Virus record (IMG/VR): IMGVR_UViG_3300042430_002389
Coordinates: 1 to 27,856 of that record
Strand: one strand, 5' to 3'
Length of the DNA stretch: 27,856 nt
Source of the DNA: a virus
Position numbers and translations under genes: made by a program. Position 1 is the stretch's first letter, and each line of letters opens with the position of its first letter. The notes beneath the pieces are model-generated. The model saw only the letters and a list, made by a program, of their open reading frames with translations. It searched no databases and had not been told where the DNA came from. Shown here piece after piece: positions 1 through 27,856 of the stretch.

Positions 1-73
1 CTGCTTCCCTCTCTTGCTTACGCTTGGCGTTCCTATTTGATTGCTCTCCGAGCAGTAGAATCATATTACTCAT
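1..73 (-). CDS. Partial CDS, N-terminus only, unknown
   Basis: Reading leftward from an ATG at 73 gives 24 open codons (MSNMILLLGEQSNRNAKRK..., basic and Arg/Lys rich) that run off the left edge. The ATG overlaps the TGA of the ParB-like gene in an ATGA junction, the same arrangement as many junctions in this operon, which is the main support for the start. Too little is present to assign a function. Confidence 0.55.
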   Translation of the reverse strand, partial: MSNMILLLGEQSNRNAKRKQEREA

Positions 74-684
74 TGTGTAGATATTTTATGCTCTTCGATT
101 ATGTTTAAAAGCCCCTCTTCTAAGGTAGTCCCCACAGACAGTAGGTAGTCTGTTACGCTGGCATACGCTTCGGTATTATACCTTAGGGTAATTTTCTTAG
201 CCTTATCATCGTTCTTAACCTTCTCTGCCTCTTCCATCATCTCATCCATGCCATACATGATGTCCATACCCATAGCTTCTAACAACTCTTGCTCCCAGTC
301 ATTAGCCAAGAGGTCGTAGTCATTTTCACCGAAGGATACGTTGTCTTTGATGGTAATGGCTTTAAGCATTTCTAGGCTCGTAGAAGCCTCCAAAATCTTA
401 CATGGCACTTCTGCCCACCCAAGCTCTTTAACTGCGTGTAATCGCATATTACCAGCTATTACGATGTACTCTATCTGTGACTGATGCTTAGACTTTAGAG
501 TAGGTGTGTACGGATACACGATAAGCTCTCTAAGTTGCATCATATCGGGGTCATCTTGTATCGACTTTAACAACTTATTGAATCTGTTGTCTTTGATTAA
601 CCTAGGGTTCTTAGGTAGTCCTTCGATTTGACCGAGGTTATTCTTTAGCTGATACAGCTTTAGGGTTTTAGTTTCCTTCAACAT
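70..684 (-). CDS. ParB-like (ParB/sulfiredoxin-fold) phage protein
   Basis: 204 aa from the chosen start. The ParB N-terminal signature is visible: an NPR motif near residue 26, an 'I-x-GNMRLHA' box near residues 75-84 (the nucleotide-binding GxxR box of ParB/Srx folds), then the 'KDNVSFGENDYDLLANDW' segment common in phage ParB-like proteins. Chromosomal ParB proteins bind parS and CTP; phage relatives near terminases and methyltransferases are often stand-alone nuclease-like or regulatory proteins, and no helix-turn-helix follows the ParB box here, so a partition role is not supported. An upstream in-frame ATG at 714 would add MFSGKVKPRR but overlap the zinc-ribbon gene by 47 nt. The ATG at 684 overlaps by 17 nt and is preferred. 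No parA partner is present in the window. Confidence 0.8.
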   Translation of the reverse strand: MLKETKTLKLYQLKNNLGQIEGLPKNPRLIKDNRFNKLLKSIQDDPDMMQLRELIVYPYTPTLKSKHQSQIEYIVIAGNMRLHAVKELGWAEVPCKILEASTSLEMLKAITIKDNVSFGENDYDLLANDWEQELLEAMGMDIMYGMDEMMEEAEKVKNDDKAKKITLRYNTEAYASVTDYLLSVGTTLEEGLLNIIEEHKISTQ

Positions 685-835
685 TCTTCTTGGCTTTACC
701 TTCCCACTGAACATTGGTAAGTAGTGATAAGCAATAAGGGCAGAATGCTCCGCCCTTTAAATCTATGTACAGCTGTTTTGGATCGTGTGCTACGAGTCCA
801 TGCTTGGGACAGTTTCCTATGTATCCTTTTTTCAT
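668..835 (-). CDS. Small zinc-ribbon protein (55 aa)
   Basis: The ATG at 835 overlaps the TGA of the upstream gene (ATGA). The 55-aa product has a CPKHG motif at residues 9-13 and a CPYC motif at residues 32-35, so three Cys plus one His form a probable zinc-binding ribbon. It ends at 668 inside the ParB-like gene. Such proteins are common in phage early operons and may bind nucleic acid or protein, but the partner is unknown. The tight coupling on both sides and the paired metal ligands argue that the gene is real despite its size. Confidence 0.65.
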   Translation of the reverse strand: MKKGYIGNCPKHGLVAHDPKQLYIDLKGGAFCPYCLSLLTNVQWEGKAKKNVEGN

Positions 836-1101
836 GGTAGTTGTGTTTCTCCGAAGAACGGCCTGGTATCGGTGCTTTTATTGCCTTTACATGACCATAA
901 CGCCCTAGCAAACCAATTGGGGCTATGCGTCTCTGATTTGATGCCAGCAGACCTGGAGCAGTAGTTATCTCCCTTTGGAGTTCCTGGAGAAATGGTGTAC
1001 CCCTTTGCGCCAAAGTGAACTGATTTATCCCCTTTGGTCGCTGTGTATTTCTTTCCTTTTGCGGTGCTGCGAGTGATGTTCCACCCTCTAAATTCTGCCA
1101 T
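832..1101 (-). CDS. Conserved-looking small phage protein, unknown function
   Basis: 89 aa, basic and Gly/Ser rich. Recognisable segments are 'GAKGYTISPGTPKGDNYCSRSAG' (residues about 31-53, with the YCxRS core) and 'SPNWFARALWSCKGNKS' (about 60-76). Phage proteins with a 'KGDxYCxRSxGI...SPNxxxRxxWxCxGxKS' pattern are familiar to me as small uncharacterised proteins; I cannot confirm the match without a search. Two conserved Cys could pair or bind metal. It ends in an ATGA junction with the zinc-ribbon gene and lies 11 nt after the methyltransferase stop. Confidence 0.65.
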   Translation of the reverse strand: MAEFRGWNITRSTAKGKKYTATKGDKSVHFGAKGYTISPGTPKGDNYCSRSAGIKSETHSPNWFARALWSCKGNKSTDTRPFFGETQLP

Positions 1102-1112
1102 GGCTATTTACT

Positions 1113-1646
1113 TTAAATCTTTACCCAAGAGCGACCGACTATCTCGAAGCCACCTACACCTAACACCTCTTCAACTGCCCTATGGACTCCCCTTGCATCT
1201 ATGTCGTGACCAGCAAAAATGCCTCCTTTTTTTAGCTTTGGCATCCACGCTAAGAGGTCTTTTTTAACGCTGGCATAGTCATGTGCCGCATCTATAAAGA
1301 TAAGGTCGCACGAGCCATCTTTGAACTTAGAGGCACTATCCGTAGAGTCTCCCACGATAGTCTCGATAATGTCATTGTTAAGGCAGAGGTGAACATTCTG
1401 CACGAATAGCTCAAACATATTCTTAGAGTATGTTCCTGGGCGTTCACCAGTAGTTCCTTTAAATGAGTCTACCGCATAAATCTTAGGGGACTTACCTGCT
1501 TCCTTAGAGGCAGAGGCTAAGTAGTTAATCGATTTTCCGTAAGCTACGCCTACTTCAACAAAGATGCTTTTGTTAGTTGCTTTTTTTACGGCTTCATCGT
1601 AAATTGATGGGAAGTCAAACCATCCGTGTACCTCTCTCCAAGTCAT
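1113..1646 (-). CDS. Class I SAM-dependent methyltransferase (Methyltransf_24-like)
   Basis: 177 aa. The SAM-binding motif I is FVEVGVAYGKS (residues 29-39), followed by an acidic strand end AVDSFKG (58-64), GDS (98-100), and the motif IV-like block DLIFIDAAHDYASVKKDL (113-130) ending in GGIFAGHD. The IDAxHxY and GGxxxGHD motifs are typical of the Methyltransf_24 family, often sugar or small-molecule O-methyltransferases. The substrate is unknown. The phage also carries three glycosyltransferases and an FkbM-type methyltransferase at the right end, so methylation of a glycan is one possibility (inference). It lies 9 nt upstream of the next gene start and is translated as part of the leftward operon. 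Confidence 0.85.
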   Translation of the reverse strand: MTWREVHGWFDFPSIYDEAVKKATNKSIFVEVGVAYGKSINYLASASKEAGKSPKIYAVDSFKGTTGERPGTYSKNMFELFVQNVHLCLNNDIIETIVGDSTDSASKFKDGSCDLIFIDAAHDYASVKKDLLAWMPKLKKGGIFAGHDIDARGVHRAVEEVLGVGGFEIVGRSWVKI

Positions 1647-1655
1647 AATCTATTA

Positions 1656-2036
1656 TTATTTAGGTGCTTTTTGCTCCAAATATAATGAAATAAATGCGTT
1701 GCACTCTTTCTGATTGCGTAGGATAACGCATTGGCTGTACAAGTTTCTGTACAAGTTAAGGAACATCTTCCACTTCATCTTCCCATCGGGAGTGAAGAAT
1801 CCCTTTGTCTCTATTGCTATTGTCTTATTTACTACGAAGTCCAGCTTGTAGGCTATCTCTCTGACAGCCTTACCCTCATACTTGAAGGACATCATAAGAA
1901 CGTGCTTCACTTGCTGCTCGTAGGGGATTGAATGCAGCTCTAACTGCCTCTTTAGGTAGGATTCAAGTTTAGAGTCGGACTTAGTACCATCCGACTCTAT
2001 AACCTTCTTGTTGCCGTATTTGCTTCTTCCAAACAT
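1656..2036 (-). CDS. DUF1064 family PD-(D/E)XK-like phage nuclease
   Basis: 126 aa. The N-terminus has the KYGNKK box (6-11) followed by 'DSKLE' (21-25), and the core reads YKLDFVVNKTIAIETKGF (63-80), a D-x9-E-x-K arrangement (D66, E76, K78) matching a PD-(D/E)XK nuclease active site. This combination is the hallmark of DUF1064 phage proteins, thought to act as endonucleases or Holliday-junction-resolvase-like enzymes in phage recombination. Start and upstream stop share a TAATG, so translation is probably coupled to the SSB-tail protein. A resolvase role would suit the ERF annealase in the same operon (inference). Confidence 0.85.
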   Translation of the reverse strand: MFGRSKYGNKKVIESDGTKSDSKLESYLKRQLELHSIPYEQQVKHVLMMSFKYEGKAVREIAYKLDFVVNKTIAIETKGFFTPDGKMKWKMFLNLYRNLYSQCVILRNQKECNAFISLYLEQKAPK

Positions 2037-2317
2037 TAAAAGGGAAGCCCGTCAGAACTAGGATTCAAATCCAGCGTTTCTTCTACCTCTTTCTTAGCTG
2101 GTCTCCAATCGCTAATGACTGGGACCAATGTTCCCTTGCCATCGTCTTGCTTCTTAGGCCATGCAGAGATGCGTATTTCACCCATCTCATCCTGATGCTC
2201 AAGCAGGCAAGCAATGAAGTCTTGCACCTTGATTTTCGTTTCAACGACATTCTTGCCGTTTACATTCTTTAGGTTCTGATAGAACCCTTTAGTCCACTTT
2301 GTTTCCGTTTGTGACAT
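2036..2317 (-). CDS. Small protein with SSB-like acidic C-terminal tip
   Basis: 93 aa, not assigned by overall fold. The last residues, LDLNPSSDGLPF, resemble the C-terminal tip of bacterial single-stranded-DNA-binding proteins (DDDIPF/DDLPF), which docks replication and repair partners. The body (about 75 residues with alternating hydrophobic stretches such as TKIKVQDFIACLL and EIRISAW) is short for a normal SSB (usually more than 110 aa) but could be a minimal OB-like domain. It sits between DnaA-like and nuclease genes, overlaps the upstream gene by 29 nt and is TAATG-coupled to the next. A phage SSB or SSB-tip mimic is the favoured idea; the evidence is the tail only. Confidence 0.6.
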   Translation of the reverse strand: MSQTETKWTKGFYQNLKNVNGKNVVETKIKVQDFIACLLEHQDEMGEIRISAWPKKQDDGKGTLVPVISDWRPAKKEVEETLDLNPSSDGLPF

Positions 2318-2600
2318 TTTCTTGAATTTTAGTTAATATTGATTTGAATTTTGATCTTTCCTTGCCTAATGGCTTTTTCTGTGATTTTGATCCGTACTTC
2401 TTTTGGAAGAACTCTTCGGGTGTCATCTTATACTTTCTAGGGTGAGCATAGTTTGCATAACCCTCCATGTATGCTCTTTTGATGTTATGCTTTTCTATCG
2501 ACCTCATCCTATGCAGTTGCTTCTTATAGAAGTTCCTAGGCATTAACGGAGGCTGGTCATCCAGCCATTCGAATAACCTATCGATTGCTGTTTTAGCCAT
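2289..2600 (-). CDS. Hypothetical basic protein, head of an internal transcription unit
   Basis: 103 aa from the ATG at 2600. Very basic (many Lys/Arg), with no hydrophobic segment. Visible pieces are DRLFEWLDDQPP near the N-terminus and a central 'YANYAHPRKYKMTPEEFFQKKYG' block. The xEEFFQKKYG ending resembles the HTEWFKKKYGQTE end of the 78-aa protein at 3100-3336, a short motif seen at the C-termini of several small Bacteroidota phage proteins. The ATG at 2606 is rejected in favour of 2600 because a perfect -7 element (TATATTTG on the minus strand) ends 3 nt upstream of 2600. Function unknown. Confidence 0.6.
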   Translation of the reverse strand: MAKTAIDRLFEWLDDQPPLMPRNFYKKQLHRMRSIEKHNIKRAYMEGYANYAHPRKYKMTPEEFFQKKYGSKSQKKPLGKERSKFKSILTKIQENVTNGNKVD

Positions 2601-2603
2601 ACG

Positions 2604-2636
2604 CAAATATATGTATATCAGGCTTCATAACCAAAA
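2604..2636 (-). promoter_or_regulatory. Leftward Bacteroidota-type promoter, leaderless arrangement
   Basis: Read on the minus strand: TTTTG (2636-2632), 20-bp spacer, TATATTTG (2611-2604), then CGT and the ATG at 2600. The -7 element matches TAnnTTTG perfectly. Transcription would begin at or within a base or two of the start codon. Confidence 0.6.
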
Positions 2637-3107
2637 TCATTCGTTAGTTAGGGTTTCAGACTCAGCAAGCATCTGCCTTCTCATCTCTATGGCTCTCTCT
2701 ATCCTTGCGTGGGACTCCACTACATATCCGAGCTTTAAAGCCCTTGCAGCCTTCGACAATTCGTTTACGATGGGGTCTGCATCTAAGGCTATGTCATCCG
2801 CTTTGTTTGTAACAACTTTCCGCACCCAGGTGAAGTCTTTGTTGTTGCAGAATATCTGATCTTCCACCACTTCTATTGCGTGGATGATGGTAGAGTGATG
2901 TCTGTCCCCGAATATCTTGCCTAGCTGGCTAAGTGTTACGCTTGGTGCGTACTTGCGGATGAGCCATATAGCGCACTGTCTTGCTCCCACTATCTCTCTC
3001 CTGCGCTTCTTGCTAATCATATCGGCATGGTCTATACCGGTATTGTTAGTTACGATTTCTATTACATCTGAGATTACCTTACTGGTGTCTTGCTTCAACT
3101 CACTCAC
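2637..3107 (-). CDS. DnaA domain IV-like (Bac_DnaA_C) DNA-binding protein
   Basis: 156 aa from a GTG at 3107. It corresponds to the C-terminal DNA-binding domain of the replication initiator DnaA. A leading helix and 'ISKKRRREIVGARQCAIWLIRK' (basic-loop region) are followed by 'LSQLGKIFGDRHHSTIIHAIEVVEDQ', in which GDRHHSTIIHA (about residues 67-77) matches the DnaA signature GGRDHSTVLHA that reads DnaA boxes. No AAA+ domain (Walker A/B) is present, so it is not a full DnaA; it could bind DnaA boxes as an initiator, competitor or repressor. In-frame ATGs at 3212 and 3185 would overlap the upstream gene by 86-113 nt, so GTG 3107 (or TTG 3098), next to the upstream TGA at 3100, is preferred. 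A perfect DnaA box lies at 14076-14084. Confidence 0.8.
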   Translation of the reverse strand: MSELKQDTSKVISDVIEIVTNNTGIDHADMISKKRRREIVGARQCAIWLIRKYAPSVTLSQLGKIFGDRHHSTIIHAIEVVEDQIFCNNKDFTWVRKVVTNKADDIALDADPIVNELSKAARALKLGYVVESHARIERAIEMRRQMLAESETLTNE

Positions 3108-3336
3108 TTTCTCCAGTCCTTTCTGTTTGTCCGTACTTCTTTTTAAACCATTCTGTATGCATCTGAAGTGGTCTCGACTGACCATCCTTGAATGCGAGGG
3201 TAAGGTGTTCACGTTCGTGTTGTATGACCTTATCTCTAAGGAAGGATACTATTACCTCCTTGAGGTTCTGTGCAGTTATTACCTCTGTGGGCATTTCGGA
3301 AATGACTTCCGCTGCAATTTCAATTGGTGTTTTCAT
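3100..3336 (-). CDS. Hypothetical small protein
   Basis: 78 aa, mostly helical by composition (MKTPIEIAAEVI..., NLKEVIVSFLRDKVIQHERE) with a C-terminal HTEWFKKKYGQTE. It shares the MKTP start with the gene at 3668-3898 and a helix-then-aromatic-tail plan, so the two may be diverged members of one small phage family. The stop overlaps the probable GTG start region of the DnaA-like gene. Function unknown. Confidence 0.6.
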   Translation of the reverse strand: MKTPIEIAAEVISEMPTEVITAQNLKEVIVSFLRDKVIQHEREHLTLAFKDGQSRPLQMHTEWFKKKYGQTERTGESE

Positions 3337-3338
3337 TT

Positions 3339-3671
3339 TTACGGTTTTAGTTTTTGTAAATCATCTTTTAATCGCTTCAAGAAAGACTCGTTTCCATCAT
3401 CGCCCGACCATAGCCAATCAATTCGCTGCATATAAACCTCGGCCTCGGAAATTATTCTAGCCGCTCGTTTAAACTCCTCGATAATTTCGGGTGGGTATTC
3501 GTAGTGAAACTTATCATCAGGATATTTTTCATACCAATCAGGTCCCATCCACGGCTCGGCTTCCATTTCCTCTTTGGTCTTTTCCTTGCCGTTTTTATCG
3601 ACCATATCGTCTATATCATCGACCACATCAGCAAGTCTATGCTGTAAGTAGTCCCAGTGTCCTCCGCTCAT
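3339..3671 (-). CDS. Conserved phage/bacterial small protein (MSGGHWDY family), unknown function
   Basis: 110 aa, acidic and Trp/Tyr rich. The N-terminal MSGGHWDYLQHRL and the C-terminal 'AEVYMQRIDWLWSGDDGNESFLKRL' are the two blocks I associate with a widespread uncharacterised family that begins MSGGHFDY and carries RIDWLxSGDDGxESF. The middle is a charged linker rich in Asp/Glu/Pro/Trp. It is joined to the next gene by an ATGA overlap at 3668-3671. No catalytic motif is recognised. Confidence 0.7.
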   Translation of the reverse strand: MSGGHWDYLQHRLADVVDDIDDMVDKNGKEKTKEEMEAEPWMGPDWYEKYPDDKFHYEYPPEIIEEFKRAARIISEAEVYMQRIDWLWSGDDGNESFLKRLKDDLQKLKP

Positions 3672-3898
3672 TTCTGTTTAGTGTTAAAGGTTCCGTTGTA
3701 GTATTCTTGCTTCTCAACCAGCATCCAGGTATCTTCATCCCATACAGTATGTGAACCTGCTTCATAAGCATCCATAATCACCTCTTTCTCTTTCTCCAAC
3801 ATTGATTCAATCTTGTCTAAGATGACTCTGTGTTCGTATCCATCAAGTTTTAATTCTGTATTAACCCAATGGTGTAATTCTTGCATCGGTGTTTTCAT
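3668..3898 (-). CDS. Small phage protein of the MKTPMQEL...EYYNxTF type
   Basis: 76 aa. MKTPMQELHHWVNTEL, a central helix 'ILDKIESMLEKEKEVIMDAYEAG' and the C-terminal 'VEKQEYYNGTF' fit a short family very common in Bacteroidota phages and prophages (MKTxMQ..., LLEKEKxxIxxA, EQYYNETF). Function is unknown; all-helical with an aromatic tail. It starts at a TAATG junction with the membrane microprotein gene and ends at an ATGA junction. Confidence 0.7.
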   Translation of the reverse strand: MKTPMQELHHWVNTELKLDGYEHRVILDKIESMLEKEKEVIMDAYEAGSHTVWDEDTWMLVEKQEYYNGTFNTKQK

Positions 3899-4047
3899 TA
3901 TCCAAAAATTAAAGCAATGGCTGCCGTGCCAAAGAAGGCAAGGAAAGCGCAGTAAGACAGTAAGGCTATGATGTCAATCACAAAATAGATGATGGACTTT
4001 GCCCAGTAGCCGATTGGCAGATGGCTGGTTGAATAGTTAGCTTTCAT
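3898..4047 (-). CDS. Membrane microprotein (49 aa)
   Basis: An ATG at 4047 overlaps the previous TGA (ATGA) and the TAA at 3898-3900 overlaps the next ATG (TAATG), so the frame exactly fills the gap between two genes. The product begins MKANYSTSHLPIGYWAKS and continues into about 30 hydrophobic residues (IIYFVIDIIALLSYCAFLAFFG and beyond), enough for one long or two short transmembrane helices. Nothing like a lysis cassette is nearby, so a holin role is not suggested; membrane anchoring or superinfection functions are possible but unsupported. Confidence 0.6.
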   Translation of the reverse strand: MKANYSTSHLPIGYWAKSIIYFVIDIIALLSYCAFLAFFGTAAIALIFG

Positions 4048-4277
4048 TCTTTCTCATCGTTTATAGTCCACTCATCGTTGTCATCATCCTCCAAGGCACG
4101 AGTAATTGCATCTTGCAGGTTTAGATACCCACGGAACTTACCATTTTGGTAGAGGTCAGCATATTCGCTGCCGATGTAAAGGTCAATGATGTGGTCACCA
4201 AGTTCCTCTTCACGTTCTGCTCTCGCATCGTATGCTGAGTTGTAAGCGTTCAGCTCGCTATCGAATGACTCAGACAT
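4044..4277 (-). CDS. Hypothetical acidic protein
   Basis: 77 aa, strongly acidic, with Glu/Asp clusters at the start (MSESFDSELN, EREEELGDH) and end (ALEDDDNDEWTINDEKE). The central 'IIDLYIGSEYADLYQNGKFRGYLNLQDAI' could form a small alpha/beta unit. It overlaps the upstream gene stop by 8 nt and the next start by 4 nt. No recognised family. Confidence 0.6.
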   Translation of the reverse strand: MSESFDSELNAYNSAYDARAEREEELGDHIIDLYIGSEYADLYQNGKFRGYLNLQDAITRALEDDDNDEWTINDEKE

Positions 4278-4434
4278 TTGCTGCCTCCTTTACTTTTGCA
4301 ACCATGCGTGCTTTACTTGCTTCGCTGCGTTTGAACGATGCAACACGGATGTCAATCATTTCGATTAACTCTGCTTTGATTTCATCGGGGACTCTCTTCT
4401 GAATCATCGATGTGGTGTACGTTAGTTTCTTCAT
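4270..4434 (-). CDS. Small basic protein, unknown
   Basis: 54 aa from ATG 4434 (MKKLTYTTSMIQKRVPDEIKA...). An in-frame ATG at 4476 would add an unlikely Trp/Cys-rich leader and run across a promoter-like site, so it was not used. The body is a helical Lys/Arg/Glu segment (ELIEMIDIRVASFKRSEASKARMVAKVKEA). A DNA-binding ribbon-helix-helix type fold is conceivable but not demonstrated. Confidence 0.5.
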   Translation of the reverse strand: MKKLTYTTSMIQKRVPDEIKAELIEMIDIRVASFKRSEASKARMVAKVKEAANV

Positions 4435-4454
4435 ATCGTTTTTGTTTGATGCTG

Positions 4455-4484
4455 TAAATCTACAACTTCTCCACAAATAAACAA
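4455..4484 (-). promoter_or_regulatory. Possible promoter for the genes after dnaB
   Basis: Minus strand: TTG (4484-4482), 19-bp spacer, TAGATTTA (4462-4455; one mismatch to TAnnTTTG), about 20 nt before the ATG at 4434. It lies in a 71-nt gap unusual for this operon. The 12-bp palindrome ACAATGCATTGT (4481-4492) overlaps the -33 region and could be an operator. Confidence 0.35.
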
Positions 4485-4492
4485 TGCATTGT
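4481..4492. promoter_or_regulatory. 12-bp palindrome, possible operator
   Basis: ACAATGCATTGT is a perfect palindrome in the short gap downstream of the helicase gene; the flanking CCACAA (4471-4476) and TTGTGG (4489-4494) form a second, partly overlapping inverted pair. No matching copy was noticed elsewhere. Confidence 0.3.
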
Positions 4493-4505
4493 GGAAGAAA
4501 TATTT

Positions 4506-5855
4506 TTATTCATTATTCCATTGCCTTACGATTGTTGTTTTCTCAGGAATGGGAAGGGGTTTGAACTTAGGAGCGTAGTCCATGACCTTGGTATACTTTA
4601 GGTCGGTAGAGGCAACAGCTACTCCAAGCTCTCCGTTTCTATTCTTGCGGACCAATATCTCCATCACATCCTTAGCATCCTCGAAGGCTGGAGCAGACTC
4701 TTCCATATACGCTGCTGGACGATAACAGAACAGCACCTTGTCTGCATCATATTCCAGCTGGCCACTCTCTCTAAGGTCTGCCATAAATGGTCTCTTATCT
4801 TCTCTCTCTTCGACTTTCCGACTTAAGGATGATATAAGACATATCCAAACACCTTGACGCTTACACATAGCCTTAAACTGCTTCGAGATGTTAGTGATTT
4901 GCTCTACCTTGTTTTTCATCTTATCCTCCCTCATCGGAGAGACAAGCTGGAGGTAGTCGATGTACACGCCTTCCACTCCATGCTGGCGAACCATCCTTGC
5001 TATCTCGGATTCTATCTTGACCGGGTCGGCATCGGGTTGATCACTAATGTACAGCTTAGTGTTTTTAAGTTTGTCTACATGGGCAGCCACTTGGTTTATC
5101 TCCTGAACGCTGAGGTTCTCTACGATGTTGATGAACTTCTTACCATCTATCTCGGTAGAGTTGCTTAGAAGCCTTGAGGTAAGCTGCTCGGTAGACATCT
5201 CCATAGTGATGAAGCCAACTGCTGTATCCTTCTGCGCTTGGTTGTATGCCATCTGAAGTGCGAGCGTTGTTTTGCCATGGGCAGGTCTGCCTCCAAGGAT
5301 TATGAAGTCCCCAGGCTGGAAGCCATTCACGATACTGTCTAAGGCTCTTAGGTGCGTCTTAGTGGACTTAACTTTCTCCTTGCCATCCTTTATCCTCGCA
5401 ATCTTCTTAACGAAGCTTAGAGCAGCTGTATGAACATCTGTGCTGGTAGCATCGATGTCATCCGCATTAAGGACATTGAACTGCTCGAAAGCCTTCGGGA
5501 TGTCGAAGTCTGCCATAAGCTCCCTCTTTATCTCTTCCAGCTTATTAGCCTTGTACATATCATGCAGTTCGGCTATGTAGTGTTTAACGTGCTGAAGCTC
5601 GAAGATACCGCCAGCACTCATCTCTGCCAGCTTAGAAGCATTAGAAGCAAATCCTAAGTCCTTCATCTTTTTAAAGATGGTGAGTACATCTACTGGCTTA
5701 GACTCCCGATGGAGAACCTGGCAAGCAGCGAAGATGTTTCTACGCTCACCGCTGAAGTACTCCGCTCTTAGAGATGTAATTACATTGCCCGTATTCATAT
5801 CGGGGGACATGAGTACTGCGAGGACTTTTTCTTGGACTGCTTCAGAATATTGCAT
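4506..5855 (-). CDS. dnaB: DnaB-like replicative helicase
   Basis: 449 aa, full length for the family. Residues 1-100 form the DnaB N-terminal helical domain (EAVQEKVLAVLMSPD..., SKPVDVLTIFKKM). The RecA-like core starts near 165: Walker A GGRPAHGKT (188-196), the H1a glutamate in ITMEMS (216-221), Walker B GVYIDYLQLV (296-305), and DLRESGQLEYDADKV with an arginine-rich C-terminal part. It unwinds DNA ahead of the phage fork as a hexameric 5'-3' helicase in the cytoplasm. It follows the DnaD-like gene with a 14-nt overlap, the usual loader-helicase order in phage operons. Confidence 0.95.
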   Translation of the reverse strand: MQYSEAVQEKVLAVLMSPDMNTGNVITSLRAEYFSGERRNIFAACQVLHRESKPVDVLTIFKKMKDLGFASNASKLAEMSAGGIFELQHVKHYIAELHDMYKANKLEEIKRELMADFDIPKAFEQFNVLNADDIDATSTDVHTAALSFVKKIARIKDGKEKVKSTKTHLRALDSIVNGFQPGDFIILGGRPAHGKTTLALQMAYNQAQKDTAVGFITMEMSTEQLTSRLLSNSTEIDGKKFINIVENLSVQEINQVAAHVDKLKNTKLYISDQPDADPVKIESEIARMVRQHGVEGVYIDYLQLVSPMREDKMKNKVEQITNISKQFKAMCKRQGVWICLISSLSRKVEEREDKRPFMADLRESGQLEYDADKVLFCYRPAAYMEESAPAFEDAKDVMEILVRKNRNGELGVAVASTDLKYTKVMDYAPKFKPLPIPEKTTIVRQWNNE

Positions 5856-6552
5856 TGGCTGGTGGCTGGTAAGTTGTTGTTTCTTTCTTTATTGGGGTTG
5901 CAAAAATAGATGGAATTTCATCATTGAAGCACTTTTGATTTAAATAAGTTGCTGGAAGCTTTCGGTAGTTAGGGTCACTCTTCCAAAGGACATAGCTACT
6001 GACTGTCTCTAAGACCTTATCCATCTCTTCGGGAGATAGCTTATGCCATGACTTGAGTGCTGTTGCTCTGCTTTCCTTTTTATTGTAGACTTCCCAAAAT
6101 ATGTTAAACTTATCCACAATGCTTGTAGGTTCTAAATCTTTTGCTTTTTTATCAATTAGACTTTTCTTTTCATTCTTTACATTCTTTTTACTGTCTTCAG
6201 TTTGTCTTACAACTGTCTTCTCATCGTGTAGCGACCCCTGATAACTATCATAGTTACAAATAGTTATCCGTGTGTACTTTGCCGAACTTTCAGAATTTAC
6301 CATGAAATCTTTTTGAAGAATCGATATAAACTGCCTAAGGTAGTCTTTAGAGACTCCTAGGGTAGATGCGATGTCTCTTAGGCTGCCGACTATCTCACCT
6401 CTTCGGCATTCTATCACTTCAGAGCCTATAAGCACCTTCTGATTGCTGTGTGAAGCGTTGAGCAGGATACCTACCCAACACTTCAGTTTAACAGCATCTG
6501 ACCATATCCAATGATCTTGTAGGGACCGCTCTATCTTAATCCATCCGCTCAT
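5842..6552 (-). CDS. DnaD/replisome-organizer-like replication protein
   Basis: 236 aa from ATG 6552 (MSGWIKIERSLQDHWIWSDA...). The N-terminal 'GWIKIxRSLxDHWIW' plus a winged-helix segment (GSLRDIASTLGVSKDYLRQFISILQKD, about residues 75-97) are typical of phage replication initiation/organizer proteins. A Lys-rich linker (about 130-155) leads to a C-terminal 'FWEVYNKKESRATALKSWHKLSPEE...YRKLPATYLNQK', a common C-terminal module of such proteins. It likely recognises the origin or loads the DnaB helicase encoded next. The ATG at 6594 would overlap the 57-aa upstream gene by 46 nt; ATG 6552 forms an ATGA overlap and is preferred. Confidence 0.85.
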   Translation of the reverse strand: MSGWIKIERSLQDHWIWSDAVKLKCWVGILLNASHSNQKVLIGSEVIECRRGEIVGSLRDIASTLGVSKDYLRQFISILQKDFMVNSESSAKYTRITICNYDSYQGSLHDEKTVVRQTEDSKKNVKNEKKSLIDKKAKDLEPTSIVDKFNIFWEVYNKKESRATALKSWHKLSPEEMDKVLETVSSYVLWKSDPNYRKLPATYLNQKCFNDEIPSIFATPIKKETTTYQPPANAIF

Positions 6553-6722
6553 TCTTCCTCCATCAGTTCGAGTTCGTCCAATACAGCCTCCCAAAAGTCT
6601 ATCTCCTCCTGGTCACCATTCCAAGTGACATCATCTAATATTTCTAAGGCATTAAGCTCTGCGGACTTCTTATCGCCATTGTGCCGGTGCAACAACGACA
6701 ATGCTTTCATTTCTGCTGTCAT
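6549..6722 (-). CDS. Small acidic protein (57 aa), unknown
   Basis: This frame has ATGA overlaps on both sides (start at 6722 with the preceding TGA; TGA at 6549-6551 with the next ATG). The product begins MTAEMKALSLLHRHNGDKKSAE and ends in an acidic helix (EEIDFWEAVLDELELMEEE). The length and perfect fit in the gap make it a credible gene; function unknown. Confidence 0.6.
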   Translation of the reverse strand: MTAEMKALSLLHRHNGDKKSAELNALEILDDVTWNGDQEEIDFWEAVLDELELMEEE

Positions 6723-7075
6723 TTCTTTTCCTCCGTATTGTTTAATAGATGATTAGTGGTTGATGGCTCTACAATGCCTCCCTCAGTAGGTATGTATTGA
6801 GTTGCTTGCCTATTTTCTTCAAACATCATACTCCCATCATATAGCAGCACGTTGCTATTTTCAGATACCTGCATTAGTGACTTTCTTATCATTTCTTGAA
6901 ACCAATCTGCGCTTATAGCTGCTTGAGGAGCTTGAAATTCGTAAACAACCCTTTCAAACCCTATTTCGTAGGATACTGTCTGACCGAGCCATCTGCGCCA
7001 CCATTTAGGGTGAGGCATTGGCTTAGTATAGTGGTCTGGTCTTTTTAAAAATACGCTTGCTTTATAATTTTTCAT
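6719..7075 (-). CDS. Hypothetical protein
   Basis: 118 aa with an aromatic N-terminal half (KPMPHPKWWRRWLGQTVSYEIGFERVVYEFQ) and a polar, Thr/Asn/Glu-rich C-terminal tail that looks disordered. No catalytic motif or membrane segment. It lies between a coiled-coil protein and the 57-aa gene in the replication part of the operon. Confidence 0.65.
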   Translation of the reverse strand: MKNYKASVFLKRPDHYTKPMPHPKWWRRWLGQTVSYEIGFERVVYEFQAPQAAISADWFQEMIRKSLMQVSENSNVLLYDGSMMFEENRQATQYIPTEGGIVEPSTTNHLLNNTEEKK

Positions 7076-7081
7076 GGCTGG

Positions 7082-7525
7082 TTATTTAAAAGAGATTGCT
7101 ATGCTTGCTTTGGTAGGCTTAGGGGGAAGCAATGGCACTACCTCTCCAGTAGCCTCATCCACTACCTGCACTCCACCTTTCATCTTATACACTTGCTTGA
7201 GGATAGACTCCCTTGCTTTAACAGCCTCTTTGAGTTCTCTTAAAACAGCATCCTCATCGAGGTCGGGAGTGTCTGCACCCTCCTTGAGTTGGATAGTAGC
7301 ACCGAAGGCTTCAAAGGACTTGCCTCCGTACTTCATTGCCTCTTCCCTCGTTAACTCCTCAGTCTTCTCGATGAGTTCGGCTAAAGCCTTCGTAAGGGCC
7401 TTAGCTTTGATGTGCAGTTCGAGAGGGTCAGCCTCGCCATTCTCTACAAGGGAAATCATTTTGTTTGCGTACTCGGAGATGTCAGCCTTGCCGACATTAC
7501 TCCTTGGGATTTCGATTAAGTTCAC
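7082..7525 (-). CDS. Hypothetical helical protein next to the DNA methyltransferase
   Basis: 147 aa. Residues about 20-65 and 90-112 are amphipathic helices (ELHIKAKALTKALAELIEKTEELT; LRELKEAVKARESILKQVY) flanking a short 'YGGKSFEAFGATIQLKEGADTPDLDED' strand segment; the C-terminus is Pro-rich (VPLLPPKPTK). The plan resembles small helical proteins found beside annealases in phage recombination modules, but I do not recognise the family. ATGA overlap with the upstream methyltransferase gene (start at 7525). Confidence 0.65.
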   Translation of the reverse strand: MNLIEIPRSNVGKADISEYANKMISLVENGEADPLELHIKAKALTKALAELIEKTEELTREEAMKYGGKSFEAFGATIQLKEGADTPDLDEDAVLRELKEAVKARESILKQVYKMKGGVQVVDEATGEVVPLLPPKPTKASIAISFK

Positions 7526-9057
7526 TTTGTTTCGTTTAAAAGGTTTGCAATGTAATCAATTCTTTTTCCAATCCAATGCATCACGGGTACTGCCATAGAA
7601 TTTCCGCAGGCTTTATATCGTGGTCCATCGGGGCATTTGTCTATCGGCTTATTACGATAAGGTATTCTTGTCCAAGAATCAGGAAATCCCTGAAGTCTTT
7701 CACATTCGGTAGGGGTCAATCTTCTGATAGCCATAGTGTTTTGAGCCTGCTGAATAGCATTAATTTCAGATACAGCTTCATCACTACAACCACCACGGCT
7801 GCCTTTACATTGTGTAATGGTAGGAGCAAGTATTTGAGGCTGCAATACCGCTCCATAGTGGTTTACATCACTTGCAGAGCTGCCGATGGTTTGGCTTGTC
7901 TTCTCGTTGACTGTCTGATTGTAGCAGTCTACTGCGAGGGGTTGTAATACCTTTAAATCACTATCTGCCTGAGTAATGGTTGGGCTTTTGGTCGGGTTTT
8001 CAGTAATGTACAGCCCTCCATTTGGTCTGTCTTTCCTTTTGCCATTTGTATCATTAAAACAAATTTGAATAGGCTGCGCTATCATCTGATCTTGCACAGC
8101 ACCGATGGTAAATACACGCTCATCTTGACCAAGGTATCCTTTTCCAGCCTTCTTGCCCGGAGTTCCTCCTTGCTCGCCAGTCTCTACCTCTGAGCCTCCT
8201 CTTATCTTGAAGGCGTGAGCGACTGCGTGAGGTCCCTTAGCAACTAATGATGGCATTGTCTCCCCTTCCTCAATGTATGGCTCATACTGAGCGTTTACAC
8301 CTTGGTTGAAGGCTGCTCTATCAATGATGGTAGGCTCGGTAACTATCGGTGCTTCATGAACGCAGCTAAGGGTAGGACAGCTATTGTTTGTGGTTATCTC
8401 AGCATTTGCCTGCCCATGCGCCATCGCTATCGTTCTGCCACTCTCTCCAATGCCATCCTGAGCTGGTCGGGGAGTTTCTTTCCCCTTTTTTCTGCTCTTC
8501 TCAAGATTCCATTGCAAGCTGTGGGACTCAAATAATACTGCTGCGGCAGGTCTCCAGTCTCCAAGGTATCCGACAACAAACACTCTTCTTCTTCGCTGTG
8601 CGACTCCAAAGTACTGAGCGTCAAGAATGCGGTAGGCGAACCCATACCCGAGTTCTGCCAACGCTGTGAGGAAGGTTGCAAAATCCCTTCCTCCGTTACT
8701 TGACAACACACCGGGGACATTTTCCCAAACAATCCATTGTGGCTTCTTTCTTTCAGCCAAGCTGAGGTAAGTGAGCATGAGGTTTCCTCTAGGGTCATCA
8801 AGTCCCTTTCTAAGTCCTGCGACCGAGAAGGATTGGCAGGGTGTTCCTCCAACGAGAACATCGATAGTTGAGTCATTAAATATTGGGTTTAAGTGAATTT
8901 GAGTCATGTCTCCCAAATTGGGAACATTCGGGAATCTATAATCTAATACAGCGGAGGGGAATGGCTCTATCTCCGAGAACCATTGTGCCTCCCAGCCAAG
9001 AGGATGCCACGCAACAGTAGCAGCCTCTATGCCGGAACAAACAGATCCATACCTCAC
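7522..9057 (-). CDS. dcm: Cytosine-C5 DNA methyltransferase
   Basis: 511 aa. Motif I GSVCSGIEAA (4-13), motif IV GTPCQSF with catalytic Cys74, motif VI WENVPG (111-116), motif VIII AQRRRRVF (153-160), and after a long variable region motifs IX (RRLTPTECERLQGFP, 445-459) and X (CGNSMAVPV, 484-492). All core motifs are intact, so an active enzyme is likely. It would methylate the phage genome, most plausibly to evade host restriction; the recognition site cannot be read from sequence. The target-recognition region (about 200-440) is unusually long and contains recurring short motifs (CPTLS 227, MPSLVA 268, SPTITQ 358, SQTIGS 388, APTITQ 411). ATGA overlaps on both sides. A second ORF lies within it in another frame (8427-8876). 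Confidence 0.95.
   Translation of the reverse strand: MRYGSVCSGIEAATVAWHPLGWEAQWFSEIEPFPSAVLDYRFPNVPNLGDMTQIHLNPIFNDSTIDVLVGGTPCQSFSVAGLRKGLDDPRGNLMLTYLSLAERKKPQWIVWENVPGVLSSNGGRDFATFLTALAELGYGFAYRILDAQYFGVAQRRRRVFVVGYLGDWRPAAAVLFESHSLQWNLEKSRKKGKETPRPAQDGIGESGRTIAMAHGQANAEITTNNSCPTLSCVHEAPIVTEPTIIDRAAFNQGVNAQYEPYIEEGETMPSLVAKGPHAVAHAFKIRGGSEVETGEQGGTPGKKAGKGYLGQDERVFTIGAVQDQMIAQPIQICFNDTNGKRKDRPNGGLYITENPTKSPTITQADSDLKVLQPLAVDCYNQTVNEKTSQTIGSSASDVNHYGAVLQPQILAPTITQCKGSRGGCSDEAVSEINAIQQAQNTMAIRRLTPTECERLQGFPDSWTRIPYRNKPIDKCPDGPRYKACGNSMAVPVMHWIGKRIDYIANLLNETK
8427..8876 (-). CDS. Overprinted ORF inside dcm, probable second protein
   Basis: 149 aa encoded wholly within the methyltransferase gene on the same strand, shifted +1, spanning dcm residues about 61-210 (PCQ to QRRRR motifs and beyond). 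It begins MTQLSMFSLEEHPANPS and ends with 'YYLSPTACNGILRRAEKRGKKLPDQLRMALERVA'; the middle has 'WQNSGMGSPTAFLTLSTLE'. I associate the pattern 'SxFSxEExPAxPS...NSGMGSPTExLTL...YYLSxxACxGILRRAEKRGKxLP' with uncharacterised phage/prophage proteins encoded in or beside cytosine methyltransferase genes, so this is probably a genuine overlapping gene and not a shadow. The Dcm motifs in the other frame are fully conserved. Function unknown; recollection of the family is not verified by search. Confidence 0.6.
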   Translation of the reverse strand: MTQLSMFSLEEHPANPSRSQDLERDLMTLEETSCSLTSAWLKERSHNGLFGKMSPVCCQVTEEGILQPSSQRWQNSGMGSPTAFLTLSTLESHSEEEECLLSDTLETGDLPQQYYLSPTACNGILRRAEKRGKKLPDQLRMALERVAER

Positions 9058-9638
9058 TTTAAGAAGGCTTGAAGGTCTACGATAAGGAGATTGATGTCGG
9101 TAGCACCAAGATGCTCAATACGCTTGAGTTGGTCAAACTTGTACTTCATAGCTATGCGGACCAATCCACCAGCATCTTTGTTTTTACCTTGCTCCCAAAG
9201 TTCCTTAGCCATCTTAACCTGACCATCACTCGCTGGCTTCTGCTGCGGTGCTGGCAGTGGCTGTGCTGGAGGAGTAGTTCTGCCCGAAGCCATATTGGCA
9301 TCGTCATCAAATGCCATCAAGGCCAAGCAGCTCTGCAAAGTGTACCTGCGGAAATAAGTTATCTCAGATCCGACAGCCTGGGGATTGTTGCTGCCAGTCA
9401 GCTTCATCTCGCTGCTAAGGCTCTCACCGCTTTCTACATGGTAGATGATGGAGATGACTTTCTCATCGGTGATAGGCTGCAATAATAGCAAGCCATGCTT
9501 CTCAAGGATAGGCTCGACCTGGTCTATGATAGAATTGATGTCGGCATAGTTCTTCTTAAAGAAAGGATTCTTTTGGTCTTTCTTGATTGAGCCGATTTCT
9601 TTTTTTGCCTCATATAAGGCTTTGATGATGTTCTTCAT
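9054..9638 (-). CDS. erf: ERF family single-strand DNA annealing protein
   Basis: 194 aa. The ERF hallmarks are present: 'KKNYADINSIIDQVEPILEKHGL' near residues 29-50 and the signature 'GSEITYFRRYTLQSCLAL' (90-107) followed by DDDAN (111-115). A Pro/Gln-rich linker (PPAQPLPAPQQKP) leads to a small helical C-terminal domain. ERF proteins anneal complementary single strands and drive phage recombination and end-joining or circularisation. It is ATGA-coupled to the methyltransferase gene; the DUF1064 nuclease and SSB-tail protein in the same operon would be natural partners (inference). Confidence 0.92.
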   Translation of the reverse strand: MKNIIKALYEAKKEIGSIKKDQKNPFFKKNYADINSIIDQVEPILEKHGLLLLQPITDEKVISIIYHVESGESLSSEMKLTGSNNPQAVGSEITYFRRYTLQSCLALMAFDDDANMASGRTTPPAQPLPAPQQKPASDGQVKMAKELWEQGKNKDAGGLVRIAMKYKFDQLKRIEHLGATDINLLIVDLQAFLK

Positions 9639-9644
9639 TTGTAG

Positions 9645-9824
9645 TTAGATTAATTTGTTTTTGTAAAGTTTGTCAATTAGTTTTCTTCTCTGCTTCTCAG
9701 CCTCTTCGCTGGCAGGGTCAACATCAGGGATAACTGTTGTCATCACCGCAGGCTTCCAGCCTTGCTGCTGGGCTAGGGTAGGCTTCCTAGACTGCCTCAG
9801 CCTCTTGTAGTCTATTTCGTACAT
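9645..9824 (-). CDS. Small basic protein (59 aa)
   Basis: The open frame from ATG 9824 fills the gap upstream of erf. The product (MYEIDYKRLRQSRKPTLAQQ..., ending in KQRRKLIDKLYKNKLI) is basic with a central 'GWKPAVMTTVIPD' piece. It overlaps the upstream HTH-protein gene by 38 nt, more than other junctions here; a later ATG at 9743 would avoid that but leave 32 aa. Without it the gap would be 148 nt, atypical for this operon. Confidence 0.45.
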   Translation of the reverse strand: MYEIDYKRLRQSRKPTLAQQQGWKPAVMTTVIPDVDPASEEAEKQRRKLIDKLYKNKLI

Positions 9825-10155
9825 CTTTGGTTTCTTTAGTTGAATAGTGTCGGTAAATCTTATTAATATACATCCTCAAGCTAAACCGCCATCTGCGGCT
9901 TAATGTCTTAGGATCCATAATCGTTTGGTTTCTCTCTGCTCTCTCTAAGATTGCAATCATCACCTTTAGGTCATACTTGCTTCTCTCTCTGTTCAGGTAG
10001 TCCCATATCTTGAAGATGGATACATCAAGCTCCTTAGCAATTTCGGATACATCACCATAGACGATGAACTGCTTCATCTCTTGGATGGCTTCGAACGGCA
10101 ATGGCCAATTTTTAGTAATCAGCTTGCGTTCGTGTATGTCTCTCATTTTTGGCAT
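9787..10155 (-). CDS. Helix-turn-helix-like protein
   Basis: 122 aa, basic. Residues about 29-56 (KQFIVYGDVSEIAKELDVSIFKIWDYLNRE) read as a tri-helical DNA-binding unit with an HTH core 'SEIAKELDVSIFKIWDYL'. The rest is Arg/Lys rich (SRRWRFSLRMYINKIYRHY). A role as early transcription or replication regulator is plausible. A second start at residue 4 (MRDIHERK) is possible. It overlaps the next small ORF. Confidence 0.65.
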   Translation of the reverse strand: MPKMRDIHERKLITKNWPLPFEAIQEMKQFIVYGDVSEIAKELDVSIFKIWDYLNRERSKYDLKVMIAILERAERNQTIMDPKTLSRRWRFSLRMYINKIYRHYSTKETKDVRNRLQEAEAV

Positions 10156-10160
10156 CAGTA

Positions 10161-10391
10161 TTAATTTAGTCGTGGGTCAAACATTTTCTCAGCATCGGTG
10201 TCCGCCTCATAGGCATTGTAGATGGCTTCCCAGTAGTCATGACCTTGGGGAGTCTTGTCCCAATAGAACGCCATCAGGAGAGCATCGCAGATGCCATCAC
10301 AAGGGTGATCCAGCACATCGATTTCGGTGTTGATTATTGCCTTTTCTGCGACATCAGCCGGGAGTTGCAATAGGTAGTTTTTTACTGTCAT
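10161..10391 (-). CDS. Conserved-looking small phage protein (WDxTPQGHDYW)
   Basis: 76 aa, acidic. The motif 'FYWDKTPQGHDYWEAIYNAY' (about residues 42-61) is a pattern I know from short uncharacterised phage proteins (FxWxxTxxGxxFWxxI). A cysteine pair sits in 'HPCDGICDALL'. No function is assigned; likely a small interaction protein in the early operon. It ends 5 nt before the HTH gene start. Confidence 0.65.
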   Translation of the reverse strand: MTVKNYLLQLPADVAEKAIINTEIDVLDHPCDGICDALLMAFYWDKTPQGHDYWEAIYNAYEADTDAEKMFDPRLN

Positions 10392-10445
10392 TTTTAGGTT
10401 GTTAAAAGGTGAAAAGTAATGCGGGTGTAAAAATCAAAAACTAAG

Positions 10446-10721
10446 TTAATAAACATCAAGCGAAAAAGTGTGCGGAATGTAGATTTTATCAATAAAATCC
10501 TCAATCGTCATCACCTCAACCAAGGGCGGAATAAAGCACCAAGGGAGGACCTCCTCAGTAAGCTTGCCGATGTGGGTGTAGAGCTTCTTAGTGCGCTTGT
10601 CAATGTGATGCTTATAGGTGATGTCAAGCATCCACATCAACTCGGGGTTGTGGTATTTGAGATAGTCAATGGCTTCTTCGCACATCGGGACCATCCAAGA
10701 TCCGGTTACTGTCATTTTCAT
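10446..10721 (-). CDS. Hypothetical protein
   Basis: 91 aa from ATG 10721 (MKMTVTGSWMVPMCEEAIDYL...); the in-frame ATG at 10769 would overlap the upstream gene and was not used. Trp/Met/Pro-rich with 'HNPELMWMLDITYKHHIDK' and 'LPWCFIPPLVEVMTIEDFID'. No membrane segment long enough. Function unknown. A 54-nt gap with only AT-rich sequence follows it on its upstream neighbour's side (10392-10445). Confidence 0.6.
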   Translation of the reverse strand: MKMTVTGSWMVPMCEEAIDYLKYHNPELMWMLDITYKHHIDKRTKKLYTHIGKLTEEVLPWCFIPPLVEVMTIEDFIDKIYIPHTFSLDVY

Positions 10722-10740
10722 TTGTTTAAAATGGTTTAAG

Positions 10741-10974
10741 TTATTTCCAAAGGTTGTCTTCATTCTCAATCCAATATTGGCTTTTCTTAGTTAGGGCATC
10801 AACTTCTTTATCGCTGAATGGGAGTGTATTGCCGCCAGGCTCAACCCCTATAACCTGCCATCCTTTTTTGTACATATAAGAGATGTAGTTGCTGAGATGG
10901 CGGTCATCAGTAAACTGCTTTTGCAGTTCTTTGTATCTGCCTTGCTGATCTTTAATAGTGATTGTCGCTGTCAT
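10741..10974 (-). CDS. Hypothetical protein
   Basis: 77 aa. N-terminal beta-like 'TATITIKDQQGRYKELQKQFTDDRHLSNYISYMYKKGWQVIGVEPG' resembles a small alpha/beta fold; the C-terminus is 'KKSQYWIENEDNLWK'. ATGA junction with the upstream membrane microprotein gene. Function unknown. Confidence 0.6.
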   Translation of the reverse strand: MTATITIKDQQGRYKELQKQFTDDRHLSNYISYMYKKGWQVIGVEPGGNTLPFSDKEVDALTKKSQYWIENEDNLWK

Positions 10975-11135
10975 TTGTAGTCAGATTCGTCATCAATGAT
11001 GGATGATTTGAAGGCTATAAAGGCTGCTAACGCTATTAGGAAGCAGAGTCCAGCTACCTTCGTCACCAGCTCTAAATCGTCAGTAAACCAAATGCCGTGA
11101 ATGCTCAGGGCAATCGTCAAGAGAAGTACTTTCAT
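10971..11135 (-). CDS. Membrane microprotein (54 aa)
   Basis: ATGA overlaps bound this frame on both sides (ATG 11135 with the TGA of the first operon gene; TGA 10971-10973 with the next ATG). The product starts with a hydrophobic MKVLLLTIALSIHGIWF and has a second strong hydrophobic helix (VAGLCFLIALAAFIAF, residues 27-42) before an acidic tail (IIDDESDYK), so one or two membrane spans. Function unknown; early-expressed phage membrane microproteins may alter host envelope or exclude other phages (inference). Confidence 0.6.
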   Translation of the reverse strand: MKVLLLTIALSIHGIWFTDDLELVTKVAGLCFLIALAAFIAFKSSIIDDESDYK

Positions 11136-11368
11136 ATCGTCAAGGGTTTAACAGTGTGAATCATACCGTCAAGACCATAGGAGCAGTCCCAGCCATTGGC
11201 GTTGAGTTCTGCTTTGATGCGCTTGCATTCCTGGTAAGGGTCTTCATCAAAGTCAAATGTATCTATGATGGCTTTGATTTCGTCAATCGTCAAGCGCTTG
11301 GGTAGGCTTGCTAACATCACCCTACCATCTGAGGCAGCGATCATGTCCTTTAGAGTTGGTTTGCTCAT
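11132..11368 (-). CDS. Hypothetical protein, first gene of the leftward operon
   Basis: 78 aa: MSKPTLKDMIAASDGRVML... with 'RLTIDEIKAIIDTFDFDEDPYQECKRIKAELNANGWDCSYGLDG'. No recognised domain. Two copies of the TCGTCA motif that fills the upstream control region also occur within its coding sequence (11280, 11287), encoding the TIDE stretch. A candidate promoter lies about 30 nt upstream of its ATG. Confidence 0.6.
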   Translation of the reverse strand: MSKPTLKDMIAASDGRVMLASLPKRLTIDEIKAIIDTFDFDEDPYQECKRIKAELNANGWDCSYGLDGMIHTVKPLTI

Positions 11369-11396
11369 TGTCGTTTCGTTTAGTTGTTTGACTCTG

Positions 11397-11428
11397 CAAT
11401 ACTACAAAGGCTGATTCTAATTGCAAAA
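11397..11428 (-). promoter_or_regulatory. Candidate leftward early promoter
   Basis: Minus strand: TTTTG (11428-11424), 19-bp spacer, TAGTATTG (11404-11397), one mismatch from TAnnTTTG. The predicted start, near 11390, gives a leader of about 20 nt before the ATG at 11368. An A/T-run region lies immediately upstream. Confidence 0.5.
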
Positions 11429-11448
11429 CTTTTTTTAAAATATTTTTT

Positions 11449-11567
11449 TCGTCAGTCGTCAAGTGCTTGTCAATCATCAACTTATCGTCAATAATTTTTT
11501 TCGTCAAGGCATCGTCAGTCGTCAACAAATCGTCAATCGTCAATCGTCAATCGTCAACATATCGTCA
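11449..11567. repeat. TCGTCA repeat cluster in the divergent control region
   Basis: Eleven copies of TCGTCA on the plus strand start at 11449, 11456, 11485, 11501, 11512, 11519, 11530, 11537, 11544, 11551 and 11562; the four at 11530-11556 are perfect tandem heptamers (TCGTCAA) and most others pair at 7-bp spacing. More copies extend left into genes (10987, 11060, 11077, 11114, 11137, 11280, 11287). Lies between the leftward and rightward promoter candidates, so operator or iteron function is plausible. Confidence 0.85.
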
Positions 11568-11645
11568 GCCTGGCAAAAGATCCATTTGTTTTGTGCTGTG
11601 TTTAGGCTGTTCCCAGGCATTGGTGTTGGCTTGTGTTACTTATGT

Positions 11646-11658
11646 ATGCGTGACGCAT
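11646..11658. promoter_or_regulatory. 13-bp dyad, possible operator
   Basis: ATGCGT-G-ACGCAT is a perfect 6+1+6 dyad, about 60 bp upstream of the -33 element of the rightward promoter. A regulator encoded by the phage, such as the HTH protein at 9787-10155, could bind here (inference). Confidence 0.35.
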
Positions 11659-11688
11659 TGCGCAAAGTTCTACATTTTTTGGCATTTC

Positions 11689-11704
11689 AACTTTTTAAAA
11701 AGTT
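11689..11704. repeat. 16-bp AT palindrome
   Basis: AACTTTTTAAAAAGTT, a perfect palindrome immediately upstream of the rightward promoter, followed by further T/A runs (11704-11720). It may be a curved or easily melted UP-like element. Confidence 0.4.
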
Positions 11705-11718
11705 TTTTAAAAAAAGTT

Positions 11719-11747
11719 TTGCAGTTTGGGAAACGTCCGTATATTTG
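11719..11747 (+). promoter_or_regulatory. Rightward promoter for the Gp88 block
   Basis: TTG (11719-11721), 18-bp spacer, TATATTTG (11740-11747), a perfect TAnnTTTG -7 element. The predicted start near 11753 leaves about 22 nt before the ATG at 11775, with an A-rich leader (AACAAATAAACAAAACGACAA). Confidence 0.65.
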
Positions 11748-11774
11748 CACTCAACAAATAAACAAAACGACAAA

Positions 11775-12029
11775 ATGATTCCAAATTTCAAAACTCTCAA
11801 AATAGGCGTTTATGTTAATACACAGCCTATAAACGTAAAGAATACACCAAAAACAACTAAAAAAAACGATATGAACGCACAAATCAAAAAAGAGTTTAAA
11901 GAGTGGATGAACGATGGAAACGTGGTTAAAATTAACGGAACGTTTCGCACTCAAGATGCACAATACAAAAACCGCATAGCGGATATGAAAGCCTTAATGG
12001 CATATTACATTAAAGAGTTTTGCATTTAA
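11775..12029 (+). CDS. Small protein upstream of Gp88, unknown
   Basis: 84 aa from ATG 11775 (MIPNFKTLKIGVYVNTQPINV...); the frame is open much further upstream but that part crosses the repeats and the promoter, so it is not used. Another ATG at 11871 (MNAQIKKEFKEWM) is possible. The core reads 'EFKEWMNDGNVVKINGTFRTQDAQYKNRI...LMAYYIKEFC'. It is AT-rich and lysine-heavy like the following two genes and shares their transcript. Function unknown. Confidence 0.55.
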   Translation: MIPNFKTLKIGVYVNTQPINVKNTPKTTKKNDMNAQIKKEFKEWMNDGNVVKINGTFRTQDAQYKNRIADMKALMAYYIKEFCI

Positions 12030-12052
12030 TTTAACCTATAAAAAACCACAAA

Positions 12053-12793
12053 ATGACTAACTACAGCCAAATTTTCAAAAAGCGCAGTTTACTATCTGAT
12101 GGCAGCACCAATGCCAAAACAATTAAAAATAGCCTAAAAAGCTACATTTTGTATCTTTCGCCATACACCAAAAACAGCAAAGGGATAAACATTTGCCCTA
12201 ATGCATCGAATGGCTGTATTTTGGCTTGCTTAGATACCTCGGGAATGGGCGTTTTTTCAAACGTTCAATTTGCAAGAATTCAAAAAACTGATTTTTACAT
12301 TTACGAGCGCACAGCATTTATAAATAAACTTGTAAATGAGTTAATGCGATTAAATAAGAAAGCCGAAAAATTGGGCGAAAAATTTGCCATTCGTTTGAAT
12401 GGGACATCTGATTTGGATTTCATTGCAATTATTAAAAATCGCAGTGGTATTGATGTGCTTGAATGTATGCCTAATTTGGTTTTTTACGACTATACAAAAA
12501 CTTTAGGCAAAGTTCGAAAGTATGCTGGCACAAATTATGTTTTGACCTTTTCACGTTCAGAGAGCAACCACAGCGAGTGCATAGAGGCTTTGGCTTTGGG
12601 CGCAAATGTAGCAGCGGTGTTTAGTGGTGGTTTACCATCTAATTATTTAGGCGCTGTTGTAGTAGATGGGGACAAATCAGATATCGTTATGCTTTACAAT
12701 CGTGGTGTAATTTTAGGATTAACCGCAAAAGGAAAAGCGAAAAAGGACGATAGTGGTTTTGTTGTTAACTCTAATTCTTTACACTATGCATAG
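12053..12793 (+). CDS. Gene product 88 (GP88) family protein
   Basis: 246 aa. Recognised by the block 'YLSPYTKNSKGINICPNASNGCILACLDTSG' (34-64) with Cys48, Cys55, Cys59, then FAIRLNGTSDLDF (111-123), VFYDYTKT (143-150), FSRSESN (166-172) and the C-terminal 'GVILGLTAKGKAKKDDSGFVVNS' (218-240). These match the phage GP88 family first named from mycobacteriophages, whose biochemical role is unknown. The three-cysteine cluster suggests metal or Fe-S binding (inference). Codon use is visibly more A/T-rich than in flanking genes, and it is on the opposite strand to the replication operon, consistent with a separately acquired block. Confidence 0.85.
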   Translation: MTNYSQIFKKRSLLSDGSTNAKTIKNSLKSYILYLSPYTKNSKGINICPNASNGCILACLDTSGMGVFSNVQFARIQKTDFYIYERTAFINKLVNELMRLNKKAEKLGEKFAIRLNGTSDLDFIAIIKNRSGIDVLECMPNLVFYDYTKTLGKVRKYAGTNYVLTFSRSESNHSECIEALALGANVAAVFSGGLPSNYLGAVVVDGDKSDIVMLYNRGVILGLTAKGKAKKDDSGFVVNSNSLHYA

Positions 12794-12986
12794 TTATCAT
12801 TTCGCTGTAGGTAATTTCTACCTACGTTCTATGAGATATCTAGAAACAAAAAAACCAGAGCATCTACAAAGCATATTAAGTGCCTCTATCTACTTAAAAA
12901 CGCATAAAGGATGGGTATTTGATAGCGACTATATAAACTCTTTAAGCATAGAGCAATTAATATGCTTGACTAACAAGATAGCATAG
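12786..12986 (+). CDS. Small protein downstream of Gp88, unknown
   Basis: 66 aa from ATG 12786 (MHSYHFAVGNFYLRSMRYLETKKPEHLQS...), overlapping the GP88 stop by 8 nt. An upstream ATG at 12753 would give a hydrophobic leader encoded inside GP88 and is less likely. Helical, with 'FYLRSMRYLETKKPEHLQSILSASIYLKTHKGW', possibly TPR-like in length. A terminator follows 20 nt after the stop. Confidence 0.55.
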   Translation: MHSYHFAVGNFYLRSMRYLETKKPEHLQSILSASIYLKTHKGWVFDSDYINSLSIEQLICLTNKIA

Positions 12987-13005
12987 CAAAACACCACTAA
13001 TAAGA

Positions 13006-13037
13006 AAGGATGTAATTAAGTTTACATCCTTTTTTTT
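13006..13037 (+). terminator. Intrinsic terminator closing the Gp88 block
   Basis: AAGGATGTAA (13006-13015) pairs perfectly with TTACATCCTT (13022-13031) over a 6-nt loop, followed by a run of eight T (13030-13037). Confidence 0.85.
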
Positions 13038-13213
13038 ATGCCTAATTGTTAACGCCCTATTTTTAGCCGTTTTAAGGCGTTATTTCGGTTCGTTTGGTAC
13101 ATTGGTATGGGTTGATAGGTTAACGTGGCTTAGAAGGCTTTAAAATAGCCTTAGATGCGATGTTACAAGCTTTGGTGTTTATAGGCTTTTTATATGTGGT
13201 GTTTTGTAGTGGT

Positions 13214-13271
13214 GATTTGGTGTATTGATTTGGTGTATTGTGTAAGGGATTGATTAAGGGGATTTGGTATT
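13214..13271 (+). repeat. Tandem 13-mer repeats
   Basis: GATTTGGTGTATT occurs twice in perfect tandem (13214-13226, 13227-13239), with a third, two-base-shorter copy GATTTGGTATT at 13261-13271. The layout recalls the 13-mer unwinding repeats of bacterial origins, although the sequence differs. Confidence 0.8.
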
Positions 13272-13342
13272 CCGCCATCCGTCCACCTCATAAAAAAACA
13301 CAGCGATTTCAGATAATATGAACGCCTGGTAATCGCATCTAC

Positions 13343-13701
13343 CTTGTGTTATGCGAGGTCAGTCCTTATCCATTACGGCTATGACTTGTGTTGCAAGCAC
13401 AAGGTACAACCCGCCCAGATTTGAGTGGTGGGGTGGGAGTTCCCCCATCTCCATAATACTCAATCTATCTAACACAAGACAAAACATACCATACTCTATT
13501 CTCTTCCCTCCGACAACTCTTGGGGAAAGCAAGCTGATGTCTCCATGGTCCTCCACATAAACGCTAATGGTGTTTAGCTGCGATGTAACGAACGAACTAT
13601 GCTGGGTGGATAGATTGTATGCCTCCAGTTATTTTAAGCCTTTAGAGGGCAGATTCTTTCCTTACCCACCAACTTTTTGAAAAACACCTTTCCAACACAA
13701 G
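13343..13701. repeat. Dispersed AACACAAG/CTTGTGTT sites
   Basis: CTTGTGTT at 13343-13350 and 13385-13392 (plus), its complement AACACAAG at 13471-13478 and 13694-13701. The last two share AACACAAGAC. The site at 13385 forms an inverted pair with CACAAG at 13398-13403. One more copy is at 11630 in the divergent control region. Possible initiator or regulator binding sites. Confidence 0.6.
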
Positions 13702-13763
13702 ACTAACCAAACTATGCTGATTTCAGTCAAAAAAAGCAAAATCGGACAATATATATATTTACT

Positions 13764-13818
13764 AGTAATAGTATTAATAGTAATATCTTATTAATAGTAA
13801 TAGTATTAATAGTAATAT
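13764..13818. repeat. AT-rich 23-bp direct repeat
   Basis: A perfect 23-bp repeat (13764-13786 and 13796-13818; built from AGTAATA and TTAATAGTAAT units) inside a stretch of about 90 bases that is nearly all A/T (13748-13838). A natural DNA-unwinding element. Confidence 0.85.
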
Positions 13819-14075
13819 AACTATTATATATTCAATATAGAAGGTCGAAACTAACTTCCAAGCTTTTTCTTTCAAAGTTTTCCGCAGAAAGTAGGTCAGA
13901 ATGGTTCTTTAGAGGCTAATTTTTGAATTGTTTAATAAGTTAGTTTTAGTGTAATTCAAATCTAATTCTAAAGGTTCGGTGTTTTCTACACGGATAAGCT
14001 ATTGTGGTTTAATTTCTTATGAAGGTTTCTACACGATGAGAAGACAGTTGTAAGACAGTGTTTGGATTCTGTAAA

Positions 14076-14084
14076 TTATCCACA
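14076..14084 (+). promoter_or_regulatory. DnaA box
   Basis: TTATCCACA, a perfect consensus DnaA box in non-coding DNA; looser relatives are at 13366 (TTATCCATT) and, on the minus strand, near 13998 (TTATCCGTG). The phage encodes a DnaA domain IV-like protein. Confidence 0.6.
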
Positions 14085-14131
14085 TTTGTATATATCAGGG
14101 GTAAGGTATATTTTTTTTTTAATGAACAAAG

Positions 14132-14159
14132 TTGACTTTTGCAGAAAGTTTGTATCTTG
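14132..14159 (+). promoter_or_regulatory. Candidate promoter for the four-gene cluster
   Basis: TTGAC (14132-14136) with TATCTTG (14153-14159) 18 bp after the TTG; the -7 element is one base short of TAnnTTTG. The leader is about 15 nt before the ATG at 14180. Confidence 0.45.
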
Positions 14160-14179
14160 CGCCTACTAACTAAAACAAC

Positions 14180-14389
14180 ATGAGCGAAACACTTGAGAGG
14201 CACATTAGCGTGTCTATCCGTACTCCTGAAACTAAGTTTTCAGTTGAACTACCTGCTGGATCTACCGTGCAGGATATCATTAATCTTATCGGCTTCATAA
14301 TCGATAAGGATGTTAAACCTTCTAGCCAGGCTACTGATGCAATTGTATTGCATAGGAAAGTGCCGAAGACAGATTTAATCGACTTATAA
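14180..14389 (+). CDS. Hypothetical protein
   Basis: 69 aa beginning MSETLERHISVSIRTPETKFSVELPAGSTVQDIINLIGFII: alternating beta-strand residues then a helix, like a small beta-grasp or ubiquitin-like start. No conserved motif recognised. First of four closely spaced rightward genes just ahead of the terminase operon. Confidence 0.6.
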   Translation: MSETLERHISVSIRTPETKFSVELPAGSTVQDIINLIGFIIDKDVKPSSQATDAIVLHRKVPKTDLIDL

Positions 14390-14393
14390 GCTT

Positions 14394-14705
14394 ATGAAGG
14401 AATCTAAACTACGCCTACTGATAAAGGAACTCCTAGGCAAGCAGTACGAGCTTGTAGGACTTACCTTCGAGCAAGCCACGGAGATGCCATTCGAGAAGTT
14501 TCTTGAATACAAGATAACTATGGACCAAAGCCAAGAATGGAGCAAGTGGGCTATAAAGTACGCAGCAAAGAAAATGGGCTGGACTATGGCTATGGCTAGA
14601 AAAGAGATATTGTGGCTTGACCTCCATAGAGGCCTTAGCGTTAAGCTAACAAGTGACGAGTACGAACTTAAAGACTTAAAACCATATTTTGATGAAGAAC
14701 GGTAA
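14394..14705 (+). CDS. Hypothetical protein
   Basis: 103 aa, helical and charged: MKESKLRLLIKELLGKQYELVG, a Trp-rich centre (QEWSKWAIKYAAKKMGWTMAMARKEILWLDLHRGLSVKL) and an acidic C-terminus. It could be a small DNA- or protein-binding regulator. 4 nt after the preceding stop and a 14-nt overlap with the next gene. Confidence 0.6.
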   Translation: MKESKLRLLIKELLGKQYELVGLTFEQATEMPFEKFLEYKITMDQSQEWSKWAIKYAAKKMGWTMAMARKEILWLDLHRGLSVKLTSDEYELKDLKPYFDEER

Positions 14706-14862
14706 ACAAGAGGGCGCAGATAAGAAGAAGCCCGAAAAGCACGACCTAAACAAGAACCCCGATAAATACCGAGTAAGGATATTCGACCCTAGCCACTACG
14801 AGCGAGTGCTTCAGGTATTCCCTAACGGCAGCACCGGCTGGGTGGAAAGGAGAAAGTCATGA
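14692..14862 (+). CDS. Small basic protein (56 aa)
   Basis: The ATG at 14692 lies inside the end of the previous gene and the TGA forms an ATGA with the next. MKNGKQEGADKKKPEKHDLNK is a charged, probably disordered start, followed by 'YRVRIFDPSHYERVLQVFPNGSTGWVERRKS', which looks like a small folded beta unit. Exact fit between neighbours supports it. Function unknown. Confidence 0.6.
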   Translation: MKNGKQEGADKKKPEKHDLNKNPDKYRVRIFDPSHYERVLQVFPNGSTGWVERRKS

Positions 14863-15074
14863 CCGATAAGATGGTTGAGCAGGTAGTCGCTAAGTTCCGC
14901 AGACGATCCGAGGTAGGTATTAACAAGTACGGCACTACCCTTTGCAGGAACAATGCAGAAATCAATGACCGCCTTACCCACTTAGAAGAAGAGCTGATGG
15001 ATGCCACCCTTTACATTCAGTGGATCAAGCAGAAGCTAGAATACACGGATGAACAACCCACGGATATTTTCTAA
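14859..15074 (+). CDS. Small MazG-like/phage conserved protein (KYGTTL...EELMDA)
   Basis: 71 aa. 'VVAKFRRRSEVGINKYGTTLCRNN' followed by 'RLTHLEEELMDATLYIQWIKQKL' is a pattern I recognise in short phage proteins (RSxxGxxKYGTTLxRxD...WLxHLxEELMDAxxYI). The HLxEELMDAxxY helix resembles the EExxD metal-binding helix of MazG-type nucleotide pyrophosphohydrolases, so a role in nucleotide pool sanitation is possible; at 71 aa the fold may be incomplete or need a dimer. Confidence 0.65.
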   Translation: MTDKMVEQVVAKFRRRSEVGINKYGTTLCRNNAEINDRLTHLEEELMDATLYIQWIKQKLEYTDEQPTDIF

Positions 15075-15164
15075 CTTTGCTCTAACAGTACCTCGCAGCC
15101 TCTCAACGATGCTTACTGGCGTGGTCTTTTACAACCTTTGGGATCGTGAGTACACGGTCGATAG

Positions 15165-15194
15165 ACCCCAGCAGAAGTGTTGGGGTTTCTTTTT
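15165..15194 (+). terminator. Intrinsic terminator
   Basis: ACCCCAGCA (15165-15173), GAAG tetraloop, TGTTGGGGT (15178-15186; one G-T pair), then a T-rich run to 15194. Ends the 14180-15074 cluster about 90 nt after its last stop. Confidence 0.8.
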
Positions 15195-15416
15195 GTCCAG
15201 CTTATCACAAGCCAGGTTATATCCTTAGTAACTATAATATACTTTAAGGCTAACCCCTTAAAACAAAGCCCCGGATTTCTCAACCCAGGGCAGCTAAACA
15301 AAATAAAGAAACAACAGTACTTTTAGCAAAACAAAAAGTAGCAGCACAAATGTACCCATAAACAAATCGAAAAACAAGTATATTTGTATATCGTTTTTAG
15401 TTAGTTTCCTTTGTGT
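15195..15416. other. Intergenic, no gene seen
   Basis: Contains a 7-bp perfect hairpin (TTTAAGG 15243-15249 / CCTTAAA 15256-15262) and a perfect -7 element TATATTTG (15379-15386) without a recognisable -33 partner. A short ORF on the minus strand at 15113-15301 overlaps the terminator and looks accidental. Confidence 0.5.
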
Positions 15417-15443
15417 AAGAGCTGCCTTATGGTGGCTCTTTTG
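15417..15443 (+). terminator. Hairpin abutting the late promoter, probable weak terminator
   Basis: AAGAGCTGCC (15417-15426), loop TTAT, GGTGGCTCTT (15431-15440) with two G-T pairs, then a short T run to 15442. It may stop read-through from 15379 before the terminase promoter, whose -33 TTTTG is the same T run. Confidence 0.5.
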
Positions 15444-15471
15444 CATAATTCAATATTAGGAACTAAATTTG
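15439..15471 (+). promoter_or_regulatory. Late promoter for terminase, leaderless arrangement
   Basis: TTTTG (15439-15443), 20-bp spacer, TAAATTTG (15464-15471), a perfect -7 element, only 4 nt before the ATG at 15476. The predicted start is at or near the ATG itself. Confidence 0.6.
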
Positions 15472-15475
15472 CTTC

Positions 15476-15907
15476 ATGCCCGAAGAAAAGCCAAGCAAAA
15501 ACAAGCACGACCACCGAGCAAACCTCATCCCTATCTCAGGTCCCGATGACCCAAGGATAGTAGCTGTCAAAAAGTTAAGGGAAGCTAAGAAGAAGGACTT
15601 AAAGAATATGCTTGAGATAGAACTCAACAAAAGCATAAATGGAGTCACTCGCATGGAAGGACTGATTGCAAGATTAGTCTCTGAGGGTATCCGTGGCAAT
15701 ATGAGAGCCATAGAGCTTGTTCTTGCCTACATCTATGGTAAGCCACAGAATGCAGTGCAGGAGAACAACGACAAGCCATTCGTGCTTGAACTAACTGACG
15801 GAAATGACTCGGTAACAGTATCAGGTGATTCGATGCCGCAGGTGGTTGACATTGATGACTCCGAAGAGATAGAAGAAGACTTACGAGAAGAAGATGAAAT
15901 TAACTAA
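15476..15907 (+). CDS. Probable terminase small subunit
   Basis: 143 aa. Basic N-terminus (KPSKNKHDHRAN), 'ISGPDDPRIVAVKKLREAKKKDLKNMLEIELNK' helix, a central helical part (MEGLIARLVSEGIRGNMRAIELVLAYIYGKPQ) like small terminase/DUF5681-type proteins, and a very acidic tail (DIDDSEEIEEDLREEDEIN). The call rests mainly on position: directly upstream of the large subunit with a 14-nt overlap, and at the head of the late operon. Small subunits bind the pac/cos site and regulate the motor. Confidence 0.7.
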   Translation: MPEEKPSKNKHDHRANLIPISGPDDPRIVAVKKLREAKKKDLKNMLEIELNKSINGVTRMEGLIARLVSEGIRGNMRAIELVLAYIYGKPQNAVQENNDKPFVLELTDGNDSVTVSGDSMPQVVDIDDSEEIEEDLREEDEIN

Positions 15908-17234
15908 AAGACAAACGGAGGCCTATCGGCTTGCGCTGTCCGGAGAGAAGCAGTTCATCTTGTTTGGCGGAGCTATCCGGGGTGGAAAAACTTACTGGCT
16001 TCTTCTAACCTTCATATCCCTATGCTCCAAGTTTCCGAAGAGCAGATGGGTGATTGTTCGTGCGAATATGCCTACGCTCGAAAGAACTACCTTAGTAACT
16101 TTTAACTCCATTCTAAATGAAGGATTGGCTAAGTATATTTCCTCTTGGGACAAAAAGGCGCAGACGGTCACTTTCACTAATGGCAGCGAGATTATCTTCA
16201 TGGGCGAAAACTACGAAACGGATAAGGACTTGGACCGCTTCAAGGGACTCGAAATAAATGGAGGAGGCATTGACGAGATTAACGAGTGCCAAGAGCAGAC
16301 GCTGTACAAAATGCTCGAACGTGCTGGATCATGGAACAACTCTGTTGGCAGACCGCCTATCGTAGTACTTGCCACTTGTAACCCTGCTAACAACTGGGTA
16401 AAGGAAGAAGTCTACGACAGATGGCAGAAGAAGTCATTGCCCGAAACTTGGGCGTACATTCCTTCCAAGATTACAGACAACCCTTACATCCCTGCCGACT
16501 ACCTTCAGTCTCTAAAGGCGAATATGCCCGAATACGAATACCTACGATTCGTGGAGGGAGACTGGGAGATTCAAGAGAAGCCCGACAATCCGTTTTTCAT
16601 GGCGTATGACGCACTAACTCACGAAAGTCAGTCCATACACTTCAACCCGAATATTCCGTTGCTTATATCGCTTGATTTTAACTTGCAGCCTTTTGCTGGT
16701 ATCGTAGCGCAGAAGTGGAAAGATGACCAAGGAGAACATTTCCACATAGTAGATGAGTTTAACGTAGTGGATGGAAGCATCCCGAAGATGATAGATGTGA
16801 TTAAGGAAAGGTATGAGCCATATCTTCCTATGTGCCTTATTACTGGTGATGCCATGGGCAAAAGGGGAGACCTCTCTCAGAGGGACAATGCCAACTACTA
16901 CGAGCAGCTTGCAAGAGGGCTTAACCTTAGCACTAAGCAGATACGGATACAGCCTAACCCTAAGCACGAAAACAGCAGGGCGCAATGTAACTATGTCCTT
17001 AGAAACCACCCCGACTTCAAGGTGAATCCTAAGAAATGCCCGAATATGTCAAGGGACTTTAAGCAACTTAGATGCGATGCTGCTGGCAACATTATAAAAC
17101 GTAACCGACAGATTATCAGCCAGTTAGCGGATCACGGTGACTCTTGCAGATATATGATTAATACCTTTTTGAACGATTGGTATTTGATTCATTTGAAAAG
17201 AAGTGGATATAAAACTTTACCTTTACCTCATTAA
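15894..17234 (+). CDS. terL: Terminase large subunit
   Basis: 446 aa. ATPase domain: Walker A GGAIRGGKT (25-33), Walker B GGGIDE (123-128), coupling-like motif ATCNP (160-164). Nuclease domain: LISLDFN with Asp261, ITGDAMG with Asp319, and ADHGDSCRYM with Asp413/Asp416, the RNase H-like acidic triad of large terminases (Terminase_3/6 type). It drives ATP-dependent DNA packaging into the procapsid and cuts the concatemer. Slightly short compared with many TerL proteins but all motifs are intact. The next gene follows 15 nt later but is not a portal. Confidence 0.95.
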   Translation: MKLTKRQTEAYRLALSGEKQFILFGGAIRGGKTYWLLLTFISLCSKFPKSRWVIVRANMPTLERTTLVTFNSILNEGLAKYISSWDKKAQTVTFTNGSEIIFMGENYETDKDLDRFKGLEINGGGIDEINECQEQTLYKMLERAGSWNNSVGRPPIVVLATCNPANNWVKEEVYDRWQKKSLPETWAYIPSKITDNPYIPADYLQSLKANMPEYEYLRFVEGDWEIQEKPDNPFFMAYDALTHESQSIHFNPNIPLLISLDFNLQPFAGIVAQKWKDDQGEHFHIVDEFNVVDGSIPKMIDVIKERYEPYLPMCLITGDAMGKRGDLSQRDNANYYEQLARGLNLSTKQIRIQPNPKHENSRAQCNYVLRNHPDFKVNPKKCPNMSRDFKQLRCDAAGNIIKRNRQIISQLADHGDSCRYMINTFLNDWYLIHLKRSGYKTLPLPH

Positions 17235-17249
17235 TAAAATAGTAAAGCT

Positions 17250-17588
17250 ATGAGCTGCCTTGAATGCACCGATTGTCTTGATTTGGGAACTTACGATATC
17301 TGCTGCGAAGAAGTGTTTATCGGGAGGATGCCTGATGCAGAAACCGAGTATTTATTACTGATTAAAGACTTGTCTCTTAATTCGATTATTAGGCAGGTGT
17401 ATGAGTCTTCTGCTCAAGGAGATGTTTACCTCATTCCTGACCAAACTAAATTTGCTGTAAATAGAACATATGAAGTCAGAATTTACCCTGCTGATGCTTG
17501 CAATTTTGATGATCCCCTTGATATTGATACGGATATCTCTGAGGATCTTGAAAGCTGTGTTTCGTTGGATTTTTTCTATTCCGAATGA
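17250..17588 (+). CDS. Hypothetical Cys-rich protein
   Basis: 112 aa. The N-terminus has five cysteines in 19 residues (MSCLECTDCLDLGTYDICC), then a beta-rich body (YLLLIKDLSLNSIIRQVYES, GDVYLIPDQTKFAVNRTYEVRIYPADAC). Small structural proteins with Cys-rich starts recur in this late operon (see 22892-24328), so a tail or neck component is plausible. 4-nt overlap with the next gene. Confidence 0.6.
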   Translation: MSCLECTDCLDLGTYDICCEEVFIGRMPDAETEYLLLIKDLSLNSIIRQVYESSAQGDVYLIPDQTKFAVNRTYEVRIYPADACNFDDPLDIDTDISEDLESCVSLDFFYSE

Positions 17589-17875
17589 TAGAGAGAGCGA
17601 TAATAGTTAGTCTACTCATAGTAGCTACTCATATCTCCTTTGAACCTGATATGATATTCGAGAAGATTGGACGCTTTTTGTCCAAAGCTTTCCCCGAAGG
17701 TAATCCCCTTAACAAACCCACACACGCTTGTGTCGCTTGCATGGCTTCTATTTGGGGCGTTATTTACTACGCTGCCACATCTTTTGCACCAGGCTTTGAT
17801 TTTAACGCTTTAGAGATGATATTTGTATGCGCCATGTGCGTACCGCTTAATTTCATCTTTATAAAACTAGCTTAA
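17585..17875 (+). CDS. Membrane protein with CxxCMAS motif (DUF1360-like)
   Basis: 96 aa with hydrophobic segments at about 5-17, 50-66 and 76-95. The central 'KPTHACVACMASIWG' (44-58; Cys49, Cys52) resembles the 'KPxxxCxxCMxxxWG' signature of DUF1360-type small membrane proteins. Why such a protein sits between terminase and tail genes is unclear; a membrane-linked assembly or lysis role is possible. ATGA-type junctions on both sides. Confidence 0.6.
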   Translation: MIERAIIVSLLIVATHISFEPDMIFEKIGRFLSKAFPEGNPLNKPTHACVACMASIWGVIYYAATSFAPGFDFNALEMIFVCAMCVPLNFIFIKLA

Positions 17876-18489
17876 TGATAAAATTTGTTTATCGGCTTTT
17901 CAAGAAAGAGCTGACCCAAATGGTTTGGGACGAGACCTACAAGCCTGACCGAATGCGAGGCTTAAAGTTTGCCATGGTCTGCGAGGGGCATAAGTTTTTT
18001 GTTTACAACAACTTATTCGATGTCCCTATCGAACGAATGGGCAGAGTGCAAGATTATATCATCCAGCTTAACCGAGTAGTTAGCAATGATGAGCTAGCAA
18101 ACTTTATTCAGAACATGGAGCAGGCTTTATTCAATGCTACCAGCGGAGATAAGGTAAAGGACTTGGCTAAGATTGGTTTCCTTATAGGAGAACTTAAAAG
18201 CAGAAAAGAGATGCTCTTGCATCCTGAGATTATGATGGAGTTAGCCGGTGCGCTATACATCCGTGAAGACCAAGACCCAGCTGAGTGGAACGATGAATTC
18301 GAACACAAGAAAGTGGATATGTTCCGCAAGAACTACACGAGTGGCCAGCTTTACGATTTTTTCGTTACAGGCGGATTGAGTCAATTCTTTCCCAACTTCG
18401 AGTCTTTAGAGAAAGACTGGATGGTATTATGGGAGCAATCCCAAATCCGCCTACAAGCAATTCAGGACCTGATGAAGTCCTCACAATAG
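17875..18489 (+). CDS. Tail assembly chaperone (gpG-like)
   Basis: 204 aa: 'MIKFVYRLFKKELTQMVWDETYKPDRMRGLKFAMVCEGHKFFVYNNLFDVPIERM' followed by a helical domain. No strong family motif, but it is the ORF immediately before a short overlapping ORF and the tape measure, the standard place of the tail chaperone in siphoviruses. A slippery heptamer T TTT TTC lies in its zero frame at 18357-18363, and the -1 frame is open from at least 18300 to the stop at 18647. Ribosomes that slip would make a 257-aa G-T fusion (163 + 94 residues); those that do not stop at 18489. Confidence 0.7.
   Translation: MIKFVYRLFKKELTQMVWDETYKPDRMRGLKFAMVCEGHKFFVYNNLFDVPIERMGRVQDYIIQLNRVVSNDELANFIQNMEQALFNATSGDKVKDLAKIGFLIGELKSRKEMLLHPEIMMELAGALYIREDQDPAEWNDEFEHKKVDMFRKNYTSGQLYDFFVTGGLSQFFPNFESLEKDWMVLWEQSQIRLQAIQDLMKSSQ
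18357..18363 (+). promoter_or_regulatory. -1 ribosomal frameshift slippery site
   Basis: T TTT TTC in the frame of the 204-aa ORF (codons GAT TTT TTC), fitting X XXY YYZ. The -1 frame stays open through to 18647. A perfect 7-bp stem with an AGAG loop (AGTCTTT 18401-18407 / AAAGACT 18412-18418) lies 37 nt downstream, farther than usual for a stimulator. Confidence 0.55.
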
Positions 18490-18647
18490 GAGCAGAACTC
18501 TACATGAGTGATGTTAACTGGAGGGAGCTATTCATAAGCATGGCTCAAGGGGACATTATTGCCTATAACGAGTATATGAAATCTCCATTGGAGAAAGCCT
18601 TAACTTTGTTTTCGTACAACCGAAAAAAGAAGACCAAAGATGGCTAA
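18363..18647 (+). CDS. Tail chaperone frameshift extension (gpT-like), 3' part
   Basis: -1-frame ORF; its own ATG at 18429 would give 72 aa (MGAIPNPPTSNSGPDEVLTIGAELYM...). The conserved-looking part is 'DVNWRELFISMAQGDIIAYNEYMKSPLEKALTLFSYNRKKK', a pattern (WRELF, GD, Y, L..AL..L.Y.R.K) seen in the C-terminal halves of tail-chaperone fusions. The overlap with the gpG-like ORF is 61 nt even from the ATG and it ends 8 nt into the tape-measure gene. Most likely translated by -1 frameshifting; independent initiation at 18429 cannot be excluded. Confidence 0.6.
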   Translation, partial: RYRRIESILSQLRVFRERLDGIMGAIPNPPTSNSGPDEVLTIGAELYMSDVNWRELFISMAQGDIIAYNEYMKSPLEKALTLFSYNRKKKTKDG

Positions 18648-21222
18648 TGTTACTATTCAGTACACCGCAGATATTCAACAGCTAAATGCAAAGCTTGACT
18701 TAATAATTCAAAAGCAAGACCAGCTGGCTTCTTCTGCGAAAAAGGCTTCGGATGATATGGTTAGCTCTAACAAAAAGGCTGCCGAAAGCCTTGATCCGTT
18801 GGCTAATCAGCTCAACAAGATAGGTGGGATGATAGTTGCGGCATTTAGTATTGATAAAATAATTGAATTCAGCAAATCTGTAATTGATACCGAGAGAAAG
18901 TTAGAACTTCTTCAAAACAGATTAAACTTTGTTGCTGGATCTACCGCAGATGGCGAGAAGCTATTTAAGAGACTCGTTTCGACAAGTAAAAACCTTGGAA
19001 TAAACATTGAAGTATTAGCTGAAGGCATGGCTGCTTTTGGTATATCTGCTACACAAGCTGGATTTAGCGCAGCTAAGGCAGAACAAATATTTTTAAAGAT
19101 GTCAGCAGGTCTTCGTGCTGCTGGTGCTACCTCCCTTCAGTCGCAGAGAGCATTTTTTGCTTTGCAACAGATGATTGACAAGGGAGTTGTTTCTGCGGAG
19201 GAATTAAGGAGACAGCTTGCTGAAGCATTGCCAGGTGCTACATCATTGATGGTAAAGGCATATAATAACCTTAACCCAAAGCAGCAAGTGACGATGGATC
19301 AGTTTATAAAGCTTCAAGAAGCTGGTAAAATACTTTCTCGTGAAATACTTCCTGAGTTTGCAAATGTAATTGAGAAAGAATTTGCGCCTGCCCTTGCTGG
19401 TAAAAAAGAATCCCTTGATGCGGCTCTCGATAGAGTAAATACTCAATTTACTTTGTTGAAATCAAACCTTGCCAATTCAGCATTCATAAAAACTGTTGCC
19501 TCTACAATATCTACCGAATTAGAACGGGTTAATTCGATTTTGAACAGCAACTTTACCGCAATGGAAAAGGCTGGAATGGTTCTTAATCTATTTACATCTA
19601 GCAGAAGCGCGTCTGTCATTGTTGCCAATGAATTCATAAAGACTGAAGAACAAATTGTTAAAGTTCAGGAAGAGATAAATAAAGAAGGAATAGCTAATGC
19701 GAAAAGGATAAGCCTTCTTAAAGGAGAGGAAAAGAAGCAGGCACTCGATGAGCTTTCTAGGCAAAAACTAATCCTTGAGGGGATGGTTAAGGCTGGTACG
19801 GCTACCAAAGAGCAGATACGGTCTTTTGAAAGAATAAAAGCTACGCAACAAGAGCTTTTTGATTTAGAAGTGCAAAGCGCAGCAAATAGCAAAACCTCTG
19901 AGGAAGAACGTAAAAAGGCAAGAGAACAAAGATTAAAAGACGAAGTTGCTCTTGCTAAAATACGAGTAGAACAATCTGAAAAAGGAAGCATTGAGGAAAA
20001 CAACGCTCGTGCAAACCTTGCCCAAAAACAAGGTGACCTCGATGTTTTTATGGCTAAGAGTTCTGCCGAAATGCAGCTTGCAAGGGTTGTTGCTGAGAAA
20101 AAGGCAAACGAGGAGATAGAAATAGCTCGTGCAAAAACTGCCGATGCTCTGTCTCAAGAGGTATTAGAGGGGGAGGAAACTCCTGACCCTAGCAAAGACC
20201 CTAACTTAAAAGCAATAGACAAACTTCTTGAAACATATAGAAAGAATGAAGATAAGATTTCTGAGGGAATTGCTGCTCCATTCATGAGTGCAATGGATAA
20301 AGAGCTTGTTGCAGCAGCGTCTCATTATATTGATTTGATTAAGCTTACTGATGAAAATTCCGATGAAAGAAAAGCGCTTGAAGAAGCCTTACAAAAGGAG
20401 CTTGACAATATAAGGCAGAGGTATGCCGACAAAGAGGCCAAGAGTCTTGAGCAAAAAATAAAAAAATATGCTAGTGCTGCAATCGAAATAATAGGGCAGG
20501 CAAACTCTTTAATTACCGGATATGCCGATGCAGAAAGGAAAATGAGAGAAAACGCTATGACAGCAGAGCTTCAATCATTATCAGCAAGGTTTGAGGCAGG
20601 CGTAATGGGAGAGGAAGAGTATCAGAAAAGAGTAAACGAAATAAAAAAACAGCAATTTATAATAGATCAAGAGGCTGCAATTTCTAAAATAAAAATGGAT
20701 ACCGCAGTAGCTATAATAAACTTATTTGCTCAACTGCCATTTCCTGCTGCTGCTCTTTTAGTAGCTCCAGTCGCAGGATTAGGGCTTGCTCAAATAGACG
20801 CAGTAAAATCAACTCCAATGCCTACGTTCCACGATGGAGGTATAGATATTGGAGGGGATGGAAGGATGACTTCAGGCCCATTAAAATCAGATGAATTCAT
20901 AGCGAAACTACAAAAGGGGGAGTCTGTTATGACGGCTAATGAAACAGCAAAATACAAGGATGTTTTGTCTGCCATTAGAGAAGATAGATTACCTGGACTG
21001 ATTGCTGAAAAATACATTATTCCAGCATACAGAGACTCTATGAATGATGTAAAAAGAAAAAATACATCTCAGTCTACTATGGAGCTTGCCTTTCAAACAG
21101 CAGAACTTGTTAGCGCAATAAAAAACAACAAGAGAATCAAGATAGATAACGTAAAGGAGCTTTCAAAAGCAATGAATAAAAACAGTACGATAGAGCAAGT
21201 GATCAGAAGGAGGAGTTGGTAA
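18640..21222 (+). CDS. Tape measure protein
   Basis: 860 aa, the longest gene here. The tape-measure N-terminal domain spans about residues 85-190 (LELLQNRLNFVAGST...; RAAGATSLQSQRAFFALQQMIDKGVVSAEELRRQLAEALPGA). Long charged coiled-coil stretches follow (about 360-560), then a hydrophobic segment near 690-715 (AIINLFAQLPFPAAALLVAPVAGLGLAQ) and the typical 'FHDGGIDIGG...GESVMTANETAKY' near 735-775. It sets tail length; at 1.5 angstrom per residue the tail would be roughly 130 nm (inference from the general rule). Overlaps the chaperone extension by 8 nt. Confidence 0.92.
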   Translation: MANVTIQYTADIQQLNAKLDLIIQKQDQLASSAKKASDDMVSSNKKAAESLDPLANQLNKIGGMIVAAFSIDKIIEFSKSVIDTERKLELLQNRLNFVAGSTADGEKLFKRLVSTSKNLGINIEVLAEGMAAFGISATQAGFSAAKAEQIFLKMSAGLRAAGATSLQSQRAFFALQQMIDKGVVSAEELRRQLAEALPGATSLMVKAYNNLNPKQQVTMDQFIKLQEAGKILSREILPEFANVIEKEFAPALAGKKESLDAALDRVNTQFTLLKSNLANSAFIKTVASTISTELERVNSILNSNFTAMEKAGMVLNLFTSSRSASVIVANEFIKTEEQIVKVQEEINKEGIANAKRISLLKGEEKKQALDELSRQKLILEGMVKAGTATKEQIRSFERIKATQQELFDLEVQSAANSKTSEEERKKAREQRLKDEVALAKIRVEQSEKGSIEENNARANLAQKQGDLDVFMAKSSAEMQLARVVAEKKANEEIEIARAKTADALSQEVLEGEETPDPSKDPNLKAIDKLLETYRKNEDKISEGIAAPFMSAMDKELVAAASHYIDLIKLTDENSDERKALEEALQKELDNIRQRYADKEAKSLEQKIKKYASAAIEIIGQANSLITGYADAERKMRENAMTAELQSLSARFEAGVMGEEEYQKRVNEIKKQQFIIDQEAAISKIKMDTAVAIINLFAQLPFPAAALLVAPVAGLGLAQIDAVKSTPMPTFHDGGIDIGGDGRMTSGPLKSDEFIAKLQKGESVMTANETAKYKDVLSAIREDRLPGLIAEKYIIPAYRDSMNDVKRKNTSQSTMELAFQTAELVSAIKNNKRIKIDNVKELSKAMNKNSTIEQVIRRRSW

Positions 21223-22895
21223 TGGGGTTTACTTTTTTATTAAATACACAACCCGTAGAAGAGCCGATGGGCTGGAGAGAGGCTGACTTAAAGATTATAA
21301 GAGATGCTGCTCTGCCAGGCTTATTTACCGAGGTTATAGCGGATTTAGAATTTTACGGAGAGGGATATCTTTTACTAAAGTCACTATACGATTCGTCTAA
21401 CGGCTGCGTAGAGGTTTCGGTGGAAATATCTAGCGATTGTGGATTTTCGTTTAATGGAATAATATATCTCTCGAATGTAGAGTTTGATTTAAAAAGGTGT
21501 ATAGCATCTTGCTCGGTAGAAGACAATACCGCAGGTAGCATTATATCAAGGTTAAAAAGCGTTGATGTCCAAATTAATGGAGGTCTATCGTTAGATGGTT
21601 CTGCAATTGCAAATATTGGGGAAACGCTAGCCGCAGGTGGCACTGTCGGCAATAAAACATGGTTTAAAGCCGGTGATTTGCTTCAGTATTGCTTAGACTA
21701 TTTTTCTAATTCTTCTATACAAATAGTTAGCGACTTTCTGTTTACAGATGAATATAGACCTAGAAGACTTCAGGTAACCGTTACTGCCCTAGGGCCAAGC
21801 GGATTATTTAGGCCGACTTGGGCAGACATATATGGGCAAACTCAAGGGCCTATAACTGCAGCAATCGCTGGAGGTCTGACTTCTATTCAGCTTGCTACAA
21901 GAATGTCTCAAATATTAAACGGACAATCTCAGTTATTTGGAGGTGGAGCAAATGAGGCAAATGGTATATGGCCAATATACGCAAACAATAATGGGACTAA
22001 CACAATAGAGATATTGTTTTTTGGGAATCAAACCATAAGCTTTGGCGCTACCTTTCCTTGGGGGGCATTATCTGTTTCCGAAGTCGAGTCCGCAAGCTAT
22101 GGGGCGGCTAATGTTTACCTTACAACTGGCTCTATAATTAAAGATGAAATAGAGGCGTTTTTCGTTTCTTTCGAAAATATCTTTAATGGAATAGCTGGGT
22201 GGTATAACCTATCGGTAGAGCCTTATTTTTCTGCTGGTCAAAATTATTTAAGGATAGAGCAAGAGCCTTACTTTTTCCAACAATCTCAAATAGCAGAAGT
22301 TAATAACTACGAGTCTATAACTCAGCAAAAGCAAGATATTTATAACTTTAGCTCATTAAATTACGGACGAACATCGACTGATGAAAACGCATTTTTGCAC
22401 CAAGAAATAAGTTATGTGGGTCAATCATGTAGCACAAAACAGATTGATATAAATTCACAAATTCAAGTGCCTACATCCGACTTCCCAACTAACCCTTCTT
22501 CATACGGATCTAAAGATATAATTATAGCAGAAAAATGGAATCCCACCATAGGAGTTGATGCAGTAAGGAGTTATCTTGTTAGTTATTTTGATGGAACATC
22601 CATTCAGTCAGGAGAGTATTGGGCCGCATCCATATCACATCCCTTTGTAGCTAAAAACTATTCCAACAGAGCGCCTGACGGACTTACTCTTCAGGGAATA
22701 AATGTCCCCAATTTAAATAATCCCAAATTAAAAAGCGTTGTCGTTTTCAATGCTGGGATAAATTTATCGCAATTATCTAGCATTAGAGCAAATTTAAAGG
22801 GATACATTCTTTTTGACGGAACAAAAGGTTGGATAAAAGAAATTTCTACTAATTTAACTACTGGGTTAACTTCTTTTCAATTAATTACAGAATGA
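21216..22895 (+). CDS. Tail protein, probable baseplate/distal tail component
   Basis: 559 aa, acidic, beta-rich, Ser/Asn/Gly-rich, with no catalytic motif. The start at 21216 overlaps the tape measure by 7 nt; M3 (MGFTFLLNTQPVEEPMGWREADLKI) is an equally good start. The N-terminal 'EPMGWREADLKIIRD' is echoed by 'QPLGWSETIPTDEC' in the next protein, suggesting a shared tail N-terminal element. The middle (about 195-300) with 'GPITAAIAGGLTS' and 'GNQTISFGATFPWG' may be an inserted domain. The position after the tape measure implies a distal-tail or hub protein. More A/T-rich than the terminase genes. Confidence 0.7.
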   Translation: MVMGFTFLLNTQPVEEPMGWREADLKIIRDAALPGLFTEVIADLEFYGEGYLLLKSLYDSSNGCVEVSVEISSDCGFSFNGIIYLSNVEFDLKRCIASCSVEDNTAGSIISRLKSVDVQINGGLSLDGSAIANIGETLAAGGTVGNKTWFKAGDLLQYCLDYFSNSSIQIVSDFLFTDEYRPRRLQVTVTALGPSGLFRPTWADIYGQTQGPITAAIAGGLTSIQLATRMSQILNGQSQLFGGGANEANGIWPIYANNNGTNTIEILFFGNQTISFGATFPWGALSVSEVESASYGAANVYLTTGSIIKDEIEAFFVSFENIFNGIAGWYNLSVEPYFSAGQNYLRIEQEPYFFQQSQIAEVNNYESITQQKQDIYNFSSLNYGRTSTDENAFLHQEISYVGQSCSTKQIDINSQIQVPTSDFPTNPSSYGSKDIIIAEKWNPTIGVDAVRSYLVSYFDGTSIQSGEYWAASISHPFVAKNYSNRAPDGLTLQGINVPNLNNPKLKSVVVFNAGINLSQLSSIRANLKGYILFDGTKGWIKEISTNLTTGLTSFQLITE

Positions 22896-24328
22896 GTATA
22901 TACAATATAGTCCCTAACCAGCCTCTCGGTTGGAGCGAAACGATTCCAACTGACGAATGCGGATGCGAAAAGCACGAGTACTGCGCTCCCCTTCTGTTCG
23001 AGTTCACCAATGCTGTATATGAAGCATACACGGCTCGTGCTATTGCCGATGGTGCTTTGCCTAGCGATAGGTCAGCAGCTTGTATGGAAGAGGTTATGGA
23101 TACGTTCTACGAGATTTCTAGGTCAGTAAGGTATGTGTCAGACCCTATAAGTATATTGTATCAAGGAGACCCATCTGAAGAGGAAACTTGTAGTAATATG
23201 CCGTACATACTTGACGCAGTCCCAAGCATAGAAGGAGGCTCAACTACGGTGATAGGCAGCGAAGACCCAGGTTACATAGAAGGGCAACTTAGTTTTCTTA
23301 CCGAAGTTGGAGAAGAGGAGGCAACCCCACAATTTATTCAAGTAATTTTCGAGTCTCCATTTACGGGTGGCTGCAAAAATACAGTATGCTTTTCAGTAGA
23401 GCCTGATGACAGAGTAGTTGATTATCCTTGGCAAATAATAGTCGGTAATTCAAATGGCACTTTTGAAATAAACTCTAATCCATTAAATGCTGCTGCTCCG
23501 TTTAGCATTTGTTTTGAAATGGACTTATACGACCCGGTAATTGGGATTATAGAAATATCAATGCCATTAGGAAGTGGAGATGAAGTATTTCAAGGCATAT
23601 TCAGAATAGCTTCTGCAACCGAGAACTGCAACTTTGCTCCGTTAGGACTTGTGGAGTCGACTACTGGAGATGTTATTGGTGAAATTTACGAGCAAACAAC
23701 TGGCACTATCGTAGATGGCGATGAGGTTTCTTTTTTTACAGAGGCCACGATTGGCGTTGCTTCAATAGAAGAGATAAAGAACAAATGCTTTTATATTAAG
23801 ATTGCTTCCGAATGTTGTTGCGATGATGTGTTTTACAGCAAATGTATAAAGCCATTATCTGACGCTTGCCATACTGTTGGAATAAGCTTTTGGCAAGGGG
23901 TTACGGCTACTGTGCCTGCTTACGGATTCGGTTTCTACTACCCTGCTGCATCCCCAGGCAATGAGTTCAAGCAATTCATGCGTGTATGGGGAGAGATTCG
24001 CAATCCGCAGTATGACGGAGAGATGGAAATGTACCAAGACAGCTTTGGCAGAAGGCAAGTAGTGTATGCTGAGAGCAGAGAGTTTAAGAGCTTCATTATA
24101 AACTACTCTCCTGAGTATGTTCACAATGCTTTAAGGCTAGCTTGCAGACATGATAACTTTGAGTTGACAGATGTCAGCTACAATATCATTGCTCAGAACT
24201 CTTTCACTCGCTCTGAGGCATATTCTCCATCTTGGATACGGATAAGCAGGCTTGCACCGGTAACCTTAGAGGTAGAGAAGAAGACTCAGAACCTTGTTGG
24301 AGGAAGCTCAAAAACATTCTGTTCTTAA
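22892..24328 (+). CDS. Cys-rich tail/baseplate protein
   Basis: 478 aa, start ATGA-coupled to the previous gene. Many cysteines are present, including DECGCEKHEYC (21-31) and ASECCCDDVFYSKC near 308-321. The conserved-looking ends (about 1-105 and 300-478, with 'FKQFMRVWGEIRNPQYDGEMEMYQDSFGRRQVVYAESREF') flank a middle of about 190 residues (GQLSFLTEVGEEEATPQFIQVIFESPF... to ...IEEIKNKCFYIKI) that is acidic and beta-rich and is encoded by visibly A/T-richer DNA; this looks like an inserted Ig-like or receptor-binding domain. Probably a tail tip or adhesion component; family not recognised. Confidence 0.65.
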   Translation: MSIYNIVPNQPLGWSETIPTDECGCEKHEYCAPLLFEFTNAVYEAYTARAIADGALPSDRSAACMEEVMDTFYEISRSVRYVSDPISILYQGDPSEEETCSNMPYILDAVPSIEGGSTTVIGSEDPGYIEGQLSFLTEVGEEEATPQFIQVIFESPFTGGCKNTVCFSVEPDDRVVDYPWQIIVGNSNGTFEINSNPLNAAAPFSICFEMDLYDPVIGIIEISMPLGSGDEVFQGIFRIASATENCNFAPLGLVESTTGDVIGEIYEQTTGTIVDGDEVSFFTEATIGVASIEEIKNKCFYIKIASECCCDDVFYSKCIKPLSDACHTVGISFWQGVTATVPAYGFGFYYPAASPGNEFKQFMRVWGEIRNPQYDGEMEMYQDSFGRRQVVYAESREFKSFIINYSPEYVHNALRLACRHDNFELTDVSYNIIAQNSFTRSEAYSPSWIRISRLAPVTLEVEKKTQNLVGGSSKTFCS

Positions 24329-24331
24329 TTG

Positions 24332-24339
24332 TATATTTG
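24332..24339 (+). promoter_or_regulatory. -7 element upstream of the major tail-type gene
   Basis: TATATTTG, a perfect TAnnTTTG, 4 nt after the preceding stop and 68 nt before the ATG at 24408. No good TTG at 17-23 bp upstream was found, so support is from the -7 element only. A separate strong promoter would suit a highly expressed structural gene. Confidence 0.4.
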
Positions 24340-24407
24340 TCCTGTCGTGCGTTGTGGCCTTGACTTGCCATCCAAATGTCAAACAAAACATTCCCAAATC
24401 TTAAAAC

Positions 24408-24956
24408 ATGGCATATTTTGAATATGGCTGCGGTACTTTGCCGAATCACCAGCTTTTAGCTTGTGGTGTTTATGATCGTGGGGGTATTTCGGCAATTGGT
24501 ATTTTGGAAGCAGACCACACAATTGTTGATTACTCTAACGCTTCACAATACACTGCAAACATTGCTGCTGGTAACCTGAAGGTTATCAAAAACATTCGTG
24601 GAACAGTACCTGATGCCTCTCCCGTAGAAGGAGATAATCCAGTTGGCTGCGGTCCTGATACAATCCTTAACGGATTTAACTTCACCGCTACTTGGCAGGA
24701 TGCTAACACTAACAGCGCAAACGTAAGCTTTTACTCTCAGCTTAACACACGCACAACCGAATTGGTATTATTCCTTTGCGGAAGTGACGAGGTGTTGGTT
24801 GTGAACAACAAAGTGAACTTTGTATGTAACCCAGTGATGGTCCCTGCAAACAACAAAGAACTTCAGATGTTTAACTGTACAGCTCGTGCCTCTATTGGCC
24901 CGAACGAGTTGCCACAGAAATACACTGCACCTGCTGGTATCTTTGACCTCCCGTAA
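24408..24956 (+). CDS. Probable major tail-type structural protein
   Basis: 182 aa, beta-rich, Asn/Thr/Ala-rich with few charges: 'EYGCGTLPNHQLLACGVYDRGGISAIGIL', 'FNFTATWQDANTNSANVSFYSQLNTRTTELVLFLCGSDEVLVVNNKVNFVCNPVMVPANNKELQMF'. Composition, size and isolation as a single gene between its own -7 element and a strong terminator suggest an abundant structural protein such as a tail tube subunit. The location after the baseplate-like genes is unusual for a tube protein (normally ahead of the chaperones), so a decoration or other structural role is the alternative. Confidence 0.55.
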   Translation: MAYFEYGCGTLPNHQLLACGVYDRGGISAIGILEADHTIVDYSNASQYTANIAAGNLKVIKNIRGTVPDASPVEGDNPVGCGPDTILNGFNFTATWQDANTNSANVSFYSQLNTRTTELVLFLCGSDEVLVVNNKVNFVCNPVMVPANNKELQMFNCTARASIGPNELPQKYTAPAGIFDLP

Positions 24957-24980
24957 TTGTCGCTGCTGACAACTACTTAG

Positions 24981-25012
24981 ACCCTACCTATATGGTGGGG
25001 TTTTTTATTTTT
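24981..25012 (+). terminator. Intrinsic terminator after the structural gene
   Basis: ACCCTACC (24981-24988), loop TATAT, GGTGGGGT (24994-25001; one G-T pair), then TTTTTTATTTTT to 25012. Lies 25 nt after the stop and directly ahead of the glycosyltransferase promoter. Confidence 0.85.
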
Positions 25013-25014
25013 GG

Positions 25015-25042
25015 TTGATTAGCAATTAATTGCCTAAATTTG
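25015..25042 (+). promoter_or_regulatory. Glycan-cassette promoter, leaderless arrangement
   Basis: TTG (25015-25017), 17-bp spacer, TAAATTTG (25035-25042), then GGC and the ATG at 25046. Perfect -7 element 3 nt from the start codon. Confidence 0.6.
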
Positions 25043-25045
25043 GGC

Positions 25046-25969
25046 ATGACTACGGGAATTATAATGATGGCTTTCGGTAAGCCATCCTACTATCAAATGG
25101 CATATAACCTTGCCTTGTCCATCCGTTGCTTCGATAGGGACATTCCAATTCAACTTGTACACGATGGAAATTGGGGTATCGTAGATGACGATAAGTGGGT
25201 GTTTAACGACTTTACCCAAGTAGAGAAAGATGACTTGTACGTTGATGGCAAGTTCTCTCCCGGTAAGGCAAAGACTCGCATAGACAAATACCTAATCTAT
25301 GACAACAACATTTACTTAGATGTAGATGCGGTTTGTTTGAAGCCTATCGCCCCTTTGCTAGACCACCTAAAGACTCTTAATGGCTACTTCTACTCGCAGA
25401 CTGCTGCGTGGATGACTGAAGGCGGAAAGACTCCGAAGGGCAACCTAAAGAGAGATGGGAATAGCTTCCCTGAGATGCAGTGGGCAACCTTAGAGACTAT
25501 TTGGGAGATTCATAAGCTTAAAGAAGATGCCGAGGTTACTGCTATTAACAGCTCGTTCATGTATCTTAAAAAAGGAGCGAAGCTTACCAAGTTCTACGAA
25601 AAGGTAAGGGATAATATCGATAACGGCATTCCTATTGATAGGCTTGCTATGCCATGGGGAGGCACTTACCCTGATGAGCTTGCTTACAACATAGCTTGCG
25701 CTCAGTTTGAGTTAGATCCGTTTGCAGGCGTTAACCCTATCATGTTTCAGTACTTAGAGCCTCTAAGAGACATTGCTGGCATGAACGAAAAGTATTACTT
25801 CTTAGGACTTTACGGAGGCATAGGCTTCACGCATATCTCTGCGTGGGAGTACTCCGATAGGCTCATCCGCAAATACCATTCTGAATTAGGATTGCTACAC
25901 AAATACAAGTGGCATTACTTAGCAAAAGACAAACACGCTGCAAAGCAAAAAGTACTTGTTGCACGATGA
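25046..25969 (+). CDS. Glycosyltransferase, GT-A fold with DxD motif
   Basis: 307 aa from ATG 25046; a TTG at 25040 would lie within the -7 element. The GT-A nucleotide-sugar site is visible as NNIYLDVDAVCLKP (about 88-100, DxD 92-94), preceded by 'SPGKAKTRIDKYL'. The C-terminal part has 'AMPWGGTYPDELAYN' and 'YYFLGLYGGIGFTHIS'. Family (GT8/GT32-like) is uncertain. First of three glycosyltransferase genes; ATGA overlap with the next. It transfers a sugar to an unknown acceptor, likely a virion protein, phage DNA or host surface glycan (inference). Confidence 0.8.
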   Translation: MTTGIIMMAFGKPSYYQMAYNLALSIRCFDRDIPIQLVHDGNWGIVDDDKWVFNDFTQVEKDDLYVDGKFSPGKAKTRIDKYLIYDNNIYLDVDAVCLKPIAPLLDHLKTLNGYFYSQTAAWMTEGGKTPKGNLKRDGNSFPEMQWATLETIWEIHKLKEDAEVTAINSSFMYLKKGAKLTKFYEKVRDNIDNGIPIDRLAMPWGGTYPDELAYNIACAQFELDPFAGVNPIMFQYLEPLRDIAGMNEKYYFLGLYGGIGFTHISAWEYSDRLIRKYHSELGLLHKYKWHYLAKDKHAAKQKVLVAR

Positions 25970-26604
25970 AAGTAAGCATTATAACCACCTGCAAAGGAAG
26001 ACTCCACCACTTGAAGGAGGCTCTTCCCACATGGCTTGAGCAGATTGGCAAGACTACCTACGAGATTATCGTAGTAGATTATGCTGACCCTGACAATAGC
26101 TACGACTATGTTGCCTCTTTGAACAACCCGAAGGTTAAGGCTGTAAAGGCTACCGATTGCGGAGATTACTTTAACCTTAGCAGGGCAAGAAACATTGGGG
26201 CATTAGAAGCCCGTGGAGACATCCTTTTCTTCTTAGATGCAGATGCACTCCTTGAGCCAAAGTTCTTACACTACCATGTCTCTAAAGTGCTTGTAGATGG
26301 AAGTTACGTTACTGGCTGGGACTATGGAGATGGCACTGGCTGTTGTTTTGTTTGGAAGAGAGACTTCCTTGCTGTCAGAGGCTACAACGAAGTGGTAGAT
26401 GGCTGGGGATGGGATGACATTGACTTCTACTACCGCTTAGACCAAAAGTTCAGCATTGATAGGCGCAAGTTCGCCTTTGGGCTTACTACAATTAAGCATG
26501 GTGATGAAGAACGAATTGAATTTTATAGAGGCAAAGACCTTGCTGCTAGCAACCGAGAGAATCAAGCAAAAGCAAAGCGCAGATTTGTTAGCTCGATTGC
26601 ATGA
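25966..26604 (+). CDS. Family 2-type glycosyltransferase
   Basis: 212 aa from ATG 25966 (MKVSIITTCKGRLHHLKEAL...), in an ATGA overlap; an upstream ATG at 25909 is within the previous gene. GT2 features: SIITTCKGR (4-12), EIIVVDYADPD (33-43), SRARNIGALEARGDILFFLDAD (72-93, DAD 91-93). The C-terminal 'VVDGWGWDDIDFYYRL' (143-158) matches the acceptor-side GWGxEDxD motif of galactosyltransferase-like (GT7C/chondroitin polymerase-type) enzymes. Works with the neighbouring transferases on the same glycan (inference). Confidence 0.88.
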   Translation: MKVSIITTCKGRLHHLKEALPTWLEQIGKTTYEIIVVDYADPDNSYDYVASLNNPKVKAVKATDCGDYFNLSRARNIGALEARGDILFFLDADALLEPKFLHYHVSKVLVDGSYVTGWDYGDGTGCCFVWKRDFLAVRGYNEVVDGWGWDDIDFYYRLDQKFSIDRRKFAFGLTTIKHGDEERIEFYRGKDLAASNRENQAKAKRRFVSSIA

Positions 26605-27494
26605 TTAAACTACCCATAATTTTGGAAAAGCCTACAAAAATAAGAGTCATAACAAATTGGTGCGATAGCTTTGCTATTCATGATAGGATTATTGACCAAT
26701 ATGTAAGCACCAAGCAGTTTAAGGACAACCTACACTTTGTTAACGATGACTCTTACGAGTGGCTTGTGATATTCAATGACAAGAAGGACTTCGATATAAA
26801 GGTCCCCAAGAGCAATGTGATAGGGTTTATACAAGAGCCACCTGATCATAACTTCTTTGACAGAAACATTGGCAGCTACTGCGATGTTGTTTACACTTGC
26901 ACAGAGCCTGAGGCTTACGGCATAGAAGGCAACTTAGTAGGCTTCCCTGCTGGGATGTTCTACCACATGGACGGAGATGTCGAAGAGTACCTCCAGCCTA
27001 TCGAAAAGACCAAAACGCTTTCTATGATTACTTCGGGTATCCGTGGAGGCTTCTACGAGCATAGGCACAATATAGCCAGGATGCTTGCAGGCACTAACAC
27101 TTGCGATGTCTTTGGTAGAGGTCTTAATTACAGAGGCGTAAAGGGTGAGTTAGGCAATAAGTCTTACGGCTTGCTGCCTTATAAGTTCTCTATCTGTATG
27201 GAGAATGGCATTTGGGATGACTACATATCAGACAAGATTATAGATGCTGTGATGTGTTCTTGCATTCCTATTTACGTTGGAGCAAGGAATATAAAGAAGC
27301 ATATGCCTTTTGCGATAGAGCTGAAGTCTTACGAGTCTCCGAGACACGCTCTAAACGAAATAAACGAAATCATATCGAGTGTAGACTACGATAAGCAAGT
27401 CTTAGAGGTAAATAAATTCAAGCAAAAGTTCTTAAAAAAATACAGCATCTATGAAAGAATCAAAGCTAGTGTACAACAAGCCAGTTGTAAGTGA
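26601..27494 (+). CDS. GT10-like (fucosyltransferase family) glycosyltransferase
   Basis: 297 aa. The GT10 donor-site signature is clear: 'LLPYKFSICMENGIWDDYISDKIIDAVMCSCIPIYVGARNI' region (191-231), corresponding to YKFxLxFENSxxxDYVTEKLxxAxxxxxVPVVxG. Upstream are 'VIGFIQEPPDH' (73-83) and 'TSGIRGGFYEHRHNIARML' (144-162). Such enzymes usually transfer fucose from GDP-fucose, in bacteria also for LPS or phage-related glycans. ATGA overlap with the GT2 gene. Confidence 0.85.
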   Translation: MIKLPIILEKPTKIRVITNWCDSFAIHDRIIDQYVSTKQFKDNLHFVNDDSYEWLVIFNDKKDFDIKVPKSNVIGFIQEPPDHNFFDRNIGSYCDVVYTCTEPEAYGIEGNLVGFPAGMFYHMDGDVEEYLQPIEKTKTLSMITSGIRGGFYEHRHNIARMLAGTNTCDVFGRGLNYRGVKGELGNKSYGLLPYKFSICMENGIWDDYISDKIIDAVMCSCIPIYVGARNIKKHMPFAIELKSYESPRHALNEINEIISSVDYDKQVLEVNKFKQKFLKKYSIYERIKASVQQASCK

Positions 27495-27753
27495 GGGCTT
27501 CCTTATTTGTGAGTGCGCCCATAATCGCCCTGAAGAGGGTGTGCAGATAGACTACCATGCTTTGGGTATATCTCCTCCTATGGAGTCTACCAATTACAAC
27601 TGGAAACCAGCTCTATTTGCTATTGATGTTATTGATTTTGCCATTACAATGCACGATTGTGCCGATGGAACACCTACCTTTATGATTAGAGTGCAGGATA
27701 TGTCTTTTATTATAAAGGGCAAGGTAGAAGACTTTAAAGACTTGATTATATGA
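27451..27753 (+). CDS. Hypothetical protein in the glycan cassette
   Basis: 100 aa (MKESKLVYNKPVVSEGFLICECAHNRPEEGVQIDYHALGI...). Overlaps the GT10 gene by 44 nt from ATG 27451; a GTG at 27469 would reduce this to 26 nt. Beta-rich with 'FAIDVIDFAITMHDCADGTPTFMIRVQDMSFIIKGKVEDF'. No recognised family; ATGA overlap with the following methyltransferase. Confidence 0.55.
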   Translation: MKESKLVYNKPVVSEGFLICECAHNRPEEGVQIDYHALGISPPMESTNYNWKPALFAIDVIDFAITMHDCADGTPTFMIRVQDMSFIIKGKVEDFKDLII

Positions 27754-27856
27754 AAGAGATACATTCGATTATCCGAAAGCTTTTAAAGGGCGTAGAATCC
27801 CCTATAATTGTAGAGATAGGCGCACATAAGGGAGAAGACACGATAGTGCTTGCAGA
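27750..27856 (+). CDS. Partial FkbM-type SAM methyltransferase
   Basis: Starts at ATG 27750 (ATGA overlap) and runs off the right edge after 35 codons. 'PIIVEIGAHKGEDTIVLA' is SAM-binding motif I in the FkbM-family form (VxVGAxxGxxT). It probably O-methylates a sugar, fitting the three upstream glycosyltransferases. Confidence 0.7.
   Translation, partial: MKEIHSIIRKLLKGVESPIIVEIGAHKGEDTIVLA

Follow-up and report, generated by a model that had tools for sequence, protein, structure and literature searches.

Does a phage cytosine methyltransferase gene carry a second protein in its +1 frame, and what would such a protein do? The question arises from a stretch of 27,856 nucleotides (virus record IMGVR_UViG_3300042430_002389), here called the window. 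A sequence-only reading had proposed a 149-aa ORF, overprinted on the methyltransferase gene dcm, as a real protein with both frames under constraint. The ORF is present with its ATG start, and the peptides quoted from it are correct. It runs from ATG to TAG (8876..8427, minus strand) in the +1 frame of dcm and overlaps dcm residues about 61-210. The nested ORF is named f1 and the dcm frame f0. Open frame, synonymous constraint and sequence evidence strongly support the proposal, and f1 is almost certainly a true gene with its own initiation, overprinted on dcm.

The dcm Gene and its Neighbourhood

The gene dcm (9057..7522, minus strand) encodes a C5 cytosine methyltransferase of 511 aa with motifs I-X and matches Pfam PF00145 (E=3.5e-58). 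The motifs PCQ, ENV and QRRRR in the overlapped stretch are all intact, as had been read. An Erf-like ssDNA annealing protein (9054..9638, minus strand) is encoded directly upstream with a 4-nt overlap with the dcm start. The downstream replication genes encode a DnaD-like helicase loader (6594..5842, minus strand) and a DnaB-like helicase (5855..4506, minus strand), placing dcm between the Erf and DnaD/DnaB genes. A phage of this type presumably uses the polymerase and the clamp of its host.

Two antisense ORFs of 174 and 123 aa (7074-7598 and 7576-7947, plus strand) cover ORF147 and the 3′ part of dcm and are probably due to chance. The window Dcm also matches positions 652-861 of 1064 in phrog_864, a family named DNA primase, which suggests primase-Dcm fusions. 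In Vibrio phage 234P10 (L008), a primase gene overlaps the dcm start. In Pseudomonas phage vB_PaeS-D14E (L175), where f1 starts MQLTLLEP, dcm is preceded at a short distance by a gene whose annotation reads DNA polymerase III beta subunit, central domain, with a single small gene between them.

Selection on the Overlapping Frames

The +1 frame of relatives is open beyond the level forced by dcm. In 300 shuffles of synonymous codons within the window dcm, the f1 stretch was never wholly open (0/300). Any +1 run at least as long as the real one (153 codons) appeared in 0.3% of these shuffles, with a mean run of 74 codons. For 92 non-redundant relatives, the mean probability of the frame staying open was 0.017 under synonymous shuffling, a value that takes dcm sequence and codon use into account but not phylogeny, in relatives that are not independent samples and include some loci retrieved using f1 itself, with a bias towards open copies. 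Stop codons in the f1 frame of relatives, named in the sequence-only reading as counterevidence, are rare.

The fourfold third-base diversity of dcm in the 92 relatives is 0.70 over residues 1-60, before f1. Within f1 it amounts to 0.43 (residues 61-100), 0.39 (101-130), 0.29 (131-163), 0.18 (164-183) and 0.17 (184-203), and past the f1 stop to 0.75 (211-225). These boundaries coincide with the start and the stop of f1. The excess synonymous constraint is confined to the f1 span, the opposite of the unconstrained variation that would have spoken against a gene. In these genes, the conserved segment with motifs IX/X, located outside f1, showed a diversity of 0.66; hence, conservation of the catalytic core cannot account for the drop. 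This segment served as control because the streptococcal phiD12-type Dcm, initially a candidate negative control, displays the nested signature itself and was dropped. A more divergent Dcm family from streptococcal and related phages (L339, L342-L387) has a fourfold diversity of 0.58, then 0.10 and again 0.65, and its nested frame has a shorter end, ...STLSDILEAEVDEKYYLS..KA..ILSNL.

At dcm residues 184-193, mean differences at codon positions 1, 2 and 3 are 0.55, 0.22 and 0.13. The reversal extends over residues 184-203, where the third base of dcm is the least and the first base the most variable. Thus, f1 is the dominant coding frame in its last 40 codons. In the window's clade, differences that are synonymous in f0 and change f1 occur at a rate of 0.150 before the overlap and of 0.068 and 0.040 inside. 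For the C-terminal part of f1, pairwise counts, which are not phylogenetically independent, give an f1 N/S of 0.37 with f0 changed and 0.17 with f0 unchanged; f0, by contrast, is almost free of constraint there (0.98 where f1 changes). Amino-acid constraint in this clade is weak over the first part and linker of f1 (NN/NS 1.04), yet stop codons are avoided. Purifying selection on f1 amino acids is evident for the C-terminal domain and weak in the linker. Judged by these comparisons, f1 is under purifying selection as a protein, kept open, conserved and found in company with Dcm.

Start Signals and the N-Terminal Motif

Relatives of f1 possess a translation start of their own. A Shine-Dalgarno sequence of at least 5 nt, spaced 5-10 nt before the f1 start, occurs in 86/135 loci against 7.2 expected from synonymous shuffling, and in 46/93 loci from bacterial genomes against 4.9 expected. 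The window f1 start is without a Shine-Dalgarno sequence, as are the dcm and Erf starts of the window.

The N-terminus of the window f1 reads MTQLSMF. Residues 3-7, QLSMF (8856..8870, minus strand), form a candidate sliding-clamp-binding motif, the published beta-clamp consensus being QLxLF (PMC4549789). The first locus set was used to define a loose pattern, Q[LMI][STDEN][LMIF][FWL], which is present there in 52/135 loci (0.2 expected). Since the pattern had been chosen on these loci, a second set from bacterial genomes was analysed. It yielded 46/93 loci against 0.1 expected, with a maximum of 2 in 200 shuffles; the two sets come from different collections, and sequences related across them were not removed. 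A strict pattern was found in 22/135 and 24/93 loci, with about 0 expected. Canonical forms occur in distant lineages, e.g. QLDLF in a Mycobacterium phage, QLTLF in Rctr41k, QLSLF in L249 and QMELF in L257. The f1 starts vary by lineage, and so does the motif position relative to dcm; one dcm peptide therefore does not force the motif. As in beta-clamp binders, the QLxLF-type peptide is located in an accessible terminus. About half of the f1 copies are without the pattern, including most clostridial copies, which start MENIQ.

T4-like phages encode their own clamp. In one such phage, Morganella phage vB_Mm5 (L437), f1 has kept the C-terminal domain and has no QLxLF motif; loss of a host-clamp motif in this single case would fit a phage-encoded clamp. 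For P1, a short form starting MPNTSEW was dropped, because clostridial copies do not preserve that ATG. MQLTT, with GGAG 7 nt upstream, is the better P1 start.

The Dcm genes of Mycobacterium phage Florinda (L340) and Arthrobacter phage JaNo (L341) contain a different +1 ORF carrying QMDLFSEHS. Another +1 ORF, in the L394 Dcm, carries EQLTLFPED and runs into the WPTP...EWLMGFPIGWTD region. These ORFs perhaps represent a second class of clamp-motif ORFs in phage Dcm genes.

Linker and C-Terminal Domain

Residues 8-100 of f1 (8577..8855, minus strand) form a variable linker, mostly predicted to be disordered, which covers the PCQ, ENV and QRRRR motifs of dcm. The C-terminal domain (residues 101-149; 8430..8576, minus strand) is a predicted helical hairpin, with high-confidence helices at residues 118-131 and 137-148. 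In the AlphaFold2 model, block means were 94-97 over the last 30 residues; most other blocks stayed under 60. An alignment of 72 f1 proteins places every invariant residue within residues 101-143, and the conserved C-terminal consensus is FLSxKACxGILRRAxxRGKxLP.

The hairpin had no match in Pfam, NCBIfam, PDB sequences or Foldseek. A chorismate-lyase match in one f1 member (E=0.0078) was weak and judged to be chance. The family phrog_16143 ('DNA methyltransferase', 139 aa) is matched by 64/72 f1 proteins. It covers residues 4-118 of the window f1, short of most of the conserved hairpin. A Pfam match to a C5 methyltransferase and a methyltransferase motif are both absent from f1; the family label is that of the enzyme and is misleading for f1.

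Distribution and Linkage to Dcm

A tblastn search with f1 matched 99 phage and 511 plasmid records. The plasmids were mostly from Escherichia, with many matches under P1-like dmt genes. In 17/17 annotated records compared, f1 matches a dcm-like CDS in its +1 frame, and no record, that of P1 included, annotates f1 as a gene. The best 80 matches among viral contigs fetched by the Dcm protein contained the C-terminal f1 domain without exception (80/80), which, restricted to best Dcm matches, gives no rate for phage Dcms in general. Profile searches, with the centre genome counted, detected the domain in 6/399 genomes from the phylum of a Massilia genome, 21/399 from that of an Oscillibacter genome and 2/297 from that of a Phaeocystidibacter genome. 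Further carriers are phages or plasmids of Mycobacterium, Bifidobacterium, Streptococcus, Akkermansia and Vibrio. Homologues span at least five bacterial phyla besides P1 dmt, nearly always nested in dcm. The domain is absent from the Dcms of Fpv11, Florinda and JaNo.

In nearly all of about 400 loci, f1 is nested in dcm. No free-standing copy was found among these loci or in about 1,100 sampled genomes. The sequence-only reading had counted a lack of homologues outside this frame of dcm against a real gene; one such homologue exists. In a Bacteroidota genome (L435), a complete Dcm carries an in-frame C-terminal extension matching the f1 linker and domain; this tail aligns over 91% of its length to nested f1 copies of Vibrio phages (34% identity, E=5e-9). 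L435 is the single clean fusion case.

In L425, dcm breaks off behind motif VIII; it is the f1 frame that carries on across the target-recognition region and motifs IX-X. The arrangement resembles split enzymes; decay or an assembly error is possible. The f1 frame extends beyond the domain into target-recognition-like sequence in L425, L398, L317 and L245, which are possible split methyltransferases by their sequence. L315 and L320 also contain frame joins, which resemble assembly frameshifts and were set aside. The L430 Dcm contains an in-frame segment similar to the f1 domain (E about 1e-5), a hint that the domain may derive from the Dcm target-recognition region.

Proposed Function and Alternatives

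The sequence-only reading had suggested an anti-restriction factor or a regulator of the enzyme. The tie to the enzyme stands, given the nested position and the L435 fusion, while direct support for anti-restriction was not obtained: f1 had no match in PADLOC, Pfam or NCBIfam, a result that leaves room for anti-restriction, as the PADLOC models cover defence. The N-terminal clamp motif, missed in that reading, points to a replication-clamp adaptor. f1 likely binds the sliding clamp, to judge from its motif, and we infer a coupling to methylation. The N-terminal motif would bind the host beta clamp (DnaN), the C-terminal hairpin would bind Dcm, and the flexible linker would place the methyltransferase at the replication fork. 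Phage DNA would then be methylated during copying and would not be exposed unmethylated to host restriction. We consider it somewhat more probable than its negation that f1 is a Dcm partner which, encoded by an overprinted gene, tethers methylation to the replication clamp. For the widespread unannotated family nested in dcm of phages and prophages as a whole, P1 dmt included, a role as replication-clamp adaptor coupling methylation to the moving fork falls just short of an even chance. According to CRISPRi data, dmt-A and dmt-B of P1 are non-essential (PMC10695390). This is expected for a protective role without a matching host restriction enzyme, and equally for no function.

Alternatively, f1 could be a nested clamp ligand acting on host replication rather than on methylation, competing for DnaN or hijacking it for the phage, with its location in dcm being historical. 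The clamp motif and the replication-module context agree with this. Nested genes can hardly move and are kept by the overlap, so co-occurrence with dcm alone proves little. However, the one copy that left the overlap, L435, is fused to Dcm, and a free-standing copy did not appear in the sampled genomes, which makes an action on host replication unlikely.

A nested enzyme subunit, contributing DNA contact, folding or target choice via the basic hairpin GILRRAEKRGKK, with the QLxLF-like end serving otherwise, is distinctly unlikely. The hairpin is indeed the conserved part and basic, the f1 frame of L425 reaches the target-recognition region and motifs IX-X, and two-chain C5 methyltransferases are known (PMC3404938). 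Against a subunit, the window dcm possesses a variable region of its own along with motifs I-X, and the N-terminal motif matches the clamp consensus far above chance.

Production of f1 solely by frameshifting in dcm, joining motifs I-VIII to the f1 C-terminal domain, would account for the strongest constraint in the last 40 codons and for the frame joins in L425 and L398; it is very improbable, as the upstream part of f1 likewise stays open, with a start signal and an N-terminal motif of its own, all needless for a frameshift product. Conserved dcm core motifs do force some +1 similarity, but that the resemblance is a by-product of dcm conservation or codon bias, or a nucleic-acid signal with no protein made, is scarcely credible, because dcm-preserving synonymous shuffles destroy the f1 signal, dcm varies most freely at the very positions where f1 is best conserved, the f1 domain retains 54-67% identity in loci whose Dcm core is only 33-42% identical to that of the window, the codon-position pattern suits a protein rather than an RNA or DNA element, and L435 reads the domain in frame.

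Implications and Comparison with Known Systems

It seems that a protein with deep conservation in common phages has been overlooked, even in the well-studied P1, because gene callers discard ORFs inside other genes; one family database carries it under the name of the enzyme. f1 accounts for the strong constraint on synonymous sites in these dcm genes and offers a testable tie of phage DNA methylation to the replication clamp. Recoding, knockdown or deletion of dcm or dmt alters a second gene as well and calls for caution. No account of a gene nested in phage dcm or dmt was found in open-licence papers, most subscription papers lying outside the search, nor was a clamp-methyltransferase link in phages in the open-licence literature.

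A nested partner of a methyltransferase is of a known kind. In M.EcoHK31I, the large-chain gene also encodes the small chain, in another frame. In the two-chain C5 methyltransferases M.EcoHK31I and M.AquI, the small chain supplies motif IX or motifs IX-X, respectively (PMC3404938). The window locus shares with them a cytosine methyltransferase locus with two chains, f1 being predicted from sequence. In contrast, dcm of the window retains motifs I-X, with RRLTPTECERLQGFP and GNSMAVPV in f0. f1 contains neither and does not supply motif IX, which its frame includes only in the exceptional L425; it presents a clamp motif and a new hairpin domain instead.

IS transposases are among the beta-clamp-binding proteins with a QLxLF peptide (PMC4549789). 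f1 would share with them the short pentapeptide in a flexible terminus. It differs in the N-terminal position of its putative motif, in a C-terminal domain of its own and in being overprinted on a methyltransferase gene.

DNMT1 is tethered to PCNA. By analogy, the proposed principle, clamp-bound methylation behind the fork, would be the same. However, there is no homology, and the tether here would be a distinct polypeptide, encoded by the enzyme gene in a second frame. If true, f1 is a bacterial-virus counterpart of DNMT1-PCNA tethering, encoded in the second reading frame of the enzyme that it serves.

Follow-up and report, generated by a model that had tools for sequence, protein, structure and literature searches.

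Analysis of the window, by which we mean the whole stretch of 27,856 bases examined here (a virus record that is a linear fragment), revealed at the junction between its leftward and rightward genes a dense, directional array of the heptamer TTGACGA, which thins out through the first leftward genes and recurs in a large, previously undescribed clade of phages. With somewhat less than even confidence, we read the array as a set of asymmetric heptameric operators at which a phage DNA-binding protein would shut down or meter the leftward early operon by promoter occlusion and stoperator-like roadblocks, the leading candidate for the reader being a small predicted helix-turn-helix (HTH) protein encoded in that operon (Table 1).

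The repeat is best described as TTGACGA, mostly with a T after it, read on the minus strand, which is the strand of the leftward genes; on the plus strand it appears as TCGTCA. Eighteen copies of TCGTCA, all on one strand, lie within 581 bp. Our recount agrees with the preliminary description of this DNA, which had reported eleven copies in 119 bp (11449-11567), four perfect tandem TCGTCAA heptamers (located at 11530-11557), at least seven further copies at 10987-11292 (seven in the recount) and a single orientation for all of them (plus strand, as TCGTCA). Shuffling puts the chance rate at about one hexamer per 7 kb per strand, not far from the figure given there of about one per 4 kb on each strand. 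Over the whole window and both strands, TCGTCA occurs 26 times against 7.95 expected (sd 3.0), a count that none of 100 shuffles reached, and the densest 119 bp hold 11 copies against at most two in 200 whole-window dinucleotide shuffles. The copies are thus non-uniform along the window, and the equal genome-wide density that would have made the cluster unremarkable is absent. An apparent gap within the array is filled by two one-mismatch copies (on the plus strand, TTGTCAA at 11467-11473 and TCATCAA at 11474-11480), so that successive steps are 7, 11, 7, 11, 16, 11, 7, 11, 7, 7, 7 and 11 bp.

Table 1. Repeat copies, putative promoters and genes discussed in the text, in positions of the window.
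Feature	Position	Strand	Remarks
Main array	11449-11567	-	11 exact TGACGA (TTGACGA-type) and 2 one-mismatch copies, all read leftward
Two degenerate copies	11467-11480	-	TTGACAA and TTGATGA on the minus strand, keeping the 7/11 step
Two tandem copies	11280-11292	-	Within the first leftward gene, coding for LTIDE
Five dispersed copies	10987-11142	-	At 10987, 11060, 11077, 11114 and 11137, in the first two leftward genes
Dispersed copy	10505-10510	-	In the fourth leftward gene
Isolated copy	9301-9306	-	In the Erf-like gene, outside the field; may be chance
Putative leftward early promoter	11397-11428	-	Bacteroidota type, predicted: TTTTG (11424-11428), 19 nt, TAGTATTG (11397-11404)
Putative rightward promoter	11717-11747	+	TTTTG (11717-11721), 18 nt, TATATTTG (11740-11747)
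A/T tract	11425-11448		Separates the array from the leftward promoter
First leftward gene	11132-11368	-	78 aa; no family above curated cut-off
Second leftward ORF	10971-11135	-	54 aa; holds four TTGACGA-type copies
Predicted HTH protein	9787-10155	-	122 aa; candidate binder; in 19/19 array contigs tested
DnaD-like helicase loader / replication initiation protein	5842-6594	-	Context
DnaB-like replicative helicase	4506-5855	-	Context; anchor used to find relatives
DnaA DNA-binding domain IV protein	2637-3212	-	PF08299, E 5e-21; no AAA+ detected; alternative candidate binder
ParB_N/nuclease/methyltransferase-like protein	70-714	-	phrog_17622; family matches

The array lies directly upstream of the A/T tract of the putative leftward promoter; its distance from the putative rightward promoter is about 150 bp. 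TAnnTTTG is the -7 consensus known from the Bacteroides literature; TAGTATTG differs from it by one mismatch, and most relatives have TAnnTTTG at the same place. Among the 15 contigs inspected, TAnnTTTG stands 8-80 bp past the array in 12, and the group of the window has the one-mismatch form. The divergent promoters with their leaders (11368-11448 and 11697-11773) form a near-perfect inverted pair, matching at 90% over stretches of 30 and 21 nt. In four relatives (L247, L251, L255 and L267) the last two copies of the array occupy the -33/-7 spacer, a position from which bound protein should obstruct polymerase, and this placement favours repression as the likely effect of binding.

Relatives were sought from the first leftward gene, then by a motif scan of viral contigs and then with terminase (TerL) and DnaB profiles; the contigs are fragments, and locus E-values are relative to the candidate sets. 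The first-leftward-gene search yielded six relatives, all with leftward TTGACGA copies (five full arrays and a shortened one, in L008), and the motif scan yielded 58 stretches, most of them with 8-20 copies per 300 bp. Since such a scan favours motif carriers, the search was repeated with the terminase and DnaB profiles, and every TerL- or DnaB-anchored relative reaching the divergent junction had 5-20 copies at it, with TGACGA as the top local hexamer wherever the contig spans the junction. The comparison among related phages proposed in the preliminary description therefore gives a conserved array, and the motif is constant within the clade. Outgroup phages L276 and L283, whose DnaB is about 42% identical, have no array and a different genome layout. 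GCTGCC clusters in L223, L227, L283 and L285 were considered as alternative motif arrays and rejected, those of L227, L283 and L285 being coding repeats; in these outgroup contigs (positions 300-800, 3400-3950 and 1350-1850, respectively) an early gene carries a hypervariable Ala/Asp/Tyr-rich repeat of GCTGCC type.

In 12 representative arrays, the steps between exact copies are 7 bp (61 cases) and 10/11 bp (51 cases), followed by 17/18 and 27-29 bp; steps of 8 and 12 are absent, and those of 9 and 13-16 are rare. When one-mismatch copies are counted, steps of 7 and 11 account for most of the gaps, both in the window and in its nearest relatives. Promoter-proximal steps of 28-18-7 are kept in many relatives, whereas the copy number of the distal part ranges from about 4 to 16, and this part differs in length even between close relatives. 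Given this mixture of steps, the earlier statement that the spacing is not that of a helical turn is half true, holding for the 7-bp steps but not for the 10/11-bp steps, which correspond to one turn. The argument drawn from it, that a 7-bp step speaks against operators, is weak in view of the mixed steps and of known heptad-repeat regulator sites (PMC9499535), although the classes proposed with it, an iteron cluster or a cooperative regulator site, still include the one we consider right. Some lineages possess a second TTGACGA array in the right arm, beside an intergenic terminator-like hairpin (e.g. AATAGGGCAATTAAGCCCTATT) and in the same orientation as the main array (L028, 4002-4074; L363, 1942-2122; L364, 2039-2117). 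No leftward promoter directly adjoins these second arrays, a point against the operator reading, and they show that the site has uses outside the promoter model. Contigs L007 and L009 carry a long (CA)n tract of about 24-34 bp on the right-arm side of the array.

Beyond the array, the copies form a field running into the early genes. Across 19 contigs, the same-strand density in successive 500-bp bins leftward was 27, 7.0, 5.5, 3.7, 2.0, 0.6 and 0.4 per kb, so that the field thins from 27 to below 1 per kb across 2.5 kb; over the first 3 kb the opposite strand held 0-0.1 per kb, and on the right-arm side the density was near zero, except in the lineages with a second array. Compared with synonymous-codon shuffles, in which protein sequence and codon usage are preserved, coding copies within the first 2.7 kb are in excess in nine of ten phages (8 observed vs 1.8 shuffled in the window, 20 vs 5.5 in L251 and 15 vs 4.4 in L236), the excess in L212 being not significant; beyond 3 kb, an excess was found in none of the ten. 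Selection therefore acts on the nucleotides of the first genes, at the DNA or RNA level, and not on the protein.

The gene content of the early region points to few candidates for a protein reading these sites. All 19 array contigs tested encode a 147-aa Gam-like protein, a DnaD-like protein, DnaB and the small predicted HTH protein, and in all 19 the HTH gene, 0.57-2.5 kb from the array, marks the end of the dense field, which stops on reaching this gene or inside it. This gene is present in all array loci of the clade with at least 3.5 kb downstream; in the outgroup contigs covering the region (L276 and L283), only the HTH gene and the array are both absent, and HTH-anchored scans returned array phages only, save for L368, a contig too short to tell. 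The coupling between the end of the field and the HTH gene is partly inherited, because copies inside longer HTH genes travel with the gene, and genes occurring both upstream and downstream of it had too few sites to be informative. AF2 models contain an HTH-like helix pair (residues 33-43 and 47-55, block pLDDT of 84-93), the long form of the protein being modelled with low confidence (pLDDT 61). Searches gave no significant PDB match and no match to Pfam, PHROG or known repressors; among the weak viral fold matches is an HTH protein of Fis type, with a probability of 0.95 but an E-value of 0.36. The predicted recognition helix is only about 20-46% identical between lineages while the motif is unchanged, and for this reason the HTH protein is given only a moderate lead as the putative TTGACGA binder. 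Covariation between motif and recognition helix, in the DnaA_C or the HTH protein, offers no test in the clade, since the motif is invariant.

The leftward genes of the window include Erf, a C5 methyltransferase, the DnaD-like and DnaB-like proteins and the DnaA-domain-IV protein, and the rightward ones GP88, terminase and tape measure. No DNA-level relatives were found among named phages, and the nearest TerL match was that of Bacteroides phage BS-TP3 (about 26% identity); on account of such distant TerL matches and the Bacteroidota-like promoters, the hosts of the array phages are probably Bacteroidota. A search of 396 Bacteroidota genomes, run without a positive control, gave no close TerL at E 1e-40. 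The lack of any integrase in 25 contigs of the clade suggests a virulent life. An Rfam search gave no match; a 15-bp tandem repeat, TTAATAGTAATAGTA, is present in 3.8 copies in the right arm (13759-13817).

Under the operator reading that we prefer, early transcription would begin at the leftward promoter, and a regulator made from the early operon, presumably the predicted HTH protein, would bind the array as monomers sitting head to tail and cooperatively, covering the promoter so that initiation stops. Bound copies within the first genes may in addition act as polar roadblocks to the elongating polymerase, or meter transcription toward the regulator gene. The combination of promoter occlusion and downstream roadblocks would let the operon, regulator included, shut itself off or be metered after early expression; with no integrase in the 25 contigs, an ordinary lysogeny repressor is not what we envisage. 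Put more generally, and as a proposal that we regard as rather unlikely in its full extent, an uncharacterised family of HTH-like phage proteins might read a directional heptamer in two settings, a dense lattice at the early promoter and graded roadblocks in the coding sequence up to the gene of the reader itself, so that early transcription is polar and limits itself, in phages with no sign of lysogeny.

The main rival is a replication origin, in which the array would be an iteron cluster with an A/T unwinding element, and a phage initiator (the DnaA-domain-IV, DnaD-like or HTH protein) would load DnaB leftward. Every array phage with a sufficiently long contig encodes DnaB, the DnaD-like protein and DnaA_C, A/T-rich DNA is found next to the array or inside it and the cumulative GC skew has its minimum near this region, but the change of skew falls together with the change of gene strand, L276 and L283 retain Gam, DnaD and DnaB (L276 also a DnaA_C-like protein) and yet lack the array, and neither copies in the promoter spacer nor a field confined to early genes would be predicted. 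Canonical DnaA boxes are not enriched either, TTATNCACA having 12 near-matches against 29 expected and no cluster, and we hold an origin to be improbable, if worth keeping in view. Still less probable is a role as binder for the phage's DnaA-domain-IV protein, which would recognise an altered DnaA box in regulation or in initiation. This protein occurs in 16 of the 16 array contigs long enough to show it, its recognition helix HST(I/V)(I/V)H is nearly as constant as the motif (RHHSTIIH in the window, DHSTVIH-like in other lineages), outgroup DnaA_C copies carry a different helix (HATVMHN), and ATCGTCA has ATC..CA in common with TTATCCACA. Its helix, however, resembles the one with which host DnaA reads TTATCCACA, and 7-11 kb separate its gene, which has no sites nearby, from the array. 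A conserved host factor, hijacked or titrated by the phage, would account for a motif that stays constant although the phages' own candidate proteins differ strongly; we judge it quite unlikely, because the sites stop at one phage gene and are bound to one phage clade, and two unrelated TTGACGA-tract phages (G044 and G031) have pure 7-bp tandems only, without any of the clade's early genes.

Plain tandems of this kind bear on the suggestion, made in the preliminary description, of a microsatellite in expansion, that is, a neutral heptamer tract arising by slippage and having no specific function. Plain heptamer tracts of (TTGACGA)n and of the related ATTGAC type exist in many bacterial phyla, so that a 7-bp tandem proves nothing by itself and the tandem part of the array could have started as a microsatellite. 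Such tracts recur in unrelated bacterial phyla and in unrelated phages (loci L089-L168, L371 and L372), and a GTDB scan for host genomes with the same array gave only plain heptamer tracts among the matches listed. Slippage would suit at most the variable distal tail, whose length differs between close relatives, but not the kept promoter-proximal spacing, the 10/11-bp steps with their varied spacer letters, the coding copies above synonymous expectation or the one-sided gradient, and as an explanation of the whole array, which the synonymous-codon comparison already contradicts, it is very improbable. Equally improbable is the centromere-like site for a ParB-like protein that had also been put forward, here as a parS-like element of a phage or plasmid-prophage partition system. 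Promoter-overlapping heptad parS arrays do exist in pSM19035 (PMC9499535), and the window encodes a ParB_N-like protein, but this protein also matches nuclease and methyltransferase families, its gene is about 11 kb away, neither ParA nor a ribbon-helix-helix (RHH) protein was seen among the proteins scanned in this fragment, and the coding-sequence gradient would be left unexplained. A Chi-like recombination hotspot, likewise a directional heptamer, was set aside because it leaves the links to the promoter and to the HTH gene unexplained.

Regulation in phages apparently infecting Bacteroidota is poorly known, and the clade offers a very strong cis-signal together with few candidate binders. 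If the operator reading is correct, only the L5 stoperators would offer a clearer example of control by sites lying within a transcribed operon, and codon choice would here be seen to be shaped by a DNA-binding protein. Among the papers searched, none dealt with TTGACGA. Several known systems resemble the array in part. Iterons are usually about 17-22 bp long; like iteron origins, the array consists of direct repeats next to A/T-rich DNA, and the phage encodes DnaA-, DnaD- and DnaB-like proteins, but the repeats of the array extend over a promoter and, at decreasing density, through coding genes. The same heptamer occurs in tandem in bacterial (TTGACGA)n microsatellites, which, unlike the array, are almost all plain single-period tandems with no tie to an early promoter or a gradient. 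At the parS of pSM19035, 7-10 consecutive non-palindromic WATCACW heptads overlap promoters and are bound by omega, a ribbon-helix-helix ParB that has a ParA partner and needs contiguous heptads (PMC9499535). The array shares with the omega sites its non-palindromic 7-bp tandem repeats overlapping promoters, and differs in the motif (TTGACGA, not WATCACW), the common 10/11-bp steps, the single orientation and the lack of any ParA seen. In cluster A mycobacteriophages (L5, TipsytheTRex), about 20-30 operators and stoperators of 13-14 bp are distributed across the genome, mostly outside promoters (PMC9283540, PMC6550527); reversed L5 stoperators lose activity (PMC9283540), and in systems of this type the repressor combines an N-terminal HTH with a Stoperator domain and, once bound, stops elongation in one orientation. 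Whereas the sites described here are 7-bp motifs in a dense 7/10-11-bp array, restricted to the first ~2.5 kb and lying also in coding sequence, with a candidate protein of no recognisable homology and no integrase found, they resemble L5-type stoperators in being asymmetric, in standing in one orientation, that of transcription, both at the early promoter and further downstream, and in having an HTH protein as the suspected binder.
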